Part shown: positions 1 to 53,284 of the stretch, piece after piece | Position numbering within the stretch: position 1 is the first letter of the stretch | Layout: each line of letters opens with the position of its first letter | Assembly (NCBI GenBank): GCA_017630405.1 | Contig: JAGBVH010000019.1 | Coordinates: forward strand, 1 to 53,284 | DNA: 53,284 bases | Reading direction: 5' to 3' | From: Alphaproteobacteria bacterium | GTDB lineage: Bacteria; Pseudomonadota; Alphaproteobacteria; Rs-D84 | Made by a program: the position numbers and the translations under genes | The notes under the pieces: generated by a model | The model's input: the letters and a program-made list of their open reading frames with translations, nothing else | What the model was told of the DNA's origin: nothing | The model's database searches: none

Positions 1-124
1 TTTCTACACACACACCACACACACAACATTATACCAAAAATGACAATCTATCACAAGATTGAATTGCGTTTTGTAGTTTTTGGTGATAGTATAAAAGTTG
101 TTCCGAAACAATGGTGTTTTGGAA

Positions 125-176
125 GCCGCGGATTTATATCCTAACTTGTCCTGCGTTAATGGACTAAACAAGGAGT
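125..176 (+). promoter_or_regulatory. SAM-II/SAM-V-type riboswitch in front of metK
   Basis: The leader folds as an H-type pseudoknot. Stem P1 pairs CGCGG (127-131) with CTGCG (151-155). A second helix pairs loop bases CTTGT (145-149) with ACAAG (168-172), which overlaps the Shine-Dalgarno AAGGAG (170-175). The conserved-looking pieces GATTTA (131-136), CTAAA (164-168) and AAGG match the SAM-II/SAM-V ligand-binding core as I remember it. Known role of the family: SAM binding closes the pseudoknot and hides the ribosome site, lowering translation. The adjacent gene makes SAM, so feedback control fits well. Confidence 0.8.
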
Positions 177-182
177 CTTTTT

Positions 183-1208
183 ATGTTAAAAACTGCAGAA
201 GCGGTGTCCTTGGGGCATCCAGATAAAATTTCCGATTATATTTCATCTTATATCTTGGATCGAATGATTGAAATGGATTCGTCTGTTAAATACGCGGTCG
301 AAGTTATGGTCAAGGATAATACGGTTATACTTGGTGGTGAAATTACGGGTAAAGTTGATTTGGCAAATTTGGACGAATTTGTAAAATCCGCGGTTCGTGA
401 AATCGGATACGATGAACGCTATGCCACCATTTGGGGCGATTATGCATTAAACATAAACCGCCTGCGCGTGATAAATTTATTGGGTGTTCAATCGCCTGAT
501 ATAAATCGCGGGGTTGAAAATAATGGCTGGGGTGACCAAGGTGTATTTGTCGGATATGCGTGTCGTGGTAATGCTGAATTTATCAATCAAGAATTATATC
601 TTGCACGTAAGTTAAATCGTGCGATATATGAATATGCACGCGCATCAGATGTGTTGGGTTTAGATATAAAAACACAAATCACATTGGACGATGAAAATCG
701 AATTAAGACAGCAATTGTTGCGGTTCCTATGTTGTGCCAATGTGATATCACACCATTGATTATTGATGCTCTTGGTCAAGTACCAGAAAATATCATAGTT
801 AACGGAACAGGGATATACACATATCACTCTTCGATTGCGGATTGTGGTGTGACGGGGCGCAAATTGGCATGTGATTTTTATTCGACTGCGGCACCGATTG
901 GTGGGGGCAGCCCATGGACCAAGGACGGCAGCAAATCCGATTTAACACTAAATTTATTTGCGCGATATATGGCATTGGAAAATTTGGGTGATAATGACGA
1001 ATGTACTGTTTATTTATCGTCATGTATTGGGCGGGCAGAATTACCAAGCGGTACAATCAAGACCACGCGTAATGGAGTGACCAAAACGCAAAATTTATTT
1101 TGCAACCAAAGCCCAAAAAGCTTAATCAAATTGTTTGGGCTGGATCGGCCACAATATGCCAAACTATGCCGCCAAGGCTTGATGTCTTTGCGTGTTGTCA
1201 GTGAATAA
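183..1208 (+). CDS. metK: S-adenosylmethionine synthetase, short divergent form
   Basis: Makes S-adenosylmethionine from methionine and ATP in the cytoplasm. The N-terminus carries the GHPDKISD nucleotide-binding motif, followed by GDQG near residue 118 and DCGVTGRK near residue 220. The usual GGGAFSGKD loop appears as GGGSPWTKDGSKSD near residue 238, so one of the most conserved family signatures is altered. At 341 residues it is 40 or more shorter than typical bacterial MetK, mainly in the C-terminal part. The start is placed by AAGGAG 7 nt upstream, which is part of the riboswitch. A hairpin terminator follows. Assignment as MetK is firm by motif order; whether it is fully active is an inference, although SAM-responsive control argues that it is. 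Confidence 0.88.
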   Translation: MLKTAEAVSLGHPDKISDYISSYILDRMIEMDSSVKYAVEVMVKDNTVILGGEITGKVDLANLDEFVKSAVREIGYDERYATIWGDYALNINRLRVINLLGVQSPDINRGVENNGWGDQGVFVGYACRGNAEFINQELYLARKLNRAIYEYARASDVLGLDIKTQITLDDENRIKTAIVAVPMLCQCDITPLIIDALGQVPENIIVNGTGIYTYHSSIADCGVTGRKLACDFYSTAAPIGGGSPWTKDGSKSDLTLNLFARYMALENLGDNDECTVYLSSCIGRAELPSGTIKTTRNGVTKTQNLFCNQSPKSLIKLFGLDRPQYAKLCRQGLMSLRVVSE

Positions 1209-1212
1209 AACA

Positions 1213-1230
1213 ACCGCCCAAACGGGCGGT
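1213..1230. terminator. Bidirectional terminator between metK and the Slam gene
   Basis: A 7-bp stem, ACCGCCC/GGGCGGT, with loop AAAC, lies between two converging genes and is flanked by A-rich and T-rich tracts on the two strands. Confidence 0.75.
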
Positions 1231-1236
1231 GTTTAT

Positions 1237-2571
1237 CTAGAACTTTTGTCGCAGTGTAAATTCTGCGGTGAATTTATCAAATTCGCGCTGCCATATGTTT
1301 GAATCGCGGTGAGTATAACTGAACACAACCATTGGCACAAATCCCCAGATATCAAAATTATTGTTTGACACAGAAACAGAATATCTTTGTGTAAAGTCGC
1401 GTTCGGTTATTTGTGAAAAATTATCATTATGTACAACCCACTTGTCGTCATCATATGCGGTCCAGTAAAAATATGGCTCGCCATAGATATGAAAACCCCA
1501 TGGCAATTCTGTGCCAAGTCCAACACCAAATCCGGGTTGCCAGTATGAATATTCGGGTGCGTTCGCAACTTCACGCGATATGCCAATGCGTGCCAGTGCA
1601 TACAGTCGCGCATTAAACGAATATGAAAAACGCAACTGTGAAGAATATGTGTCGCCAGATAGAAAGTCGTCATATAAATCGTACGAGTTGTTCAGATATT
1701 GTAATTGCAGACCGCCCGAAAATCTTCTTGTAAAGTCATAGTTCAAATCCAACTTTGCGCCAACCGACCAATTGTATCGTTCCCACCCGTACCAGCGGCG
1801 ATTCCAAACCGCGGCCAACCACGCATCCCCGTTATCCCAGATATATCGTGGGCCAGTTCCAACAGACAAATACAAATCATCATAGTCAGAAATATCATAT
1901 AGATTCGAATATATAAACGCGTCTGATTTCCATCGCCAATGGTCAGACAACTTAAATTCATAGTTTCCGCCCAATGAAAAGTTATAACCAATTGCGGATT
2001 CTGGGTCACTTAAATCGCGACACATGGGCCCAAGTATGGTATTCACACACTCGGTTCCGCCAATTGCATTGTTGATATTATTGTCGGGTGCCGCACCAAA
2101 GTTAAACCATATATTCCAATTTTTGTTTTGGCGAATAACCCAGCGATAATAATTCATCACTTTTCGCACATTGTCCGGCAGGTCACGTCCCGCCATGGCA
2201 AGGCGCAAATGATAGTCCGCCCGATACCATTGTTTTGTGTGCATATAGCAGGTTGCAAGTTCAAATCGAATACGCGCCAAATCCGGCTGGTCATCAAGTA
2301 TCTTTCTGTAAATCTTGATTGCGGAATCATAGTCGTCTTGTTTCTGTGCGATTTGTGCCAATAAAAACCAACGTTCGATTTCCAATGCCGCATTATTCAT
2401 CTTGGGCATTTTGGTCAGAATTTGTTCCGCGTTATCAATGTCGTCACGTTCAACCAAATCGCCGGCCAGTTTTATTGCGTCCAGCGTGGACATAGTGATT
2501 TCCTGTGTGTTTTTGGCCAGGCAAACACATGGTAATAACGCAATCGCAAAGATAAAGAATTTTAATTTCAT
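1237..2571 (-). CDS. Slam-type surface lipoprotein assembly modifier (outer membrane)
   Basis: The 444-residue protein has a signal peptide (residues 1-19, cleavage after CLA), TPR-like helices over about 25-150 with repeated Asp/Ala-rich A-x-x-I-Y-R patterns, and then a long Tyr/Trp-rich beta-barrel region from about 155 to a terminal Phe (RQKF). This domain order, and the RFELATCY motif inside the TPR part, match the Slam (DUF560) family. Slam proteins move selected lipoproteins or soluble cargos through the outer membrane (type XI secretion). It is divergently transcribed from a secreted Cys-rich protein with only a short shared promoter region, which makes that neighbour a possible client, though this is only context. 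A generic TPR porin is the alternative. Confidence 0.75.
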   Translation of the reverse strand: MKLKFFIFAIALLPCVCLAKNTQEITMSTLDAIKLAGDLVERDDIDNAEQILTKMPKMNNAALEIERWFLLAQIAQKQDDYDSAIKIYRKILDDQPDLARIRFELATCYMHTKQWYRADYHLRLAMAGRDLPDNVRKVMNYYRWVIRQNKNWNIWFNFGAAPDNNINNAIGGTECVNTILGPMCRDLSDPESAIGYNFSLGGNYEFKLSDHWRWKSDAFIYSNLYDISDYDDLYLSVGTGPRYIWDNGDAWLAAVWNRRWYGWERYNWSVGAKLDLNYDFTRRFSGGLQLQYLNNSYDLYDDFLSGDTYSSQLRFSYSFNARLYALARIGISREVANAPEYSYWQPGFGVGLGTELPWGFHIYGEPYFYWTAYDDDKWVVHNDNFSQITERDFTQRYSVSVSNNNFDIWGFVPMVVFSYTHRDSNIWQREFDKFTAEFTLRQKF

Positions 2572-2640
2572 TTGGATTTAATAAATATAATCCTAGGATA
2601 CAGTAAAAATAAAGTCAACAGGCACAGTTTGATATTGATT

Positions 2641-2670
2641 TTGCTTGCGCTACATATCTTTTTTTACTAT
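2641..2670 (+). promoter_or_regulatory. Candidate sigma70 promoter for the Cys-rich secreted protein
   Basis: TTGCTT (2641-2646) and TACTAT (2665-2670) are separated by 18 bp, about 27 bp upstream of the chosen GTG start. Confidence 0.4.
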
Positions 2671-2697
2671 GCTGATGTCAATAGAGCAGGGGAGTCC

Positions 2698-4179
2698 GTG
2701 AAGCATATTTTACCGATTTTTTTAATCATGCTTATATACAGCGATGCTTTCGCGGTTGTTGGCGATGGTACGGGTGGATTGGCTAGTTGCGCGGGCCTTG
2801 CAGAAGATGCTTGCTTGGCGCGTTCAAATAGTTGTTGGTGGACACCTTTGACTTCGATACATGCGTCCGATGCCGATTGTTATACATGCTCGAACCCACC
2901 CCAAGATGGATACAGTTATGTTTCTGGAACATTGGCAAAATACTATTCGGTGACTAATCTCGCACATCGCGAATTTATGGACATTTGGGCTGATATGGAT
3001 GTCAGCAACCCGGTTTTTTGTCCTTGGATTTTTTCATGCCCCGCTGGTCAGTATCCGGAGTTGTCAGATGGCGGGTATACTTGTTCCTCATGCGATGGTA
3101 ATACCTATTCAAATACCGAATATAAAATTATGGTTACCGGAAAAGATCAATATTGGAAAATTGGTGCTAATGGTGTTGTGGGCACTGCACCAAATACCTC
3201 TCTTGTATGTTCAAGTTGCGGAAGTAATGCGGTTGCAAATTCTGACCATACAAACTGTAATTGTGTGGCGGGCTATATGACCGGTGAAGGCAGGTATGAA
3301 AATGTCGGTATGACCAGTTGCACACAGGGGCGCACATACGATATCAGACTTATTCCAACTGAAACACTAGGCCCGGAATTGAAAATACGCTATTGGTATA
3401 CACGCGGATATGATGTTAATGGCGATGACAGCTTTGATGATGTTGGAGAGCCTATATATTCGAATCTGTCGCGCGCAAAGTATGATTTAATTGGGTGGAG
3501 TCCAATCGTCAATGTGGATCCAACTGAACTTGAATGGCCCGGGTTTGCGGGAAATACCCTATCCAAAAAAAATAATGAATTTGATATTGCGGATTATTGC
3601 GATAAAAATGAATGTGATTACAACAGTCTTGGCGAAATACAGATGTATGCAGTTTGGAGCCCTAAAAAATACTCGATTATTTACAAGAACGAAAAGTTTG
3701 CCACCGGACCTGATGTAAACCTTATGGGGGTATATGGCCAGTCTGTCAAAGTTAAATCAAACGAATGGCTAAAAAAAACAGTAGAGTGTCATCCTGTTGA
3801 CGATCTTCTTGCGTCAGTTCCATGTGATTTTGAAGGTGGATCAGTCCCCGATGGGAAACTTTCCAATGGTTGGAAGTGTGATAATTGTGCCACAACGTAT
3901 GCCTTGTTTGCTGATGATAAAATCCCAGAACCCGCTGATGGTTATCCAGCAGATACCGTTGTTTTAACTGCGACAACTTCAGACTGTCCTGTGGGATATT
4001 ATTGTACGAATAATGAAAAACATAAATGTCCCGCTGGTTCGACCAGTAATTCTGGCGCCAAAAGTAAAGAGGATTGCTATTTGGTTGGCGGGATAACAAA
4101 ATTCTGCAAGTCGGGTTCTGAAAATTGTATTGCGATGCCTGATGACTGGGGCACCACGCTTAAATACCAAGGTCAATAA
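2698..4179 (+). CDS. Secreted Cys-rich protein with InlB/Flg-like repeats
   Basis: I chose the GTG at 2698 because AGGGGAG stands 3 nt upstream and translation from there opens with a clean signal peptide, MKHILPIFLIMLIYSDAFA. The reading frame stays open upstream to 2572, but that part looks like leader. The 493-residue protein is rich in paired Cys (CSSC, CPAG, CNC repeats) resembling TNFR/GCC-type disulfide modules, at both its N-terminal half and its C-terminus (CPAGSTSNSGAKSKEDC). Between about residues 211 and 325 it has two stretches ending in GWSP and YAVWSPKKYSIIYKN that match InlB B-repeat (Listeria-Bacteroides) style. It should be exported and folded oxidatively at the surface or outside. 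No lipobox is seen. Function unknown; adhesion is possible. Confidence 0.7.
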   Translation: MKHILPIFLIMLIYSDAFAVVGDGTGGLASCAGLAEDACLARSNSCWWTPLTSIHASDADCYTCSNPPQDGYSYVSGTLAKYYSVTNLAHREFMDIWADMDVSNPVFCPWIFSCPAGQYPELSDGGYTCSSCDGNTYSNTEYKIMVTGKDQYWKIGANGVVGTAPNTSLVCSSCGSNAVANSDHTNCNCVAGYMTGEGRYENVGMTSCTQGRTYDIRLIPTETLGPELKIRYWYTRGYDVNGDDSFDDVGEPIYSNLSRAKYDLIGWSPIVNVDPTELEWPGFAGNTLSKKNNEFDIADYCDKNECDYNSLGEIQMYAVWSPKKYSIIYKNEKFATGPDVNLMGVYGQSVKVKSNEWLKKTVECHPVDDLLASVPCDFEGGSVPDGKLSNGWKCDNCATTYALFADDKIPEPADGYPADTVVLTATTSDCPVGYYCTNNEKHKCPAGSTSNSGAKSKEDCYLVGGITKFCKSGSENCIAMPDDWGTTLKYQGQ

Positions 4180-4191
4180 TCAAGATAAATA

Positions 4192-4215
4192 AAAATCCCC
4201 CAGTCGGGGGATTTT
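4192..4215. terminator. Bidirectional intrinsic terminator
   Basis: AAAATCCCCC (4192-4201) pairs with GGGGGATTTT (4206-4215) around a 4-nt loop between two converging genes. Confidence 0.85.
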
Positions 4216-4228
4216 GTCGGTCGGGAAA

Positions 4229-4738
4229 CTATTTTTTGCGTTTTGCCTTTGCGTTTTTCGCCTTTGATTTTATGCGTGGCTTTACGATTTTTGCTTCTTC
4301 GATTTCGGCTGCTTCTATATCGGTTTCGCCACTTGCGACCCCTATAATATGATTTACATTATCGCGCATATTTGGATGTCGGTCCGCATACTTTTTAATT
4401 CCGACCAGAATCGCGGCTGTGATAATTTTTTCCATATCGCGCATATCGATATTGTTGGAAATTTTACCACGAATACTGGACATTATTCCGTTCACGGTAT
4501 TGCGGGCGCGGCGAATAAAGGCGCGTCTGCGATGTGTAACGACTATTTCGCGTATCCACATCAATATCAGCGATACTACCAATGGTACAATTACGCACCA
4601 CAGAAAGTATCGATACCAGCCATCGCAAAAGCGGGTTGTGAACATTGCGTCACACACTCGTTGAAAGTGCAGGGCGCTTACCGCGACCATTTCATAAACG
4701 GCCAATGCGGTTACATATATTTTAGATTTTATTAACAT
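4229..4738 (-). CDS. Small membrane protein with Lys-rich tail, unknown function
   Basis: The 169-residue protein has two probable membrane helices (about residues 8-25 and 43-62), then a basic patch (HRRRAFIRRAR), a mixed helical region with a conserved-looking NVNHIIG segment, and a strongly basic Lys/Ala tail (KSKAKNAKAKRKK). I do not recognise a family. The basic tail may be cytoplasmic and could bind nucleic acid or phospholipid. A GAGAGGA ribosome site precedes the ATG. It is transcribed alone and ends at the shared terminator with the Cys-rich gene. Confidence 0.65.
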   Translation of the reverse strand: MLIKSKIYVTALAVYEMVAVSALHFQRVCDAMFTTRFCDGWYRYFLWCVIVPLVVSLILMWIREIVVTHRRRAFIRRARNTVNGIMSSIRGKISNNIDMRDMEKIITAAILVGIKKYADRHPNMRDNVNHIIGVASGETDIEAAEIEEAKIVKPRIKSKAKNAKAKRKK

Positions 4739-4811
4739 TATAGGTCCTCTCTCCTCTGATACATATTGTGCAATTTATGGAATAAAAAATCAGCAGGTAT
4801 GAATTCACAAA

Positions 4812-4832
4812 AAACACCCGCAAGGGGTGTTT
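4812..4832. terminator. Terminator hairpin, outer copy of a duplicated tRNA-Ser tail
   Basis: AAACACCC/GGGTGTTT around a 5-nt loop. It is nearly identical, including the following TTAATTTTTATGGCG, to the terminator directly 3' of tRNA-Ser at 4993-5013. Confidence 0.6.
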
Positions 4833-4992
4833 AATTTTTATGGCGACGGGTTCGGGATTGTCTGATTCCCATATTCGCTTTCGCTCTATGGGCCCCTTTC
4901 GCTACATAAGGTTCAAACTTCGCCAATGCTTGTTTTCACCAATTGACGCTCCGAACCCCTGGGTTCTCATCCGACCACCACAGATAAAAATA
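4833..4992 (-). repeat. tRNA-adjacent repeat, copy A (between two copies of the tRNA-Ser terminator)
   Basis: No gene is visible here. On the minus strand the segment follows tRNA-Ser and its terminator. Its core (4855-4913) is about 80% identical by eye to the segment at 11065-11114, which follows tRNA-Arg. Shared words include TTCCCATAT, TCGCT and GGGCCC followed by CTTTCG. A palindrome-like GAACCC/GGGTTC lies in both. Copy A has about 40 extra bases next to the palindrome. Together with the duplicated terminators this looks like an insertion at the 3' side of a tRNA gene. Confidence 0.55.
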
Positions 4993-5013
4993 AAACACCC
5001 GCAAAGGGTGTTT
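4993..5013 (-). terminator. tRNA-Ser terminator
   Basis: AAACACCC/GGGTGTTT hairpin with loop GCAAA, 9 nt downstream of the encoded CCA on the minus strand. Confidence 0.7.
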
Positions 5014-5021
5014 AATTTTTA

Positions 5022-5111
5022 TGGCGGATGGTGAGGGATTCGAACCCCCGGAAGGATTGCTCCTTCAACGGTTTTCAAGACCGCCGCATTCGACCGCTCT
5101 GCCAACCATCC
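5022..5111 (-). tRNA. tRNA-Ser (TGA)
   Basis: The acceptor arms GGATGGT and ACCATCC pair, the T arm carries GGTTCGAATCC, the anticodon loop CTTGAAA reads TGA, and a long class II variable arm is present. CCA is encoded at 5022-5024. Length with CCA is 90 nt. Confidence 0.95.
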
Positions 5112-5140
5112 GAATTTCAGTCAACAGGGCGTATTGTACA

Positions 5141-5938
5141 TTATTTTTTGCGTAATGCAAATACAAAAATCGCTAAACCTGCAAAAAACATTATGCCAGA
5201 CAGTAATTGCCCCATGGTCAACCCCCAACTGGTCAGGAATCCAATGTGTGCATCAGGTGCGCGAAACTGTTCGCATATCATACGGAATACCGCATATCCC
5301 ATACCCATTATGCCACCCAAAGCACCGCTGTGCCGGCGCAGGCCTGTGAATTTGTAAAGGCATAACATTATAATAAATAGCAACGCACCTTCGCTTGCAG
5401 CTTCATAAAGCGGGCTAGGGTGACGGGCCACAGGTATATCGCCATTAAATACAACACCCCATGGCACATCTGTTGTGCGGCCCATTACTTCCATATTAAT
5501 AAAGTTCGCAATACGGCCAAAGAACAAACCAATCGGCGCAACCACTGCCATCAAATCCAACAGCGCCCAAGGATTTAGCTTTTGTTTGTGGCCAAATAAA
5601 AATACTGCGGTAATTACCCCAATCAATCCGCCATGAAAACTCATGCCCCCATGCCATACGGCAAGAATTTCCAACGGATGCGCAATAAAAAAGGGCAGGT
5701 TATAAAACAGCACATAACCCAATCGACCACCGATGATAACCCCCAGTATTACAGCGGTCAGCAAATCATCCAGTTGCTTTTTCGACATATGTACCATACT
5801 GTCGCTGCGTGACATTAAACGCTTGAAAACAAGATAACCCACAACAAATGCCGCGATATAGGCCAGCGCATACCAACGAATGTCCAGTCCCAGTACAGAA
5901 AACGCTACGGGAGAGATGGGATTAATATTTATTGCCAT
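5141..5938 (-). CDS. lgt: Prolipoprotein diacylglyceryl transferase
   Basis: Transfers diacylglycerol from phosphatidylglycerol to the lipobox Cys of prelipoproteins in the inner membrane. The 265-residue protein has about seven membrane helices and the family core HGGMSFHGGLIG near residue 97, GRxANFINMEVMGR near residue 143 and RHPSPLYEA near residue 172; the last includes residues of the active region in known Lgt. I chose the ATG at 5938 (MAININPISP) because the 21 residues upstream are not Lgt-like. It is divergent from the Bax-inhibitor-1 gene. Lipoproteins encoded elsewhere in the window (LptE, LivK, LptM-like, META-like) are its likely substrates. Confidence 0.95.
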   Translation of the reverse strand: MAININPISPVAFSVLGLDIRWYALAYIAAFVVGYLVFKRLMSRSDSMVHMSKKQLDDLLTAVILGVIIGGRLGYVLFYNLPFFIAHPLEILAVWHGGMSFHGGLIGVITAVFLFGHKQKLNPWALLDLMAVVAPIGLFFGRIANFINMEVMGRTTDVPWGVVFNGDIPVARHPSPLYEAASEGALLFIIMLCLYKFTGLRRHSGALGGIMGMGYAVFRMICEQFRAPDAHIGFLTSWGLTMGQLLSGIMFFAGLAIFVFALRKK

Positions 5939-6013
5939 TTTATAATGCCTTTGGTCTTGAATTACATCCCAGATTGTATTATATATCAGATAAATAACCA
6001 AGGAGAAAAAATT

Positions 6014-6763
6014 ATGGTTGCGAAAAAAACAGTAATCAAGGACACGACTGCGCGTCGCATTGGTGCGGCATCATCGCGTAAGTCTGGTGGTATTGAATCA
6101 TATCTTCGTCGTATATTTGGATTGATGTTTGGTGCGGTTGGTTTAACTGCGGTTGCATCGTTTATCACTTTGACAACACCTTTGTTGGGGTTATTGTTTT
6201 CGCCACATGGTCTGTCTGGTTTTTATTACATCTTGTTGTTTGGCGGTCTGGCGGTATCAATCTGGGCCCAGGTTCGTGTATTCAAAATGAATCCATCAAC
6301 AGCTGCATGGTTGTTGGCGTTGTACGCGGTTCTGATTGGTATCACAATGACACCATTGATTTGGGTCGCGCTGTCTGTTAACCCAGGCTCTATTTTGATG
6401 GCGTTTGTTGTTGCTGCTGCGATGTTTGCGTGTATGGCAATGTTCGGGTATAAAACTGTCAAAGACCTGTCTTTCTTGGGTATAGTCCTGTTTATGGGTA
6501 TGATAGGTTTGATTTTAGTTGGTATTGCATCAATGTTCTGGCCTGCGATTATGGGCGGTACAGCCGGCACAGTTGTATGCTTTATTGGTGTTTTGATTTT
6601 TGCGCTGTTTACTGCGTATGATATGCAGACCTTGAAACGCGCATATGCAGTAATTGGTGATGATACACAGAAAGACCAATTGGCGGTCTTGGGTGCGTTG
6701 CATTTGTACATTTCGTTCATCGCAATGTTCCAGTATCTGTTAAGTTTGTTTAATCGCGATTAA
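6014..6763 (+). CDS. Bax inhibitor-1/YccA family membrane protein
   Basis: The start is set by AAGGAG 8 nt upstream of the ATG at 6014. The 249-residue protein has a basic cytoplasmic N-terminus (about 40 residues) and about seven closely packed membrane helices. The C-terminal part includes FALFTAYDMQTLKRAY near residue 200, which is the typical TMBIM/BI-1 signature with an Asp in a late helix. Bacterial members are associated with membrane calcium leak or with FtsH control (YccA). It is followed, 25 nt on, by the ferredoxin gene, and the two may be co-transcribed to the terminator at 6968. Confidence 0.88.
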   Translation: MVAKKTVIKDTTARRIGAASSRKSGGIESYLRRIFGLMFGAVGLTAVASFITLTTPLLGLLFSPHGLSGFYYILLFGGLAVSIWAQVRVFKMNPSTAAWLLALYAVLIGITMTPLIWVALSVNPGSILMAFVVAAAMFACMAMFGYKTVKDLSFLGIVLFMGMIGLILVGIASMFWPAIMGGTAGTVVCFIGVLIFALFTAYDMQTLKRAYAVIGDDTQKDQLAVLGALHLYISFIAMFQYLLSLFNRD

Positions 6764-6788
6764 TCGTATAAAAAAGTGGAGTAAAAAA

Positions 6789-6965
6789 ATGGCTTATAAA
6801 ATCGATCCAAGTAAATGTATTGGTTGTCACACATGTATGGGTGTTTGCCCAGTTGCAGCGATATCTATGGCGGCGGATGGCAAATGCGTAATCGACCAAT
6901 CTAAATGTATTTCATGCGGCACCTGTGCAAGCATCTGTCCGGTTGGTGCAATCGCACACGAATAA
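6789..6965 (+). CDS. 2[4Fe-4S] ferredoxin
   Basis: A 58-residue protein with two complete C-x2-C-x2-C-x3-C-P cluster motifs (CIGCHTCMGVCP at 10-21 and CISCGTCASICP at 40-51). This is the clostridial-type low-potential electron carrier fold. It could feed electrons to anaerobic enzymes such as the radical-SAM activase of the anaerobic ribonucleotide reductase in this window; that link is an inference. GTGGAG lies about 6 nt upstream of the ATG. Cytoplasmic, no signal. Confidence 0.93.
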   Translation: MAYKIDPSKCIGCHTCMGVCPVAAISMAADGKCVIDQSKCISCGTCASICPVGAIAHE

Positions 6966-6967
6966 GC

Positions 6968-6987
6968 AAACGCCCGTTTGGGCGTTT
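6968..6987 (+). terminator. Intrinsic terminator after ferredoxin
   Basis: AAACGCCC/GGGCGTTT with loop GTTT, followed by a T-rich run. Confidence 0.85.
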
Positions 6988-7007
6988 TATTTTTTGCCTG
7001 CTATAAT

Positions 7008-7035
7008 TTGACAGCAATAAAATTTTTGTTAAAGT
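7008..7035 (+). promoter_or_regulatory. Promoter giving a nearly leaderless mRNA
   Basis: TTGACA (7008-7013), 16-bp spacer and TAAAGT (7030-7035). The expected start of transcription (about 7042) is 4 nt before the ATG at 7046, and no Shine-Dalgarno is visible. Confidence 0.5.
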
Positions 7036-7045
7036 ATCACGCACT

Positions 7046-7915
7046 ATGCGAAAAGTTAATCGTGAAAACGGTCCTATTGATATTCCCTTGTCGTGCAGTT
7101 TCTTTCTTGAGCCTGCGCTGGTTCGTTTTGCTCCATGTGTTGCAAATATGACACAGGAAACATTGGATTTTATTCATCAGTGGAATATCGCATTATTATC
7201 GGTGGTTAACGACCCGCGTAATCGTAATTTGTTAGGCTATCTGGGGAAAAGAATTTCCATTGGAATTAACAGGTATTCTGATTTTGGTGAACGCTGTGTA
7301 AACAGTGGTGGCGATATGACATCTTGGTCATTACATTACGCAATTCGCTTTGCAGAAAGTTTGGATTTCTTGGCCAAGAAGCAAAGAACTCAATCCGATA
7401 TAAAATTTGTGGATATGGGGTGTGGTCTGTCGCCTATGGCAGCGGTTGCTAAAAATGAATATAAAATATCTGATGCGTATTGTATCGATACAGAACCTTT
7501 GATTACGGATGTTTATGGTCAGACTATTCAAACAATGGGCGTGTCTGAACCAGTGTTTTTGGATTGGGCTGCTGTTACAGATATGGCACCAAAAAATCAA
7601 ATAAATACAATTATAGGCATGGGGGTATTTCCATATATGTCCACCGAAGAACAATTGGCACACTTTAAGTTTATATATGAACACATATCGAACTTTTTGA
7701 TAGAGATAAAATATAATCCAAATCCAAATCGAAAAATAAAAAACAGTTTCACATTACAAAGTCTGGTTGATATTGGGCTTGATGTGGAAAATGTGGACAG
7801 TCTTGAAACTGCTATTATGCGCAATTCGGTACGGTATTTGCATCGCTTTCGCCGCTTGTTGCCGGATGCGCGCAGGTTCGTTGCTGGCGACCGCAGCCTT
7901 TTTTTAAGCCGCTAG
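7046..7915 (+). CDS. SAM-dependent methyltransferase-like protein
   Basis: A 289-residue protein whose centre has VDMGCGLSP (about residues 122-130), a Rossmann motif I of class I methyltransferases, followed by an acidic strand end DAYCIDTEP (about 146-154) that fits motif II. The N-terminal 110 residues have no motif I recognise, and the C-terminus is basic (RYLHRFRRLLPDARR). The substrate is unknown. The gene is monocistronic, with a promoter placed so that the message would be almost leaderless. Confidence is fair for the fold and low for the reaction. Confidence 0.6.
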   Translation: MRKVNRENGPIDIPLSCSFFLEPALVRFAPCVANMTQETLDFIHQWNIALLSVVNDPRNRNLLGYLGKRISIGINRYSDFGERCVNSGGDMTSWSLHYAIRFAESLDFLAKKQRTQSDIKFVDMGCGLSPMAAVAKNEYKISDAYCIDTEPLITDVYGQTIQTMGVSEPVFLDWAAVTDMAPKNQINTIIGMGVFPYMSTEEQLAHFKFIYEHISNFLIEIKYNPNPNRKIKNSFTLQSLVDIGLDVENVDSLETAIMRNSVRYLHRFRRLLPDARRFVAGDRSLFLSR

Positions 7916-7926
7916 ATTTTATGGTG

Positions 7927-7954
7927 TTGACATTTTGCGTTGTTGCGCTACAAT
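7927..7954 (+). promoter_or_regulatory. Promoter of the ABC ATPase leader
   Basis: TTGACA (7927-7932), 16-bp spacer, TACAAT (7949-7954). The transcript would start near 7961, giving a 110-nt leader before the ATPase gene. Confidence 0.65.
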
Positions 7955-7984
7955 AAAAACATACATTACCAAGGAATAAAACCA

Positions 7985-7999
7985 ATGAGTCGTTTATAA
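7985..7999 (+). CDS. Putative four-residue leader peptide (MSRL)
   Basis: ATG AGT CGT TTA TAA has AAGGAA 8 nt upstream, a better ribosome site than many real genes here. It lies inside the 5' arm of a long inverted repeat whose partner arm is just upstream of the ABC ATPase ribosome site. Short leader ORFs of this kind control several antibiotic-resistance ABC-F genes by ribosome stalling; the parallel is an inference. Confidence 0.45.
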   Translation: MSRL

Positions 8000-8058
8000 A
8001 CATCATTTTTAGTATTTTGCTTGCCCGCATGTCGGGTACGGTTCAATGTTTATAAACT
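7988..8058 (+). promoter_or_regulatory. Candidate attenuator: long inverted repeat in the ABC ATPase leader
   Basis: GTTTATAAAC occurs twice (7992-8001 and 8048-8057). The arms extend to AGTcGTTTATAAACAT and ATGTTTATAAACT, so they can pair across about 46 nt. An inner hairpin, CCCG/CGGG (8024-8027, 8033-8036), sits between them. The second arm ends 1 nt before the AAAGG ribosome site at 8059-8063. Confidence 0.5.
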
Positions 8059-8071
8059 AAAGGTTTTATTT

Positions 8072-8521
8072 ATGAAATCCATATCTTTATTAAATGTCAG
8101 TTTTGCGTATTCTGGTTGTGACGATTTGTTTCACGACCTGTCGATTGCGTTCCACGATACAGGTACGGTTGCGATAGTGGGCGATAACGGCTGTGGTAAA
8201 AGCACGCTTTTAAAATTGCTGGCCGGTCAATTGTCGGCGGATTCGGGGCGTGTAATCAGTAATGCAGTTGTTGAATACTTGCCACAAATGACACCGCATG
8301 GTGACAAAAGTGGTGGACAGCACCAGATGGTCGAACTGATGCGTGTATTAAACAGTAATGCCAACATTGTTCTTTTAGACGAGCCGACAAATAGCCTTGA
8401 TATAAAAAGCACAGCGATTTTAGAATCTGCGCTGGCCCAATATCAAGGGGCGATATTACTGGTGTCACATGACAATGATTTTGTTAAAAATGTAAATATG
8501 AACAAGTTCATCGCGCTATAA
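8072..8521 (+). CDS. Minimal ABC ATP-binding protein, ABC-F-like
   Basis: A 149-residue single nucleotide-binding domain with Walker A GDNGCGKST (about residues 37-45), a Q-loop region EYLPQ (about 70), the signature KSGGQ directly before the Walker B block IVLLDEPTNSLD (about 98-109) and a switch His in VSHD (about 131). The DEPTNSLD form is typical of ABC-F proteins, but those have two domains and about 500 or more residues. Here the helical subdomain is shortened and there is no second domain or membrane partner nearby. The ATG at 8072 follows AAAGG by 8 nt. It may act as a homodimer on ribosomes or as a transporter subunit; both are speculation. Confidence 0.7.
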   Translation: MKSISLLNVSFAYSGCDDLFHDLSIAFHDTGTVAIVGDNGCGKSTLLKLLAGQLSADSGRVISNAVVEYLPQMTPHGDKSGGQHQMVELMRVLNSNANIVLLDEPTNSLDIKSTAILESALAQYQGAILLVSHDNDFVKNVNMNKFIAL

Positions 8522-8524
8522 AAA

Positions 8525-8548
8525 ACAAACCGCCAAATGGCGGTTTGT
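8525..8548. terminator. Bidirectional terminator
   Basis: ACAAACCGCC/GGCGGTTTGT with loop AAAT between converging genes. Confidence 0.85.
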
Positions 8549-9801
8549 TACAATTGGATATACATATTCGGATGCGACTGTAATTTTTCGATTCCTTCAT
8601 CCAGTATTTCGCGGTATTCGATGAATTTTTTCTTGTCATCTTTGCCCAGATTTGAAATCGCAGGCAGTTTTACTGTCATTGGATTTACATGCACACCGTC
8701 TTTGATAATCTCGTAGTGTAAATGCGGACCTGTTGAATATCCTGTTGAACCAACATATCCGATTGTTTGACCTTGACGTACATTTGTTCCAACATTTACG
8801 CCCTTGGCAAACTTGGACATGTGTGCATACAGTGTTTCAAAAGAACCGTTGTGGCGAATTTTTACAAAGTTCCCATGTCCGCGATTGAAACTACGTGCCA
8901 CCACGCGTCCTGCGCCAGCGGCAGGAATAGGTGTTCCGGTTGAAGCACGGAAGTCCACACCCTTGTGTGCGCGTGTATACCCCAATACGGGATGCTTGCG
9001 GTTTCTTGAAAACTTGCTTGTAATTTTTGCGTTGTTAATAGGTGTGCGTTTCAGTGATTTAATCGCGCCGTTGCCGTTTTCGTCATAGTATCCAACGGTT
9101 CCGTCCGACTTCTTAAAGCGATACATTTTTACATTACCGCGCAACGCTTCAAATGAAACGGCCAATACGCGCCCATTATCAACCTTTTTACCATCGGAAA
9201 AGTTTTCTTCGTAAAGCACAGAAAACTTCTGACCTGCGCGCACATCGCGTTCAAAGTCCATTTCAAATGCCAACAAATCATAAACTTCGATTAAGATTCC
9301 GGCTGGAATACCTGCGCGTTGTCCCGCCAGATAGAAACTGTCCCCGTCCTTGATTTCGCCACTGCGATGAACGGCGCGTCTGTCGCGTTCAATATCAATT
9401 GTTTTACAATCCCATGAACCGTCAGTACATGTCAGTTCAACCTGTTTCCAAGGCGATGGAACAACCACAATCTTGGACACAGGCGCATTGTCATCTGTGC
9501 GCAAAAATTCAATCTTGTCATTATCGGCGCGAAGTGTTGTGATGCCGGCATTTGCCTTAAGAACCTTGGCGATATCATTAACATCGTTATGGCTTAGGCC
9601 CTGTGCGGTCAGCAACTGTGACAAGGTATCACCCGAAGTCACCATAACAACGGTGCGGCATTCGTCCGCAGCGCGTGAACGTGATGCGGGTGCGCGCTTG
9701 GTCACAACCAAGAAAACCGCAATCAATGTCAGCAGAATCGCCAACGCCATAACCATACGGGTAAGATTAGTAGTATTCAGAATATTTTTTGCTTTTTTCA
9801 T
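8548..9801 (-). CDS. M23 family peptidoglycan endopeptidase, membrane anchored
   Basis: A 417-residue MepM-like enzyme that should cut peptide crosslinks in murein. It has an N-terminal membrane anchor (about residues 15-36), a LysM/OapA-like region with SGDTLSQLL (about 55-63), a central beta domain, and a C-terminal LytM domain with the zinc motifs HKGVDF (about 282-287), the conserved YAHMS (about 330) and HLHYE (about 363-367). All metal ligands appear present. The start is placed at the ATG at 9801 (MKKAKN) because the 12 residues upstream overlap the divergent prmC start region and look untranslated. Acts in the periplasm during wall growth. Confidence 0.88.
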   Translation of the reverse strand: MKKAKNILNTTNLTRMVMALAILLTLIAVFLVVTKRAPASRSRAADECRTVVMVTSGDTLSQLLTAQGLSHNDVNDIAKVLKANAGITTLRADNDKIEFLRTDDNAPVSKIVVVPSPWKQVELTCTDGSWDCKTIDIERDRRAVHRSGEIKDGDSFYLAGQRAGIPAGILIEVYDLLAFEMDFERDVRAGQKFSVLYEENFSDGKKVDNGRVLAVSFEALRGNVKMYRFKKSDGTVGYYDENGNGAIKSLKRTPINNAKITSKFSRNRKHPVLGYTRAHKGVDFRASTGTPIPAAGAGRVVARSFNRGHGNFVKIRHNGSFETLYAHMSKFAKGVNVGTNVRQGQTIGYVGSTGYSTGPHLHYEIIKDGVHVNPMTVKLPAISNLGKDDKKKFIEYREILDEGIEKLQSHPNMYIQL

Positions 9802-9822
9802 AGCACCGATTATAATGGCTTT

Positions 9823-10593
9823 ATGAAAATAAATCAAGCATTCACAATCTTACAACAGGCGGGCGGCATACGTGCGGCGCGTGTTATTACTGAAAATACT
9901 AGGAATTTAAGTTGGCTGCGCGTAAAAAAAATTGCGCGCCAATTGCGCCGTGGTGTGCCTGTGGCAAAAATCATTGGCGAAAAATGGTTTTATGGACTTA
10001 GGTTCTGCACCAACAAGCACACTTTGGACCCACGGCCCGATACAGAAACACTTGTTTCGGCTGTGATTTCTGATTGTGGGGCGGGGTACGCGCCACGCAT
10101 TTTGGATTTGGGAACGGGTACGGGCTGTATCATTATATCGCTGGTCAAAAATATTGCCGGCGCAATGGGCACGGGCGTGGACCGTTCTTGGCGGGCCTTG
10201 CGGGTTGCACGCCGAAACACTAAAACGCATAAATTGGACGACCGAATCAAAATGTTTCGCGCGCGCTTTGACAGGGCGGGCGATATGGACGGTCTGTATG
10301 ATATCATCGTTTCAAACCCACCATATATTGCGCGCGGGGATTCGCGTGTGGATGCGGGCGCACAGCATGACCCAGATATGGCATTATATGCAGCCAATGA
10401 CGGTTTGGCGGCGTATCAGGCAATTGCCGAAAATGCCACCGCATGGATTAAGCAGGGCGGGCGGATATACCTTGAAATAGGGGTGGGGCAGGGTGACTAT
10501 GTCCGCCGTATTTTCGAGCGCGCGGGCTGGACCTATGACCGTTGCGAGTCTGATTTGGCCGGCTTGATACGCGTGCTGGTATTTACCTATTAA
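9823..10593 (+). CDS. prmC: Release factor glutamine methyltransferase
   Basis: Methylates the GGQ glutamine of peptide chain release factors. The 256-residue protein carries the PrmC hallmark PRPDTE near residue 67, motif I LDLGTGTGC near residue 92 and the NPPY catalytic motif near residue 164, which binds the target Gln side chain. Length is slightly short because the N-terminal helical domain is reduced. It is divergent from the M23 gene with a very small shared upstream region. Base composition is somewhat more GC-rich (many GCGC words) than its neighbours. Confidence 0.93.
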   Translation: MKINQAFTILQQAGGIRAARVITENTRNLSWLRVKKIARQLRRGVPVAKIIGEKWFYGLRFCTNKHTLDPRPDTETLVSAVISDCGAGYAPRILDLGTGTGCIIISLVKNIAGAMGTGVDRSWRALRVARRNTKTHKLDDRIKMFRARFDRAGDMDGLYDIIVSNPPYIARGDSRVDAGAQHDPDMALYAANDGLAAYQAIAENATAWIKQGGRIYLEIGVGQGDYVRRIFERAGWTYDRCESDLAGLIRVLVFTY

Positions 10594-10672
10594 AAACTTG
10601 GATTTTGTTCCTGATGAAAACATAAGTGTCATATGCCATAAATGACAGGGCCCAATATATTACAAAAAACAC

Positions 10673-10700
10673 TTGACAAAGCAAATATTTGTATTATATT
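10673..10700 (+). promoter_or_regulatory. Strong sigma70 promoter for the Cys-rich peptide
   Basis: Perfect TTGACA (10673-10678), 16-bp spacer, TATATT (10695-10700), embedded in AT-rich DNA. Confidence 0.8.
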
Positions 10701-10732
10701 AGGCGACAGTAATAGAAAACAAAGGATACAAA

Positions 10733-10960
10733 ATGTTTATTGCAAGTGAATTTTACAGCATGGGTGGCTATATCAGTCCAGCCTTGACTGAAAAGAAAGA
10801 AGAAAAAGCAGCTGAATTGGTTGTTGTTCCAGAAACAGCATTGGTTCCAGTTGTAAAATCAGCACAGGCGACAATCTGTAATGGTTGTACATATTCATCT
10901 ATTGTTGGTTGTGTATATCCATGTGGTGGCTGTGTTGCGTTGGGCAAAGGCTGCCGTTAA
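10733..10960 (+). CDS. 75-residue peptide with Cys-rich C-terminus, unknown; possible RiPP precursor
   Basis: The N-terminal 45 residues are a leader-like segment with a charged helix (TEKKEEKAAEL) and then hydrophobic Val/Pro. The last 27 residues hold all six Cys (49, 52, 60, 64, 67, 74) in a Gly-rich context containing CNGC and CGGC. Expression signals are excellent: a near-consensus promoter, AAAGGA 6 nt before the ATG and a good terminator. The acidic leader plus Cys/Gly-rich core resembles ribosomal peptide precursors, but no maturase or exporter lies next to it. A small metal-binding protein is the main alternative. It is monocistronic. Confidence 0.7.
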   Translation: MFIASEFYSMGGYISPALTEKKEEKAAELVVVPETALVPVVKSAQATICNGCTYSSIVGCVYPCGGCVALGKGCR

Positions 10961-11000
10961 TCAAAGACAAGTTTGTTTTTGTTGTTTAAAACTCCCTGTG

Positions 11001-11024
11001 AATCCCCCAGTCCCTTGGGGGATT
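11001..11024 (+). terminator. Intrinsic terminator after the Cys-rich peptide
   Basis: AATCCCCC/GGGGGATT with an 8-nt loop followed by seven T. Confidence 0.85.
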
Positions 11025-11064
11025 TTTTTGTTCAAATTCTATGATACGCAACACAAATTCAGAA

Positions 11065-11160
11065 GGATTGTAAATTCCCATATGCGCTGTCGCTTTACAG
11101 GGCCCTTTCGCCTACGGCTCGAACCCCGGGGTTCGAATATCCATGTTGCACATGGGTTAA
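11065..11160 (-). repeat. tRNA-adjacent repeat, copy B (3' of tRNA-Arg)
   Basis: Homologous to 4855-4913, which is 3' of tRNA-Ser. It contains a perfect 16-bp palindrome CGAACCCCGGGGTTCG (11120-11135), next to a T-arm-like GGTTCGA. It follows the tRNA-Arg terminator hairpin (about 11162-11189) on the minus strand. No open frame of note. Confidence 0.55.
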
Positions 11161-11161
11161 C

Positions 11162-11189
11162 AAAAAATGCCGCACAAGGCGACATTTTC
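11162..11189 (-). terminator. tRNA-Arg terminator
   Basis: On the minus strand AAAATGTCGCC pairs with the GCGGCATTTT arm around loop TTGT, followed by a T run. Confidence 0.6.
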
Positions 11190-11198
11190 TATTAAATC

Positions 11199-11275
11199 TG
11201 GCGCATCCAGAAGGATTCGAACCCTCAGTCTTCTGATCCGTAGTCAGATGCTTTATCCAGTTAAGCTATGGATGC
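11199..11275 (-). tRNA. tRNA-Arg (ACG)
   Basis: Acceptor arms GCATCCA/TGGATGC, T arm GGTTCGAATCC, anticodon loop CTACGGA reading ACG, encoded CCA at 11199-11201. Confidence 0.95.
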
Positions 11276-11338
11276 AACGGATTGTTATTTTATATCATTT
11301 TATTACAAATGCAAGAAAAAATAACATTTTTTTTAATT

Positions 11339-11920
11339 TTATTTAACTTTAGTTTTTATGCCATGATACAGCTGGTTAAAGTGCTGGCGGCATACAGATT
11401 TATAATTGCTGTCCCCAAGGGCCAGTTGCTCGCCCGCCCGCACAACCTTGCCTTGTGCGTCAAATCGCAAATGATGCGTGGCCAGTTCCATACAGCCGTT
11501 AATCTGGCAACTGGATTCGTGCAGGTGCATTTCCGCCCCAACTTCGATAAGGCGGCGTGATGCTGGAAACATTTCTTCATTGCTGTCCACAACCAGCCCA
11601 TAGCACATAACCGTTTTGTCCAGCACATCCGCACAGTGTACCAGTTTGTCGATATCGCTTGGCGCAAAGAATTGAACTTCGTCAACCAATATCACCTTGG
11701 TTTCTGGTTTAGGTGTATAGTTGGTCAGGTTTGGCATCGCCATTGCCGGTGTTTCTATCCCAAGGCGTGATTTCACATTGTCGTTACCAAATCGCGTATC
11801 AAATGCTGGCTTGATAACTTCGATATCAATACCATTTTGTCTGTAATTATACGCGTTCACAATCAATAATGCGGATTTAGAGCTGCTCATCGCCCCGTAA
11901 TGAAAATGTAATGTCGCCAT
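11339..11920 (-). CDS. tdk: Thymidine kinase
   Basis: Phosphorylates thymidine with ATP for salvage into dTTP. The 193-residue protein is of the type II family, with the P-loop as GAMSSSKSA (about residues 9-17; the usual form is GPMFSGKT), the Walker B-like DEVQFF (about 80-85) and a C-terminal zinc ribbon with CQINGC near 138 and a later Cys near 181. AAAGGAA lies 7 nt before the start. The Gly of the P-loop GK is replaced by Ser (SSK), a known variant in many bacterial TKs. Monocistronic. Confidence 0.93.
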   Translation of the reverse strand: MATLHFHYGAMSSSKSALLIVNAYNYRQNGIDIEVIKPAFDTRFGNDNVKSRLGIETPAMAMPNLTNYTPKPETKVILVDEVQFFAPSDIDKLVHCADVLDKTVMCYGLVVDSNEEMFPASRRLIEVGAEMHLHESSCQINGCMELATHHLRFDAQGKVVRAGEQLALGDSNYKSVCRQHFNQLYHGIKTKVK

Positions 11921-12002
11921 GGTTTAAATTCCTTTCTGTTCGCGGGGCATTATAAACATAAAAAGATAAAACAAAAGAACATTTTTTTCTGGTTGTACTT
12001 TG

Positions 12003-12011
12003 TGATATAAT
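12003..12011 (+). promoter_or_regulatory. Extended -10 promoter, leaderless M23 gene
   Basis: TGATATAAT with no good -35. The -10 hexamer ends at 12011, so transcription should begin at about 12018, immediately at the ATG (12019). Confidence 0.6.
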
Positions 12012-12018
12012 ACAGCGT

Positions 12019-13278
12019 ATGAAAACATCCAAGGCCGTATTTTTATCATTTATTGTTGGTGCTGCATTCTGTGGAATGGACAGCGTGGCCAAAAGCCTGA
12101 TTACAATTCAGGAATTTCCAGAAACATATGCGGATGCGTCTTTTGCGCAAAGAATTGAAAATGAAACGGCCGGATATGATGAATGGGATTCTGTGTATGA
12201 TGAAAATGGAAATTGTATATCCAACTGTGCATATTACGGAATAACATTACAGGAAGAATTGGATATGATGGCTGATGCGGGTGCGCAATTGGCCGATGAC
12301 CTTGCTGCCGAAGAACAACGCGGTGGTGCCAGCAGTGGTGCTGGTACTGGTGGTTCTGGAACCATCCCTGGTTCTAGTGCTGGTGCCGGAGGCGGTACAG
12401 GTGGGACCGGTACTGGGGCTGGTGGTGCAGGGGTTGTCCTTGGTTCTGGCGGTGGTACTGGTGGTTCTGGGACCATCCCTGGTTCTAGTGCTGGTGCCGG
12501 AGGCGGTGCAGGTGGAACCGGTTCTGCCCCTGGCGCTGGTGGTGCAGGGGTTGTCCCTAGCGCTGGCATTGATGCTGGTTCTGATGGTACATATACGTGT
12601 AAAACAGGTAAGTATTCAGAATATGCTAATGGAAGTGGTTTTATCTCGCCACTTGATAGAGATTTAGTGGTCACCAGTGTGGTGGGGCTTCGTAAGGTCA
12701 CTGGTGGTTCACGCGTTCACAGGGGTATAGATTTACGTGCGCAAAAGGGAACACCGCTATATGCTGCTTTTCAGGGTGAAGTTGTTCATGCCGACTGGTC
12801 AGCTAAAGGTGCGGGTGGCGGTCAGTATGTAAAAATTAAGCATAAAATTAATGGCAGGACATATTATACATTTTACATGCATATGAACGAAATCAAGGTT
12901 GCAAAGGGCGACCGCATCGCCAAAGGTTGCTTTATCGGATATTCGGGACGTTCTGGTAACAATGGAATTAATTCAACCAGCCCACATTTGCACTATGAAA
13001 TCAGAACCATCAACGATATCGCGATTGATCCGCTGGGGTCATGTATTGTGAAAGAAACGCCAAATTTGGTGCCAAGAGAGTTAGCTGGATTAGATAAAAA
13101 AAGTAAAAAGAGATTTGAATCCCTTCAATCGGGTAATGCTATTCATACAGGTAAAAACTTTTTGTCGCGCCCTTACTGTCTGCGCAAATGGCAGACAAGT
13201 CCTGTTGTAAAGGCCTGCGCCTACGGGAATATAAATGTTTTTCAGTGTTTTCCTGGTTCGTCTGGGTGGTGTCCATAA
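12019..13278 (+). CDS. Secreted M23 family peptidase with Gly-rich tandem repeat linker
   Basis: A 419-residue exported protein. Residues 1-24 form a signal peptide, an acidic segment follows, then a low-complexity Gly/Ala/Ser/Thr linker (about 100-192) made of two 37-residue units beginning GTIPGSSAGAGGG. The LytM domain (about 210-350) has HRGIDLR, a YMHMN strand and HLHYE, the expected zinc ligands. A Cys-containing C-terminal tail is unusual. The linker repeat is visible in DNA as a 111-bp direct duplication (12361 and 12472). It has no ribosome site and a promoter abutting the ATG. A periplasmic or surface murein endopeptidase is the likely role. Confidence 0.82.
   Translation: MKTSKAVFLSFIVGAAFCGMDSVAKSLITIQEFPETYADASFAQRIENETAGYDEWDSVYDENGNCISNCAYYGITLQEELDMMADAGAQLADDLAAEEQRGGASSGAGTGGSGTIPGSSAGAGGGTGGTGTGAGGAGVVLGSGGGTGGSGTIPGSSAGAGGGAGGTGSAPGAGGAGVVPSAGIDAGSDGTYTCKTGKYSEYANGSGFISPLDRDLVVTSVVGLRKVTGGSRVHRGIDLRAQKGTPLYAAFQGEVVHADWSAKGAGGGQYVKIKHKINGRTYYTFYMHMNEIKVAKGDRIAKGCFIGYSGRSGNNGINSTSPHLHYEIRTINDIAIDPLGSCIVKETPNLVPRELAGLDKKSKKRFESLQSGNAIHTGKNFLSRPYCLRKWQTSPVVKACAYGNINVFQCFPGSSGWCP
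12346..12567 (+). repeat. 111-bp tandem duplication coding the Gly-rich linker
   Basis: ACCATCCCTGG recurs at 12361 and 12472 and the surrounding 111-bp units are nearly identical; the shift keeps frame (37 codons). Confidence 0.75.
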
Positions 13279-13280
13279 GA

Positions 13281-13652
13281 TTAAGCAATCTTTTTCTTAA
13301 ACTTAACGGAAAAACTGCCATTGTTAATTGGATGAAATTCGACAATATATGGGCTAAGCACACTTTCGCGCGCCCATTGTTGAAATTTTATTTTAAGTAT
13401 TCCGCTGGCACCTGTAATAATTGTTGCGGTGCGCGTACCTGATTGCGCCAACGACATAATCGCGCCCCATGCCATTTCTTCGGTCATCTGGTGCAGGTCC
13501 AACGTCGCGTGCTTTGGTGCGGGCATATCTGGTGCGGGGATACGGGTGGACAGTTTAAGTTCACTGCGCACCGCATGTCGCACATTATTATATTGGGGAT
13601 GAAACTCATCCCCAATCATATTGTCAATATCAGCATCGGACAGTTGTTTCAT
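13281..13652 (-). CDS. Smr domain protein
   Basis: A 123-residue protein whose C-terminal 80 residues fit the small MutS-related (Smr) domain: LDLHQMTEEMAW (the usual LDLHG with Gln for Gly), then a strand with IITGASG, and a terminal region with W and ENHP-like FHPINNGS. Smr domains nick or bind nucleic acid and work in recombination or ribosome rescue. The N-terminal 45 residues look like the linker seen in alphaproteobacterial YdaL/SmrA-type proteins. It is transcribed with the coiled-coil gene upstream, with only 2 nt between them. Confidence 0.8.
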   Translation of the reverse strand: MKQLSDADIDNMIGDEFHPQYNNVRHAVRSELKLSTRIPAPDMPAPKHATLDLHQMTEEMAWGAIMSLAQSGTRTATIITGASGILKIKFQQWARESVLSPYIVEFHPINNGSFSVKFKKKIA

Positions 13653-13654
13653 CT

Positions 13655-14209
13655 TTAATATTCTTTAAGTTTCTTTAACTGTTCCTTATAAATTTCCATC
13701 GTTTTTATCAGATTTTCCTGCTGTAATACATATGTGTCATAGTCCTGACGGGCCTGTTCGCGCACATCTTCATCCAGCGTTTCATTATCCATATTAATCA
13801 TTTCTGTATCCATGTTGCCGTCAATTTTGGCCAGTTCATTGCGCAGTTTATTGATGGCCCGTTGTAATTCATCAATTTTATCCCCACGAACTGCGCTGAC
13901 ATATGTTTCTTTAAATTTTGGATAGTGTGCCAAATCTTCGCGTGCTTTATCTGCGGCGCGTTTCTTGTTATGTACAGCGGCCAATTGTGATTCATAGTCT
14001 GCTATATCGTGTTCCGCATCTCGGACGGATTCGCGGTCATAAGCATTGTTTTCAACATATTTTTGCAGACTTTGTATCTGTCTTTCCAAAAGTGGCGCTT
14101 CCTCTTTGGCGGCCTGACCACGCTGGACAGTCTCTTCCAGTTTGCGTGCTTTGTTGTCCGCCAATGATTTCAAGATATCAAAAACCTCTGCTTTAACTTT
14201 TTTTGCCAT
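13655..14209 (-). CDS. Coiled-coil protein, unknown function
   Basis: 184 residues, almost entirely helical heptad-like sequence with high Lys/Glu/Asp/Gln content (for example residues 20-100 and 110-180) and no membrane or signal segment. I do not recognise a family. It is the first gene of a two-gene unit with the Smr protein. The start follows GGAGTCG about 7 nt upstream. Confidence 0.65.
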   Translation of the reverse strand: MAKKVKAEVFDILKSLADNKARKLEETVQRGQAAKEEAPLLERQIQSLQKYVENNAYDRESVRDAEHDIADYESQLAAVHNKKRAADKAREDLAHYPKFKETYVSAVRGDKIDELQRAINKLRNELAKIDGNMDTEMINMDNETLDEDVREQARQDYDTYVLQQENLIKTMEIYKEQLKKLKEY

Positions 14210-14310
14210 TTTTTTCGACTCCTTCGTGTGCCCACCACACCTTATTATATATAGTGTATATCGTGCGCATTGTCAATTGCTGCGACATCATATCATATGA
14301 TGTAAAAAAA

Positions 14311-14331
14311 AAATCCCCGCTCGGGGGATTT
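14311..14331 (-). terminator. Terminator of the acyl-CoA ligase gene
   Basis: AAATCCCC/GGGGATTT hairpin flanked by A and T runs on both sides, just after the minus-strand stop at 14335. Confidence 0.8.
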
Positions 14332-14334
14332 TTT

Positions 14335-15927
14335 TTATTCACCTGCGCGGGTGAACGCACCATGGTTCAACATGTCGCGAACCGCAAAGTGCTTTACCTT
14401 TTTCGCAGATGTAGAAGGCAGCTCTTCTTCGGTAATCGCAAAATGGCGAACCCACTTGTATTGCGCAATCATCATATTTGATTTTTTTACCAGTAATCCA
14501 ACCTGATCGATTGTTGTTCCTGGTTTAACCTGAAATACAGCAAAAGGAACGATCTTGTCCTTGATGACATATTCAAATACCGCGGCATTTAAAATCTCGT
14601 CATTTTGCATATACAGGTCTTCCAGTTCGTCTGGATATACATTTTTACCGCTGTCCAAAACGATAACTTGTTTTTGGCGACCCTTTACTTCCAGACGGCC
14701 AAACTTATCCAGTCGGCCCACATCGCCTGTCTTGAACCAGCCATCTTCGAACGCTTCGGCATTTGCGTCATCGTTGTCGATATAGCCCGGCATAACCATA
14801 TTGCCACGAACCCAGATTTCGCCAATACCATGCTTGTCTGGATTATGGATTTGAATATCATTACCCAACAGTGGCCCCGCATAGTACATAGAACCATTTG
14901 GTCTGCGGAACGCAAAGTTAAAGTTTGCAGGTCCCGTTGTCTCGGTCAATCCATAGCAGTCGCCCACAACAAATCCCATGCTTTCATAGAATTTGCGAAT
15001 AGATGGTTTTAATGTTGCACCGGCTGATACCAATACCTTGGTGTTGCCACCGAACGCATCGTGTACAGGCTTGGTCACTTTATTAACCAACGCGCCCAGA
15101 CCAATTGCGCGTAAAATCTTGCGCATGGATACGATAACACGCATCAGTGTCCAAACATGCTTTTCCTTGGCGGAATCCACAATCTTTTTATAGAACACTT
15201 CCCAAATGCGCGGCACAGCAGGTATAACTTCTGGCTTATATTGCTTAAAGTCCTTGATAAATTCTTGTGGCTTTAACACAGGTTGCAGCAACAGTTTACC
15301 CTGCAGGGTGATTGGCACAATGATGTTAATCACAACCCCGTAAATATGATACAGTGGCAGGAAACCATAGAAAGTGTACCCTGGTAAAATCACAGGTTTG
15401 TAAAATTGTGCACCGTCGCACAAAGACAACAGGTTGTTGTGTGTGATACCCACGACCTTTGGGTTTCCAGTCGAGCCCGAAGTAAACGACAACTGTGCGA
15501 TGTCGCTGCGTTCAGTTTCGGCCATTACAAATTCATTTTCATCTGTGTCGTCGATATTTTCGATATCGAACATTTCAGATGGCGCATCTTCGATAAAATA
15601 GTGCTTTTGTGCCAAAGTCAATTTACAGTTTGTACGCTTCATCATATTGATATGTTCTGTCGTATTCAAACCTGTGTCCAGCATCAAAACCTGTGCACCC
15701 TGTGAAGTAATCGCAAAGTACGAACGCAAAAAGTCCGGTGTGTTTCCAGAAAGAATCGCAACCGTATCACCTTTTTTGATGCCAAAGCGTTTAGCCAACA
15801 AAACAGCACGCTGTTTCACCTTTTTTAACAAATCTGCATATGTTTCTTTTTCGCGTACAAAGAAAATACTGTCTTTGTTCCGGTTGCAAACATCCTGCAG
15901 CATTTCGTAAATATTTTTCATCATCAT
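14335..15927 (-). CDS. AMP-dependent acyl-CoA synthetase/ligase
   Basis: Activates a carboxylic acid, probably a fatty acid, as acyl-AMP and then a thioester. About 530 residues with the ANL-family core motifs: P-loop-like LSFTSGSTGNPK, the A5 motif CYGLTETTG, A7 WFKTGDVGRLDKFG, A8 KGRQKQVIVLDSGKNVYPDELE and a C-terminal catalytic Lys region SASAKKVK-like (STSAKKVKHF). All ATP-binding motifs are present. Several in-frame ATGs exist (15972, 15960, 15927); I take 15927 because MMKNIYEML is the usual N-terminal start of the family and the preceding residues are Asn/Lys-rich. The gene is monocistronic. Substrate chain length cannot be read from sequence alone. Confidence 0.88.
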   Translation of the reverse strand: MMMKNIYEMLQDVCNRNKDSIFFVREKETYADLLKKVKQRAVLLAKRFGIKKGDTVAILSGNTPDFLRSYFAITSQGAQVLMLDTGLNTTEHINMMKRTNCKLTLAQKHYFIEDAPSEMFDIENIDDTDENEFVMAETERSDIAQLSFTSGSTGNPKVVGITHNNLLSLCDGAQFYKPVILPGYTFYGFLPLYHIYGVVINIIVPITLQGKLLLQPVLKPQEFIKDFKQYKPEVIPAVPRIWEVFYKKIVDSAKEKHVWTLMRVIVSMRKILRAIGLGALVNKVTKPVHDAFGGNTKVLVSAGATLKPSIRKFYESMGFVVGDCYGLTETTGPANFNFAFRRPNGSMYYAGPLLGNDIQIHNPDKHGIGEIWVRGNMVMPGYIDNDDANAEAFEDGWFKTGDVGRLDKFGRLEVKGRQKQVIVLDSGKNVYPDELEDLYMQNDEILNAAVFEYVIKDKIVPFAVFQVKPGTTIDQVGLLVKKSNMMIAQYKWVRHFAITEEELPSTSAKKVKHFAVRDMLNHGAFTRAGE

Positions 15928-16063
15928 GACAATAATGCTCTTGTTTTTGTTAAAGTTCATCCGTATCACCATAATACGAATATGATAAATATAGACTTTT
16001 TACCTAGGAAACACAACCTAATATTGTGATTCGCTTATATAAGTTCTATCAATATATAGGCAT

Positions 16064-16114
16064 CGAATCGAAAAAATGGCTCTATATTTTGTAAAAGTGA
16101 TTTTTTTCGAATCG
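16064..16114. repeat. Imperfect 13-bp inverted repeat upstream of nrdD
   Basis: CGAATCGAAAAAA (16064-16076) and TTTTTTCGAATCG (16102-16114) pair except at the central A/T position. The intergenic region 15973-16359 holds this, the NrdR-like boxes and a TGTACACA palindrome-like word near 16140, but no gene. Confidence 0.45.
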
Positions 16115-16288
16115 TTAAAAAGTATAAAGATATGTAATTGTGTACACAAAACATCATTTAGTATCGTTTTTGTCGTTTTTTACCGATTCTGTTTTCGCGC
16201 TGTACTAGGCAGAAAATCCCCATTTCAAAAAGTAAAGTAAAAAATACATTAAAATTATCTTTTATATTATTGATAGAAAATCTTAAAA

Positions 16289-16336
16289 ACTATATATTGA
16301 TATCAAATCAAAAAAACAATCACTATATATTGTGTT
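16289..16336 (+). promoter_or_regulatory. Tandem NrdR-box-like sites upstream of nrdD
   Basis: ACTATATATTG occurs twice (16289-16299 and 16322-16332), 33 bp apart, close to three helical turns. The second extends to CACTATATATTGTGTT, very near the known ACAC-ATATAT-GTGT consensus. NrdR represses ribonucleotide reductase operons through paired boxes, so function fits the next gene. Confidence 0.7.
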
Positions 16337-16359
16337 TTAACAGAAAGTGGAGTTTTAAA

Positions 16360-18396
16360 ATGTCAGAAACACAAAATGAAATAAAAATTCAGATTACACC
16401 GACACTTACGACACATTTGGTCGCTGTTCAGAAGCGCAGTGGTGAAACGGTTCCTTTTGATGCCAAGAAGATTTATGAGGCCATCAAAAAGGCTGTTGCG
16501 GTCACCACTGAAATATCTGATGTCGAGGTTGTCAAAGTAACACAAGATGTATTAAAGCGTTTGGATGAAAAGTTTTCGGACAAAACCCCAACAGTTGAAA
16601 ATATTCAGGATACTGTTATTCAAACATTGATGGACAATCGCGCATACAAAACAGCCGAGGCTTATATAATTTATCGCCAAAAGCGCACAGAAATTCGCGA
16701 ATCAATGGTTGATGCGGTCGAAGTTATCGAAGGTTATGTTGGTGGTTCAAACTGGCGCATCAAAGAAAATGCAAATGTTGGCTATTCCATCGGTGGCCTT
16801 ATTTTGCGTACCAGCGAACGCGTGACCGCGGAATATTGGTTGAACCTGTATCCGCGGGCGGTTGCTGAAGCGCACAAGACTGCTGCAATCCATGTTCATG
16901 ACCTTGGGTGGCTGACTGGATATTGCGCGGGTTGGTCGCTGCGTGAATTGTTGTACGAAGGATTTAACGGTGTTAATGGTTATCTGCACTGTGAACCTGC
17001 CAAGCATATGGCAACCGCTATTTCGCATATGGTGAATTTCCTTGGCACACTTCAGAATGAATTTGCAGGGGCCCAGGCCTTCTCATCTGTGGATACATAT
17101 CTGGCGCCATATGTTCGCGTTGATAACTTATCCTATGCGGATGTTAAAAATGCGATGCAGACATTGATATTTAACTGTGCTGTACCATGTCGTTGGGGCA
17201 CCCAGACACCATTTATTAACTTCACATTCGACTGGACATGCCCAGAAGATTTGAAGTCCCAGCATCCATTTATCGGCAGAAAACAAGTTGATTTCACATA
17301 TGGTGATCTGCAGGCGGAAATGGATTTGATTAACAAAGCATTTTTGGAAGTTATGACCGAAGGTGATGCATTGGGTCGTCCGTTTACATTCCCAATTCCA
17401 ACCTATAACATCACACCGGATTTCCCATGGAATCATCCAAATGTAAAGCCATTGTTTGATTTGGCTGCTAAATACGGTATTCCAAACTTCCAGAACTTTT
17501 TGAATTCTGACTTGAATCCAACGGATGTTCGTTCTATGTGCTGTCGTTTGCGCTTGGATGTTCGTGAATTGTTAAAGCGTGGTGGTGGTCTGTTTGGTTC
17601 CGCAGAAAAGACAGGTTCAATTGGTGTTGTCACAATTAACTTGGCTCGTTTGGGCTATATCCATCGTGGCAACCGCGAAGGTCTGTTTGCTGAACTGAAA
17701 CGCTTGCTGGATTTGGGACGCGACAGTTTGGAAATCAAGCGCGACATTATATCCAAGAATATGGAGCGTGGTCTGTATCCATTTACAAAACGCTATCTGG
17801 GGAACTGGAATCATCACTTCTCTACGATTGGTGTAAATGGTGCAAACGAAATGGTTCGCAACTTTACTGGTGATAAAGAAAATATTGCAACACCAATGGG
17901 TAAAAAATTGGTTTTGGATGTTATGGACTTTATCCGTGAAAACTTGGCGACTTTCCAGGAACAAACGGGCAATCTGTATAATCTGGAAGCGACCCCAGCC
18001 GAAGGTTGTTCATATCGCTTTGCCAAAACAGACGTCAAGAACTTCCCTGATATTATCACAGCGGGAACCAAGGACGCACCATACTATACAAATTCAACAC
18101 AACTGCCTGTGAACTTTACAGACGACCCATTTGTCGCGCTGGAACATCAGGAAGAATTACAACGTAAATATACCGGTGGTACGATGTTGCACCTGTACAT
18201 GGGTGAACCAGTATCCAGCGGTGATGCCGCCCAGAAAATTGTGCGCACGATATTTGAAAATTACAAAGTTCCATACATGACTTTGACACCAACATTTTCA
18301 ATCTGTCCAAAGCATGGTTATCTGCCAGGCAAGCACGAGTTTTGTCCGAAATGCGATGCAGAAAATGCCGCAAATCAGAACAATAACGAACAATAA
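16360..18396 (+). CDS. nrdD: Anaerobic ribonucleoside-triphosphate reductase, main chain lacking the glycyl-radical loop
   Basis: Class III reductase that converts NTPs to dNTPs without oxygen. The 678-residue chain begins at the ATG at 16360 with AGTGGAG upstream. It has an N-terminal ATP-cone (VQKRSGETVPFDAKKI, about 25-40), the catalytic barrel with TPFINFTFDWTCP (about 285) and DVRSMCCRLRLD (about 390), and a C-terminal zinc knuckle CPKHGYLPGKHEFCPKC (about 649-665). The canonical family continues at once with CEVYSR-x-x-GY, the loop bearing the glycyl radical. Here the chain instead ends in a short Asn/Gln-rich tail and stops. The missing loop is encoded by the next gene. Confidence 0.95.
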   Translation: MSETQNEIKIQITPTLTTHLVAVQKRSGETVPFDAKKIYEAIKKAVAVTTEISDVEVVKVTQDVLKRLDEKFSDKTPTVENIQDTVIQTLMDNRAYKTAEAYIIYRQKRTEIRESMVDAVEVIEGYVGGSNWRIKENANVGYSIGGLILRTSERVTAEYWLNLYPRAVAEAHKTAAIHVHDLGWLTGYCAGWSLRELLYEGFNGVNGYLHCEPAKHMATAISHMVNFLGTLQNEFAGAQAFSSVDTYLAPYVRVDNLSYADVKNAMQTLIFNCAVPCRWGTQTPFINFTFDWTCPEDLKSQHPFIGRKQVDFTYGDLQAEMDLINKAFLEVMTEGDALGRPFTFPIPTYNITPDFPWNHPNVKPLFDLAAKYGIPNFQNFLNSDLNPTDVRSMCCRLRLDVRELLKRGGGLFGSAEKTGSIGVVTINLARLGYIHRGNREGLFAELKRLLDLGRDSLEIKRDIISKNMERGLYPFTKRYLGNWNHHFSTIGVNGANEMVRNFTGDKENIATPMGKKLVLDVMDFIRENLATFQEQTGNLYNLEATPAEGCSYRFAKTDVKNFPDIITAGTKDAPYYTNSTQLPVNFTDDPFVALEHQEELQRKYTGGTMLHLYMGEPVSSGDAAQKIVRTIFENYKVPYMTLTPTFSICPKHGYLPGKHEFCPKCDAENAANQNNNEQ

Positions 18397-18443
18397 AAAA
18401 TCAGTCATATAAATAAAAAATTAACAACAAGGGAGGAGATATT

Positions 18444-18626
18444 ATGACCACAAACTGCAACAGAACACAATGCGAAGTATTTTCACGTTCAATGGGCTTT
18501 ATCAGACCTGTTTCGAACTTTAACATTGGTAAATATTCTGAGTTCTGTGAACGTAAAACATTTACAGAAGAAAACAGTTTGTCCGCTGGTCAGCGTCACT
18601 CTGACTTGTTAAAGAAAGCGGCATAA
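18444..18626 (+). CDS. Stand-alone glycyl-radical domain of the anaerobic ribonucleotide reductase
   Basis: A 60-residue protein containing CEVFSRSMGFIRPVSNFN, which matches the C-terminal NrdD segment CEVYSR-x-TGYYRPVxxWN residue for residue, and then IGKYSEFCERKTF, matching the family's N-x-GK-x-EF-x-x-RK-x-Y ending. The radical Gly should be residue 18. It starts with MTTNC and has a strong GGGAGGAG ribosome site about 6 nt before the ATG. There are 47 nt with stops between it and nrdD, so this is a true split, not a frameshift. The C-terminal 17 residues go beyond the usual end. It overlaps the logic of GrcA/YfiD, a spare glycyl-radical domain for pyruvate formate-lyase, and should dock on NrdD. 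Confidence 0.88.
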   Translation: MTTNCNRTQCEVFSRSMGFIRPVSNFNIGKYSEFCERKTFTEENSLSAGQRHSDLLKKAA

Positions 18627-18630
18627 TATC

Positions 18631-19332
18631 ATGCGTGATATTCAAATCGGGGGATTGGTTTCGTTCACCACAATCGATTATCCTGGGAAATTGGCCGCTG
18701 TGCTGTTCTTGACGGGTTGTCCTTTGCGATGTGCGTATTGTTCCAATCCCCATTTATTATCCCCGCGTGACGGTGAATATGACCCAGCGCGTGTATTTGA
18801 ATGGCTGCAATCCCGCGTGGGAAAACTGGAAGCGGTCGTATTTTCCGGTGGCGAAGCGTTAATGCAATCCGATGCGGCGATTGACTATATGCGTCGTGTG
18901 CGTGAACTGGGTTTCAAGATCGGACTGCATACAAACGGCTTTTATCCCGAAACCTTAAAGCGTGCAATCGATACGATTGATTGGGTTGGTTTGGATTTCA
19001 AGGCCACGCGCGAAAAATATCCGGATTTGACGGGTCAACATATTGCCTATGACAATATGATACGCAGCCTTGATGTTTGGCTGGAATCAGGCAAAGATTT
19101 TGAAGTGCGCGTCACCTGTGATCCGCGATATATAACTAAATCAGATTTGCTTGAAATTTCGCAATTACTGTCGGGGCGTGGGGTAAAAAATCTGGCGATA
19201 CAGAAATATGTGCCGCATTTCGAACAGGAAAATCAAACCACAACACCGGCCCAACGCGAACAGTTCTTTTGTGATAATGAACTGCGTGACCAGATAAATA
19301 ATCAAATTGAAAACGTGATTTGGCGTGAATAA
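18631..19332 (+). CDS. nrdG: Anaerobic ribonucleotide reductase activating protein (radical SAM)
   Basis: Uses S-adenosylmethionine and a [4Fe-4S] cluster to make the glycyl radical on NrdD. The 233-residue protein has the radical-SAM CxxxCxxC motif as C30-PLR-C34-AY-C37, then FSGGEALMQ (about 71-79; SAM-binding GGE), and a HTNGFYPE region. The ATG at 18631 is 4 nt after the stop of the glycyl-radical gene, suggesting translational coupling. Family members of the longer type (PFL-activase-like NrdG2) match best. It needs a low-potential electron donor, possibly the ferredoxin at 6789. Confidence 0.93.
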   Translation: MRDIQIGGLVSFTTIDYPGKLAAVLFLTGCPLRCAYCSNPHLLSPRDGEYDPARVFEWLQSRVGKLEAVVFSGGEALMQSDAAIDYMRRVRELGFKIGLHTNGFYPETLKRAIDTIDWVGLDFKATREKYPDLTGQHIAYDNMIRSLDVWLESGKDFEVRVTCDPRYITKSDLLEISQLLSGRGVKNLAIQKYVPHFEQENQTTTPAQREQFFCDNELRDQINNQIENVIWRE

Positions 19333-19358
19333 AAAAGGTGCCCATTGGCACCCTTTTT
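19331..19358. terminator. Bidirectional terminator after nrdG
   Basis: GGTGCC (19337-19342) pairs with GGCACC (19347-19352) around loop CATT, flanked by an A run and a T run. Confidence 0.85.
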
Positions 19359-19804
19359 TATCTAACATTAACAATGCGCGACCATTTAGCAATCAGAGCA
19401 TGGTTTTCAGTGTATATTGGTTCAACAGTGACAGTGGATTGCCAACCGTCAAATATATCAATTGCGTGCTTTGCATCCTCTGGGGCAATATGTAATTCTG
19501 CCTTGCCATTGTTAATATCCGCATAATAATGTTCAAACTTGAATCCCAGTGTTTCCAACAGGCTAGCAAGCTGAATTTCAATGCTGTGGTCCGAACATAC
19601 AAAACCAACACGCGCCTCGCCTTCAGATGTTACCAAGTTTTTGCTGAAGCTTGCAATACTGCCTGGCAGGCGTTTGCCAAGTGAATTCAGATTGTGCATA
19701 ACTTCGGAATAGGTCAACAGTTTCTTTTCTGCTTTTTTGAAACTGGCCGCGATGTTTTGTTTTGGTGCTGGCTTGCCCTTGAAGAGTCGATTAAATATTG
19801 CCAT
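19358..19804 (-). CDS. Conserved-looking cytoplasmic protein, unknown function
   Basis: 148 residues beginning MAIFNRLFKGKP with AAAGGA 8 nt upstream; this start is preferred over the upstream ATG at 19834. The N-terminal 35 residues are basic. The rest is a mixed alpha/beta domain with SEGEARVGFVCSDHSIEIQ and ETLGFKFEHYYADINNGKAELHIAP, and Trp near the end (WQSTVTVE, WSRIV). No motif recognised. It is monocistronic, converging on nrdG. Confidence 0.65.
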   Translation of the reverse strand: MAIFNRLFKGKPAPKQNIAASFKKAEKKLLTYSEVMHNLNSLGKRLPGSIASFSKNLVTSEGEARVGFVCSDHSIEIQLASLLETLGFKFEHYYADINNGKAELHIAPEDAKHAIDIFDGWQSTVTVEPIYTENHALIAKWSRIVNVR

Positions 19805-19874
19805 GTTTTTATCCTTTTTCTTTGAATATAGCACGAAAAAGGTAAAAAGTCAAAAAACAGACTGTTTTTTTTAG

Positions 19875-21119
19875 CTATTTACAAACAACAACATATGGTG
19901 GCAAAGAACGCGCTTCATCAATTCCGGTATCGCCACAATCCATACAGTTAAATTTACGGTTTTGTGAATAGGTTTTCCCCAGTGGAACAGCGATATTCGA
20001 CACCGCATCAACATTTTTGATATAGTTTGCATTTGGGAACCCGAAATAAAACGCCTTGGACGGGCCAGAGCAGGCTTTTACTTCTTTTGATGGATAGCAA
20101 CGCGCATCATTGATTTTAGCAGGATCTGGTACGCAAACAGAAGTGCAGTTGTCTGTATTAGTCAGCATTACCTCGCAGTCAGTGCACGAAGATTGCGGAA
20201 TTAGCAAAGTTGTCCCAAAACCACCATATACATTTTGTATTTTGATGTTTTCGCATTTTTTTGTTTCTACTGATATATTCGGGTCGTCAACACATTCCCA
20301 TTCCAGAGTGCTATAGTTTAATCGTGCAATCAGATTGCCGGGGCAACTTTTTTCAGGGAACGGATTGATACATTCCCACACATCGTCAACCATAATCGCG
20401 GTCTGACTTTCCGCACAAAGCGGTTTTCTGGACTCGTCAGGTATACACTCTTGTGTGTCGTAATCCCAGACCATATCGCCACCGCAGTCAGTTTTGGTAT
20501 TTATGCTGATACATTGCCAGCGACCAAAACGATATGTTTTTACAGTGCCGGCAGGACAAATGATGTTTGATACAGCAGTGTTTTCAAAGTTTGAAGCCTC
20601 GTCAGGCATTTCGTACTGTGTTAAATACACCAGTTGTCCGTCATGTAATTGCATTTGGGATATTATGGCCTTGGGAACAATTCGTTTAGAAGAAGTGCCA
20701 CCAGATTCGATAGTGTTTCCTTGGAAAATTCCAAAAGTACCAGCGTCCGAATAATATGTTTCTAGAATTTCCATCATATTGTTATAGTCGGCCCCATCGA
20801 CTGGTGCGGTTGCGGTGACGATATAACTAAATTCTGGTTTTTTGTTTTTTACGATTTCGCACTGTGTAACCTTTAGATTCTTGTTAAGGCATATAAATTC
20901 ACTGTTAATTTGGTTTTTATTTATACAGTCATCGTTAAACTCAATGCCGTTTATCTGTGCATTATGCAGGGCGGCTGCGCATTGAGCGATAGCGCGCATA
21001 TCTGCCTTGGTTACCGCGTGTTCGGTTTCGATTTGTTCTACGCGCTGACTGGGGCTGCCCATCATATAGAAACTGGCCATAAACAGTAGTGTCAGCAACA
21101 TAATAAAAATATTCATCAT
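19875..21119 (-). CDS. Cys-rich membrane-anchored/secreted protein, pilin-like N-terminus
   Basis: 414 residues with one N-terminal hydrophobic helix (about 2-20, MNIFIMLLTLLFMASFYMMG) followed by a soluble domain. The early part (EHAVTKADMRAIAQCAAALHNAQ) is helical and resembles the stalk after a minor-pilin or PilV/shufflon-type anchor. The C-terminal 250 residues are Cys-rich with repeating FGRWQC / DVWEC / LEWEC units (W-x-C pattern, three copies), suggesting a small disulfide repeat, and DCGDTG near the end. It is likely exposed outside the inner membrane. Function unknown. It diverges from lptE. Confidence 0.6.
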   Translation of the reverse strand: MMNIFIMLLTLLFMASFYMMGSPSQRVEQIETEHAVTKADMRAIAQCAAALHNAQINGIEFNDDCINKNQINSEFICLNKNLKVTQCEIVKNKKPEFSYIVTATAPVDGADYNNMMEILETYYSDAGTFGIFQGNTIESGGTSSKRIVPKAIISQMQLHDGQLVYLTQYEMPDEASNFENTAVSNIICPAGTVKTYRFGRWQCISINTKTDCGGDMVWDYDTQECIPDESRKPLCAESQTAIMVDDVWECINPFPEKSCPGNLIARLNYSTLEWECVDDPNISVETKKCENIKIQNVYGGFGTTLLIPQSSCTDCEVMLTNTDNCTSVCVPDPAKINDARCYPSKEVKACSGPSKAFYFGFPNANYIKNVDAVSNIAVPLGKTYSQNRKFNCMDCGDTGIDEARSLPPYVVVCK

Positions 21120-21188
21120 TCCCTCTTGCGATTTATAAAAAGTCTAGGTAATATACAAATAAATTGCAACAGGAAATCTGGTATTAAT

Positions 21189-21674
21189 ATGAAAAAAATT
21201 TTGATATTGCTATTAATGGTAATTATGTCTGGCTGTGGATTTATTCCTATGTTTTCCAACCACGATACGGATATTTATGTCACACCAATCAGCGGTATTA
21301 ACGGCATAGAGCTGCGAAACGCCCTGTGGGCAAAATTTGGTGGGCAACGGGGTCAGGATGCCAAATATACATTAACGGTTAATTTGAACAACCCTGTTAC
21401 GCAGTACAAGGCTCTTGACCGTACTGGTGGCGCGACCTGGCAGGAAGTATCATTAAAGGCATCTTACACACTGTCTGTTGACGGCAAAGATATTGCTTCG
21501 GGCAGCGAGCGTGTGGCCGAATCCTATCCTTTTGTGCAGTTTATGGTTGCATCCAACGCTTCGTATAACAGCGCGGTTCAAAATGCCATTACAGTTTTGG
21601 CGGAAAAAATCAGCACACGCGCAATTGCGGAAACATATCGTTACAACAAAAAACTGGATGTACCGGCACAATGA
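21189..21674 (+). CDS. lptE: LPS-assembly lipoprotein LptE
   Basis: The 161-residue lipoprotein has a lipobox MSGC (acylation Cys near residue 16) after a short hydrophobic signal, and then an LptE-like alpha/beta fold with YTLTVNLNN and ERVAESYPF. The position directly in front of holA, with overlapping ATGA, is the usual alphaproteobacterial arrangement. LptE plugs the LptD barrel and supports LPS export. The start follows a poor ribosome site (AACAGGAAATCTGG upstream, 12 nt); the upstream ATG at 21126 adds 21 residues that are not signal-like. Assignment relies on lipobox, length and context. Confidence 0.75.
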   Translation: MKKILILLLMVIMSGCGFIPMFSNHDTDIYVTPISGINGIELRNALWAKFGGQRGQDAKYTLTVNLNNPVTQYKALDRTGGATWQEVSLKASYTLSVDGKDIASGSERVAESYPFVQFMVASNASYNSAVQNAITVLAEKISTRAIAETYRYNKKLDVPAQ

Positions 21675-22660
21675 AGTGGAAAGAATCAGATTTTAGCACA
21701 GGTATCACCAATATTCGTGCGGTCTTGATATATGGACCGGATGCCGGCAAGGTTGATGAGTTTTGTGATATGGCCGTATCTAAACTCTCGATTGACAAAG
21801 ACAACCTATTTGCGCTGGATTCGGACGATTTGCGTGAAAAACAGGATGCTCTTTTTGCCGAAGCCTGTATGCCATCAATGTTTGGTGGCCAGAAAATGGT
21901 CCTGATTTCAAACGCGGGTGATTCAGATGCCAAACAAATAGAAGAATTGGTTTCGCACCCCAGTTTATGCGCAACAGTTATCGTTACTGGCGGCGATTTG
22001 CGTTCGGGTGGCGGGCTGCGTTCATTGTTCGAAGGCGCTGACAATATGGCGGCGCTGGCGTGTTATACCGATGATGCGCGCACACTTGCGACACTGATAC
22101 GAAATGAATTGTCGGCCGCTGCCGGTATTCAACAGATTACACCGGATGCTATGGCGTATATGACAACACATCTTGGTGGGGATCGTGGTATTACGCGCGG
22201 CTTTTTGACCAAGATAGCCCTGTATGTAAATGACAAACGCATAGTTGAATTAAGTGATGTTGAAAAATGCCTGCCTGATACAGGTGCTGCGGATATGGAT
22301 GATTTTTTGTATTCCTTGACCGCGGGGCATATCCAGCAAACTATGATGGCGCTGGACAGATTACTGTACGGCAATGCGGAACCAAATATGATGGTTCGTA
22401 TGTTGGACAGTCATTTCAAAAAGTTAATGGTTGCGGTTGTTGATGGTCATCTGCCTCGTTTGTTCTGGAAAGTGGCGGAAAAATTTAACCAGGCAATCAA
22501 AATCTGGCCGGAATCAGAAATTTCTGCTGTGTTGGTTCGATTGAACGAACTGGAGCGCCAGTTGCGCACAACTGGTATGCCATCGGAAATATTACTGCGC
22601 GATTTTGCGTTGAAATTATCTGTTCGTGCGGCCAAATTGGCGATTAAAAGAAGGAATTAA
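21671..22660 (+). CDS. holA: DNA polymerase III subunit delta
   Basis: Clamp-loader subunit that opens the beta clamp. 329 residues, of the usual length. The N-terminal domain has the AAA+-like VLIYGPDAGKVDE (about 16-28), with a non-Walker GK that is expected for delta, and a strand FALDSDDL. A RIRNEL-like and MVRMLDSHFKKL pattern and C-terminal helices (FALKLSVRAAKLAIKRR) match family. ATGA overlaps the lptE stop, giving translational coupling. Cytoplasmic. Confidence 0.88.
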   Translation: MKWKESDFSTGITNIRAVLIYGPDAGKVDEFCDMAVSKLSIDKDNLFALDSDDLREKQDALFAEACMPSMFGGQKMVLISNAGDSDAKQIEELVSHPSLCATVIVTGGDLRSGGGLRSLFEGADNMAALACYTDDARTLATLIRNELSAAAGIQQITPDAMAYMTTHLGGDRGITRGFLTKIALYVNDKRIVELSDVEKCLPDTGAADMDDFLYSLTAGHIQQTMMALDRLLYGNAEPNMMVRMLDSHFKKLMVAVVDGHLPRLFWKVAEKFNQAIKIWPESEISAVLVRLNELERQLRTTGMPSEILLRDFALKLSVRAAKLAIKRRN

Positions 22661-22662
22661 AA

Positions 22663-23424
22663 ATGTTGGCATCTGTTTATGCACCCAAAGATTTTAAGCG
22701 TCTGCGTGCGGCGGGCGATATTGTCGCGCGTTGTTTTGATTTTATATCCCCATATATCAAGGCGGGTATATCGACTGGCGAAATTGACCGTCTTGTTGCG
22801 CAGTTTTTAAAAGAAAATGGTGCGCGTTCATCTGATCTTGGATATCAGGGTTACCCAAAACATATTTGTACATCTGTAAACGACGTGATTGTACATGGCA
22901 TTCCCAGCGATGATTGTATCCTAAAGGATGGCGATATTGTAAATGTTGACCTGACGGCCGAGTACAAGGGTTTTCATGGAGATGCATCGCGTATGTTTAT
23001 GATTGGTAATGTGTCTCCCCAGGCGCGCAAACTGGTTCAGGTATGTCAGGATGCGATGAATGCTGCTATTTCTATATGCGCACCAGGTGTACCATTATCG
23101 GAAATCGGCAAAACCATAGAAGAAGTTGTAAAGCCGCATGGTTTTTCTATATCACGCGATTTTGTTGGGCACGGTATCGGCAAGGTTATGCACGATGACC
23201 CCCAGATATATCATTTTTATGACAAGCGTTGGGACAAGGTTAAAATGGTCCCTGGGCTGGTGTTTACGATTGAACCTATGATAAACACAGGTTCTGCGGA
23301 ATGTAAAATCGATGCAGATGGTTGGACGGCGCGCACTGTTGATGGTGGCTTGTCGGCTCAATGGGAACATACAATTGGTATTACCGAAGATGGCGCAGTT
23401 ATATTTACCGAGAAAATGATATAA
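22663..23424 (+). CDS. map: Methionine aminopeptidase, type I
   Basis: Removes initiator Met from nascent proteins. The 253-residue enzyme carries the five metal ligands in the expected segments: DGDIVNVDLTAEYKGFHGDASRMF (two Asp), FVGHGIG (His), TIEPMIN (Glu) and QWEHTIGI (Glu). SVNDVIVHGIPSDD carries the substrate His. 2 nt from the holA stop; AAGGA ribosome site inside the end of holA. Normal length. Confidence 0.95.
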   Translation: MLASVYAPKDFKRLRAAGDIVARCFDFISPYIKAGISTGEIDRLVAQFLKENGARSSDLGYQGYPKHICTSVNDVIVHGIPSDDCILKDGDIVNVDLTAEYKGFHGDASRMFMIGNVSPQARKLVQVCQDAMNAAISICAPGVPLSEIGKTIEEVVKPHGFSISRDFVGHGIGKVMHDDPQIYHFYDKRWDKVKMVPGLVFTIEPMINTGSAECKIDADGWTARTVDGGLSAQWEHTIGITEDGAVIFTEKMI

Positions 23425-23425
23425 A

Positions 23426-24127
23426 ATGTCTGATGATAATGAACTTTTTCATGTCGGTCATCGCGAGCGTCTGCGACAAAAGTTTCAAGACGGCAAGTTG
23501 GCTGACTATGAAAAACTAGAGTTATTATTGACCTATTCAATACCGCGTCGCGATGTTCGGCCTTTGGCACGTGCGTTGGCAAAACATTTTGGTGGTGTTT
23601 ACTATGTCTTTACCGCGCCAATGGAAGAATTACTAAAGTTCAAAGGTCTGGGGCGCAGCAGTGCGATTTTAATAAAATTAAACCAAGAACTAGTATCGTT
23701 AAATTATCGTAAAAGCCTTGAAGATGAAAAGGTGTTCTATGATCATCAGACTTTGATAAATTATTTGCGTTGGGAAATGTCTGGATTGGATCACGAAGAA
23801 TTACATATCTATTATCTTGGTAATAATTTCAGGGTTATTAAACAAGAAATTCATTCCAAAGGTTCAATTGACGAAGCGCCAATATATCCGCGTGAAATAA
23901 TTAAAAATGCCCTGTATCTAAATTCGCAGAGCATAATATTAGTACATAATCATCCAACAACTGATAACACTTTTTCGACCGCAGATATTGTTCAAACAGA
24001 ACAGTTAATAGAAATGGCGTCTGTTCATGGAATTCAGGTCTATGATCATTTTGTTGTTGCGGGCGGTATAGTACACTCGATGCGCGGCGAATGTTTCCTT
24101 AACCGTTCAAAATCAATCAACAAATAA
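23426..24127 (+). CDS. radC: RadC-like JAB domain protein
   Basis: 233 residues with N-terminal helix-hairpin-helix-like helices (GLGRSSAILIKL near residue 74) and a C-terminal JAB/MPN+ domain with the metal motif HNHPTTDNTFSTAD (about residues 174-187), where canonical RadC has HNHPSGDPTPS-x-x-D. All His and Asp ligands are conserved. Its stop lies 2 nt after map. Known RadC proteins are widespread and of unclear role; a DNA repair function is doubtful. The 3' end overlaps the convergent gene at 24113 by 15 bp. Confidence 0.92.
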   Translation: MSDDNELFHVGHRERLRQKFQDGKLADYEKLELLLTYSIPRRDVRPLARALAKHFGGVYYVFTAPMEELLKFKGLGRSSAILIKLNQELVSLNYRKSLEDEKVFYDHQTLINYLRWEMSGLDHEELHIYYLGNNFRVIKQEIHSKGSIDEAPIYPREIIKNALYLNSQSIILVHNHPTTDNTFSTADIVQTEQLIEMASVHGIQVYDHFVVAGGIVHSMRGECFLNRSKSINK

Positions 24128-24742
24128 TTCGGCTACATCACAAACTTGTCCAAGTTTTTGTGTTAACACAGGGACTAATTTGTTATCTTTAAATTCATAC
24201 ACAGTACGCGTAGCATTCGTTGGGTCCAGCATAGTTTCGCCCATTGGACGCGATACTTTGATGATTTGGAATTTGGGTTCAAAGTTGAATTGGATTTTTT
24301 GTAGTGCGCAATCTGCGCCTTCGATTGTGAACAGGTTTTCAGGTGTCACATCAATCATTTTGCCATTTGTATTTATTTTTACCTGATATTCATATCGGCT
24401 GTGCGCGTTGCCTGTTTCAATCAATGTTTTTTTGATATAGTCTGCAACACCATCGCCGTTAATATCATCGTCAAATTCTTCTGTGCTGGCGATGCCTACG
24501 CCCGTTTCGTCCGGTTCAAATTCCTGGTATGATTCATCAACCCCCAGTCCATCATCAAACTCGTGCTCTTCGAAGTCGTCTTCGGTTGAGATAGTTGTTG
24601 CAGGTACTGTTATATCGTTTGGGCGTGTCAGTTCCGCCGGAACGGACTGTTCCTTGGATTTGGATATGGTATAAAATACACCAACAACAATTGCCACAGC
24701 GGCAACTAACATAAGATATGCTTTGAAATTTGTTTTATTCAT
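24113..24742 (-). CDS. Membrane-anchored GADC-domain protein, paralogue of 34567-35064
   Basis: 209 residues: one N-terminal transmembrane helix (about 9-27), an acidic linker (about 45-95), and a C-terminal domain starting DINGDGVADYI, with GADC near residue 150, SRPMGETMLDPTNA and a Cys near the end. The C-terminal domain aligns with the lipoprotein at 34567 over its whole length (both have a D-[IV]-N-x-D calcium-like motif, the GADC block, SRP[MV]G and a terminal CDV). Its start codon overlaps the stop of the NPGN-domain gene (ATGA), and the same two-gene order is seen at the other locus. It likely lies in the periplasm. No known family; an inhibitor or immunity partner is a hypothesis. 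Confidence 0.7.
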   Translation of the reverse strand: MNKTNFKAYLMLVAAVAIVVGVFYTISKSKEQSVPAELTRPNDITVPATTISTEDDFEEHEFDDGLGVDESYQEFEPDETGVGIASTEEFDDDINGDGVADYIKKTLIETGNAHSRYEYQVKINTNGKMIDVTPENLFTIEGADCALQKIQFNFEPKFQIIKVSRPMGETMLDPTNATRTVYEFKDNKLVPVLTQKLGQVCDVAELFVD

Positions 24743-25713
24743 TTTGGTTGCCTTTCTATTTTACCGACAGTCCAGCCTTCTACGCGCTGAATTGCTTTCA
24801 TCATTGCGTTTAATTCTGTGTCATTCAATGTGTTCATAACTCGGTTAACATCAAGACCGGTCCACTTTCTGATATTATTTGCATATGCTACTGGATTGTT
24901 GTTATCTGCCCATGGGGCGTATGTATGCATTGCTTGGATGATTGTTTTGTTGTTATAGGTCTTTCCACGAAGTAGTCGTTTCAGTGCCTGCCATCCGGTT
25001 GTTTCGTCTGGGAATATGGAAAAGCCCTTGTCGTCTTGACCGATGGCGCCACATTTTTTCATGAATTCTGTATATCTTATATTGCCTGGGTTATTATTAA
25101 GCCACGCGCGTGTACCTTTTTTGCCGTTTCTTTTTTTGATTTGCTTTGAACCATCTGGCATTTCATACACGATTACGCGATTGGAATAGTACGCATTTGT
25201 AGCCCCAGAAATCCAATCTTTGTCCGAAATAGTGATTGTTCCGTTTGGAGTGCGTGTGGTCCCAGAAGTAGTATCAGCCCAAGAATCTACGAAGTCAAAC
25301 TCTTCGTATGCTTCTTCGCCGGTATATCCGTTTTCGTCCAAGAATTTATTTATATCTTCAACTGGTATGGTAATCGTCTTACACGCCTTGGCGAACAAAT
25401 CTTCTCCCCATATGTAATTAATAATAGGTTTTACCGCACTAAATATACAAAATATAAGAAAAAGATTTCGAAAGTTTTTTGATACAACCTCCAATGTGCC
25501 ATTTTTGGGATCACGGATTGCAGCAATTCCCCATCCAAACAGCAGTATCGCAGTAATCAGCGTTGCAACAATCCATGCGTATTCAAGAAAGGTTTCAAAG
25601 GTTAGGGTAATGCACGAAGGATCTTTTAGAAAAATATTCACTTCATCCGCTGCCGGATTTTCAAATCTAAATCCACCGTTATAAAGCTTTTCTACAATTT
25701 CCAGATTGTTCAT
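24739..25713 (-). CDS. Membrane protein with C-terminal NPGN phage-type domain
   Basis: 324 residues. The N-terminal half has two membrane helices (about 44-64 and 87-105); the C-terminal half (about 205-320) carries RAWLNNNPGNIRY, GAIGQDDKGFSIFPDETTGW, a Tyr-Ala-Pro (TYAPWADNNNP) segment and a terminal VEGW. This NPGN/IFPD/YAP pattern is common in phage virion-associated proteins that are thought to act on peptidoglycan. It is middle gene of a three-gene operon, 3 nt after the acidic protein and overlapping the GADC gene. The domain recurs in the 35045-35650 gene. Catalysis on murein is an inference. Confidence 0.68.
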   Translation of the reverse strand: MNNLEIVEKLYNGGFRFENPAADEVNIFLKDPSCITLTFETFLEYAWIVATLITAILLFGWGIAAIRDPKNGTLEVVSKNFRNLFLIFCIFSAVKPIINYIWGEDLFAKACKTITIPVEDINKFLDENGYTGEEAYEEFDFVDSWADTTSGTTRTPNGTITISDKDWISGATNAYYSNRVIVYEMPDGSKQIKKRNGKKGTRAWLNNNPGNIRYTEFMKKCGAIGQDDKGFSIFPDETTGWQALKRLLRGKTYNNKTIIQAMHTYAPWADNNNPVAYANNIRKWTGLDVNRVMNTLNDTELNAMMKAIQRVEGWTVGKIERQPK

Positions 25714-25716
25714 AGA

Positions 25717-26694
25717 TTATTTTTTCCCTGCTGCGGTTGTAAAGAATCCTGGGATTGAAAATTCTTCATCGTTTGCTGCGATTCCTGCCCAACCAAACAA
25801 ATCGCCCATCAGACCATTGTCATCGCGTTTCATTTTCTTAAATGGCAGGATGTTTTTTAATTTGCCAATTTTACCTTGAGTTTCACTCTTTTTGCTGACT
25901 GGGATTTTGTCTTGGTTTTCTGCGAATTCTGTGGCCAATTGCGCCAATGTTGCATCGGTTGCATCGTCAAAATCCATTGGAAAGTCGTCTGCGTCTTCTG
26001 CTGGTTCCTCGACCATATTTGTTTCATGGTCTTCACGCAAAGGTGTCATGCTTTCCAACAATTGTTCCAAAGTTTTTTCCATTGGTGCCACAGGTTCTTC
26101 GTCATCAACAATATCGTCAACGGATACAGTCTGTGTTTCTGTATCTTGTTCAGGCATTTTAACAACTTCTTCTTCGATTGCTTCTTCTGTCACGATTTCT
26201 TCTGTGACAGGTTCGTCGATTATTTCATCAGCGGCTGGTTCATCAACTTGTTCTTGAACTATTTCTTCGGCTACTTCTTCTTCGATTACTGGTTCTGCCA
26301 CAACAGGTTCTTTGGCAGCCAATACGGATAAAATTGGAATAGGGGCCTCTTCTTGTTCTGTGATTTCTTCTTTGGCTGGATTTACGATGGTTTCCGGCTC
26401 GTCAGTCGCTATAATAATTTCTTCTTGAATTTGTGGGGGTTGGTCAATGATAGTGTTTTCTGATTGTGATATTTCTGGTTCAGTTTCTGCGATTTCTGGT
26501 TCGGATGCCACTACATTTTGGGCTGCTGTCTGATTCGGAGTGATAGTTAATGCGCTGTCACAGTCCACCGGTACCCCAAACAATATGGTATTTTTATCCA
26601 AACCTAATGTGTTTCGTACTTCTTCAAAAGCGGCACGAATTTCAGTCATATCAAACACTTCGCTGCCAGAAATATAGATAATTTTAGTATTCAT
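25717..26694 (-). CDS. Acidic low-complexity protein, unknown function
   Basis: 325 residues from the ATG at 26694 (MNTKIIYISGSEVFD), preferred over the upstream TTG-like start. The first 50 residues form a compact-looking domain. Then about 200 residues of Glu/Val/Ile/Pro-rich repeats (EEIVTEEA, EEEVAEEIV, EEPVAP) suggest a disordered acidic region, and a C-terminal section has KKSETQGKIGKLKNILPFKK and a Gly/Phe-rich end. No signal peptide. First gene of the operon with the NPGN and GADC genes. I do not recognise a family. Confidence 0.6.
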   Translation of the reverse strand: MNTKIIYISGSEVFDMTEIRAAFEEVRNTLGLDKNTILFGVPVDCDSALTITPNQTAAQNVVASEPEIAETEPEISQSENTIIDQPPQIQEEIIIATDEPETIVNPAKEEITEQEEAPIPILSVLAAKEPVVAEPVIEEEVAEEIVQEQVDEPAADEIIDEPVTEEIVTEEAIEEEVVKMPEQDTETQTVSVDDIVDDEEPVAPMEKTLEQLLESMTPLREDHETNMVEEPAEDADDFPMDFDDATDATLAQLATEFAENQDKIPVSKKSETQGKIGKLKNILPFKKMKRDDNGLMGDLFGWAGIAANDEEFSIPGFFTTAAGKK

Positions 26695-26723
26695 AGAAAA
26701 CAACTCCCACAATTCATGACCGC

Positions 26724-26732
26724 ATTATATCA
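26724..26732 (-). promoter_or_regulatory. Extended -10 promoter of the acidic/NPGN/GADC operon
   Basis: TGATATAAT on the minus strand, 30 nt upstream of the start. Confidence 0.5.
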
Positions 26733-26777
26733 CATTTTGGGGTTGAACGCATATAAAAAATATCTTAAACTGAAAAT

Positions 26778-26990
26778 ATGGCAGATATAAAACAACAAAT
26801 TTTCCAAGAACTGAAAAATTTAGAAGAGGCGGCGGCCCATTTGCGCGGCGCGGCAATCAACGCGGGCAAGCAAACGGATCTAGAGGTGGCAATCCTGACC
26901 GAACAGGTCAAAGGACTGCGTGAAAAAAACAACCGCGCCACAGAAATGATAGATAAATCCATATCAATACTAAAGAAGTTAAAGAAATGA
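26778..26990 (+). CDS. DUF4164-like coiled-coil protein upstream of zapA
   Basis: 70 residues forming one long coiled coil (EELKNLEEAAAHLRGAA, LREKNNRATEMIDKSI). Overlaps zapA by ATGA. In alphaproteobacteria a short coiled-coil DUF4164 protein commonly stands here; a ZapB-like role at the division ring is plausible but unproven. Starts 6 nt after GAAAATATGG; the ATG is the only good candidate. Confidence 0.7.
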   Translation: MADIKQQIFQELKNLEEAAAHLRGAAINAGKQTDLEVAILTEQVKGLREKNNRATEMIDKSISILKKLKK

Positions 26991-27265
26991 GTGTCGTTTC
27001 CATACCTATTGTAAACAAAAATTATCCTATGGGCTGTGAAGACGGTCAGGAAATGCGTCTGATTGAGCTGGGCAAGTTGGTTGATGCCCGCGCGCGTGAT
27101 ATTCTTGATAAAATAGGACCTTTGCCGGAAAGCTCGCTGTTGGCGACATTGTGTATAGTTCTTGCGGACGAAGTACATAATCGTCCGGCCCCCAGTGTGA
27201 CCGAAGCGGACCTAAAGGAAATATTGGCGCGTATTCGCGAAATCAAGCACAAGATTGCACAGTAA
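26987..27265 (+). CDS. zapA: Cell division protein ZapA
   Basis: FtsZ-ring-associated protein that bundles FtsZ filaments. 92 residues with the typical N-terminal strand SVVSIPIVNKNYPMGCEDGQE, then helix MRLIELGKLVDARARDIL and a C-terminal coiled coil. The start overlaps the stop of the upstream coiled-coil gene. A terminator follows. Confidence 0.9.
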   Translation: MSVVSIPIVNKNYPMGCEDGQEMRLIELGKLVDARARDILDKIGPLPESSLLATLCIVLADEVHNRPAPSVTEADLKEILARIREIKHKIAQ

Positions 27266-27269
27266 AAAT

Positions 27270-27288
27270 ATCCCGCTATAAACGGGAT
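27270..27288 (+). terminator. Terminator after zapA
   Basis: ATCCCG/CGGGAT around a 7-nt loop, then seven T. Confidence 0.75.
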
Positions 27289-27335
27289 TTTTTTCTGTTG
27301 TTATTTTTTCTCAAATGTTCTAAATTTTGATTGCT

Positions 27336-29567
27336 ATGAGTAAAGAAATTATCGAAAACATTGATTCACAACAGTTATCAGACGCGTTGTCTGAACGTTA
27401 TTTGTCCTATGCGGTCAGCACGATTGTATCGCGCGCATTGCCTGATGTTCGTGACGGGTTAAAGCCTGTGCATCGCCGAATTTTGTATTCTATGTTGCGT
27501 CAAAAGCTGGCGCCAAATGCCGCTTTTCGCAAATGTGCAACGGTTGTTGGTGATGTGTTGGGTCACTATCACCCGCATGGTGACAGTTCGGTTTACGATG
27601 CGATGGTTCGTTTGGCACAGGATTTCTCGGTTCGTTATCCATTGATTGATGGTCAGGGTAACTTTGGAAATATTGACGGCGACCCCCAGGCGGCATATCG
27701 ATACACAGAATCCAAAATGACCGAAGCTGCCATGTTAATTATGGAAGGTCTGGACGAAGACAGTGTTGACATGATGCCGAACTTTGATGGTACGACATTG
27801 GAACCAACTGTTATGCCGGGGGCGTTTCCTAATTTGCTGGCAAATGGCGGTATGGGGATTGCGGTTGGTATGGCAACAAATATTCCGACTCACAACGTGG
27901 CCGAGGTTTGTGATGCCCTTAATCTGGTTGTGGATAAACCGGATGCTACCACCACGCAAATTATGAAGAAATTGGTTGGGCCTGATTTCCCAACTGGTGG
28001 TATTTTAATCGACAGCTTTGAAACTATTGTCAAGAATTATGAAACAGGCCGCGGCGCATTTCGTATTCGCGCCCGCTGGGAAATAGAAAATCTGGAACGT
28101 GGTGGCTGGCAGGTTGTTATATCTGAAATCCCATATGGAATTGTAAAGTCCAAATTGGTTGAACAGATTGCCGCATTAATTGATGCCAAGAAGTTGCCGC
28201 TGGTTGACGATATTATCGATGAATCCACAACGGATGTTCGTATTGTTATAACGCCAAAGTCGCGCAATATCCCTGCGGATAAAATGATGGCGCATTTGTT
28301 CGCGATGACCGACCTTGAATACCGCTTTAACATGAACTTTAATGTTATTGATTCCAAGGGTGCGCCACGTGTAATGCCAATTGGCGATGTTTTGCGTGAA
28401 TTTGTCGCGCACCAGAAGTCTGTTCTGTGTCGCCGCACGAATTGGCGTCTGGCCAATATCGCCCGCCGTTTGGAAATATTGGGCGGTTTGTTGGTGGTTT
28501 ACCTGAATTTGGACAGGGTTATCGAAATTATCCGTAATGAAGACGATGCCAAGGCTGTGTTGATTGCTGAATTTAATCTGACAGAAATTCAGGTCGAGGC
28601 AATTCTGAACACGCGTCTGCGTTCTTTGCGCAAACTAGAAGAAATGGAAATCAAGCGTGAAGATGCGGCTCTGCGTGAAGAGCAGGCAAAGTTGCAGGCT
28701 TTGTTGGCCAGCGAAGATGCCCAGAACGAACAGTTAAAGGCTTGGTTTAACGATATTAAAAAGACATACGATAAAAAGACTAAATTGGGTCGTCGTCGCA
28801 CAACTTGGGCGGAACAGACCGAAGAAATTGTCGTTAATGCTGATGAATTTATTGAAAAAGAACCTTTGACAATTATCTTGTCTGCGATGGGCTGGATAAG
28901 GGCGGCCAAGGGTCATCTGGATTTGAACTCGCTGGATGTTAAATTCAAAGAGGGCGACGAACTGCATTCGGCATTTCACGCGATGTCTACGGACAAGATT
29001 AATCTGTTCACCGCATCTGGGAAAATGTTTACATTGGCGGCAAACGAATTACCATCCGCGCGTGGGTTTGGTGAATCTGTGCGTATGATGGCGGATATTG
29101 GTGCGGACGAGGATATTGTGCGTGCATTTGTGTTGGATATGAATGCCAAATATTTGCTGGTGTCGCGTCATGGTAATGGATTTATTATTTCTGGTGATGC
29201 GTGTCTGGCCCAGACCAAGAACGGGAAACAGGTTATGAATACGGAACCTAAGAATCCTGCGCATATGTGTGTGGCGGTGACGGGTGATACTGTTGCGATG
29301 TCTGGTTCTAATGACAAACTGTTGATATTTGCCACATCGGAAATTCCACAAATGTCCCGCGGCAAGGGTGTGATATTACAAAAGTATAATGCGGAACGCA
29401 CATATGTTTTGGATATTATGTTCTTTGATGCGGCGGATGGGTTTGGTTGGACAACGGGGCGTGGAACGACCAAGTTGGCAGATTGGCAGCCTTGGCTTGC
29501 CAAGCGTGCATCCCAGGGACGTACAATTCCGGTTGGATTCCCGCGCAGTGGTAAATTTGGGAAATGA
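27336..29567 (+). CDS. parC: DNA topoisomerase IV subunit A
   Basis: Decatenates daughter chromosomes. 743 residues; N-terminal breakage-reunion core [21 protein letters not shown] (catalytic Tyr in QAAYRYTES, about residue 120), then [22 protein letters not shown]. The quinolone-resistance region keeps Ser and Asp at the two usual positions. The C-terminus is the short ParC type without the GyrA box. The ATG at 27336 is chosen over a TTG 9 nt upstream; its ribosome site is weak. Monocistronic with strong terminator. Confidence 0.93.
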
Positions 29568-29569
29568 TA

Positions 29570-29590
29570 ACACGGGGCAAATCCCCGTGT
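29570..29590 (+). terminator. Terminator after parC
   Basis: ACACGGGG/CCCCGTGT with loop CAAAT, T run follows. Confidence 0.85.
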
Positions 29591-29622
29591 TTTTTTCTTT
29601 ATGTAATCGGAAAATAAAAAAG

Positions 29623-29638
29623 ACCCGCAATTGCGGGC
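29623..29638 (-). terminator. Terminator after rpmG
   Basis: Palindrome ACCCGCAATTGCGGGC with T run on the minus strand. Confidence 0.7.
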
Positions 29639-29656
29639 CTGAAACCATCGCTAAAA

Positions 29657-29836
29657 TTAATGAGGCATTTTAGCTTCTGTAAATACGACATGCTTACGCA
29701 ATTTTGGATCGTATTTGCGGAATTTCATTTTGCCGGCTGTGTTTTCCGACTTAGTATTTTTTGTTGTTGTATAGAAGAAGCCAGTTTCTTTGTTTTCCAG
29801 CTTTACAACTTCTTTGCTGCCTTTTTTAGATGCCAT
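29657..29836 (-). CDS. rpmG: 50S ribosomal protein L33
   Basis: 59 residues, MASKKGSKEVVKLENKETGFFYTTTKN then KMKFRKYDP, PKLRKHVVF, the standard L33 order, of the Cys-free form. A GAAGGTG-type ribosome site precedes the ATG at 29836. Sits alone between parC and tRNA-Leu. Confidence 0.96.
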   Translation of the reverse strand: MASKKGSKEVVKLENKETGFFYTTTKNTKSENTAGKMKFRKYDPKLRKHVVFTEAKMPH

Positions 29837-29920
29837 TTTTATTCACCTTCTAATTATTCTGTGCCCGATTGTAAGGCATAACTTACAAAAAAGCAAGTCT
29901 TTTTTACACTTTTTTATATT

Positions 29921-30005
<85 letters not shown>

Positions 30006-30011
30006 GTGTTC

Positions 30012-30131
30012 TTAATATACTGGGTAATTGCGCGGGAACGATGGGTCCGGACGGCTTAGTTCGGATTTTACACCGCATCCTGTCAATAACAGTACTGATA
30101 TTGTCATAAAAAATACGAACAACCTTTTCAT
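30012..30131 (-). CDS. LptM/YifL-like small lipoprotein
   Basis: 39 residues: hydrophobic signal with lipobox LLTGC (Cys 19) and then CGVKSELSRPDPSFPRNYP. The Cys-Gly-x-K-x-x-L-x-x-P pattern resembles LptM (YifL), which helps LptDE oxidation and assembly. Promoter TTGACA-18-TATAAT ends 7 nt before the ATG, so the message should be leaderless. Too small for routine gene calls. Substrate of Lgt. Confidence 0.72.
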   Translation of the reverse strand: MKRLFVFFMTISVLLLTGCGVKSELSRPDPSFPRNYPVY

Positions 30132-30138
30132 GCCTGTG

Positions 30139-30168
30139 ATTATACTGTGGAAACTTGTGTCTTGTCAA
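30139..30168 (-). promoter_or_regulatory. Consensus promoter of the LptM-like gene
   Basis: On the minus strand TTGACA (30163-30168), 18-bp spacer, TATAAT (30139-30144), 7 nt before the start codon. Confidence 0.75.
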
Positions 30169-30192
30169 ACGATTTACTGAATTAAAAAAATA

Positions 30193-30201
30193 TGATATAA
30201 T
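30193..30201 (+). promoter_or_regulatory. Extended -10 promoter of the MFS gene
   Basis: TGATATAAT with TTTACT at about 17 bp; start codon at 30229 with AGGGGGGG between. Confidence 0.55.
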
Positions 30202-30228
30202 ACCCATTTACAGGGGGGGATTTTTTAT

Positions 30229-31425
30229 ATGTCGTTTTCAAAAATGTCACGCGATTTAAAGTTGCTGATAGTTTTTTCAGGGTTGAGAAATATCACAGAG
30301 CTATTTCTAGGCGCATTTATGGTGTCTTTTTTGATGCAGGTGTCAACAAATCAGATTATTTCTGTGTCCACATATAAGTTATTTGAATATGTTGCGACTA
30401 CATTGGTTTTCTTTTTGTTTGCGGGTTGGTGTAAACGTCGTGATAAAGTAAATGTGTTGCGCTTGTCTGTATTGCCAAAGATTGTTTTATTGCTATCAAT
30501 TATTTTGTTGGGTAATGGGGTGGCGCAGCATGTATTGGTGCTTGGATTATTATATGGTTTCAGTGCTGGTATGTATTATTTGCCAAGCAATTCTATGACG
30601 GGCGAAAAAGTGCCATCAAACCTTATGGGGTATTTTATGGGAACGCAAAATGCGGTTAATTATACCGCAAAAATTGTTTTTCCAGTTGTGTTGGGGTATT
30701 TTATTGATACGGGCTCGTATGTTTCTGTGTCCTATGTTTTATTGGGGTTGTCGATATTGGAATTAGGGCTGATGATGTTGCTGACTCCATCGCGGCATCG
30801 TAGTAAAAATCCAGTTGATTATGGTGGATTTATCCGCTGTGCATTTCGATTCCCTGTTATTAAAAAATTGTTCAAGATGGAATTGATGCGCGGCTTTGGG
30901 AATGGATTGTTAACATCTGTGATAACTATGTACACGATTTATATGTTTAAAACCGATTTAAAGCTTGGGTTTTTTACAACGTTCTTTTCTTTGTGTTCTG
31001 TATTTTCTACTTGGTGTATGGGGCGTTTTTGTCATCAACGCAGATATCCGATTGTTGTTTCTGTGTGTATGTTGCTTACAATGTTCGGTATATCGTTATT
31101 TGTGTGGCATACAACACCGATTACCTTTTTGATTTATAATTTTGTGTATGCGACAGCAATTGTCGTTATGGATCAAATATGCAAAGTTAATATGTTCAAA
31201 TTGTCTAAGTCCAAGTGCGTGACGAATAACCATAAAACAGAATTTTTCGTGTTGCGTGATTTTACTTTGTTTATCGGACGCTGGGTTGGGTGTGTTGGAT
31301 TGATGTATCTGGGGGTGTTTGGCGATTATGGCTGGCTGCGCTGGTACCTTGTGTTTATCACAATGACGATACTGCTGTCGGGATATATGGCCATTCGTAT
31401 AATGTTGCCAAAACGCAAAAGATAA
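30229..31425 (+). CDS. MFS-type membrane transporter, substrate unknown
   Basis: 398 residues with about 11-12 membrane helices in two halves separated by a basic loop (LTPSRHRSKNP, about residue 185). The first cytoplasmic loop has WCKRRDKVN, an A-motif-like basic turn, and YLPSNSMTGEKVPS is in the middle of the N-half. This fits the major facilitator superfamily, YitG/MdtG-like or host-associated permease types. The ribosome site is a G-run (30212-30219). Terminator follows. Substrate cannot be inferred. Confidence 0.78.
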   Translation: MSFSKMSRDLKLLIVFSGLRNITELFLGAFMVSFLMQVSTNQIISVSTYKLFEYVATTLVFFLFAGWCKRRDKVNVLRLSVLPKIVLLLSIILLGNGVAQHVLVLGLLYGFSAGMYYLPSNSMTGEKVPSNLMGYFMGTQNAVNYTAKIVFPVVLGYFIDTGSYVSVSYVLLGLSILELGLMMLLTPSRHRSKNPVDYGGFIRCAFRFPVIKKLFKMELMRGFGNGLLTSVITMYTIYMFKTDLKLGFFTTFFSLCSVFSTWCMGRFCHQRRYPIVVSVCMLLTMFGISLFVWHTTPITFLIYNFVYATAIVVMDQICKVNMFKLSKSKCVTNNHKTEFFVLRDFTLFIGRWVGCVGLMYLGVFGDYGWLRWYLVFITMTILLSGYMAIRIMLPKRKR

Positions 31426-31446
31426 TCGCCCGAAACGGGCGATTAT
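31422..31446. terminator. Bidirectional terminator
   Basis: ATAATCGCCCG/CGGGCGATTAT around loop AAA. Confidence 0.85.
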
Positions 31447-31914
31447 TTATTTTTCCAATTGTCTTAACTTATAGACGATATTAAATAATTGAACATTGTT
31501 GTTGATAGGTTCAATTTCACCGCTTTTACGCTTTTTTGCCAAATCAATCAATTTAAAGAACTCATATGATTTAGCGCGTGTAAATGCCTTGGTAATTTTA
31601 GATGAATCTTTCACGCCTGCCTTGCCAACGCTGTGACGTGTCTGCGCCAAGAACAAAGTCTTATCAGCAGATGTAAGGGTGATTCTGCCCAACTTATAAT
31701 CCACTTCCCAGTCGCGAACGCCTGATGTTGGTCTGATAACCTGACCGACTGGCTGTACAATTGTCAGAGTGTACTGCGCGATATGTGGGATGTTTTTTGT
31801 GAATTTGTATTCGATAAACAGTTCTTTTTCTGTGACTGTCATTTCGACACCGCGATCCATAATAAATGTTTCGGCGATATCGTAAATCTGTGAAATTCTG
31901 TACATAGGTGTCAT
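31447..31914 (-). CDS. Conserved-looking protein, unknown function
   Basis: 155 residues from MTPMYRISQ, with AAAGGA 8 nt upstream. Beta-rich N-terminal half (MTVTEKELFIEYKF, YTLTIVQPVGQVIRPTSG, WEVDYKLGRITL) then a charged helical C-terminus (KAFTRAKSYEFFKLIDLAKKRKSG). No signal peptide or known motif. Monocistronic. Confidence 0.6.
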   Translation of the reverse strand: MTPMYRISQIYDIAETFIMDRGVEMTVTEKELFIEYKFTKNIPHIAQYTLTIVQPVGQVIRPTSGVRDWEVDYKLGRITLTSADKTLFLAQTRHSVGKAGVKDSSKITKAFTRAKSYEFFKLIDLAKKRKSGEIEPINNNVQLFNIVYKLRQLEK

Positions 31915-32061
31915 TGTATTTATCCTTTATTTCTGCTTAATATAATACAAAAAAATAATAATTGTCAATAGTTGTTATGCGTTTTTCAAACTGTTGACCT
32001 GCGCAATTGATTGTTAATTAGTATTTTTTGTGGTAAAATTTATCAAGAAAGGGGTGGTGAA

Positions 32062-33582
32062 GTGGCGGATAAAGCAAATACGGAACAAGTTTTTAAGCAA
32101 ATAAAAAAGCAAAATGGTGAAAAGTTTGCTCAGGTTATCAGGGGCGACAGAACGCATGATGGCAGTTTGCTAGAGGTGCCTAATATAGTACATATACTGG
32201 AATTTGCTGGTCGCGATGAAATCGATGCGATACAAATACGCAGAGTTATTCAGGAAATATATATCGAGCACAAAGACGACCAATATTTTACAACAAAATC
32301 CCCGTTGGAATTGTTGTCCGAAGCAGGGTATGATGCATTTGTTGTGAAAAACGAGGAACAAAAAAATTCTATAATAAAGTATTATCGACCAGGCGAAGAA
32401 ATATGTACTTTTAAGGATCCTCAACGCCATATAAAGAATTACATAATTCATGCGGTAAAACGTGGCGCGGATAAAATACAGCCGTCTGCCATGCCAAGGC
32501 GCGAAGATGAATATGGAACATCGGTTATATCAATTCAAATTGCGAAAACCGGCGGTTATTTATCAATCAAAAATCGCTATAATCACACAATAAGTGACCC
32601 GGATGCCACCTTCGACAATAACCCGGATAACATTATCCCCGGTCTGACAATGGCGTTACAGAGATATTTTGGTGTCGAGTTTAATGCTACTAAAACTCCG
32701 TTGCCAGAAAAATACCGAATGCTTCATGATCAAATTGTACAATATCACTATGAAATAGATAACGTTTATTTTGGTCCGAATTATTATTTTTCTGGCAGTA
32801 CAATTACTAAACTAGACAGTGACTGTCAGATAATGATGGATTACATGATTTATGATACAAGGACAAAAGAAATATCGTCACCAATTGATGATGATGCGGT
32901 CAAAGTCTTTAAGACGGCATTTAACGGCCAGTCGGTGACAAGGACTACGAACAAATCAGATAAAACAACGGTCCTAAGCACGCCGAACGGAAACAGGGTG
33001 ACAATAAAGGACGGCAAAATAATTGAATTAAGTTTGCCACATGTCAAAAAGATTGGTAACAATTTCCTGCGTTTCAACGATTCTTTGCGGACAATGAATT
33101 TGGCAAGCGTCGAAACAATAGGGGAAAATTTTTTAAGCGCCAATAAAATATTGTCACAATTTAGGGCCCCAAAACTTCAACGCACAGAAAAAGATTTTTT
33201 GACTACTAATAAGGCGTTGAAAAAACTGGATTTGCCTGAATTGATAACAATGGGGCAATATTCTCTGGGGTGGAACGAGGGCTTTGAGTCTATAAGGGCG
33301 CCAAAGGCCACATATCTTGGACATCTTCCCCCTTTTCAGCCGAACTTGAAAGAATTTTATGCACCCAATTTGCCAGAAGGCAAGCTGGAAGATTTTGCGC
33401 GTAATAATTCTGATGTGGCGTTGGCAATAGCATTTCAGCGTGTGGATAAAGCAATGACGACAAGGTTTCAGGAGGCGCAGGAAAGACTAGAAAAAATGAT
33501 CCAAGAAGCGGCTGAAAGAATGAAGAAAAAATACTGCGAGGCATATGCAAACGTTGGACTGGATTGCCCAGAAAAAGAATAA
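32062..33582 (+). CDS. Leucine-rich-repeat (BspA-like) protein, unknown function
   Basis: 506 residues from the GTG at 32062 (VADKANT), set by AAAGGGG 7-8 nt upstream and a TGGTAAAAT promoter at about 32029-32037. The N-terminal 200 residues form a mixed domain with LSEAGYDAF and SIKNRYNHTISDPDA. Residues about 325-450 have LRR_5-like repeats of about 23 residues (I-x-x-L-x-L-P-x-V-x-x-I-G-x-x-F-L). The C-terminal 45 residues are a coiled coil ending in a Cys-containing tail. No signal peptide, so cytoplasmic unless exported by a specialised system. It begins the accessory region; an effector role is speculation. Confidence 0.65.
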   Translation: MADKANTEQVFKQIKKQNGEKFAQVIRGDRTHDGSLLEVPNIVHILEFAGRDEIDAIQIRRVIQEIYIEHKDDQYFTTKSPLELLSEAGYDAFVVKNEEQKNSIIKYYRPGEEICTFKDPQRHIKNYIIHAVKRGADKIQPSAMPRREDEYGTSVISIQIAKTGGYLSIKNRYNHTISDPDATFDNNPDNIIPGLTMALQRYFGVEFNATKTPLPEKYRMLHDQIVQYHYEIDNVYFGPNYYFSGSTITKLDSDCQIMMDYMIYDTRTKEISSPIDDDAVKVFKTAFNGQSVTRTTNKSDKTTVLSTPNGNRVTIKDGKIIELSLPHVKKIGNNFLRFNDSLRTMNLASVETIGENFLSANKILSQFRAPKLQRTEKDFLTTNKALKKLDLPELITMGQYSLGWNEGFESIRAPKATYLGHLPPFQPNLKEFYAPNLPEGKLEDFARNNSDVALAIAFQRVDKAMTTRFQEAQERLEKMIQEAAERMKKKYCEAYANVGLDCPEKE

Positions 33583-33723
33583 AAACAATTTGTATGATTT
33601 ATGTTTTATTTCGGTTTGCCATACAAAGTCACGGCATAGTGTGGCAGGCAAAATTCTATCCAAACCCTAGGTTTAGGAAATGATATAATCATCAAAATAG
33701 TACGAATTAACTATGCTGAAAAA
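33583..33723 (+). promoter_or_regulatory. Promoter region of the GAP-like membrane protein
   Basis: TGATATAAT (33681-33689) is preceded by GTGGCAGGCAAA (about 33640), a faint resemblance to the start of the R elements that follow. Confidence 0.4.
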
Positions 33724-34446
33724 ATGAAAAGTTTAATTATTACATTATTGGTGACCAGTTCTGTTGATAGCTTGAACCCTATTGGTATTACGCAACAGTT
33801 TATTTTGCAGGGGGGTGTAAAAAAGCCCAGACACATATGGTATTTTATTTTGACCACAGCGGTTGTTAACATATTGTTTGGGTATCTGGTTTATTATGGT
33901 GTGGTAAAGGTAGTTAGTGCTTTGTTGGCAGATTTGCTGGCGAAACACGCATCGACCGTTTTTATGTTCGAAATATTGTTTGGTATAGTTTTGCTTTTGT
34001 TCATCGTGTGGTGGTTGATTAAAAGAAATGTTGTAAAAAAGAAGAACAGACGAACAGGTGGTGGCAGCGGTTTGCTTACAAGAAACGCTCTAAAAACCAA
34101 GTTTAAGCATATAACGCCATTGACACTTATTTATATTGGGGTTCTTTCTACGGTTTCAGAACTGACCTCTGCGGCACCTTATTTTGTGTTTTTATCGGTT
34201 TTGGGCACATATCAGCTTTCATTTGGCATGTTGACCCTTGTGTTTATGCTTTATAACATCATATATATTGCGCCATTTGTACTTTTGTATGTGAGCTATC
34301 TTTTGTCCAAGAAGAGTTTTGATAAACTGTACGCTTTTTTCAGGAAAAACTGTGGTGCTCTTTTAGGTAATCTTGTGCCATTACTGTTCTTGCTTGTGGC
34401 GGGCTTTATGATTATAAATGGCTTTACGAATATGGTTGGCGCATAA
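33724..34446 (+). CDS. Multi-pass membrane protein, GAP/LysE-superfamily-like
   Basis: 240 residues, about six membrane helices with a basic mid loop (KRNVVKKKNRRTGGGSG, about 99-115). The opening SSVDSLNPIGITQQFILQGG is like the Asn-Pro motif of the GAP/Sap and LysE transporter superfamily, and TSAAPYFVFLS in the second half is its symmetry-related counterpart. Possible small-molecule or lipid exporter. Lacks a good ribosome site; ATG at 33724 follows TGATATAAT by 34 nt. A hairpin and then element R1 follow the stop. Confidence 0.62.
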   Translation: MKSLIITLLVTSSVDSLNPIGITQQFILQGGVKKPRHIWYFILTTAVVNILFGYLVYYGVVKVVSALLADLLAKHASTVFMFEILFGIVLLLFIVWWLIKRNVVKKKNRRTGGGSGLLTRNALKTKFKHITPLTLIYIGVLSTVSELTSAAPYFVFLSVLGTYQLSFGMLTLVFMLYNIIYIAPFVLLYVSYLLSKKSFDKLYAFFRKNCGALLGNLVPLLFLLVAGFMIINGFTNMVGA

Positions 34447-34475
34447 AAAAACAAAACAGCATTTTGCGGTTTTTA

Positions 34476-34573
34476 TTTTTGGCAGGGCGACTCGTGCAAT
34501 TAACGAACTAATGACTTACGCGATTTGCTGTTGTTCGGGAAAGATGTTAAAGATTTTTTGAAAAATTTATAAT
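34476..34573 (+). repeat. Element R, copy 1 (decayed)
   Basis: Starts TTTTTGGCAGGGC and shares GTGCAATT, the CGAAC-to-TTCGGGAAAGA-TTAAA core and final TTTTTGAAAAATTTATAAT with copies R2-R4, but its promoter is changed to TTTATAAT and it now precedes a convergent gene. Confidence 0.7.
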
Positions 34574-35064
34574 AAATATCTGACATCGCAAATTGTGTTA
34601 TATTCTTTATCTGATACAGATTCTATTTTATCCTTTTTTATTTCAAATGTTTCTACGTTTGCTTTTGTTGGTTCCGTATAATCTTTACCAACAGGTCTTG
34701 AAGCGCTTGTTATCACAAACGGTTGCATTTGAAATTTATAAGCACGCAAGACGCAATCTGCACCTTCCAATGTTGTTAAATGTGTCAGCAATTTGCCGTC
34801 ATCCAGATATATATCATAAAAAGTGTAAGAATGTGCGGTACCTGTTACAAAACGTCCACGTTTAATAGTATCTTTTATGCTGTCATTATTAACATCGATA
34901 TAGAAAGTATCTATTTGTTTTGTACCATAATCTTCTGGTAAATCAAAAACTTCTGTTTTATCTGGTTTGGGCAAACCATCAGAAAAATCGGCAGTATATT
35001 CAACTTGTGTCGTACAAGCCGCACACATTAACAAGATAAAAAAATCAATCAACACTTTCCGCAT
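34567..35064 (-). CDS. GADC-domain lipoprotein, paralogue of 24113-24742
   Basis: 165 residues from MRKVLIDF, chosen because it opens a signal with lipobox LMCAAC (acylated Cys 15) whereas the in-frame upstream ATGs would bury it. The domain begins after an acidic stretch: DVNNDSIKDTI, TLEGADCVLRAYKF, SRPVGKDYTEPTKA and a final TICDVRYLL. These match the 24113 protein block for block. It overlaps the 3' end of the 35045 gene by about 20 nt. A periplasmic partner of that phage-type protein, perhaps its inhibitor, is an inference. Confidence 0.72.
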   Translation of the reverse strand: MRKVLIDFFILLMCAACTTQVEYTADFSDGLPKPDKTEVFDLPEDYGTKQIDTFYIDVNNDSIKDTIKRGRFVTGTAHSYTFYDIYLDDGKLLTHLTTLEGADCVLRAYKFQMQPFVITSASRPVGKDYTEPTKANVETFEIKKDKIESVSDKEYNTICDVRYLL

Positions 35065-35650
35065 GACATCTGCATCCGTATTCTTCACCTGGATGTGGTG
35101 TATCATACCATGTTCTGACTTCGCCGTCCAGTGCTTCATGCTCAGGTCGAACTTTATCATCGCCAACTGTTACCCAAACATATTTTTCATATTTTGAAAC
35201 CAAACGTTTTTTGCCCGACATATTCCCCTCGTGTTTAGCCATCGCTTTTGCTAGGTTTAACAGATTATCTTTTGAAAGGTTATTCATCGGTGTTGAGCGT
35301 GGAAAGCCAGTTTGTCTTTCAATAGATTTTAAATAATTTTCAACATTGTTTTCGTTTGGTGGCGCATATCTGTTTATTGCGCCTTCTATCGTTAGTTTTT
35401 GATACGAATTTGTTGCCAGCAAACTAGCCATGGCATTAAAACCTGTCGCAGTATCTGGAAATATAGCAAACCTGCCGTCTGTTCCAATCGCGCCATTATT
35501 GCGTGCAAATTTCCCATCTTCTAAATTTCCAGGGTTGTTATTACGCCATGCTCTGCTGCCGCCACTTGCTTCGTATATGTTTCCATCGTTCCCGACATAC
35601 ATTCTGGTTGTGCCAATTCCTGGAAATGCGGATATATAGATGGGTTCCAT
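35045..35650 (-). CDS. NPGN-domain protein with phage MuF-type C-terminus
   Basis: 201 residues. N-terminal about 35-135: RAWRNNNPGNLEDG, GAIGTDGRFAIFPDTATGF, RYAPPNENN, all in the same order as in the 24739 protein and phage virion proteins. The last 35 residues read VGDDKVRPEHEALDG and HPGEEYGCRC, the hallmark of the phage Mu gpF/SPP1 gp7 (MuF) head-morphogenesis C-terminus. Together this looks like a phage-derived two-part effector. No signal peptide. The start has GGAG about 7 nt upstream; two minus-strand terminators lie between it and its probable promoter. Confidence 0.72.
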   Translation of the reverse strand: MEPIYISAFPGIGTTRMYVGNDGNIYEASGGSRAWRNNNPGNLEDGKFARNNGAIGTDGRFAIFPDTATGFNAMASLLATNSYQKLTIEGAINRYAPPNENNVENYLKSIERQTGFPRSTPMNNLSKDNLLNLAKAMAKHEGNMSGKKRLVSKYEKYVWVTVGDDKVRPEHEALDGEVRTWYDTPHPGEEYGCRCHAESVD

Positions 35651-35681
35651 TTGTAACTCCTTTTGTTAAATGAAAAAAAAC

Positions 35682-35725
35682 ACCCGCGCGTGGCGGGTAA
35701 TAAAAAAAGACGACCAAATGTCGTC
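35682..35725 (-). terminator. Two tandem terminators inside the leader of the NPGN-MuF operon
   Basis: On the minus strand GACGAC/GTCGTC (35709-35714 with 35720-35725) with seven T, then ACCCGC/GCGGGT (35682-35687 with 35693-35698) with eight T. Both lie downstream of the promoter at 35740 and before the ATG at 35650. Confidence 0.7.
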
Positions 35726-35739
35726 CGCTGAATGAAAGT

Positions 35740-35748
35740 ATTATATCA
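35740..35748 (-). promoter_or_regulatory. Extended -10 promoter upstream of the NPGN-MuF operon
   Basis: TGATATAAT on the minus strand, 90 nt before the start codon, followed by the two terminators. Confidence 0.5.
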
Positions 35749-35815
35749 CAAAACGTGCAAAAAATCAATTCTATATTTCGAACCGCCCGGGCCCTTTGGG
35801 TTTTTAATAAAAAAT

Positions 35816-35831
35816 CCGTCCAAACGGACGG
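35816..35831 (+). terminator. Terminator hairpin before element R2
   Basis: CCGTCC/GGACGG with loop AAAC, 7-10 nt before TTTGGCAG, the same arrangement as at the other R elements. Confidence 0.6.
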
Positions 35832-35837
35832 AAAATC

Positions 35838-35941
35838 AGATTTGGCAGGGCTATCTGTGCAATTCACGAGCTGATTTTCTTCATGAACTTTTGTTGTTTG
35901 GGAAAGAAATTAAGGTGCTTTTGAAAAAATTATGATATAAT
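35838..35941 (+). repeat. Element R, copy 2: leader with promoter
   Basis: TTTGGCAGGGCTATCTG ... TGCAATTCACGA ... TTTGGGAAAGAAATTAAGGTG ... TTATGATATAAT. Ends in the extended -10 box TGATATAAT (35933-35941), 27 nt before the next gene's ATG. Strongly similar to R3 and R4. Confidence 0.8.
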
Positions 35942-35967
35942 GAAGCAAAACAGCAAGAGCTAAAAGA

Positions 35968-36621
35968 ATGAACGAAAAATTGCAAATTTTTTTAACAAAA
36001 CTCGCGTTGAAGTACTCTCCATTCGGAAAAGAGTGGTATTCTGGTCCCAAATGTTTTGAAGACGGTTTAAATGCAAAAGGCATAAAATTACCAGAGCATT
36101 TATATTACCAATACAAATTACCGGGCAATGACAAACCAGAACTCTATATGATGAAACTCGCTTTATACAGTTTCTTTATTGACTATGATAAATATGGGTA
36201 TGATATATGTTCAGATAAAACAGAAAAAATAACACAATCAGAAAAAAATTTGATAATTAATGAAATTCGTTCAAAACAAAAAGAATATGCACAAAAAATA
36301 TTGGACGATGGCAAAGAATTGTTAAAACAGAACCCAAATTTACAACACTTATCGGTTAATCCAGATAACGTTTTTGATATTTTGGCTGGTGCCACTTTTT
36401 GGTATCTGCCACGCAATATAGAATATTTTATTGATTATAAAAATCGAGATATTAACAAAGAGCAAGAAATATATGGTATAATTAAGAAATACGGTATACA
36501 AGAGTCGTGTGGTATCCTTGCACCAGAAGTAGCTGATATGATAATTTCTGCACTAGAAAAACATAAACAAACCTCATTTCTGTCTTATGTAAATAAAAAT
36601 CAAGAGCACCAAAGTTCGTAA
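35968..36621 (+). CDS. Accessory protein of unknown function (cassette gene 1)
   Basis: 217 residues, AT-rich codons, helical and charged, many Lys/Glu (SKQKEYAQKILDDGKELLKQN). Recognisable only as a soluble cytoplasmic protein; no signal or membrane helix. PSGKEWYSGPKCFEDGL-like N-terminus and a GCGILAPEVADMI stretch near the end are the most distinctive segments. Its promoter is inside R2 and its stop codon lies within tail element S1. Confidence 0.55.
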   Translation: MNEKLQIFLTKLALKYSPFGKEWYSGPKCFEDGLNAKGIKLPEHLYYQYKLPGNDKPELYMMKLALYSFFIDYDKYGYDICSDKTEKITQSEKNLIINEIRSKQKEYAQKILDDGKELLKQNPNLQHLSVNPDNVFDILAGATFWYLPRNIEYFIDYKNRDINKEQEIYGIIKKYGIQESCGILAPEVADMIISALEKHKQTSFLSYVNKNQEHQSS

Positions 36622-36712
36622 ATTGGCAAAACGGGGTTAGTTTTTGATACCCAACTTACGAACTCGTGAAAGTATTGGAAAACAAATAAAAAATCACCCG
36701 TTTGGGTGATTT
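36611..36712 (+). repeat. Element S, copy 1: palindromic tail and terminator
   Basis: AGTTCGTAAATTGG (36613-36626) pairs with CCAACTTACGAACT (36651-36664); then CGTGAAAGTATTGGAAA, and a hairpin AAATCACCC/GGGTGATTT (36691-36712). Directly followed by the tRNA-Glu 3' end. Confidence 0.8.
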
Positions 36713-36716
36713 TGTT

Positions 36717-36830
36717 ATTTTGGCAGCCCCAACCGGATTCGAACCGGTGTTCTCGCCTTGAAAGGGCGGTGTCCTAGGCCTCTAGACGATGGGGCCAAAA
36801 CTGCCGTGTTCATCTGAACGCCGGCAAATT
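36717..36830 (-). repeat. 114-bp direct repeat, left copy (contains tRNA-Glu)
   Basis: Base-for-base identical to 44353-44466 by eye. It holds the tRNA-Glu gene and its 34-nt upstream hairpin but stops inside the -10 region, so this copy lacks the consensus promoter. Confidence 0.85.
36721..36796 (-). tRNA. tRNA-Glu (TTC), copy 1
   Basis: GGCCCCA/TGGGGCT acceptor (G1-U72 wobble), T arm GGTTCGAATCC, anticodon loop CTTTCAA reading TTC and encoded CCA at 36721-36723. Identical to copy 2. No good promoter upstream, so its expression is uncertain. Confidence 0.92.
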
Positions 36831-37177
36831 TGATTTAGTGGTTTTGGAATATCCACGCCGCTCCATCCATACCTAGAATTGTTTCAAAAGATTTGACTGT
36901 TGTTTCATTTTATAGCCTTTTGTTTTTAGTTATGGTTGCACTTTATTGCTTTAACCTAAGTAAATTTTAACGCCAAAAAAAGCAAAAGTACGCAAAACAA
37001 ACGCAGAAATTGGGGGCATTTTAACTATACGGTTTGTATAGTAATAAGTTGCTTTTTACCCACTAATGGTCAGATATTACATATCAAATTACAAAAGGTG
37101 CAATAAAACGCACATAAACAAGCAAAATTCAAGCCGTGGCAGGTGTTTTATATAACAATAAAGAGGTTATTAGAATA
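36831..37177. other. Intergenic region without a gene
   Basis: 347 bp between tRNA-Glu copy 1 and livF. AT-rich. The only structured feature is a perfect inverted repeat ACTATAC/GTATAGT (37026-37032 with 37038-37044), loop GGTTT. I see no gene and no clear terminator for livF. Confidence 0.6.
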
Positions 37178-37876
37178 TCACTTAAATACCACAGACACCA
37201 TTTTTTCAAGTGTTTTGCCGTTGGATTTACCATCGTATGCAACCCGCCCATCTTGCAGGATATACGCATAATCTGTTAATGGTAATAAAGTTTTCAAGTT
37301 ATGTTCCACGATTACGAATGCTGTGCCAGTATGTTTTTGCAAATCTTTGATTTTATGAAATACATCATTTATCAACTTTGGCGACAGGCCAATCGATGGT
37401 TCATCCATTAAAATCATCTTTGGTTTGCTGATTAAACCGCGCGCCAAAGCGACAATTTGTTGTTGCCCCCCAGATAATTCACCCGCCATATTGTCTAATT
37501 TTGTACGCAAATCTGGGAAATATTCCAAAACATCATCCAAATATTGCGGAAATAACGACCGGTCTGCCCACGAATGTGTTGCCAATTCCAAATTTTCCAA
37601 CACAGACATTTCTGGGAACACTCTATCACGTTGTGGAATAAAACAAATGCCATTTTTTACCAAATTTTGCGGTGTGGGGTGAATTTTTTTACCGTCCAAA
37701 TATATTTCGCCACCCATCGGCTTTATCACACCAAATGCAGTTTTTAACAATGTGGATTTTCCGGCACCATTTGCCCCCATAATAACCGTTATACAGTTGT
37801 CGCGAAACACAACCGATATATCGTTCAATATCGCCTTTTTACCATAACCTGCTTTGATATTTTTTAACTCAAGCAT
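37178..37876 (-). CDS. livF: Branched-chain amino acid ABC transporter ATP-binding protein LivF
   Basis: 232 residues with Walker A GANGAGKST, GELSGGQQQIV signature and Walker B MILMDEPSIGLSP, then the switch His in VEHN. The LivF form SIGLSPKLI and length fit. Hydrolyses ATP to power amino-acid import with LivG, LivH and LivM. Last gene of the operon, 1 nt from livG. Confidence 0.93.
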   Translation of the reverse strand: MLELKNIKAGYGKKAILNDISVVFRDNCITVIMGANGAGKSTLLKTAFGVIKPMGGEIYLDGKKIHPTPQNLVKNGICFIPQRDRVFPEMSVLENLELATHSWADRSLFPQYLDDVLEYFPDLRTKLDNMAGELSGGQQQIVALARGLISKPKMILMDEPSIGLSPKLINDVFHKIKDLQKHTGTAFVIVEHNLKTLLPLTDYAYILQDGRVAYDGKSNGKTLEKMVSVVFK

Positions 37877-37877
37877 T

Positions 37878-38609
37878 TTATACCCCCAGGTATGCTTGTT
37901 GAACTGATTTATTTTTTAACACTGCATCCGGTTTGCCAGATGCCAGTAATGCCCCATGGTCCAGAACAATAATATGGTCGGACAATTGTTTTATGAGTCC
38001 CATATTGTGTTCAATAATCACAACCGTTTTCTTTTGTTTTTTCAATTCGCCAATCAAGCCCAGAACATGTTCAGCCATTTTTTCTTGTAATCCAGAAAAC
38101 GGTTCGTCCAGTAAATATATATCTGCATCTTGAATCAATGCGCGTCCCAATTCCAGCAATTTACGCTGACCATAAGACAATTCTTCTGCCAATTTATGCC
38201 GGTGCGATGTTAGGCCTACCTTTTCTAATATGGCATTGACGCATTTTTGCATTTCGTTTGTTTTGAATTGGCGTAGTGATTTCAACACACTTGTTTCAGC
38301 AATTGGCAATAATAAATTATCATCAACCGACAACTGATTTATCAAACGACCATCTTGGAAAGTGCGCGCTATACGAAGTTCGCGTAATTTAATAGGTTCA
38401 ATAAAATCAAATGTTTTATCGTCAATCGTAATTGTTCCGCAATCGGGTTTATAAAGCCCAGATATCAAATTCATCAAGGTTGTTTTCCCCGAACCATTTG
38501 GCCCAATCAGCCCCGTTGTTTTACCAGCGGCAATAGACACAGACAAATCATCAACGGCACGAAGTCCGCCAAAGTCTTTTGTTAAATGTGTTATTTCAAT
38601 CCCTTTCAC
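37878..38609 (-). CDS. livG: Branched-chain amino acid ABC transporter ATP-binding protein LivG
   Basis: 243 residues from the GTG at 38609, which follows AGGA by 6 nt; a TTG at 38630 is the alternative. Walker A GPNGSGKTT, LSYGQRKLLELGR signature in the LivG form (YGQ instead of SGG), Walker B IYLLDEPFSGL. Overlaps nothing and pairs with LivF as ATPase heterodimer. The stop of livM lies at the GTG. Confidence 0.92.
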   Translation of the reverse strand: MKGIEITHLTKDFGGLRAVDDLSVSIAAGKTTGLIGPNGSGKTTLMNLISGLYKPDCGTITIDDKTFDFIEPIKLRELRIARTFQDGRLINQLSVDDNLLLPIAETSVLKSLRQFKTNEMQKCVNAILEKVGLTSHRHKLAEELSYGQRKLLELGRALIQDADIYLLDEPFSGLQEKMAEHVLGLIGELKKQKKTVVIIEHNMGLIKQLSDHIIVLDHGALLASGKPDAVLKNKSVQQAYLGV

Positions 38610-38610
38610 T

Positions 38611-39477
38611 TTACATCCTGTATTTTCCAAAAAGTCCGCGTGGACGATAAACCATTATCAATATCAACGCCAATCCGTAAATCATCTGTTGCAACTGCGC
38701 CGCGGTTTCGTATGGCAGGCCAACAAAACGCAAAACCTCTGGCAAACTGAGTAATATCAGCACCCCAACGATGCTTCCCCAACTGGACGCTAGTCCGCCG
38801 ATAATAATAATCGTGAACAAGAACATACTTTCGTGAATTTGGAAAGTGCTGGGGTCGATAAACGCGATATACGACGCAAACAGTCCGCCTGCAATTCCTG
38901 CAACAACCGCAGACAGCAAGAATATGATATTCTTGAATCTTTCAACAGGATACCCCATAACGGTTGCTAATTCTTCGTCTTCACGAACTGCCTTTAATCC
39001 CCGACCGTATGAGGATTTATCAATGTATCGGTATAATGCAAAAATCAACGCCAACACGATAAACGCCAATCCCAGAAATGGGGCATTTGAATCAATTGCA
39101 AAACCAAATATTGACGGCTTTGGAATGCCGAATATGCCAAGTGGCCCATTCGTTAAATCTTTCCAATTTAACAGCAATGAATACACGATTATTGCCAATC
39201 CCGCAGACACAATCGCATAATACCCACCGTTGAATCTAGATAATATTTTACCAACGAAATATGCGACGGCAATATTGATAATTGCACCAATTAACAATGA
39301 CACAAAGAAATTCACCCCGAATTCTGTCATGACTATGGCGGTGGCATACGCACCGATACCAAAGAATGCGGCCTGACCCAACGATAGCAACCCTGTCATA
39401 CCCACCACCATGTTAAGGCTCAGAGCCAATACGCCATATATACAGAACAAAATCCCCAGGTTTATCAGGTATTCCAT
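38611..39477 (-). CDS. livM: Branched-chain amino acid ABC transporter permease LivM
   Basis: 288 residues, about eight or nine membrane helices, MVVGMTGLLSLGQAAFFGIGAYA near the N-terminus and the EAA-like loop region SSYGRGLKAVREDEELATVMG, followed by GGLASSWGSIVG. Both are LivM hallmarks. AGGAAATAAC ribosome site. Confidence 0.93.
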   Translation of the reverse strand: MEYLINLGILFCIYGVLALSLNMVVGMTGLLSLGQAAFFGIGAYATAIVMTEFGVNFFVSLLIGAIINIAVAYFVGKILSRFNGGYYAIVSAGLAIIVYSLLLNWKDLTNGPLGIFGIPKPSIFGFAIDSNAPFLGLAFIVLALIFALYRYIDKSSYGRGLKAVREDEELATVMGYPVERFKNIIFLLSAVVAGIAGGLFASYIAFIDPSTFQIHESMFLFTIIIIGGLASSWGSIVGVLILLSLPEVLRFVGLPYETAAQLQQMIYGLALILIMVYRPRGLFGKYRM

Positions 39478-39490
39478 TTTATGTTATTTC

Positions 39491-40549
39491 CTATTTTTCA
39501 AATACGACTGGTTTGCCATCTTTGTATGTACGCCATTCTGCCTCGTTCACGATAAAGCCATTAGGCAATAATTTACAAGTTCCAGACATACAATCGCGCG
39601 TTGCATGCGTTTTAATGTATTCATACACCGCATCCATATTATCAGGCCCAACAGTTTCAAATGCATCAATTGTTAATGATACCAAATCATATGCCACCGA
39701 TGTAAGATTCATATTTGTTAAATTATATTCCTTTTGTATACGTTCAACAAATTCGGGTGTTCCCCATTGGGCCATAATATGATTCACCCCTTGGAACACT
39801 TCTGTATCACTACTTAAATCTAAACCTTGACCATATATGCGATTGCGTTCAACCCCCATAGAATACAACTGACGCAACACTATATCTGATTCAGGCGGGA
39901 AAGCACTTACATAATACGCATCAACTTTTTTATATTTATCAGCAACAAATTTGAAATCGCGTTCGCCAGGGTTAAAACATTCAACTGTTGTTTTTATTCC
40001 GGCCTTGTTCAGTTTTTCACCCAGAACCTTTGATCCAGTACAAGAAACACCGACGTTTGCCGCAATAACTGCAATAGATTTTACATTATTCTTTTTCAAC
40101 GCACTAAGTGTCCTTGCGTGGAAACTTTCAAACGATGGTCCTTGGATAAAACCAATTTTACCCATTGGTTCGGTTTTTTCTGATTCCAAAGTTGCATTCA
40201 AATTCAAAACATTCGCAGATTCGGCAACTGGCACAATCGCCCGTCCTACGTGTGCCAAAGCAGAAATCAAAACCTTTGTATGATCAGCAGAAACAAGTTT
40301 CTGTGCCGCACTAACCGATTTTGCAGGCACACCTTGTCCATCTTCGAATACCACCTTGTATTTATATTTCAAATTAGTCTTGTTTTTATCCGCCAATGCA
40401 GTTTCAATACCAGCCCGAACCGCTGCACCAACTGATGCATTTGAACCTGTCATTGGCAACACTGCACCAATTTTAATTGTGTTTGCATCGTCTTTCTCAC
40501 AAGCCACTAATGCCAACACCGCACATAAAGATATCAGCAGTTTTTTCAT
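39491..40549 (-). CDS. livK: Branched-chain amino acid ABC transporter substrate-binding lipoprotein
   Basis: 352 residues with signal ending in lipobox LVAC (Cys 17), then the type I periplasmic-binding fold: GAVLPMTGSNASVG and YVSAFPPESD. Being lipidated it stays anchored in the inner membrane and delivers amino acids to LivHM. It overlaps livH by ATGA. Specificity (Leu/Ile/Val or others) cannot be read. Confidence 0.9.
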   Translation of the reverse strand: MKKLLISLCAVLALVACEKDDANTIKIGAVLPMTGSNASVGAAVRAGIETALADKNKTNLKYKYKVVFEDGQGVPAKSVSAAQKLVSADHTKVLISALAHVGRAIVPVAESANVLNLNATLESEKTEPMGKIGFIQGPSFESFHARTLSALKKNNVKSIAVIAANVGVSCTGSKVLGEKLNKAGIKTTVECFNPGERDFKFVADKYKKVDAYYVSAFPPESDIVLRQLYSMGVERNRIYGQGLDLSSDTEVFQGVNHIMAQWGTPEFVERIQKEYNLTNMNLTSVAYDLVSLTIDAFETVGPDNMDAVYEYIKTHATRDCMSGTCKLLPNGFIVNEAEWRTYKDGKPVVFEK

Positions 40550-41463
40550 TTTTTACTTCTCTTTGGTTTTGTTAATTTAAATTCGCAAGATACTTTTTTG
40601 GGTGTGCAAACAAATATTCCATTTGGACGTAACCACAACAGCAAGATAAATATTACAAAGGCGATTAAATCGCGCCACTGACTGGCAAAGAACCAAACAC
40701 CAATGTTTTCCGCCAACGCAAGTATCATTGACCCCAGGTAAGCCGCCAAGACAGTCGGTCCGCCAATAATTGCACCAATCATACCTTTGAATAAAATATT
40801 AAATCCCATTGTTGGTTCCATACCCGTATCAAAACCAACACAAACACCGTAAAGCCCCAATATTGCCCCCACGACAATTGATACAATTATAATCACACGA
40901 TTTATATTTATTCCGGTTGTATATGCCAATTCTGAACATTGCGCGATTGCACGGATTTCTTTGCCAAGGAAAGTTTTTTGCAACAAAACATATATTCCAA
41001 ACAACGATACCAGCCCCAGTATAATTATTATTAACTGCACCAATGGTAAATGTGCAAAGCCCAGGTTAAATTGTGTTAAATTCATAACCGAACCCAATGT
41101 TTGATATTGTGGTCCGAATATCAAATGAATAACCGATTCAAATATAGTATAAACACCCAAAGACACAACCAATAAAACCATAGGGCTGGCCCCCGCATTA
41201 CGCATTGGACGATATATAAATGCTTCCTGGACCCAGGTAAATAATATCACACCCAACAAAATCAATGGATATGCATAAATACCAAACATCGGTAATAATG
41301 AATAACCCAAATATGCACCCAATGCAACGGACGCACCCAATGCCAAATTAAAAAACGGAGATACAGAAAACATCAAGCGGAAAGCCATTGCGACAATCGC
41401 ATAACCCGACCCAATAATCAGGGTATTCAACAAAACAGACGATAAAATACCTACGTCAGACAA
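40546..41463 (-). CDS. livH: Branched-chain amino acid ABC transporter permease LivH
   Basis: 305 residues, about eight membrane helices, AMAFRLMFSVSPFFNLALGA at the N-terminus and the loop TFLGKEIRAIAQCSELAYTTGIN, with GMIGAIIGGPTVLAAYLGS late; standard LivH. It starts at a TTG (41463) with AAGGAAG 7 nt upstream. First gene of the operon. Confidence 0.92.
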   Translation of the reverse strand: MSDVGILSSVLLNTLIIGSGYAIVAMAFRLMFSVSPFFNLALGASVALGAYLGYSLLPMFGIYAYPLILLGVILFTWVQEAFIYRPMRNAGASPMVLLVVSLGVYTIFESVIHLIFGPQYQTLGSVMNLTQFNLGFAHLPLVQLIIIILGLVSLFGIYVLLQKTFLGKEIRAIAQCSELAYTTGININRVIIIVSIVVGAILGLYGVCVGFDTGMEPTMGFNILFKGMIGAIIGGPTVLAAYLGSMILALAENIGVWFFASQWRDLIAFVIFILLLWLRPNGIFVCTPKKVSCEFKLTKPKRSKK

Positions 41464-41489
41464 TGTATTTCTTCCTTGTTCGGTGAAAC

Positions 41490-41518
41490 ATAGTACACAA
41501 TGCGGATTATTTTGTAAA
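41490..41518 (-). promoter_or_regulatory. liv operon promoter
   Basis: On the minus strand TTTACA (41513-41518), 17-bp spacer, TACTAT (41490-41495), about 30 nt before the livH start. Confidence 0.6.
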
Positions 41519-41703
41519 CAAAAATCGTGTGATTTTTATACACCAAAAAGGCCAAAGAACTACTGAATACGAGATTAATCAAATACCGATTTCATAAATC
41601 GTATATTATGGAAAAATCAGATTTATAAATTAATACTATTAGTCATATCGCCTTTTACGAATTCGAACAAAGAAAAAAGTTAGATTTCTAACCTTTTTCA
41701 TAA

Positions 41704-41806
41704 AAAGTTCGAAAGTTGATAAAACTGTGCCTATTTTTACCACCCAACTTACGAACTCGTGAAAGTGTTGGAAATCTAACAAAAAACACCGCTTTGTGCG
41801 GTGTTT
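41704..41806 (+). repeat. Element S, copy 2: palindromic tail and terminator
   Basis: AGTTCGAAAGTTGA (41706-41719) with CCAACTTACGAACT (41744-41757), then GTGAAAGTGTTGGAAA and hairpin AAACACCGC/GCGGTGTTT (41784-41806). No intact gene precedes it; 41519-41703 holds only AT-rich DNA and a weak hairpin near 41680. Confidence 0.75.
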
Positions 41807-41809
41807 TAA

Positions 41810-41912
41810 TTTTTGGCAGTGCCATCAGTGCAATTCACGAATTGATTTTATTCATGAGATTTTGTTGTTTGGGAAAGAAATTAAGGTGTTTTTGAAAAAA
41901 TTATGATATAAT
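41810..41912 (+). repeat. Element R, copy 3: leader with promoter
   Basis: TTTTTGGCAGTGCCATCAG ... TGCAATTCACGA ... TTTGGGAAAGAAATTAAGGTG ... TTATGATATAAT (TGATATAAT at 41904-41912). The 3' half is identical to R2. Confidence 0.8.
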
Positions 41913-41931
41913 TACATATAAGGAGCAAACA

Positions 41932-43227
41932 ATGGAAAAATCGGAAATTTTTAATAAAGCAAAATGGGATTTGGAACGAGGCTATACAACTGAAGAAAAA
42001 TATGTATCCGATATGTCAAATTGGCTTTGTGTACATGCCACAAATTATATGCCCCAACAAAATGCCACTGGAGATTATTTTATTCAAACTACGGCGATGG
42101 CAACAAATAACGAAATTGCACGTGCAACAATCCATGTCACATTAAACCAAATCGTTTATTCTCATATGAGTGGGAATTGGGATTCTGCACCATTTGTTAT
42201 ATTAGCTCCTTATAATGATGTTGTTGAAATAAATGGTAAACCATCCATGGTTGCATCAGAAGATACTTATTTTATCCCAAATCCTGACACAGGTTTGGTT
42301 TTACCAAAAAATGCGTGTATTATTAAACCAGATAATAGCACTTTATTTACTATCGGCGAACATGTTTCTACATACAAAACAGATAATTATACAGAACAAG
42401 AAATACAAACGATTTTCTCTTTTATGCCACCTTATTCTTTTGAGCGTGAAGAATATGACAAATATAACCATGACCAAATAAGCAAACAAGAATTAACAAA
42501 CATATTTTTCTATGATGAAAAACTAAAACAAAGATACGAACAAGCAACAGATAAAAAACCTATCTTGCATGAAATATGCGAACAAAGAAAAAACGCTATA
42601 TTGAAAAAAAATTTGCGTAATGCAGTTGTTACTATGACCATGGAAAAAATGGGCTATCTCTATATACATTCCCATGAAGATTCTGTAAGCGGACAATTTG
42701 CTGAAACAGCCAAATCCACAAATATACCATCAAACAGTGGCAGACAAGCACATTCTGCTTCATTGGAAAAAGCATTAGAAGCAAACAGCAAATGGTTAAG
42801 CGATACATTATCAGTATTAAAAACAGGTAATTTAGATGATATATACTCTAGTGTGACTTTTGAAGGTGGTGATATGTTTGGTGGTTCACAACCAAAATTA
42901 GTTAATAAATATATCAGAGCAAGTATTATAAAAGATAATTCACCTGATTTCTATGATATGTATACCGAAACTTTTAATTATTGGAATCGTGATAGAAGAA
43001 AAACATATGCCAGCATCAAAGACTATAACCCACGCTTGGATGAAGTTATACGTCGTAATAATGAACGAATGACTAACCAATACTCAATAGTTCTAAAAAC
43101 ACTTAAACAGAATCCGAAATTTGACGAATTTAAACAAAAGCTAGAACATTTTGATAAACCATGGTTGGGACTTTCAGACGAAGAGTTAATGCTACTTGGC
43201 ATACCCAAAGAAAATCAGAATTATTAA
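41932..43227 (+). CDS. Accessory protein of unknown function (cassette gene 2)
   Basis: 431 residues, soluble, no signal. The first 190 residues resemble a domain with repeated Tyr/Asn and the phrase VTLNQIVYSHMSGNW, TYFIPNPDTGLVLPKNACIIKP. The C-terminal half is helical and charged (RDRRKTYASIKDYNPRLDEVIRRNNERM). AAGGAG lies 5 nt before the ATG. Promoter in R3; tail S3 begins about 16 nt after the stop. It is AT-richer than core genes, consistent with transfer. No recognised family. Confidence 0.6.
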   Translation: MEKSEIFNKAKWDLERGYTTEEKYVSDMSNWLCVHATNYMPQQNATGDYFIQTTAMATNNEIARATIHVTLNQIVYSHMSGNWDSAPFVILAPYNDVVEINGKPSMVASEDTYFIPNPDTGLVLPKNACIIKPDNSTLFTIGEHVSTYKTDNYTEQEIQTIFSFMPPYSFEREEYDKYNHDQISKQELTNIFFYDEKLKQRYEQATDKKPILHEICEQRKNAILKKNLRNAVVTMTMEKMGYLYIHSHEDSVSGQFAETAKSTNIPSNSGRQAHSASLEKALEANSKWLSDTLSVLKTGNLDDIYSSVTFEGGDMFGGSQPKLVNKYIRASIIKDNSPDFYDMYTETFNYWNRDRRKTYASIKDYNPRLDEVIRRNNERMTNQYSIVLKTLKQNPKFDEFKQKLEHFDKPWLGLSDEELMLLGIPKENQNY

Positions 43228-43242
43228 ATTTTGAAATCAGTC

Positions 43243-43345
43243 AAAAAGTTTGTAAATCGTCATAACGGGGTTAGTTTTTACCACCAAATTTACGAACTCG
43301 TGGAACTATTGGAAATTCAACCAAAAAACGACCCAAAGGTCGTTT
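43243..43345 (+). repeat. Element S, copy 3: palindromic tail and terminator
   Basis: AGTTTGTAAAT (from 43245) pairs with ATTTACGAACT (43288-43298), an A-T version of the G-C pairs in copy 4, so the arms co-vary. Then a terminator AAACGACC/GGTCGTTT (43326-43345). Confidence 0.8.
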
Positions 43346-43348
43346 GTT

Positions 43349-43452
43349 ATTTTTGGCAGGGCCATCTGTGCAATTCACGAACTGATTTTATTCGTGATTT
43401 GTTGTTGTTCGGGAAAGATATTAAAACATTTTTGCAGAACTTGTGATATAAT
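43349..43452 (+). repeat. Element R, copy 4: leader with promoter
   Basis: TTTTTGGCAGGGCCATCTG ... CACGAA/TTCGTG small hairpin ... TTCGGGAAAGATATTAAAAC ... TTGTGATATAAT (TGATATAAT 43444-43452). Confidence 0.8.
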
Positions 43453-43479
43453 GATTTCTGAATAATGAAAGGGTTAAAA

Positions 43480-44247
43480 ATGCAAAAATGGGAAATCGCA
43501 TTAAATAAATTCTTGGAAAGATATATCAACGAGCCTTGGTTTGAGGGGGCTTTGTTGTGCGGTTCTTATACCACAGGCAATCAAACAAAGTTTTCAGATA
43601 TAGATGTTGTTATTGTTGGCAAGAATAATATGGGCTGGCAGGAAAAATCAAATTGCTATGTTGATGGATTCTTGATGGAATACACAATCAATCCAGTTTA
43701 TAAACTGGAAGAATATATGGCGACATATATGAAAAATCATCGTCATATTGATCAGAATATGTTTGTGTATGGAAAAATCCTGCATGATAAAAATGGTGTA
43801 ATGAAGAAATTACGCCAAAAATGCGTTCGGGATATCAAAAAACCATTCAAGCCATATTCAGAATATACAAAATCGTTTATTAAATATCATCTGTGGGACA
43901 AATACGATGAGTTGTTGTCGCTGGATGCACGTGGATATCATATTGATATGCAATATTGGTCTGTGGTGGATGCATTAATATCTGCGTACTATGATTTCAA
44001 GAATATGCCACATCCGCCGCGTAGTAAGATTGAGCCGATTTTGACTGACCCAGAATTTGCAAAAAGATATCATATCCAAGCAATGCCACCAAAGACATTT
44101 ACAGATAAACTGTTGACGTGTATGAACGCAAAATCCAAGAAGGCAAAAATGGATGCGATAAAGGCATTTTACAATTATGTAATGCGTGCCGGTGGTGGAT
44201 TTGATATTGGCAAATTCCGTGGCTATCAACAGATTGAAAAAAGATAA
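43480..44247 (+). CDS. Nucleotidyltransferase-domain protein (cassette gene 3)
   Basis: 255 residues from the ATG at 43480 with AAAGGG 6 nt upstream (an in-frame ATG at 43465 lacks a site). The N-terminus has the Pol-beta-type nucleotidyltransferase core LLCGSYTTGNQTKFSDIDVVIVG (GS at about 25-26, DxD at about 36-38), followed by a helical C-terminal domain with KSKKAKMDAIKAFYNYVM. This fold attaches nucleotides to small molecules (aminoglycoside adenylyltransferases) or proteins (MNT/HEPN-like). Single cassette gene, promoter in R4, tail S4. Ligand unknown. Confidence 0.75.
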   Translation: MQKWEIALNKFLERYINEPWFEGALLCGSYTTGNQTKFSDIDVVIVGKNNMGWQEKSNCYVDGFLMEYTINPVYKLEEYMATYMKNHRHIDQNMFVYGKILHDKNGVMKKLRQKCVRDIKKPFKPYSEYTKSFIKYHLWDKYDELLSLDARGYHIDMQYWSVVDALISAYYDFKNMPHPPRSKIEPILTDPEFAKRYHIQAMPPKTFTDKLLTCMNAKSKKAKMDAIKAFYNYVMRAGGGFDIGKFRGYQQIEKR

Positions 44248-44348
44248 AAAGTTCGTAAGTTAGCGAAAAGGGTATAGTTTTTTACACCCAACTTACGAAC
44301 TTGTGAAAGTATTGAAAAACAAAGAAAAAACCGACCCAAAAGGTCGGT
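44248..44348 (+). repeat. Element S, copy 4: palindromic tail and terminator
   Basis: AGTTCGTAAGTT pairs perfectly with AACTTACGAACT; then GTGAAAGTATTG and hairpin ACCGACC/GGTCGGT (44331-44348), adjoining tRNA-Glu copy 2. Confidence 0.8.
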
Positions 44349-44352
44349 TGTA

Positions 44353-44466
44353 ATTTTGGCAGCCCCAACCGGATTCGAACCGGTGTTCTCGCCTTGAAAG
44401 GGCGGTGTCCTAGGCCTCTAGACGATGGGGCCAAAACTGCCGTGTTCATCTGAACGCCGGCAAATT
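44353..44466 (-). repeat. 114-bp direct repeat, right copy (contains tRNA-Glu)
   Basis: Identical to 36717-36830. On this copy the repeat is continued by a consensus promoter, so this is likely the original locus. Confidence 0.85.
44357..44432 (-). tRNA. tRNA-Glu (TTC), copy 2
   Basis: Identical in sequence to copy 1. Anticodon TTC, encoded CCA at 44357-44359, perfect promoter upstream. Confidence 0.95.
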
Positions 44467-44492
44467 ATAACTGGCATTTGCCCCAATGTCAA
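44464..44492 (-). promoter_or_regulatory. Consensus promoter of tRNA-Glu copy 2
   Basis: On the minus strand TTGACA (44487-44492), 17-bp spacer and TATAAT (44464-44469). Confidence 0.85.
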
Positions 44493-44506
44493 GTAAATAT
44501 CAAAAA

Positions 44507-44923
44507 TTATTCTGCGACTGGTTCTTCGGTTGGCATTTCTTCAACCTGAACAAACACGATTTCTTTGCCGTCCGCACCAATCAGTGTTAACTGACCGTCA
44601 ACCAGTTCATACTTTTCAACGGTTGGCATAAACTGGAAATATTCCTGTTCTGTCACCATCGCATCCTGTGGACCCATCATCATAGTTGACGCAAAGCCAT
44701 CAAATTTAATGTTGTTGCCGTCTGCTGTATATGCGCCGTTATAGATATTTACAACTTTGCCATTAACGCGCATTTCTATTGGGTCAAACGACAGCACGAT
44801 ATCAACAGCCGGATTTTCGGAAACGAAAATAGTGCCTTTTAACAGTTCTGGATTCTGGGGAGTTTCGTAGCACGCGCCCAATGTCAGCGCACATACGCCA
44901 GCGGCCAATAGTTTAAATTTCAT
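44507..44923 (-). CDS. META/HslJ-like small lipoprotein
   Basis: 138 residues from MKFKLLAAG (AAAGGAG 6 nt upstream), with lipobox LGAC (Cys 18). The rest is a compact beta domain: VDIVLSFDPIEMRVNGKVVNIYNGAYT, IKFDGFASTMMMGPQDAM, ELVDGQLTL, matching the META (HslJ-like) domain pattern. Likely anchored in the outer membrane. Role unknown; HslJ relates to antibiotic or heat resistance in E. coli. Monocistronic. Confidence 0.75.
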   Translation of the reverse strand: MKFKLLAAGVCALTLGACYETPQNPELLKGTIFVSENPAVDIVLSFDPIEMRVNGKVVNIYNGAYTADGNNIKFDGFASTMMMGPQDAMVTEQEYFQFMPTVEKYELVDGQLTLIGADGKEIVFVQVEEMPTEEPVAE

Positions 44924-45021
44924 ATTTTTTCTCCTTTGGTTTATTTTTATTATAGAACAAATATTCTGATAATAAACAGGAAAAAATACCAAAAAAATCC
45001 CGCCATTTCCGGCGGGTGATT

Positions 45022-45597
45022 TTACTTTCGCTTTACCATTTCGCGTTCAAGGCAAACCAGTGTTGCGTGATGAATATTATTGTGTTCATCAACATACTTC
45101 TGGATTCGTGCGCGTTTTTTGCGTTGTGGGGCCACTTCTTGTGCCGCCTGTTCTTGTTCACGTTGCGCCATGCGTGCCAGATATTTTTCATGCAATTGTG
45201 CATTTTTTTCGATATTATATTTAATTGCTTCGTTATCGGTAAAAATAATCCGCTTAATATCTTCGAATGATTGCTGCCTTGAATATTGCGCGTGGCTTCG
45301 GCGCGCATAGGGCGCCAAGTATCCTGCAATTAAATCGGACAAATCCCCCAGCAGTTCTATGTCATAGTGGCGTTGGTCCGTTCTTGGGAATGCCATTGAT
45401 AAAAACACCTTTGATTTAAGGACAAGTGCATCTGCGATTGCCTTGGTGTAAACGGATTGGGTGCGCCATTTGTCGCCGATTGTTTGTTCGTTTACATATG
45501 ATACGGGTGCCAAATCCAGATATTGTTTGCGGATATACGGCAGATACTTAGTCATAAAAGTGCGCATTGCGGCGGGGCGAACGTCTTGTGTGCTCAT
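45022..45597 (-). CDS. Uncharacterised protein, paralogue of the upstream gene
   Basis: 191 residues, mostly helical with a basic C-terminus. YVNEQTIGDKWRTQSVYTKAIADALVLKSKVFL aligns with TAEKIGNKWRNEIPYSDEVEHFLISTSKLFL in the 45607 gene. Ends in Lys/Arg-rich QRKKRARIQ. No signal. It lies 9 nt downstream of its paralogue on the same strand, so the pair is an operon from a duplication. Function unknown. Confidence 0.6.
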   Translation of the reverse strand: MSTQDVRPAAMRTFMTKYLPYIRKQYLDLAPVSYVNEQTIGDKWRTQSVYTKAIADALVLKSKVFLSMAFPRTDQRHYDIELLGDLSDLIAGYLAPYARRSHAQYSRQQSFEDIKRIIFTDNEAIKYNIEKNAQLHEKYLARMAQREQEQAAQEVAPQRKKRARIQKYVDEHNNIHHATLVCLEREMVKRK

Positions 45598-45606
45598 GTT
45601 ATTTAC

Positions 45607-46179
45607 TTACTTTTTTCTGTATTGATTAACTTCGATGAAGACAATTTGAACCTGATTGGCGATTTGTTTTGCTTCTTTGATTGCCTTGATGCGTGTTCTT
45701 TTGCGCTGTTTCGATATTTCGCGTGGCTGGGATTCAAGTTTCTTTTTCACTTGCTTCTTTTCCAGCAAATTTTTGATATATCTGTTGTTTGTATACAGTG
45801 CTTCAAACAAAAACTCTTCTGCGCTTTTTCGTGCCTTTTTTATGTCGCAGTCTTTCGAGTTCGCCGGAATCAGCGCGCGCATTGTGTATTTGGACAAATA
45901 GTCAGCCATTGATTTGATAATTGATTCCAAGAACTTTGTGTTTGTGTAATCTGGATCAGTTGTATCCAGTGTGCGCAGGAATAATTTAGATGTGCTGATT
46001 AAAAAGTGTTCAACTTCATCAGAATAGGGTATTTCGTTGCGCCATTTGTTGCCAATTTTTTCGGCGGTCATATACGATGGCCCATGCTTGTCCACAACCT
46101 CATTCGTTATAAAGCGTGTGAATTGTCCAAACAGTTTGTCGGACTTGCGAGTGCTGTGCTTTTCTTTATTCGATGGCAT
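45607..46179 (-). CDS. Uncharacterised protein, paralogue of the downstream gene
   Basis: 190 residues with a basic N-terminus (KEKHSTRKSDKL), a conserved GNKWRN-centred block around residues 42-70 and a basic coiled-coil C-terminus. AAGGATATC ribosome site. No known family; its tandem partner shares the block. Confidence 0.6.
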   Translation of the reverse strand: MPSNKEKHSTRKSDKLFGQFTRFITNEVVDKHGPSYMTAEKIGNKWRNEIPYSDEVEHFLISTSKLFLRTLDTTDPDYTNTKFLESIIKSMADYLSKYTMRALIPANSKDCDIKKARKSAEEFLFEALYTNNRYIKNLLEKKQVKKKLESQPREISKQRKRTRIKAIKEAKQIANQVQIVFIEVNQYRKK

Positions 46180-46247
46180 TTTGATATCCTTGGGTTATTT
46201 TTTCTTGTCAAGGATATTGTAGGACCAAAATCGGGATTTGTCAATAT

Positions 46248-46982
46248 TTATTTGGCTTTTTTGGCTTTTTTCTTTTGCAACGCATGGTATTCCAACTGAA
46301 TTGCCACACCGATACCGGATTTGTGCATTTTCTTGGAAAAAGCGGTGCAGTTATGGAATTCTGTTTCCAATGTACCCCATCCGGAATATTCCCAATCAAT
46401 CAAGCCCACGATTTCCATGGTTTTGGGATTTACAATAATGTTGTTGCATATATCATTGTGGTTCCAGCCGTCACCGTCTGTGCCTTTAAGGTCGGCGATT
46501 TCCTTTGGGTCGGCATTATGGACTGCGTTAATAAATTCGGCCAATTGTCTGCCCCATTTCCAGCCGTTTTCAACAATTGTGCCAAACGACATGGTGTTAA
46601 GATTTTTTCCCTTGATAAAACCGTACTTATAGAATGTAAATCCGTCAGATTTTATGATATCAATTTTCGGGATGCGCAAAGGCGATATTTTCTGAAACGC
46701 ATCGGTTATTCTTTTTTCGCGCATGATTTTTTCGATTGGAATATCTTTATCATAGTACTTGCGTATTTTACATACATATTTGTTATTGATAATAAATCCG
46801 ATGTTCCAGCCGCCTTTGATTACGCGCACATGTTTAAATTCTGCGGGCGAAATAATCTTGCGCAGGGCATTAAACTTTTTTCTGTAATCATAAAGCTCGG
46901 TTTTTCTGATTTTTTCGCGCCATTTGCGCACAGGCAACAGGCCTGCTAAAAAATCACAAACTTCAAAATACAAGCGCCACAT
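46248..46982 (-). CDS. Aminoglycoside phosphotransferase-fold kinase
   Basis: 244 residues with an eukaryotic-like kinase core: a glycine-poor N-lobe (GGWNIGFIINNKYVCKIRKYY), the catalytic loop WNHNDICNNIIVNP (H-N-D, about residue 174-187) and a metal motif VGLIDWEYSG (about 196-205). This fits the APH/choline-kinase superfamily. Substrate may be a sugar, aminoglycoside or lipid head group; some members sit in LPS-core modification. N-terminal 45 residues are extra and basic. Monocistronic, divergent from priA. Confidence 0.78.
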   Translation of the reverse strand: MWRLYFEVCDFLAGLLPVRKWREKIRKTELYDYRKKFNALRKIISPAEFKHVRVIKGGWNIGFIINNKYVCKIRKYYDKDIPIEKIMREKRITDAFQKISPLRIPKIDIIKSDGFTFYKYGFIKGKNLNTMSFGTIVENGWKWGRQLAEFINAVHNADPKEIADLKGTDGDGWNHNDICNNIIVNPKTMEIVGLIDWEYSGWGTLETEFHNCTAFSKKMHKSGIGVAIQLEYHALQKKKAKKAK

Positions 46983-47050
46983 AGTTTTATTAACCTTTGA
47001 TAAAATATGTCATAAATGATATTGAAAATTTAGAAAAAAACAAGTACTTT

Positions 47051-49249
47051 ATGGTTATGTTTAATTCTGGAACGGTTGTTAAAGTCTTAATATCTGGCAT
47101 CCCAAATTCTGGGTATGATTATCGGCTGACTGCGCCGGCGGATATTGGCGCATTCGTTTTGGTGACCGTTATGAACCGCCCATGTGTTGGTATTGTCTGG
47201 GGGGCGGGGGACAGTAATCTGCCAGAGCACAAGATAAAAAATGTTTCATCTGTTTTAAATGCTAAATTGGCTGTCACAGACCTGCAGTGGATATTGCGTA
47301 TGTCCCAATGGACTCTGATTCCGATGGGGATGGTTTTGCGGCTGATTGTTAATATACCGGATGCTTTCCTGCCACCAAAAATGGAGCAGTTGTATAACTT
47401 TGTACATGACGCAACTGTTCGCATGACCCAAAATCGTCAGGCGGTCGCAGATGCTTTTGCGTCAAATGATAACGAAGCTATGACGACATCTGATATTCAA
47501 AATATATCGCATGTCAGTTCCGCTGTTGTGCGCACAATGATAAAAAATGGCACATTGGTTCCAACCGCGCTGCGTGAAAAGAATCCGGACGAGTTTGTAT
47601 ATAATTATCGTGATTCTGGTGACATAAAACTAAATGAAGAGCAACAGGCTGCGGCGGACAAGATTGGTGCGGCGATATCCGACGGCGGTTTCAGTGTTCA
47701 TTTGCTGGACGGTATCACAGGCAGTGGCAAGACTCAGGTTTATTTTGATGCTGCTTGGCGTGCGTACAGTTCTGGGCGGTCTGTTTTGTTAATGATGCCG
47801 GAAATCGCGCTGACGGCACAGTTTATGTCGCGCTTTGAATCAAGATTTGGCGCGCCACCGATTGTGTGGCACAGTAATCTGACCGCGGCCCGTCGTCGTG
47901 AAATCTGGCGTGGTGTGTTAAATGGCAAGATAAAAATAGTTGTTGGTACGCGCAGTGCACTGTTTTTGCCATGGCAGGATTTGGGCTTGATTGTCATAGA
48001 CGAAGAGCACGACTCGTCATACAAGCAAGAAGATATGGGAAACTATCATGCGCGTGATATGGCGATATTGCGTGCCAAGATTGCGGGTATGCCTGTGGTG
48101 TTGGCCAGCGCGACCCCCGCGGCCGAAACGCTTGAAAATGTAAATGTTGGAAAATATACGCGCCTGTGCCTGACTTCACGATTTGGCGGTGCTCAGTTGC
48201 CCGAAATATCGACAATTGATTTGCGCGAAAATAGACCAGAATCATATGTGACGGATGCTGGCGACCAAACTGGATTTTTGTCCGAACCTATGTGCGCGGC
48301 CATACGCGATACTGTTTCGATGGGGCATCAGGTTATGCTGTTTATCAATCGTCGTGGCTTTGCGCCCATTGTTCAGTGTAAAAAGTGTGGCTGGGTTGCG
48401 ACCTGTCCGGATTGCAGTGTCGGTATGACATATCACAAGCGTACGGGAAAATTGGTGTGTCATATGTGCGGCCGTACCGCGCCATTGTCCAAGACTTGCG
48501 CTGATTGTGGTGGCGATGTTTCAATGCGTGGTGTTGGACTTGAAAAAATCCAAGAAGAAGTAAATGTCAAGTTCCCCAATGCGCGTACTGCGCTGGTGTC
48601 CAGTGACATAATAACATCGCGTCAGGCGCTGGAGCGTTTGGTTCATCAAATGGAATCTGGCGAAATAGATATCGTTATTGGTACGCAAATTCTGGCCAAG
48701 GGACATCATTTTCCAAACTTGACGCTGGTTGGTGTGGTGGACAGTGATATGGGGTTGTTTGGTACAGATTTTCGTGCGGCCGAACACACATTTCAGCAGT
48801 TGTTTCAGGTAGCGGGTCGTGCTGGTCGCGGTGCGCACGCAGGGCGCGTTTTGCTTCAGACATATCAGCCAGAACATCCAGTTTTAACGGCAATTTGTTC
48901 CGGTAATCGCGATGAATTTATGGCGGCCGATATGGTGGGGCGCAAATTGGCGCATATGCCACCATACGGTCAGTTGATTGCCGTTATTGTCGAAGCCGAA
49001 AAAGAATCCGTACTTCAAAAATATTGTTCTGATTTGGCGATTGCTGCCCCCGGTCTTAACGGTGCCAGAATTATGGGGCCGATTGCTGCCCAGATTTATC
49101 AGATACGAAATTGGTATCGTATGCGCTTTTTGGTGGCGGGTGCGCAAAACGCCCAACTTCAGCCTGTTGTCACGCATTGGTTGACCAAGGTCAAAGCACC
49201 GGCAAATGTGCGCGTTAAAATAGATGTAAACCCGATAAACTTTATGTAA
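47051..49249 (+). CDS. priA: Primosomal protein N' (replication restart helicase PriA)
   Basis: 732 residues. Winged-helix/3' DNA-binding N-terminus, Walker A GITGSGKTQVY (about residue 240), DEEHDSSYKQ Walker B (DEEH), SATP motif III, and the eight-Cys zinc module from CKKCGWVATCPDC to CADCGG (about 455-500), then VAGRAGRG (helicase motif VI). Restarts stalled forks by loading the replisome. I prefer ATG 47051 to the TTG at 46997; TGATAAAAT at 46998-47006 looks like the promoter. Full-length and intact. Confidence 0.95.
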   Translation: MVMFNSGTVVKVLISGIPNSGYDYRLTAPADIGAFVLVTVMNRPCVGIVWGAGDSNLPEHKIKNVSSVLNAKLAVTDLQWILRMSQWTLIPMGMVLRLIVNIPDAFLPPKMEQLYNFVHDATVRMTQNRQAVADAFASNDNEAMTTSDIQNISHVSSAVVRTMIKNGTLVPTALREKNPDEFVYNYRDSGDIKLNEEQQAAADKIGAAISDGGFSVHLLDGITGSGKTQVYFDAAWRAYSSGRSVLLMMPEIALTAQFMSRFESRFGAPPIVWHSNLTAARRREIWRGVLNGKIKIVVGTRSALFLPWQDLGLIVIDEEHDSSYKQEDMGNYHARDMAILRAKIAGMPVVLASATPAAETLENVNVGKYTRLCLTSRFGGAQLPEISTIDLRENRPESYVTDAGDQTGFLSEPMCAAIRDTVSMGHQVMLFINRRGFAPIVQCKKCGWVATCPDCSVGMTYHKRTGKLVCHMCGRTAPLSKTCADCGGDVSMRGVGLEKIQEEVNVKFPNARTALVSSDIITSRQALERLVHQMESGEIDIVIGTQILAKGHHFPNLTLVGVVDSDMGLFGTDFRAAEHTFQQLFQVAGRAGRGAHAGRVLLQTYQPEHPVLTAICSGNRDEFMAADMVGRKLAHMPPYGQLIAVIVEAEKESVLQKYCSDLAIAAPGLNGARIMGPIAAQIYQIRNWYRMRFLVAGAQNAQLQPVVTHWLTKVKAPANVRVKIDVNPINFM

Positions 49250-49309
49250 AATACGCCTTGTCTTGATTGTTGAAATAGTATATAATTATCGTAAAGTGGG
49301 AGATTAAGA

Positions 49310-49603
49310 ATGAGATTCCTTGCGGTTTTATTTTTTATGCTGTCTGTTGTGCCAGCATATGCAGCCGCGATTGAGATTAAGGCCGCCAGTGTCGCGTACG
49401 TGGAACGCGAGATTGATTTGCTTTGGGATGCGGTGGATGAAAGCGTGACCGCCAAGGAAGTTGCCGATACTTATGCCACCAAACAGGATGTTGAGGATGC
49501 AATTAAAGGAATTGATACAACAAATCTTATCACAACCAATGGTGGAAATATCGAAGGTGTTTTAAATGTACCAACGCCTTCTTTGCCAACTGGCGAGGAA
49601 TAG
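49310..49603 (+). CDS. Small secreted protein with coiled-coil motif
   Basis: 97 residues with a signal peptide ending AYA (about 1-18), then an acidic helical part with YATKQDVEDAIKG (about 55-67), a coiled-coil motif also common in phage and surface fibre proteins. Promoter TATAAT-like at about 49280 and a GAGA-type ribosome site. Ends with a Pro/Gly/Glu tail. Function unknown. Confidence 0.6.
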   Translation: MRFLAVLFFMLSVVPAYAAAIEIKAASVAYVEREIDLLWDAVDESVTAKEVADTYATKQDVEDAIKGIDTTNLITTNGGNIEGVLNVPTPSLPTGEE

Positions 49604-49630
49604 AAACAATGCCAATCTATTAAAATAAAA

Positions 49631-49650
49631 AACGCCCTAGTTAGGGTGTT
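49631..49650 (+). terminator. Terminator after the small secreted protein
   Basis: AACGCCCTA/TAGGGTGTT, followed by a T run. Confidence 0.75.
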
Positions 49651-49654
49651 TTTT

Positions 49655-49850
49655 TTAAAAAAATACCGCCGTTTCCGGCGGTATTTCCGAGTGTCCCGAA
49701 AGGAAGGAAAGGAGAAAAAGAAATTGGACACTCTAAACTTGGTTTCTGGGGCCCAGAGTCCAGAGGAGAGAGAATGTAGGAGGGAGTCTGAACCTCTGGT
49801 CCCCACAGATGCTTTCGCAACTGGTCTTCGGGTCTTTGTGCCCTCTGACG
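49655..49850 (-). ncRNA. Structured RNA, probably 6S RNA-like
   Basis: Bounded by a consensus promoter (49857-49885) and a strong terminator (49663-49684) on the minus strand, about 195 nt. The transcript can close ends by pairing GGGCAC with GTGTCC, has a hairpin TTGC-GAAA-GCA near its 5' part, and a long inner stem CCAGAGG/CCTCTGG with GGGG/CCCC. A rod with a central bubble is the 6S RNA shape, which sequesters RNA polymerase. No open frame of note. Other small RNAs cannot be excluded. Confidence 0.55.
49663..49684 (-). terminator. Terminator of the structured RNA
   Basis: ATACCGCCG/CGGCGGTAT with loop TTTC and A run giving a minus-strand T tail. Confidence 0.8.
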
Positions 49851-49856
49851 ATTCGA

Positions 49857-49885
49857 AATATAATACACAAAAAACGATTTGTCAA
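49857..49885 (-). promoter_or_regulatory. Promoter of the structured RNA
   Basis: On the minus strand TTGACA (49880-49885), 17-bp spacer, TATATT (49857-49862). Confidence 0.75.
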
Positions 49886-50035
49886 GGGTTTTGTCAAAAA
49901 AATTTTTTGTATATTTATTTAGGTAGTCGTACCTAGGAAATGGTACTTGTGGAAAATGGCGGATTTCTGGAATAAAATCAATATCAGGCTAGGGCAAAGG
50001 TAATGTTCTAGTTCACGTAACAGAGGAGAGAAAAA

Positions 50036-50281
50036 ATGACACATGATGATGTGTGGCGTGCAATAGAACGCTTTGCAACCGAGCACGGAATGTCTTGTTC
50101 TGGATTGGCAAAGTGCAGTGGTTTGGACCCAACGACCTTTAATAAAAGCAAGCGATGGTCCAAAGAAGGGCAACCACGTTGGCCGTCTACGAACAGTATC
50201 TCTAAAATACTGTCGTCCACAGGGGCAAAAATCCAAGACTTTACGAAGTTCATAGACATGCCCGAGCCCCAGCGTGACTAA
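50036..50281 (+). CDS. Stand-alone helix-turn-helix protein of the S24-repressor type
   Basis: 81 residues. RFATEHGMSCSGLAKCSGLDPTTFNKSKR and RWPSTNSISKILSSTG match the N-terminal DNA-binding part of alphaproteobacterial S24/LexA-like regulators. The catalytic Ser/Lys half is missing and the protein ends after a short tail with a stop; the gene is intact with GAGGAGAG at its ribosome site. Could be a derepressed remnant or a small regulator. A hairpin AACCGCAAC/GTTGCGGTT (50309-50334) follows. Confidence 0.75.
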   Translation: MTHDDVWRAIERFATEHGMSCSGLAKCSGLDPTTFNKSKRWSKEGQPRWPSTNSISKILSSTGAKIQDFTKFIDMPEPQRD

Positions 50282-50308
50282 AAGTGTAAACTTTCGACAC
50301 CCCAAAAG

Positions 50309-50334
50309 AACCGCAACTCTTTCCCGTTGCGGTT
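50309..50334 (+). terminator. Terminator after the HTH gene
   Basis: AACCGCAAC/GTTGCGGTT, 8-nt loop, T run. Confidence 0.8.
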
Positions 50335-50356
50335 TTTATTGGACATTTGAAGCTGT

Positions 50357-50794
50357 ATGGTTTATGCTGGGTATATGTTAAGTGGTGTTCGCATTTATAC
50401 GTCCGATGCCGTATGGCGACAAATCTTGGCTGATTTGAACGCCACTGTTTTAGACGCATCATCCGTAATCGATTTGGATTTTGACAATCTGGGGATAAAA
50501 GGACCCGTCACCCCCACCGAATTAAAATCAATCATATTGGCCGCTGATGACAGCGAGGATATTGTGCACTCTGTATTGGGCAAAACTGTATCATTACCGC
50601 GTATTCAGACACAGATAATAGTCTTGTTGTATAAAACAGGAGGACTGTCGTCTGACGAACTTAAGCGCGCATTGGGTTATGCGCCCGACGTGACAACTCA
50701 TACAATTGATACGGCGATATACCAATTGCGCAAGGTATTTGGTCGCGAAATCATACAAAACAACAATGGGGTATACCAACTTGGCGGGATATAA
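50357..50794 (+). CDS. Winged-helix (OmpR/PhoB-type) DNA-binding protein without receiver
   Basis: 145 residues. The C-terminal 65 residues (GGLSSDELKRALGYAPDVTTHTIDTAIYQLRKVFG) match the winged-helix effector domain of response regulators, including the turn and recognition helix TIDTAIYQLR. The N-terminal 80 residues are not a normal receiver (no DD or KP pattern). The start could be ATG 50357 or 50375. It overlaps birA by 29 nt. A regulator acting without phosphorylation is likely. Confidence 0.7.
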   Translation: MVYAGYMLSGVRIYTSDAVWRQILADLNATVLDASSVIDLDFDNLGIKGPVTPTELKSIILAADDSEDIVHSVLGKTVSLPRIQTQIIVLLYKTGGLSSDELKRALGYAPDVTTHTIDTAIYQLRKVFGREIIQNNNGVYQLGGI

Positions 50795-51449
50795 ATTAAT
50801 TTCGTTTGATAAAATCCCAAGCACCCAAGATCATGCACATGAACTGGTGGTGTCTGGGAATGCAGTTGACCGTACGGCGGTATGGGCATTGGCCCAGTCT
50901 GCGGGGCGTGGTCGTCACAGGCGTGCCTGGGTATCTCATCATGGCAATTTGTATGTAAGTTTTATTTATAAAATCCCAGAACGCGATCCGCGTCTGTCCT
51001 ATGCGATTGGTGTGGCAGTGGCAGAAACGATTGCCTCCTTTGGTATTCATCCAACAATCAAGTGGCCAAATGACATCTTGGTTGACGGTAAAAAAATTGC
51101 AGGCGTATTGATTGAATACGCGGGGCCGTTTGTGATTGTTGGTATTGGTATAAATGTTATGTCCAACCCAACTGTGACTGGATATAAAACGACCAAAATG
51201 GATGTTTATGCCGCAGATGTGCCATTACGCGAATTATTGACCCGCCTGATGCGCAATATGGATAAATGGATGCGTGCTGACTTTGGACGTGTTCGTGTCC
51301 GCTGGACTGAATTGGCAGCAATGTTAAACAAGAAAGTTAAGTACCAGGGCGAGATTGCGGAACTTATCGGAATAAACGATAACGGCGCATTGGTTTTGCG
51401 TCATGATACACGATATATGTTGGTTTATGGTGACGAAATAACCGTCTGA
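50766..51449 (+). CDS. birA: Biotin-[acetyl-CoA-carboxylase] ligase
   Basis: Attaches biotin to carrier proteins. 227 residues: STQDHAHEL, then the biotinyl-AMP-binding GRGRHRRAWVSHHGNLY (GRGR near residue 48), WPNDILVDGKKIAGVLIE and GIGINV; these are the BPL catalytic motifs. No N-terminal HTH, so type I ligase. It starts inside the preceding winged-helix gene (29-nt overlap), which suggests coupled translation. Confidence 0.92.
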   Translation: MGYTNLAGYKLISFDKIPSTQDHAHELVVSGNAVDRTAVWALAQSAGRGRHRRAWVSHHGNLYVSFIYKIPERDPRLSYAIGVAVAETIASFGIHPTIKWPNDILVDGKKIAGVLIEYAGPFVIVGIGINVMSNPTVTGYKTTKMDVYAADVPLRELLTRLMRNMDKWMRADFGRVRVRWTELAAMLNKKVKYQGEIAELIGINDNGALVLRHDTRYMLVYGDEITV

Positions 51450-51483
51450 AAGCCACGGAAACTGCGGCTTTGAAAAAAAGTTC

Positions 51484-51512
51484 TTGACTTTTAACCCTTT
51501 TTGTGATACTAT
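51484..51512 (+). promoter_or_regulatory. Promoter upstream of the phage-like group
   Basis: TTGACT (51484-51489), 17-bp spacer, TACTAT (51507-51512). Confidence 0.6.
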
Positions 51513-51539
51513 AAATGCTATCAAGAGCAACGATAGTGT

Positions 51540-51588
51540 CCACATTTAGATGTGGATTTTTTTATTCCCGCACATTTTCTTGTGCGGG
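51540..51588 (+). terminator. Two tandem terminators between promoter and hydrolase gene
   Basis: CCACAT/ATGTGG (51540-51555) followed by seven T, then CCCGCACA/TGTGCGGG (51567-51588) with a T run. They lie downstream of the promoter at 51484 and before the start at 51619. Confidence 0.75.
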
Positions 51589-51618
51589 TTTTCTTATTCA
51601 AAACCCAAGAAGGCCAAA

Positions 51619-52029
51619 ATGCAATTAACATTGATAAGTAATCCGGATGCATCACAGGCACCGGCATATCAAATCGCACGTGTAATTTATGCTCAAACAA
51701 ATGCGCGTTCACTAACATTGGTCGAAGCATTTGCTTCAATGATTGCAAATATATCACGTGCCAGCGGTTTAGATGTTTTAAAAATAGTTTCTGACAAAAC
51801 GATTTTTGATTCTTTGGATGAAGCCTCGGTGCGTCACGAATTGTTGTCTGTGCCTGCAAATGATCACGGTTTTCAAATGTGTTTGCGAACTGTGTCGCGT
51901 ATGCTGGCGGGCGGCTTGCCTGATTGTTGTTTTGGCGCAACTAAATTTCATTATTCGGACAGTATCCCAGATTGGGCGACATGTCGCGGCTATATCGCAG
52001 ATATAGATGACGTTTTGTTTTATCTGTAA
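51619..52029 (+). CDS. SleB/Hydrolase_2-like cell-wall hydrolase, phage type
   Basis: 136 residues from the ATG at 51619 (AAGAAGG 5 nt upstream). The pattern IARVIYAQT..SLTLVEAFASMIAN, MLAGGLPDCCFGATKFHYSDSIPDWA, GYIADIDDVLFY follows the GATxFH-x-x-W phage endolysin form of the SleB family. No signal peptide, as expected if released by a holin. The next gene is small and membrane-spanning, supporting a lysis pair. Confidence 0.65.
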   Translation: MQLTLISNPDASQAPAYQIARVIYAQTNARSLTLVEAFASMIANISRASGLDVLKIVSDKTIFDSLDEASVRHELLSVPANDHGFQMCLRTVSRMLAGGLPDCCFGATKFHYSDSIPDWATCRGYIADIDDVLFYL

Positions 52030-52042
52030 TCTGGAGGTGCAT

Positions 52043-52234
52043 ATGCAAAAAATTATCAAGGGTGGATTTTTATCTGGATATCGAACCTATATGATTTCCG
52101 CAGCAGGGATAATATCAGCATTGGTTGCATACGCGGTTGGTGACACAGATATATTCGTAACACTACAAACAGTTTTTACATTAGGCGGAATATTCTTTCT
52201 GCGTAAATCAAACGAAACCAAAGGAAAAAAATAA
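52043..52234 (+). CDS. Holin-like small membrane protein
   Basis: 63 residues with a hydrophobic centre (about 16-34 and 38-52; two short helices) and a charged C-terminus SNETKGKK. Starts at MQKIIKGGF with GGAGGTG 6 nt upstream. Size, topology and position after a hydrolase suggest a phage holin or holin-like protein; sequence alone is not diagnostic. Overlaps the next gene by one base (TAATG). Confidence 0.55.
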   Translation: MQKIIKGGFLSGYRTYMISAAGIISALVAYAVGDTDIFVTLQTVFTLGGIFFLRKSNETKGKK

Positions 52235-52890
52235 TGGAACAAATTCCTGAAAAATTTCAAAACCAAGATGGTACTTTGAATACAGAAGCATTACTTAAAT
52301 CATATTCTGAATTGGAAAAAAAGATTGGAACAATGGTGACGGTTCCGAATAAGGATTCTGATGAACAAATAAAAAATAAATTTAATCGTGCGATTGGTGT
52401 GCCCGAATCGGCAAATGAATATCCAACAAATGAAATGTTTGATGATGAAAATGTGAGACAAAAATTTCACGAAATTGGATTAACAAATTCACAAGTTGAA
52501 AAAATTTATGAAATCGCAAATGAATTTTTATCACCAGTTTTATCAGAATTATTTTCTGTGCAAAATGAAACAAAAGCGATGACAGAATTAAATAAATTTT
52601 TTGGTGGACCTGAAAAAATGCGTGATGCAATGCGTGCGATAAATGCGTTCGGCGAAAAGTTTTTACCACATGATGCGTTTGAAGAGCTGTGTTCTACAGC
52701 CCAGGGAATCCAAGGTGTGTACAAGATGATGCAATCGATGGAACCAGATGTAAAAACAGATAAAAACGAAACGGAAATTTTATCTGATTCTGATTTGCGT
52801 CGTATGATGCGTGATCCGAAATATTGGCGTGACAATGATGCCGAGTATATTAGAAAAATAGAAAACGGTTTTAAAAAATTATATTCATAA
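52234..52890 (+). CDS. Phage scaffold/capsid-assembly-like protein
   Basis: 218 residues, strongly helical and acidic. The N-terminus has EALLKSYSELEKKIGTMVTVPN, the form I associate with phage capsid assembly proteins, followed by a helical linker, and a basic C-terminus with DLRRMMRDPKYWRDND. No signal. Overlap with holin-like gene suggests a single operon. A phage-derived role is likely, though no portal or major capsid gene is in the window. Confidence 0.55.
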   Translation: MEQIPEKFQNQDGTLNTEALLKSYSELEKKIGTMVTVPNKDSDEQIKNKFNRAIGVPESANEYPTNEMFDDENVRQKFHEIGLTNSQVEKIYEIANEFLSPVLSELFSVQNETKAMTELNKFFGGPEKMRDAMRAINAFGEKFLPHDAFEELCSTAQGIQGVYKMMQSMEPDVKTDKNETEILSDSDLRRMMRDPKYWRDNDAEYIRKIENGFKKLYS

Positions 52891-53005
52891 CAAGAAAAAA
52901 TACACTTTCTTCTTTACTAATTTTATTCTTTCATATAAAATATAAAGTAAGAACAAAAAATAGAATTTGTTCTATGCTAAAACAAAAATATGAAAGGAGA
53001 GAAGA

Positions 53006-53284
53006 ATGGCATTTTCATTCTTGAAGCCAGCAAAAAAAGCTGCGGCGAAAAAACCAGTTGCTGCTAAACCTGCTGCAAAAAAAGTTGCTGCAAAACCAGC
53101 AGCTAAAAAAGTCGTTGCTAAACCTGCTGCAAAAAAAGTTGTTGCTGCGAAACCAGCTGCTAAAAAAGTAGCAGTTAAAAAACCAGTTGCTAAAAAAGCA
53201 CCTGCAAAAAAAGTTGCTGCAAAACCAGCTGCAAAAAAAGTTGCGGTTAAAAAAGTAGCAGTTAAAAAACCAGTTGCTAAAAAA
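53006..53284 (+). CDS. Ala/Lys/Pro-repeat histone H1-like protein (runs off the window)
   Basis: Partial: 93 codons are present, still open at the end. After MAFSFLKPAKK it consists of imperfect repeats of AAKPAAKKV and KKPVAKK types, a histone H1/HctB-like composition that binds DNA. A strong AAAGGAGAGAAG ribosome site precedes the ATG. Nucleoid or phage-head DNA packaging roles are both possible. The end lies outside the window. Confidence 0.75.
   Translation, partial: MAFSFLKPAKKAAAKKPVAAKPAAKKVAAKPAAKKVVAKPAAKKVVAAKPAAKKVAVKKPVAKKAPAKKVAAKPAAKKVAVKKVAVKKPVAKK

Follow-up and report, generated by a model that had tools for sequence, protein, structure and literature searches.

A probable two-chain class III ribonucleotide reductase with its glycyl-radical loop encoded as a separate 60-residue protein

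In canonical NrdD, the zinc knuckle and the glycyl loop are contiguous. Class III ribonucleotide reductase is described in the accessible parts of reviews as NrdD plus NrdG, with the radical located on NrdD. The glycyl radical domain of Prevotella copri NrdD comprises residues 676-739 and was found to be mobile, according to the available text of PMC11226230. Small free-standing glycyl-radical proteins, which are also phage-borne, are known as YfiD/GrcA from E. coli and Y06I from phage T4. They complete a pyruvate formate-lyase core lacking an intact loop, and the accessible part of the same work names YfiD and Y06I as the sole validated spare parts and states that others may exist (PMC8683613). 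Catalytic chains made of two polypeptides are likewise known from the class II NrdJa/NrdJb of Pseudomonas and the class I alpha subunit of phage Aeh1 (excerpts of PMC4009431, PMC3267527, PMC9669993). Split phage nrdD genes are listed in the portion of PMC3653736 at hand; introns or endonuclease genes interrupt some of them, and one is left unexplained. Searches of an open-licence library, outside of which many journals lie, turned up no account of a split class III reductase or of an NrdD glycyl domain standing free.

Here, a stretch of 53,284 nucleotides from an alphaproteobacterial genome of the lineage Rs-D84 (contig JAGBVH010000019.1 of GCA_017630405.1; hereafter the window) was analyzed, in which nrdD, a 60-residue ORF and nrdG follow each other in this order and in one direction. 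All parts of the canonical systems of T4, E. coli, Thermotoga maritima and P. copri are encoded at the locus, from ATP-cone, barrel and zinc ribbon to the glycyl loop and its NrdG activase, but the glycyl loop is a separate polypeptide, and the zinc ribbon remains on the large chain. Compared with YfiD/GrcA, the 60-aa protein belongs to an unrelated family, is the sole loop source in the source genome and would serve a ribonucleotide reductase; by analogy, it appears to parallel YfiD and Y06I in its working, not in family. The NrdJa/NrdJb and Aeh1 splits concern other classes and other cut points, and the accessible text on them mentions no radical site placed on a small chain by itself, nor does that of PMC3653736 describe the domain cut found here.

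The large gene, nrdD (16360..18396, + strand), encodes 678 aa with ATP-cone, barrel and zinc ribbon, without the glycyl loop. The ATP-cone covers residues 23-111 (16426..16692, +; PF03477, E 1.5e-21). Cys394-Cys395 of the motif CCRL (17539..17544, +) are invariant in a 27-row alignment and align with the CCRL of T. maritima NrdD (4coi), which makes them candidate finger-loop radical cysteines. The zinc ribbon (18304..18354, +) holds the likely ligands C649, H652, C662 and C665, all invariant in the 27-row alignment, and the four predicted ligands thus sit on NrdD, upstream of the missing loop. The protein ends with ...SICPKHGYLPGKHEFCPKCDAENAANQNNNEQ and a stop; the short tail DAENAANQNNNEQ plus stop codon (18355..18396, +) stands at the point where canonical NrdD enters the glycyl loop. 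After a gap of 47 nt, the gene of the small glycyl-radical subunit (GRD) opens with an ATG start (18444..18626, +) and encodes 60 aa that are conserved in relatives. This protein carries the glycyl-radical loop RSMGFIRPV, in which alignments predict Gly18 (RSMGFIRP; codon 18495..18497, +) as the radical glycine; its likely equivalence to the radical glycine of NrdD follows from the Pfam NRDD match given below. The radical-SAM activase gene nrdG (NrdG2 type, TIGR02495; 18631..19332, +) begins 4 nt after the GRD ORF. A first-pass annotation of the window had placed the nrdD end, the 47-nt gap, the 60-residue ORF and nrdG at these same positions, and all its coordinates proved correct. A terminator-like hairpin directly 3' of nrdG (19337..19352, +) tentatively marks the operon end, which is weak evidence because five such sites were found against 3.4 expected. 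An ORF at 11339-11920 (-) resembles thymidine kinase by eye and might offer a dNTP salvage route beside the reductase.

The predicted Shine-Dalgarno sequence of the GRD gene (AGGGAGGAG, 18430..18438, +) is strong, as had been claimed initially, with a duplex energy of -11.3 in the window compared with -5.9 for nrdD and -1.9 for nrdG. Both starts were found in 16 of 20 congeneric genomes fetched, and in all 16 the GRD site was stronger than that of nrdD (mean -10.9 vs. -6.3 kcal/mol). Congeneric GRD sites reached -10.4 (28 loci) vs. -2.8 for nrdG (26 loci). Outside the genus, where GRD alone was measured, the site was weaker (mean -7.5; 71 named loci from other lineages).

The two chains were assigned to one family by profile searches. 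Pfam NRDD (PF13597) matched residues 136-669 of NrdD at profile positions 1-531 of 562 (E 4.6e-169) and residues 4-40 of the 60-aa ORF at positions 526-562 (E 5.5e-6), the latter with 25.7 bits, slightly below the gathering score of 26.2. Together, both chains cover positions 1-562 of the profile, and this complementarity makes a chance match very unlikely; it also bears out the initial claim that the loop is made as a separate 60-residue protein. NCBIfam agreed with the Pfam picture: NF006126 scored 1025 bits on NrdD (cut-off 548), the activase was named NrdG2 by TIGR02495 (186 bits, cut-off 131), and the only NCBIfam models matched by the 60-aa protein at E up to 1 were those of NrdD. At the same threshold, no pyruvate formate-lyase-type glycine-radical domain was found in the small protein, for which Pfam returned NRDD only, and a sequence search of solved structures with the small protein alone gave no match. 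By sequence, the locus has the NRDD barrel domain, the zinc ribbon and the dedicated radical-SAM activase of class III, with the glycyl loop, a part of the same polypeptide in that class, on the separate 60-aa ORF. We file it as a split variant of class III NrdD and not as an ordinary NrdD.

The two pieces adjoin and are ordered as in one ordinary nrdD, which is what would be seen if a frameshift or stop had split a single gene by decay or mis-assembly. However, each of the two has a start, a ribosome site and a stop to itself, and an NrdD end lies directly upstream of GRD in 30 of 30 loci (29 from the genus including the window, one from the order) as well as in many other genomes, a common layout that excludes a read error restoring one frame. 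In 11 of 13 split genomes of the Pseudomonadota sample described below, the large match ended at profile position 528-531; in the remaining two, the search ran past the stop. The GRD gene is, as judged from a pN of 0.125 and a pS of 0.68 across 29 congeneric loci, under purifying selection, so the split is not decay. A full-length NrdD elsewhere, which the first-pass annotation had named as a possible refutation alongside a read error, did not turn up: no other NRDD match was present in the whole source genome (1.05 Mb, 97.8% complete). On these grounds, namely the conserved split, the whole-genome NRDD search and the shared layout, we rejected decay, a read error and a further NrdD, and we consider a broken or mis-assembled nrdD almost certainly wrong. 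The small protein was matched in 42 of 59 genomes (source plus relatives; the match in G033 is weak). No class I/II reductase (PF02867) was matched in any of the 34 congeneric genomes, source included, in a search whose control matched in 11 of 14. Three genomes of the same genus (G013, G020 and G023; 91-95% complete) matched neither NrdD nor class I/II reductase; the enzyme may therefore be dispensable in some relatives, and these three may live without any ribonucleotide reductase.

The split was found to be kept far beyond the genus, in line with the proposed check in related genomes, and it is not a property of the source genome alone but of a widespread reductase clade. In a sample of the class, the GRD profile matched 28 of 240 genomes, of which 20 were split (19 adjacent, one unlinked) and eight had the loop inside a long frame of 331-879 aa; G121 and G242 showed second, weaker GRD matches. 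As the GRD profile is biased towards split forms, Pfam NRDD served for the neutral count: 57 of 398 Pseudomonadota genomes matched, 56 above the cut-off, and 13 of these 56 were split. A stop codon separated the pieces in each of the 13 except G584, whose pieces are 9.1 kb apart. Among named genomes, the best 80 of at least 579 relatives comprised 73 split loci, two single-ORF fusions (L167, L176) and five loci whose fetched stretch shows no NrdD, one of these five being at the edge of its contig. L187 and L201 had been considered as fusions; this was rejected by their separate stops in the ORF analysis, and they were counted as split. Cultured examples of the split include Rhodopseudomonas faecalis, Devosia sediminis, Thauera linaloolentis and Parasutterella secunda, and a few split metagenome-assembled genomes (MAGs) are labelled Chlamydiota, Verrucomicrobiota or Elusimicrobiota, possibly by contamination. 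Plasmid records with the split come from Cupriavidus necator H16, Paracoccus, Cereibacter and C. metallidurans. In H16 the order is WP_011154155 (676 aa), WP_011154154 (66 aa, named nrdD) and NrdG, and the WP_011154154 entry means that the small gene is already separate in NCBI. The large chain of H16 has a computed mass of 76.2 kDa; Siedow et al. reportedly studied C. necator NrdDG in 1999, with an NrdD said to be of that same size. In a Thiothrix plasmid record, NrdD itself is broken across two frames.

For the NrdD phylogeny, regions matching residues 200-668 were used, and 49 of 146 sequences were kept after thinning. A 46-row tree, from which three awkward rows had been removed, separated 36 split and three fused NrdDs from seven canonical fused ones with a support of 95/91; in the tree of all 49, the split-side branch had 88/94 and the half-length fusion L083 fell on the canonical side. 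Based on these trees, split NrdDs are one clade with few same-ORF fusions inside. In AU tests, a clade of the 36 split sequences that excludes the fusions gave p values of 0.026 (rejected) and 0.052 (nearly rejected), which makes one split with later fusions the simplest reading, without amounting to proof. The fusions L082, L167 and L176 retain the split-type loop signature. L083 (from G105), a fused half sequence at a contig end, stands beside canonical NrdDs with a weak support of 84/52 and could be a pre-split relic. The genes of the two chains are unlinked in two genomes: in G584, nrdD lies 9.1 kb away from the GRD-nrdG pair, so that the loop gene adjoins its activase gene, and in G155, nrdD and a 124-aa GRD protein are encoded on different contigs. 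In both genomes, the chains can meet only in trans. A model of a natural fusion superposed on solved NrdDs through the glycyl loop; it was predicted for a Chlamydiota MAG protein, not the source NrdD, with moderate confidence in the glycyl segment (pLDDT blocks of 72-74) and alignment ranges given as first and last residues only.

Taken from these data, the locus encodes, with a probability of about 90%, a working two-piece class III reductase whose radical subunit acts in trans, and conservation and the fused-homologue model both support this two-piece reading, which had been put forward at the outset. NrdG activation, docking of the two chains, radical transfer, oxygen repair and a benefit to phages are what we infer beyond it. 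NrdD would contribute its ATP-cone and zinc ribbon together with the barrel that holds the active-site cysteines, and the 60-aa protein would provide the glycyl-radical loop. The radical-SAM enzyme NrdG would generate the radical on Gly18 of the small protein, whose loop would enter the barrel and bring Gly18 to the finger-loop cysteine, just like the covalently attached loop of an ordinary NrdD. A loop that oxygen has cleaved at its glycine could be replaced without remaking the 678-aa enzyme, because it is a separate, strongly translated chain. A separate loop that eases replacement after oxygen damage fits the data, with hints from the strong GRD ribosome site, the unlinked GRD genes and the stand-alone GRDs on phages and plasmid-like contigs.

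These stand-alone GRDs are frequent. Among the best 80 of 192 relatives in IMG/VR, 78 had no NrdD in the fetched stretch, and 45 of these 78 loci have at least 2 kb on each side. Of 40 whole records chosen by length from 85 viral loci, 39 matched NRDD at the loop region alone (profile 526-562), the remaining one also having NrdD; many virus records are, however, fragments. Neighbors were clustered by single linkage over 84 viral loci plus the prophage L076, each cluster being named from one member; across the 85 loci, they included a tail protein (30), an integrase (9), an amidase/virion protein (7 near-alike contigs) and a terminase (4). In L076, GRD lies downstream of a tail protein and an M15 endolysin, the one endolysin identified. 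On the plasmid-like contigs L079 and L080, GRD stands beside mobilization genes, with NikA-like, relaxase and toprim genes nearby. On the GRD tree (38 columns, poorly resolved), the mobile-or-extra label changes at least nine times. The signature FSR occurs in 28/28 parsed congeneric GRDs and WTR in 95/95 other operons; four phage loci also have FSR and are closest to the source genus. Nine extra GRDs showed core identities of 100, 100, 97, 94, 94, 82, 79, 76 and 67% to the operon GRD of their own genome, the three of G054 accounting for values of 67-82% and that of G706 for 76%, and some thus look freshly host-derived and others do not. Seven small proteins were scanned against PHROGs, and PHROG 4132 ranked first for every one of them (E 1.3e-8 to 0.0087). 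In named phage records, two weak matches were obtained, one falling on a gene annotated as NrdD and the other inside an NrdD-like frame of 810 aa, and a second query returned no match.

As to what the small protein does, the stand-alone copies resemble T4 Y06I and YfiD in logic, as far as the available text of PMC8683613 describes these, and GRD might likewise be a spare part only that repairs a loop-bearing NrdD. We regard this as quite improbable: the source NrdD lacks a loop and is the only NrdD found in the genome, so the small protein must be a required subunit there, and all seven checked hosts with extra GRDs (G054, G125, G142, G704, G705, G706 and G707) carry split NrdD, with a fused NrdD besides in G705 alone (for G054, G125 and G142, the query was the window NrdD only). 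Instead of being working subunits, mobile GRDs could also act as inhibitors whose mimicry of the loop blocks the NrdD of the host or ties up NrdG in infected cells, given that they are small, come without NrdD in 39 of 40 records, have no known activity and in some cases (G054, G706) diverge from the host copy. This is unlikely, since the residues R, P, E and R, which are invariant in operon GRDs and lie outside the search motif, were kept in 77/77 parsed mobile GRDs, which are apparently under purifying selection (pN 0.13, pS 0.90, 271 related pairs, pS near saturation). The radical glycine in all parsed mobile GRDs is no evidence here because the search motif required it. Moreover, five of the nine extra copies are 94-100% core-identical to their operon GRD, as would be expected of a substitute; one of the five, L150, is part of what looks like a remnant of NrdD. 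Phages, prophages and plasmid-like elements would most likely feed the loop protein to the split NrdD of their host. Extended to the entire clade, the two-piece reductase would use an exchangeable cartridge: any chromosomal, phage or plasmid GRD could be charged by NrdG and swapped in, oxygen would destroy the cartridge alone, and mobile elements would sustain DNA synthesis after oxygen exposure with a load of about 60 codons in place of a complete reductase. We give this extension even odds.

The occurrence of the two-chain form in cultured C. necator H16 and Paracoccus makes the supply of a glycyl radical in trans directly testable, and the split form opens a test of whether splitting limits oxygen damage. 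A substrate of only 60 aa would be a tool for studying how NrdG recognizes its target. In addition, a function is suggested for the unnamed phage family PHROG 4132, and phages may influence the dNTP supply of their hosts via a single small subunit. Annotation expecting the glycyl motif on NrdD would presumably call split reductases truncated.

Several individual loci showed further peculiarities. G705, the Sutterella MAG of L158, has a split NrdD that is broken across two frames, together with a fused NrdD of 743 aa and two small GRD ORFs of identical core. In Magnetospirillum fulvum (L150:3638-4153), an apparent ATP-cone start runs directly into GRD, the NrdD core being seemingly deleted, and the same genome also has a split copy. 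The faecal phage MT835493 encodes an 810-aa fused NrdD-like frame (L043:2000-4432) that by eye runs into a glutaredoxin-like C-terminus (CPNCKMAK), with an NrdG-like ORF upstream, its domain likewise called by eye. The single viral record of 40 with NrdD and GRD (L215, IMGVR_UViG_2889436542_000005) has an 818-aa NrdD frame matching NRDD in two stretches (2-263, 260-529), which suggests an insertion such as an intein. Near another stand-alone GRD, a terminase-like phage protein with LAGLIDADG and intein-splicing domains is encoded (L256:2739-5315). Finally, the Cys before the loop is replaced by Val in L065, L081, L217 and L282 (VECWTR or VEVWTR) and by Thr in L245, and this pre-loop Cys is therefore not strictly conserved.
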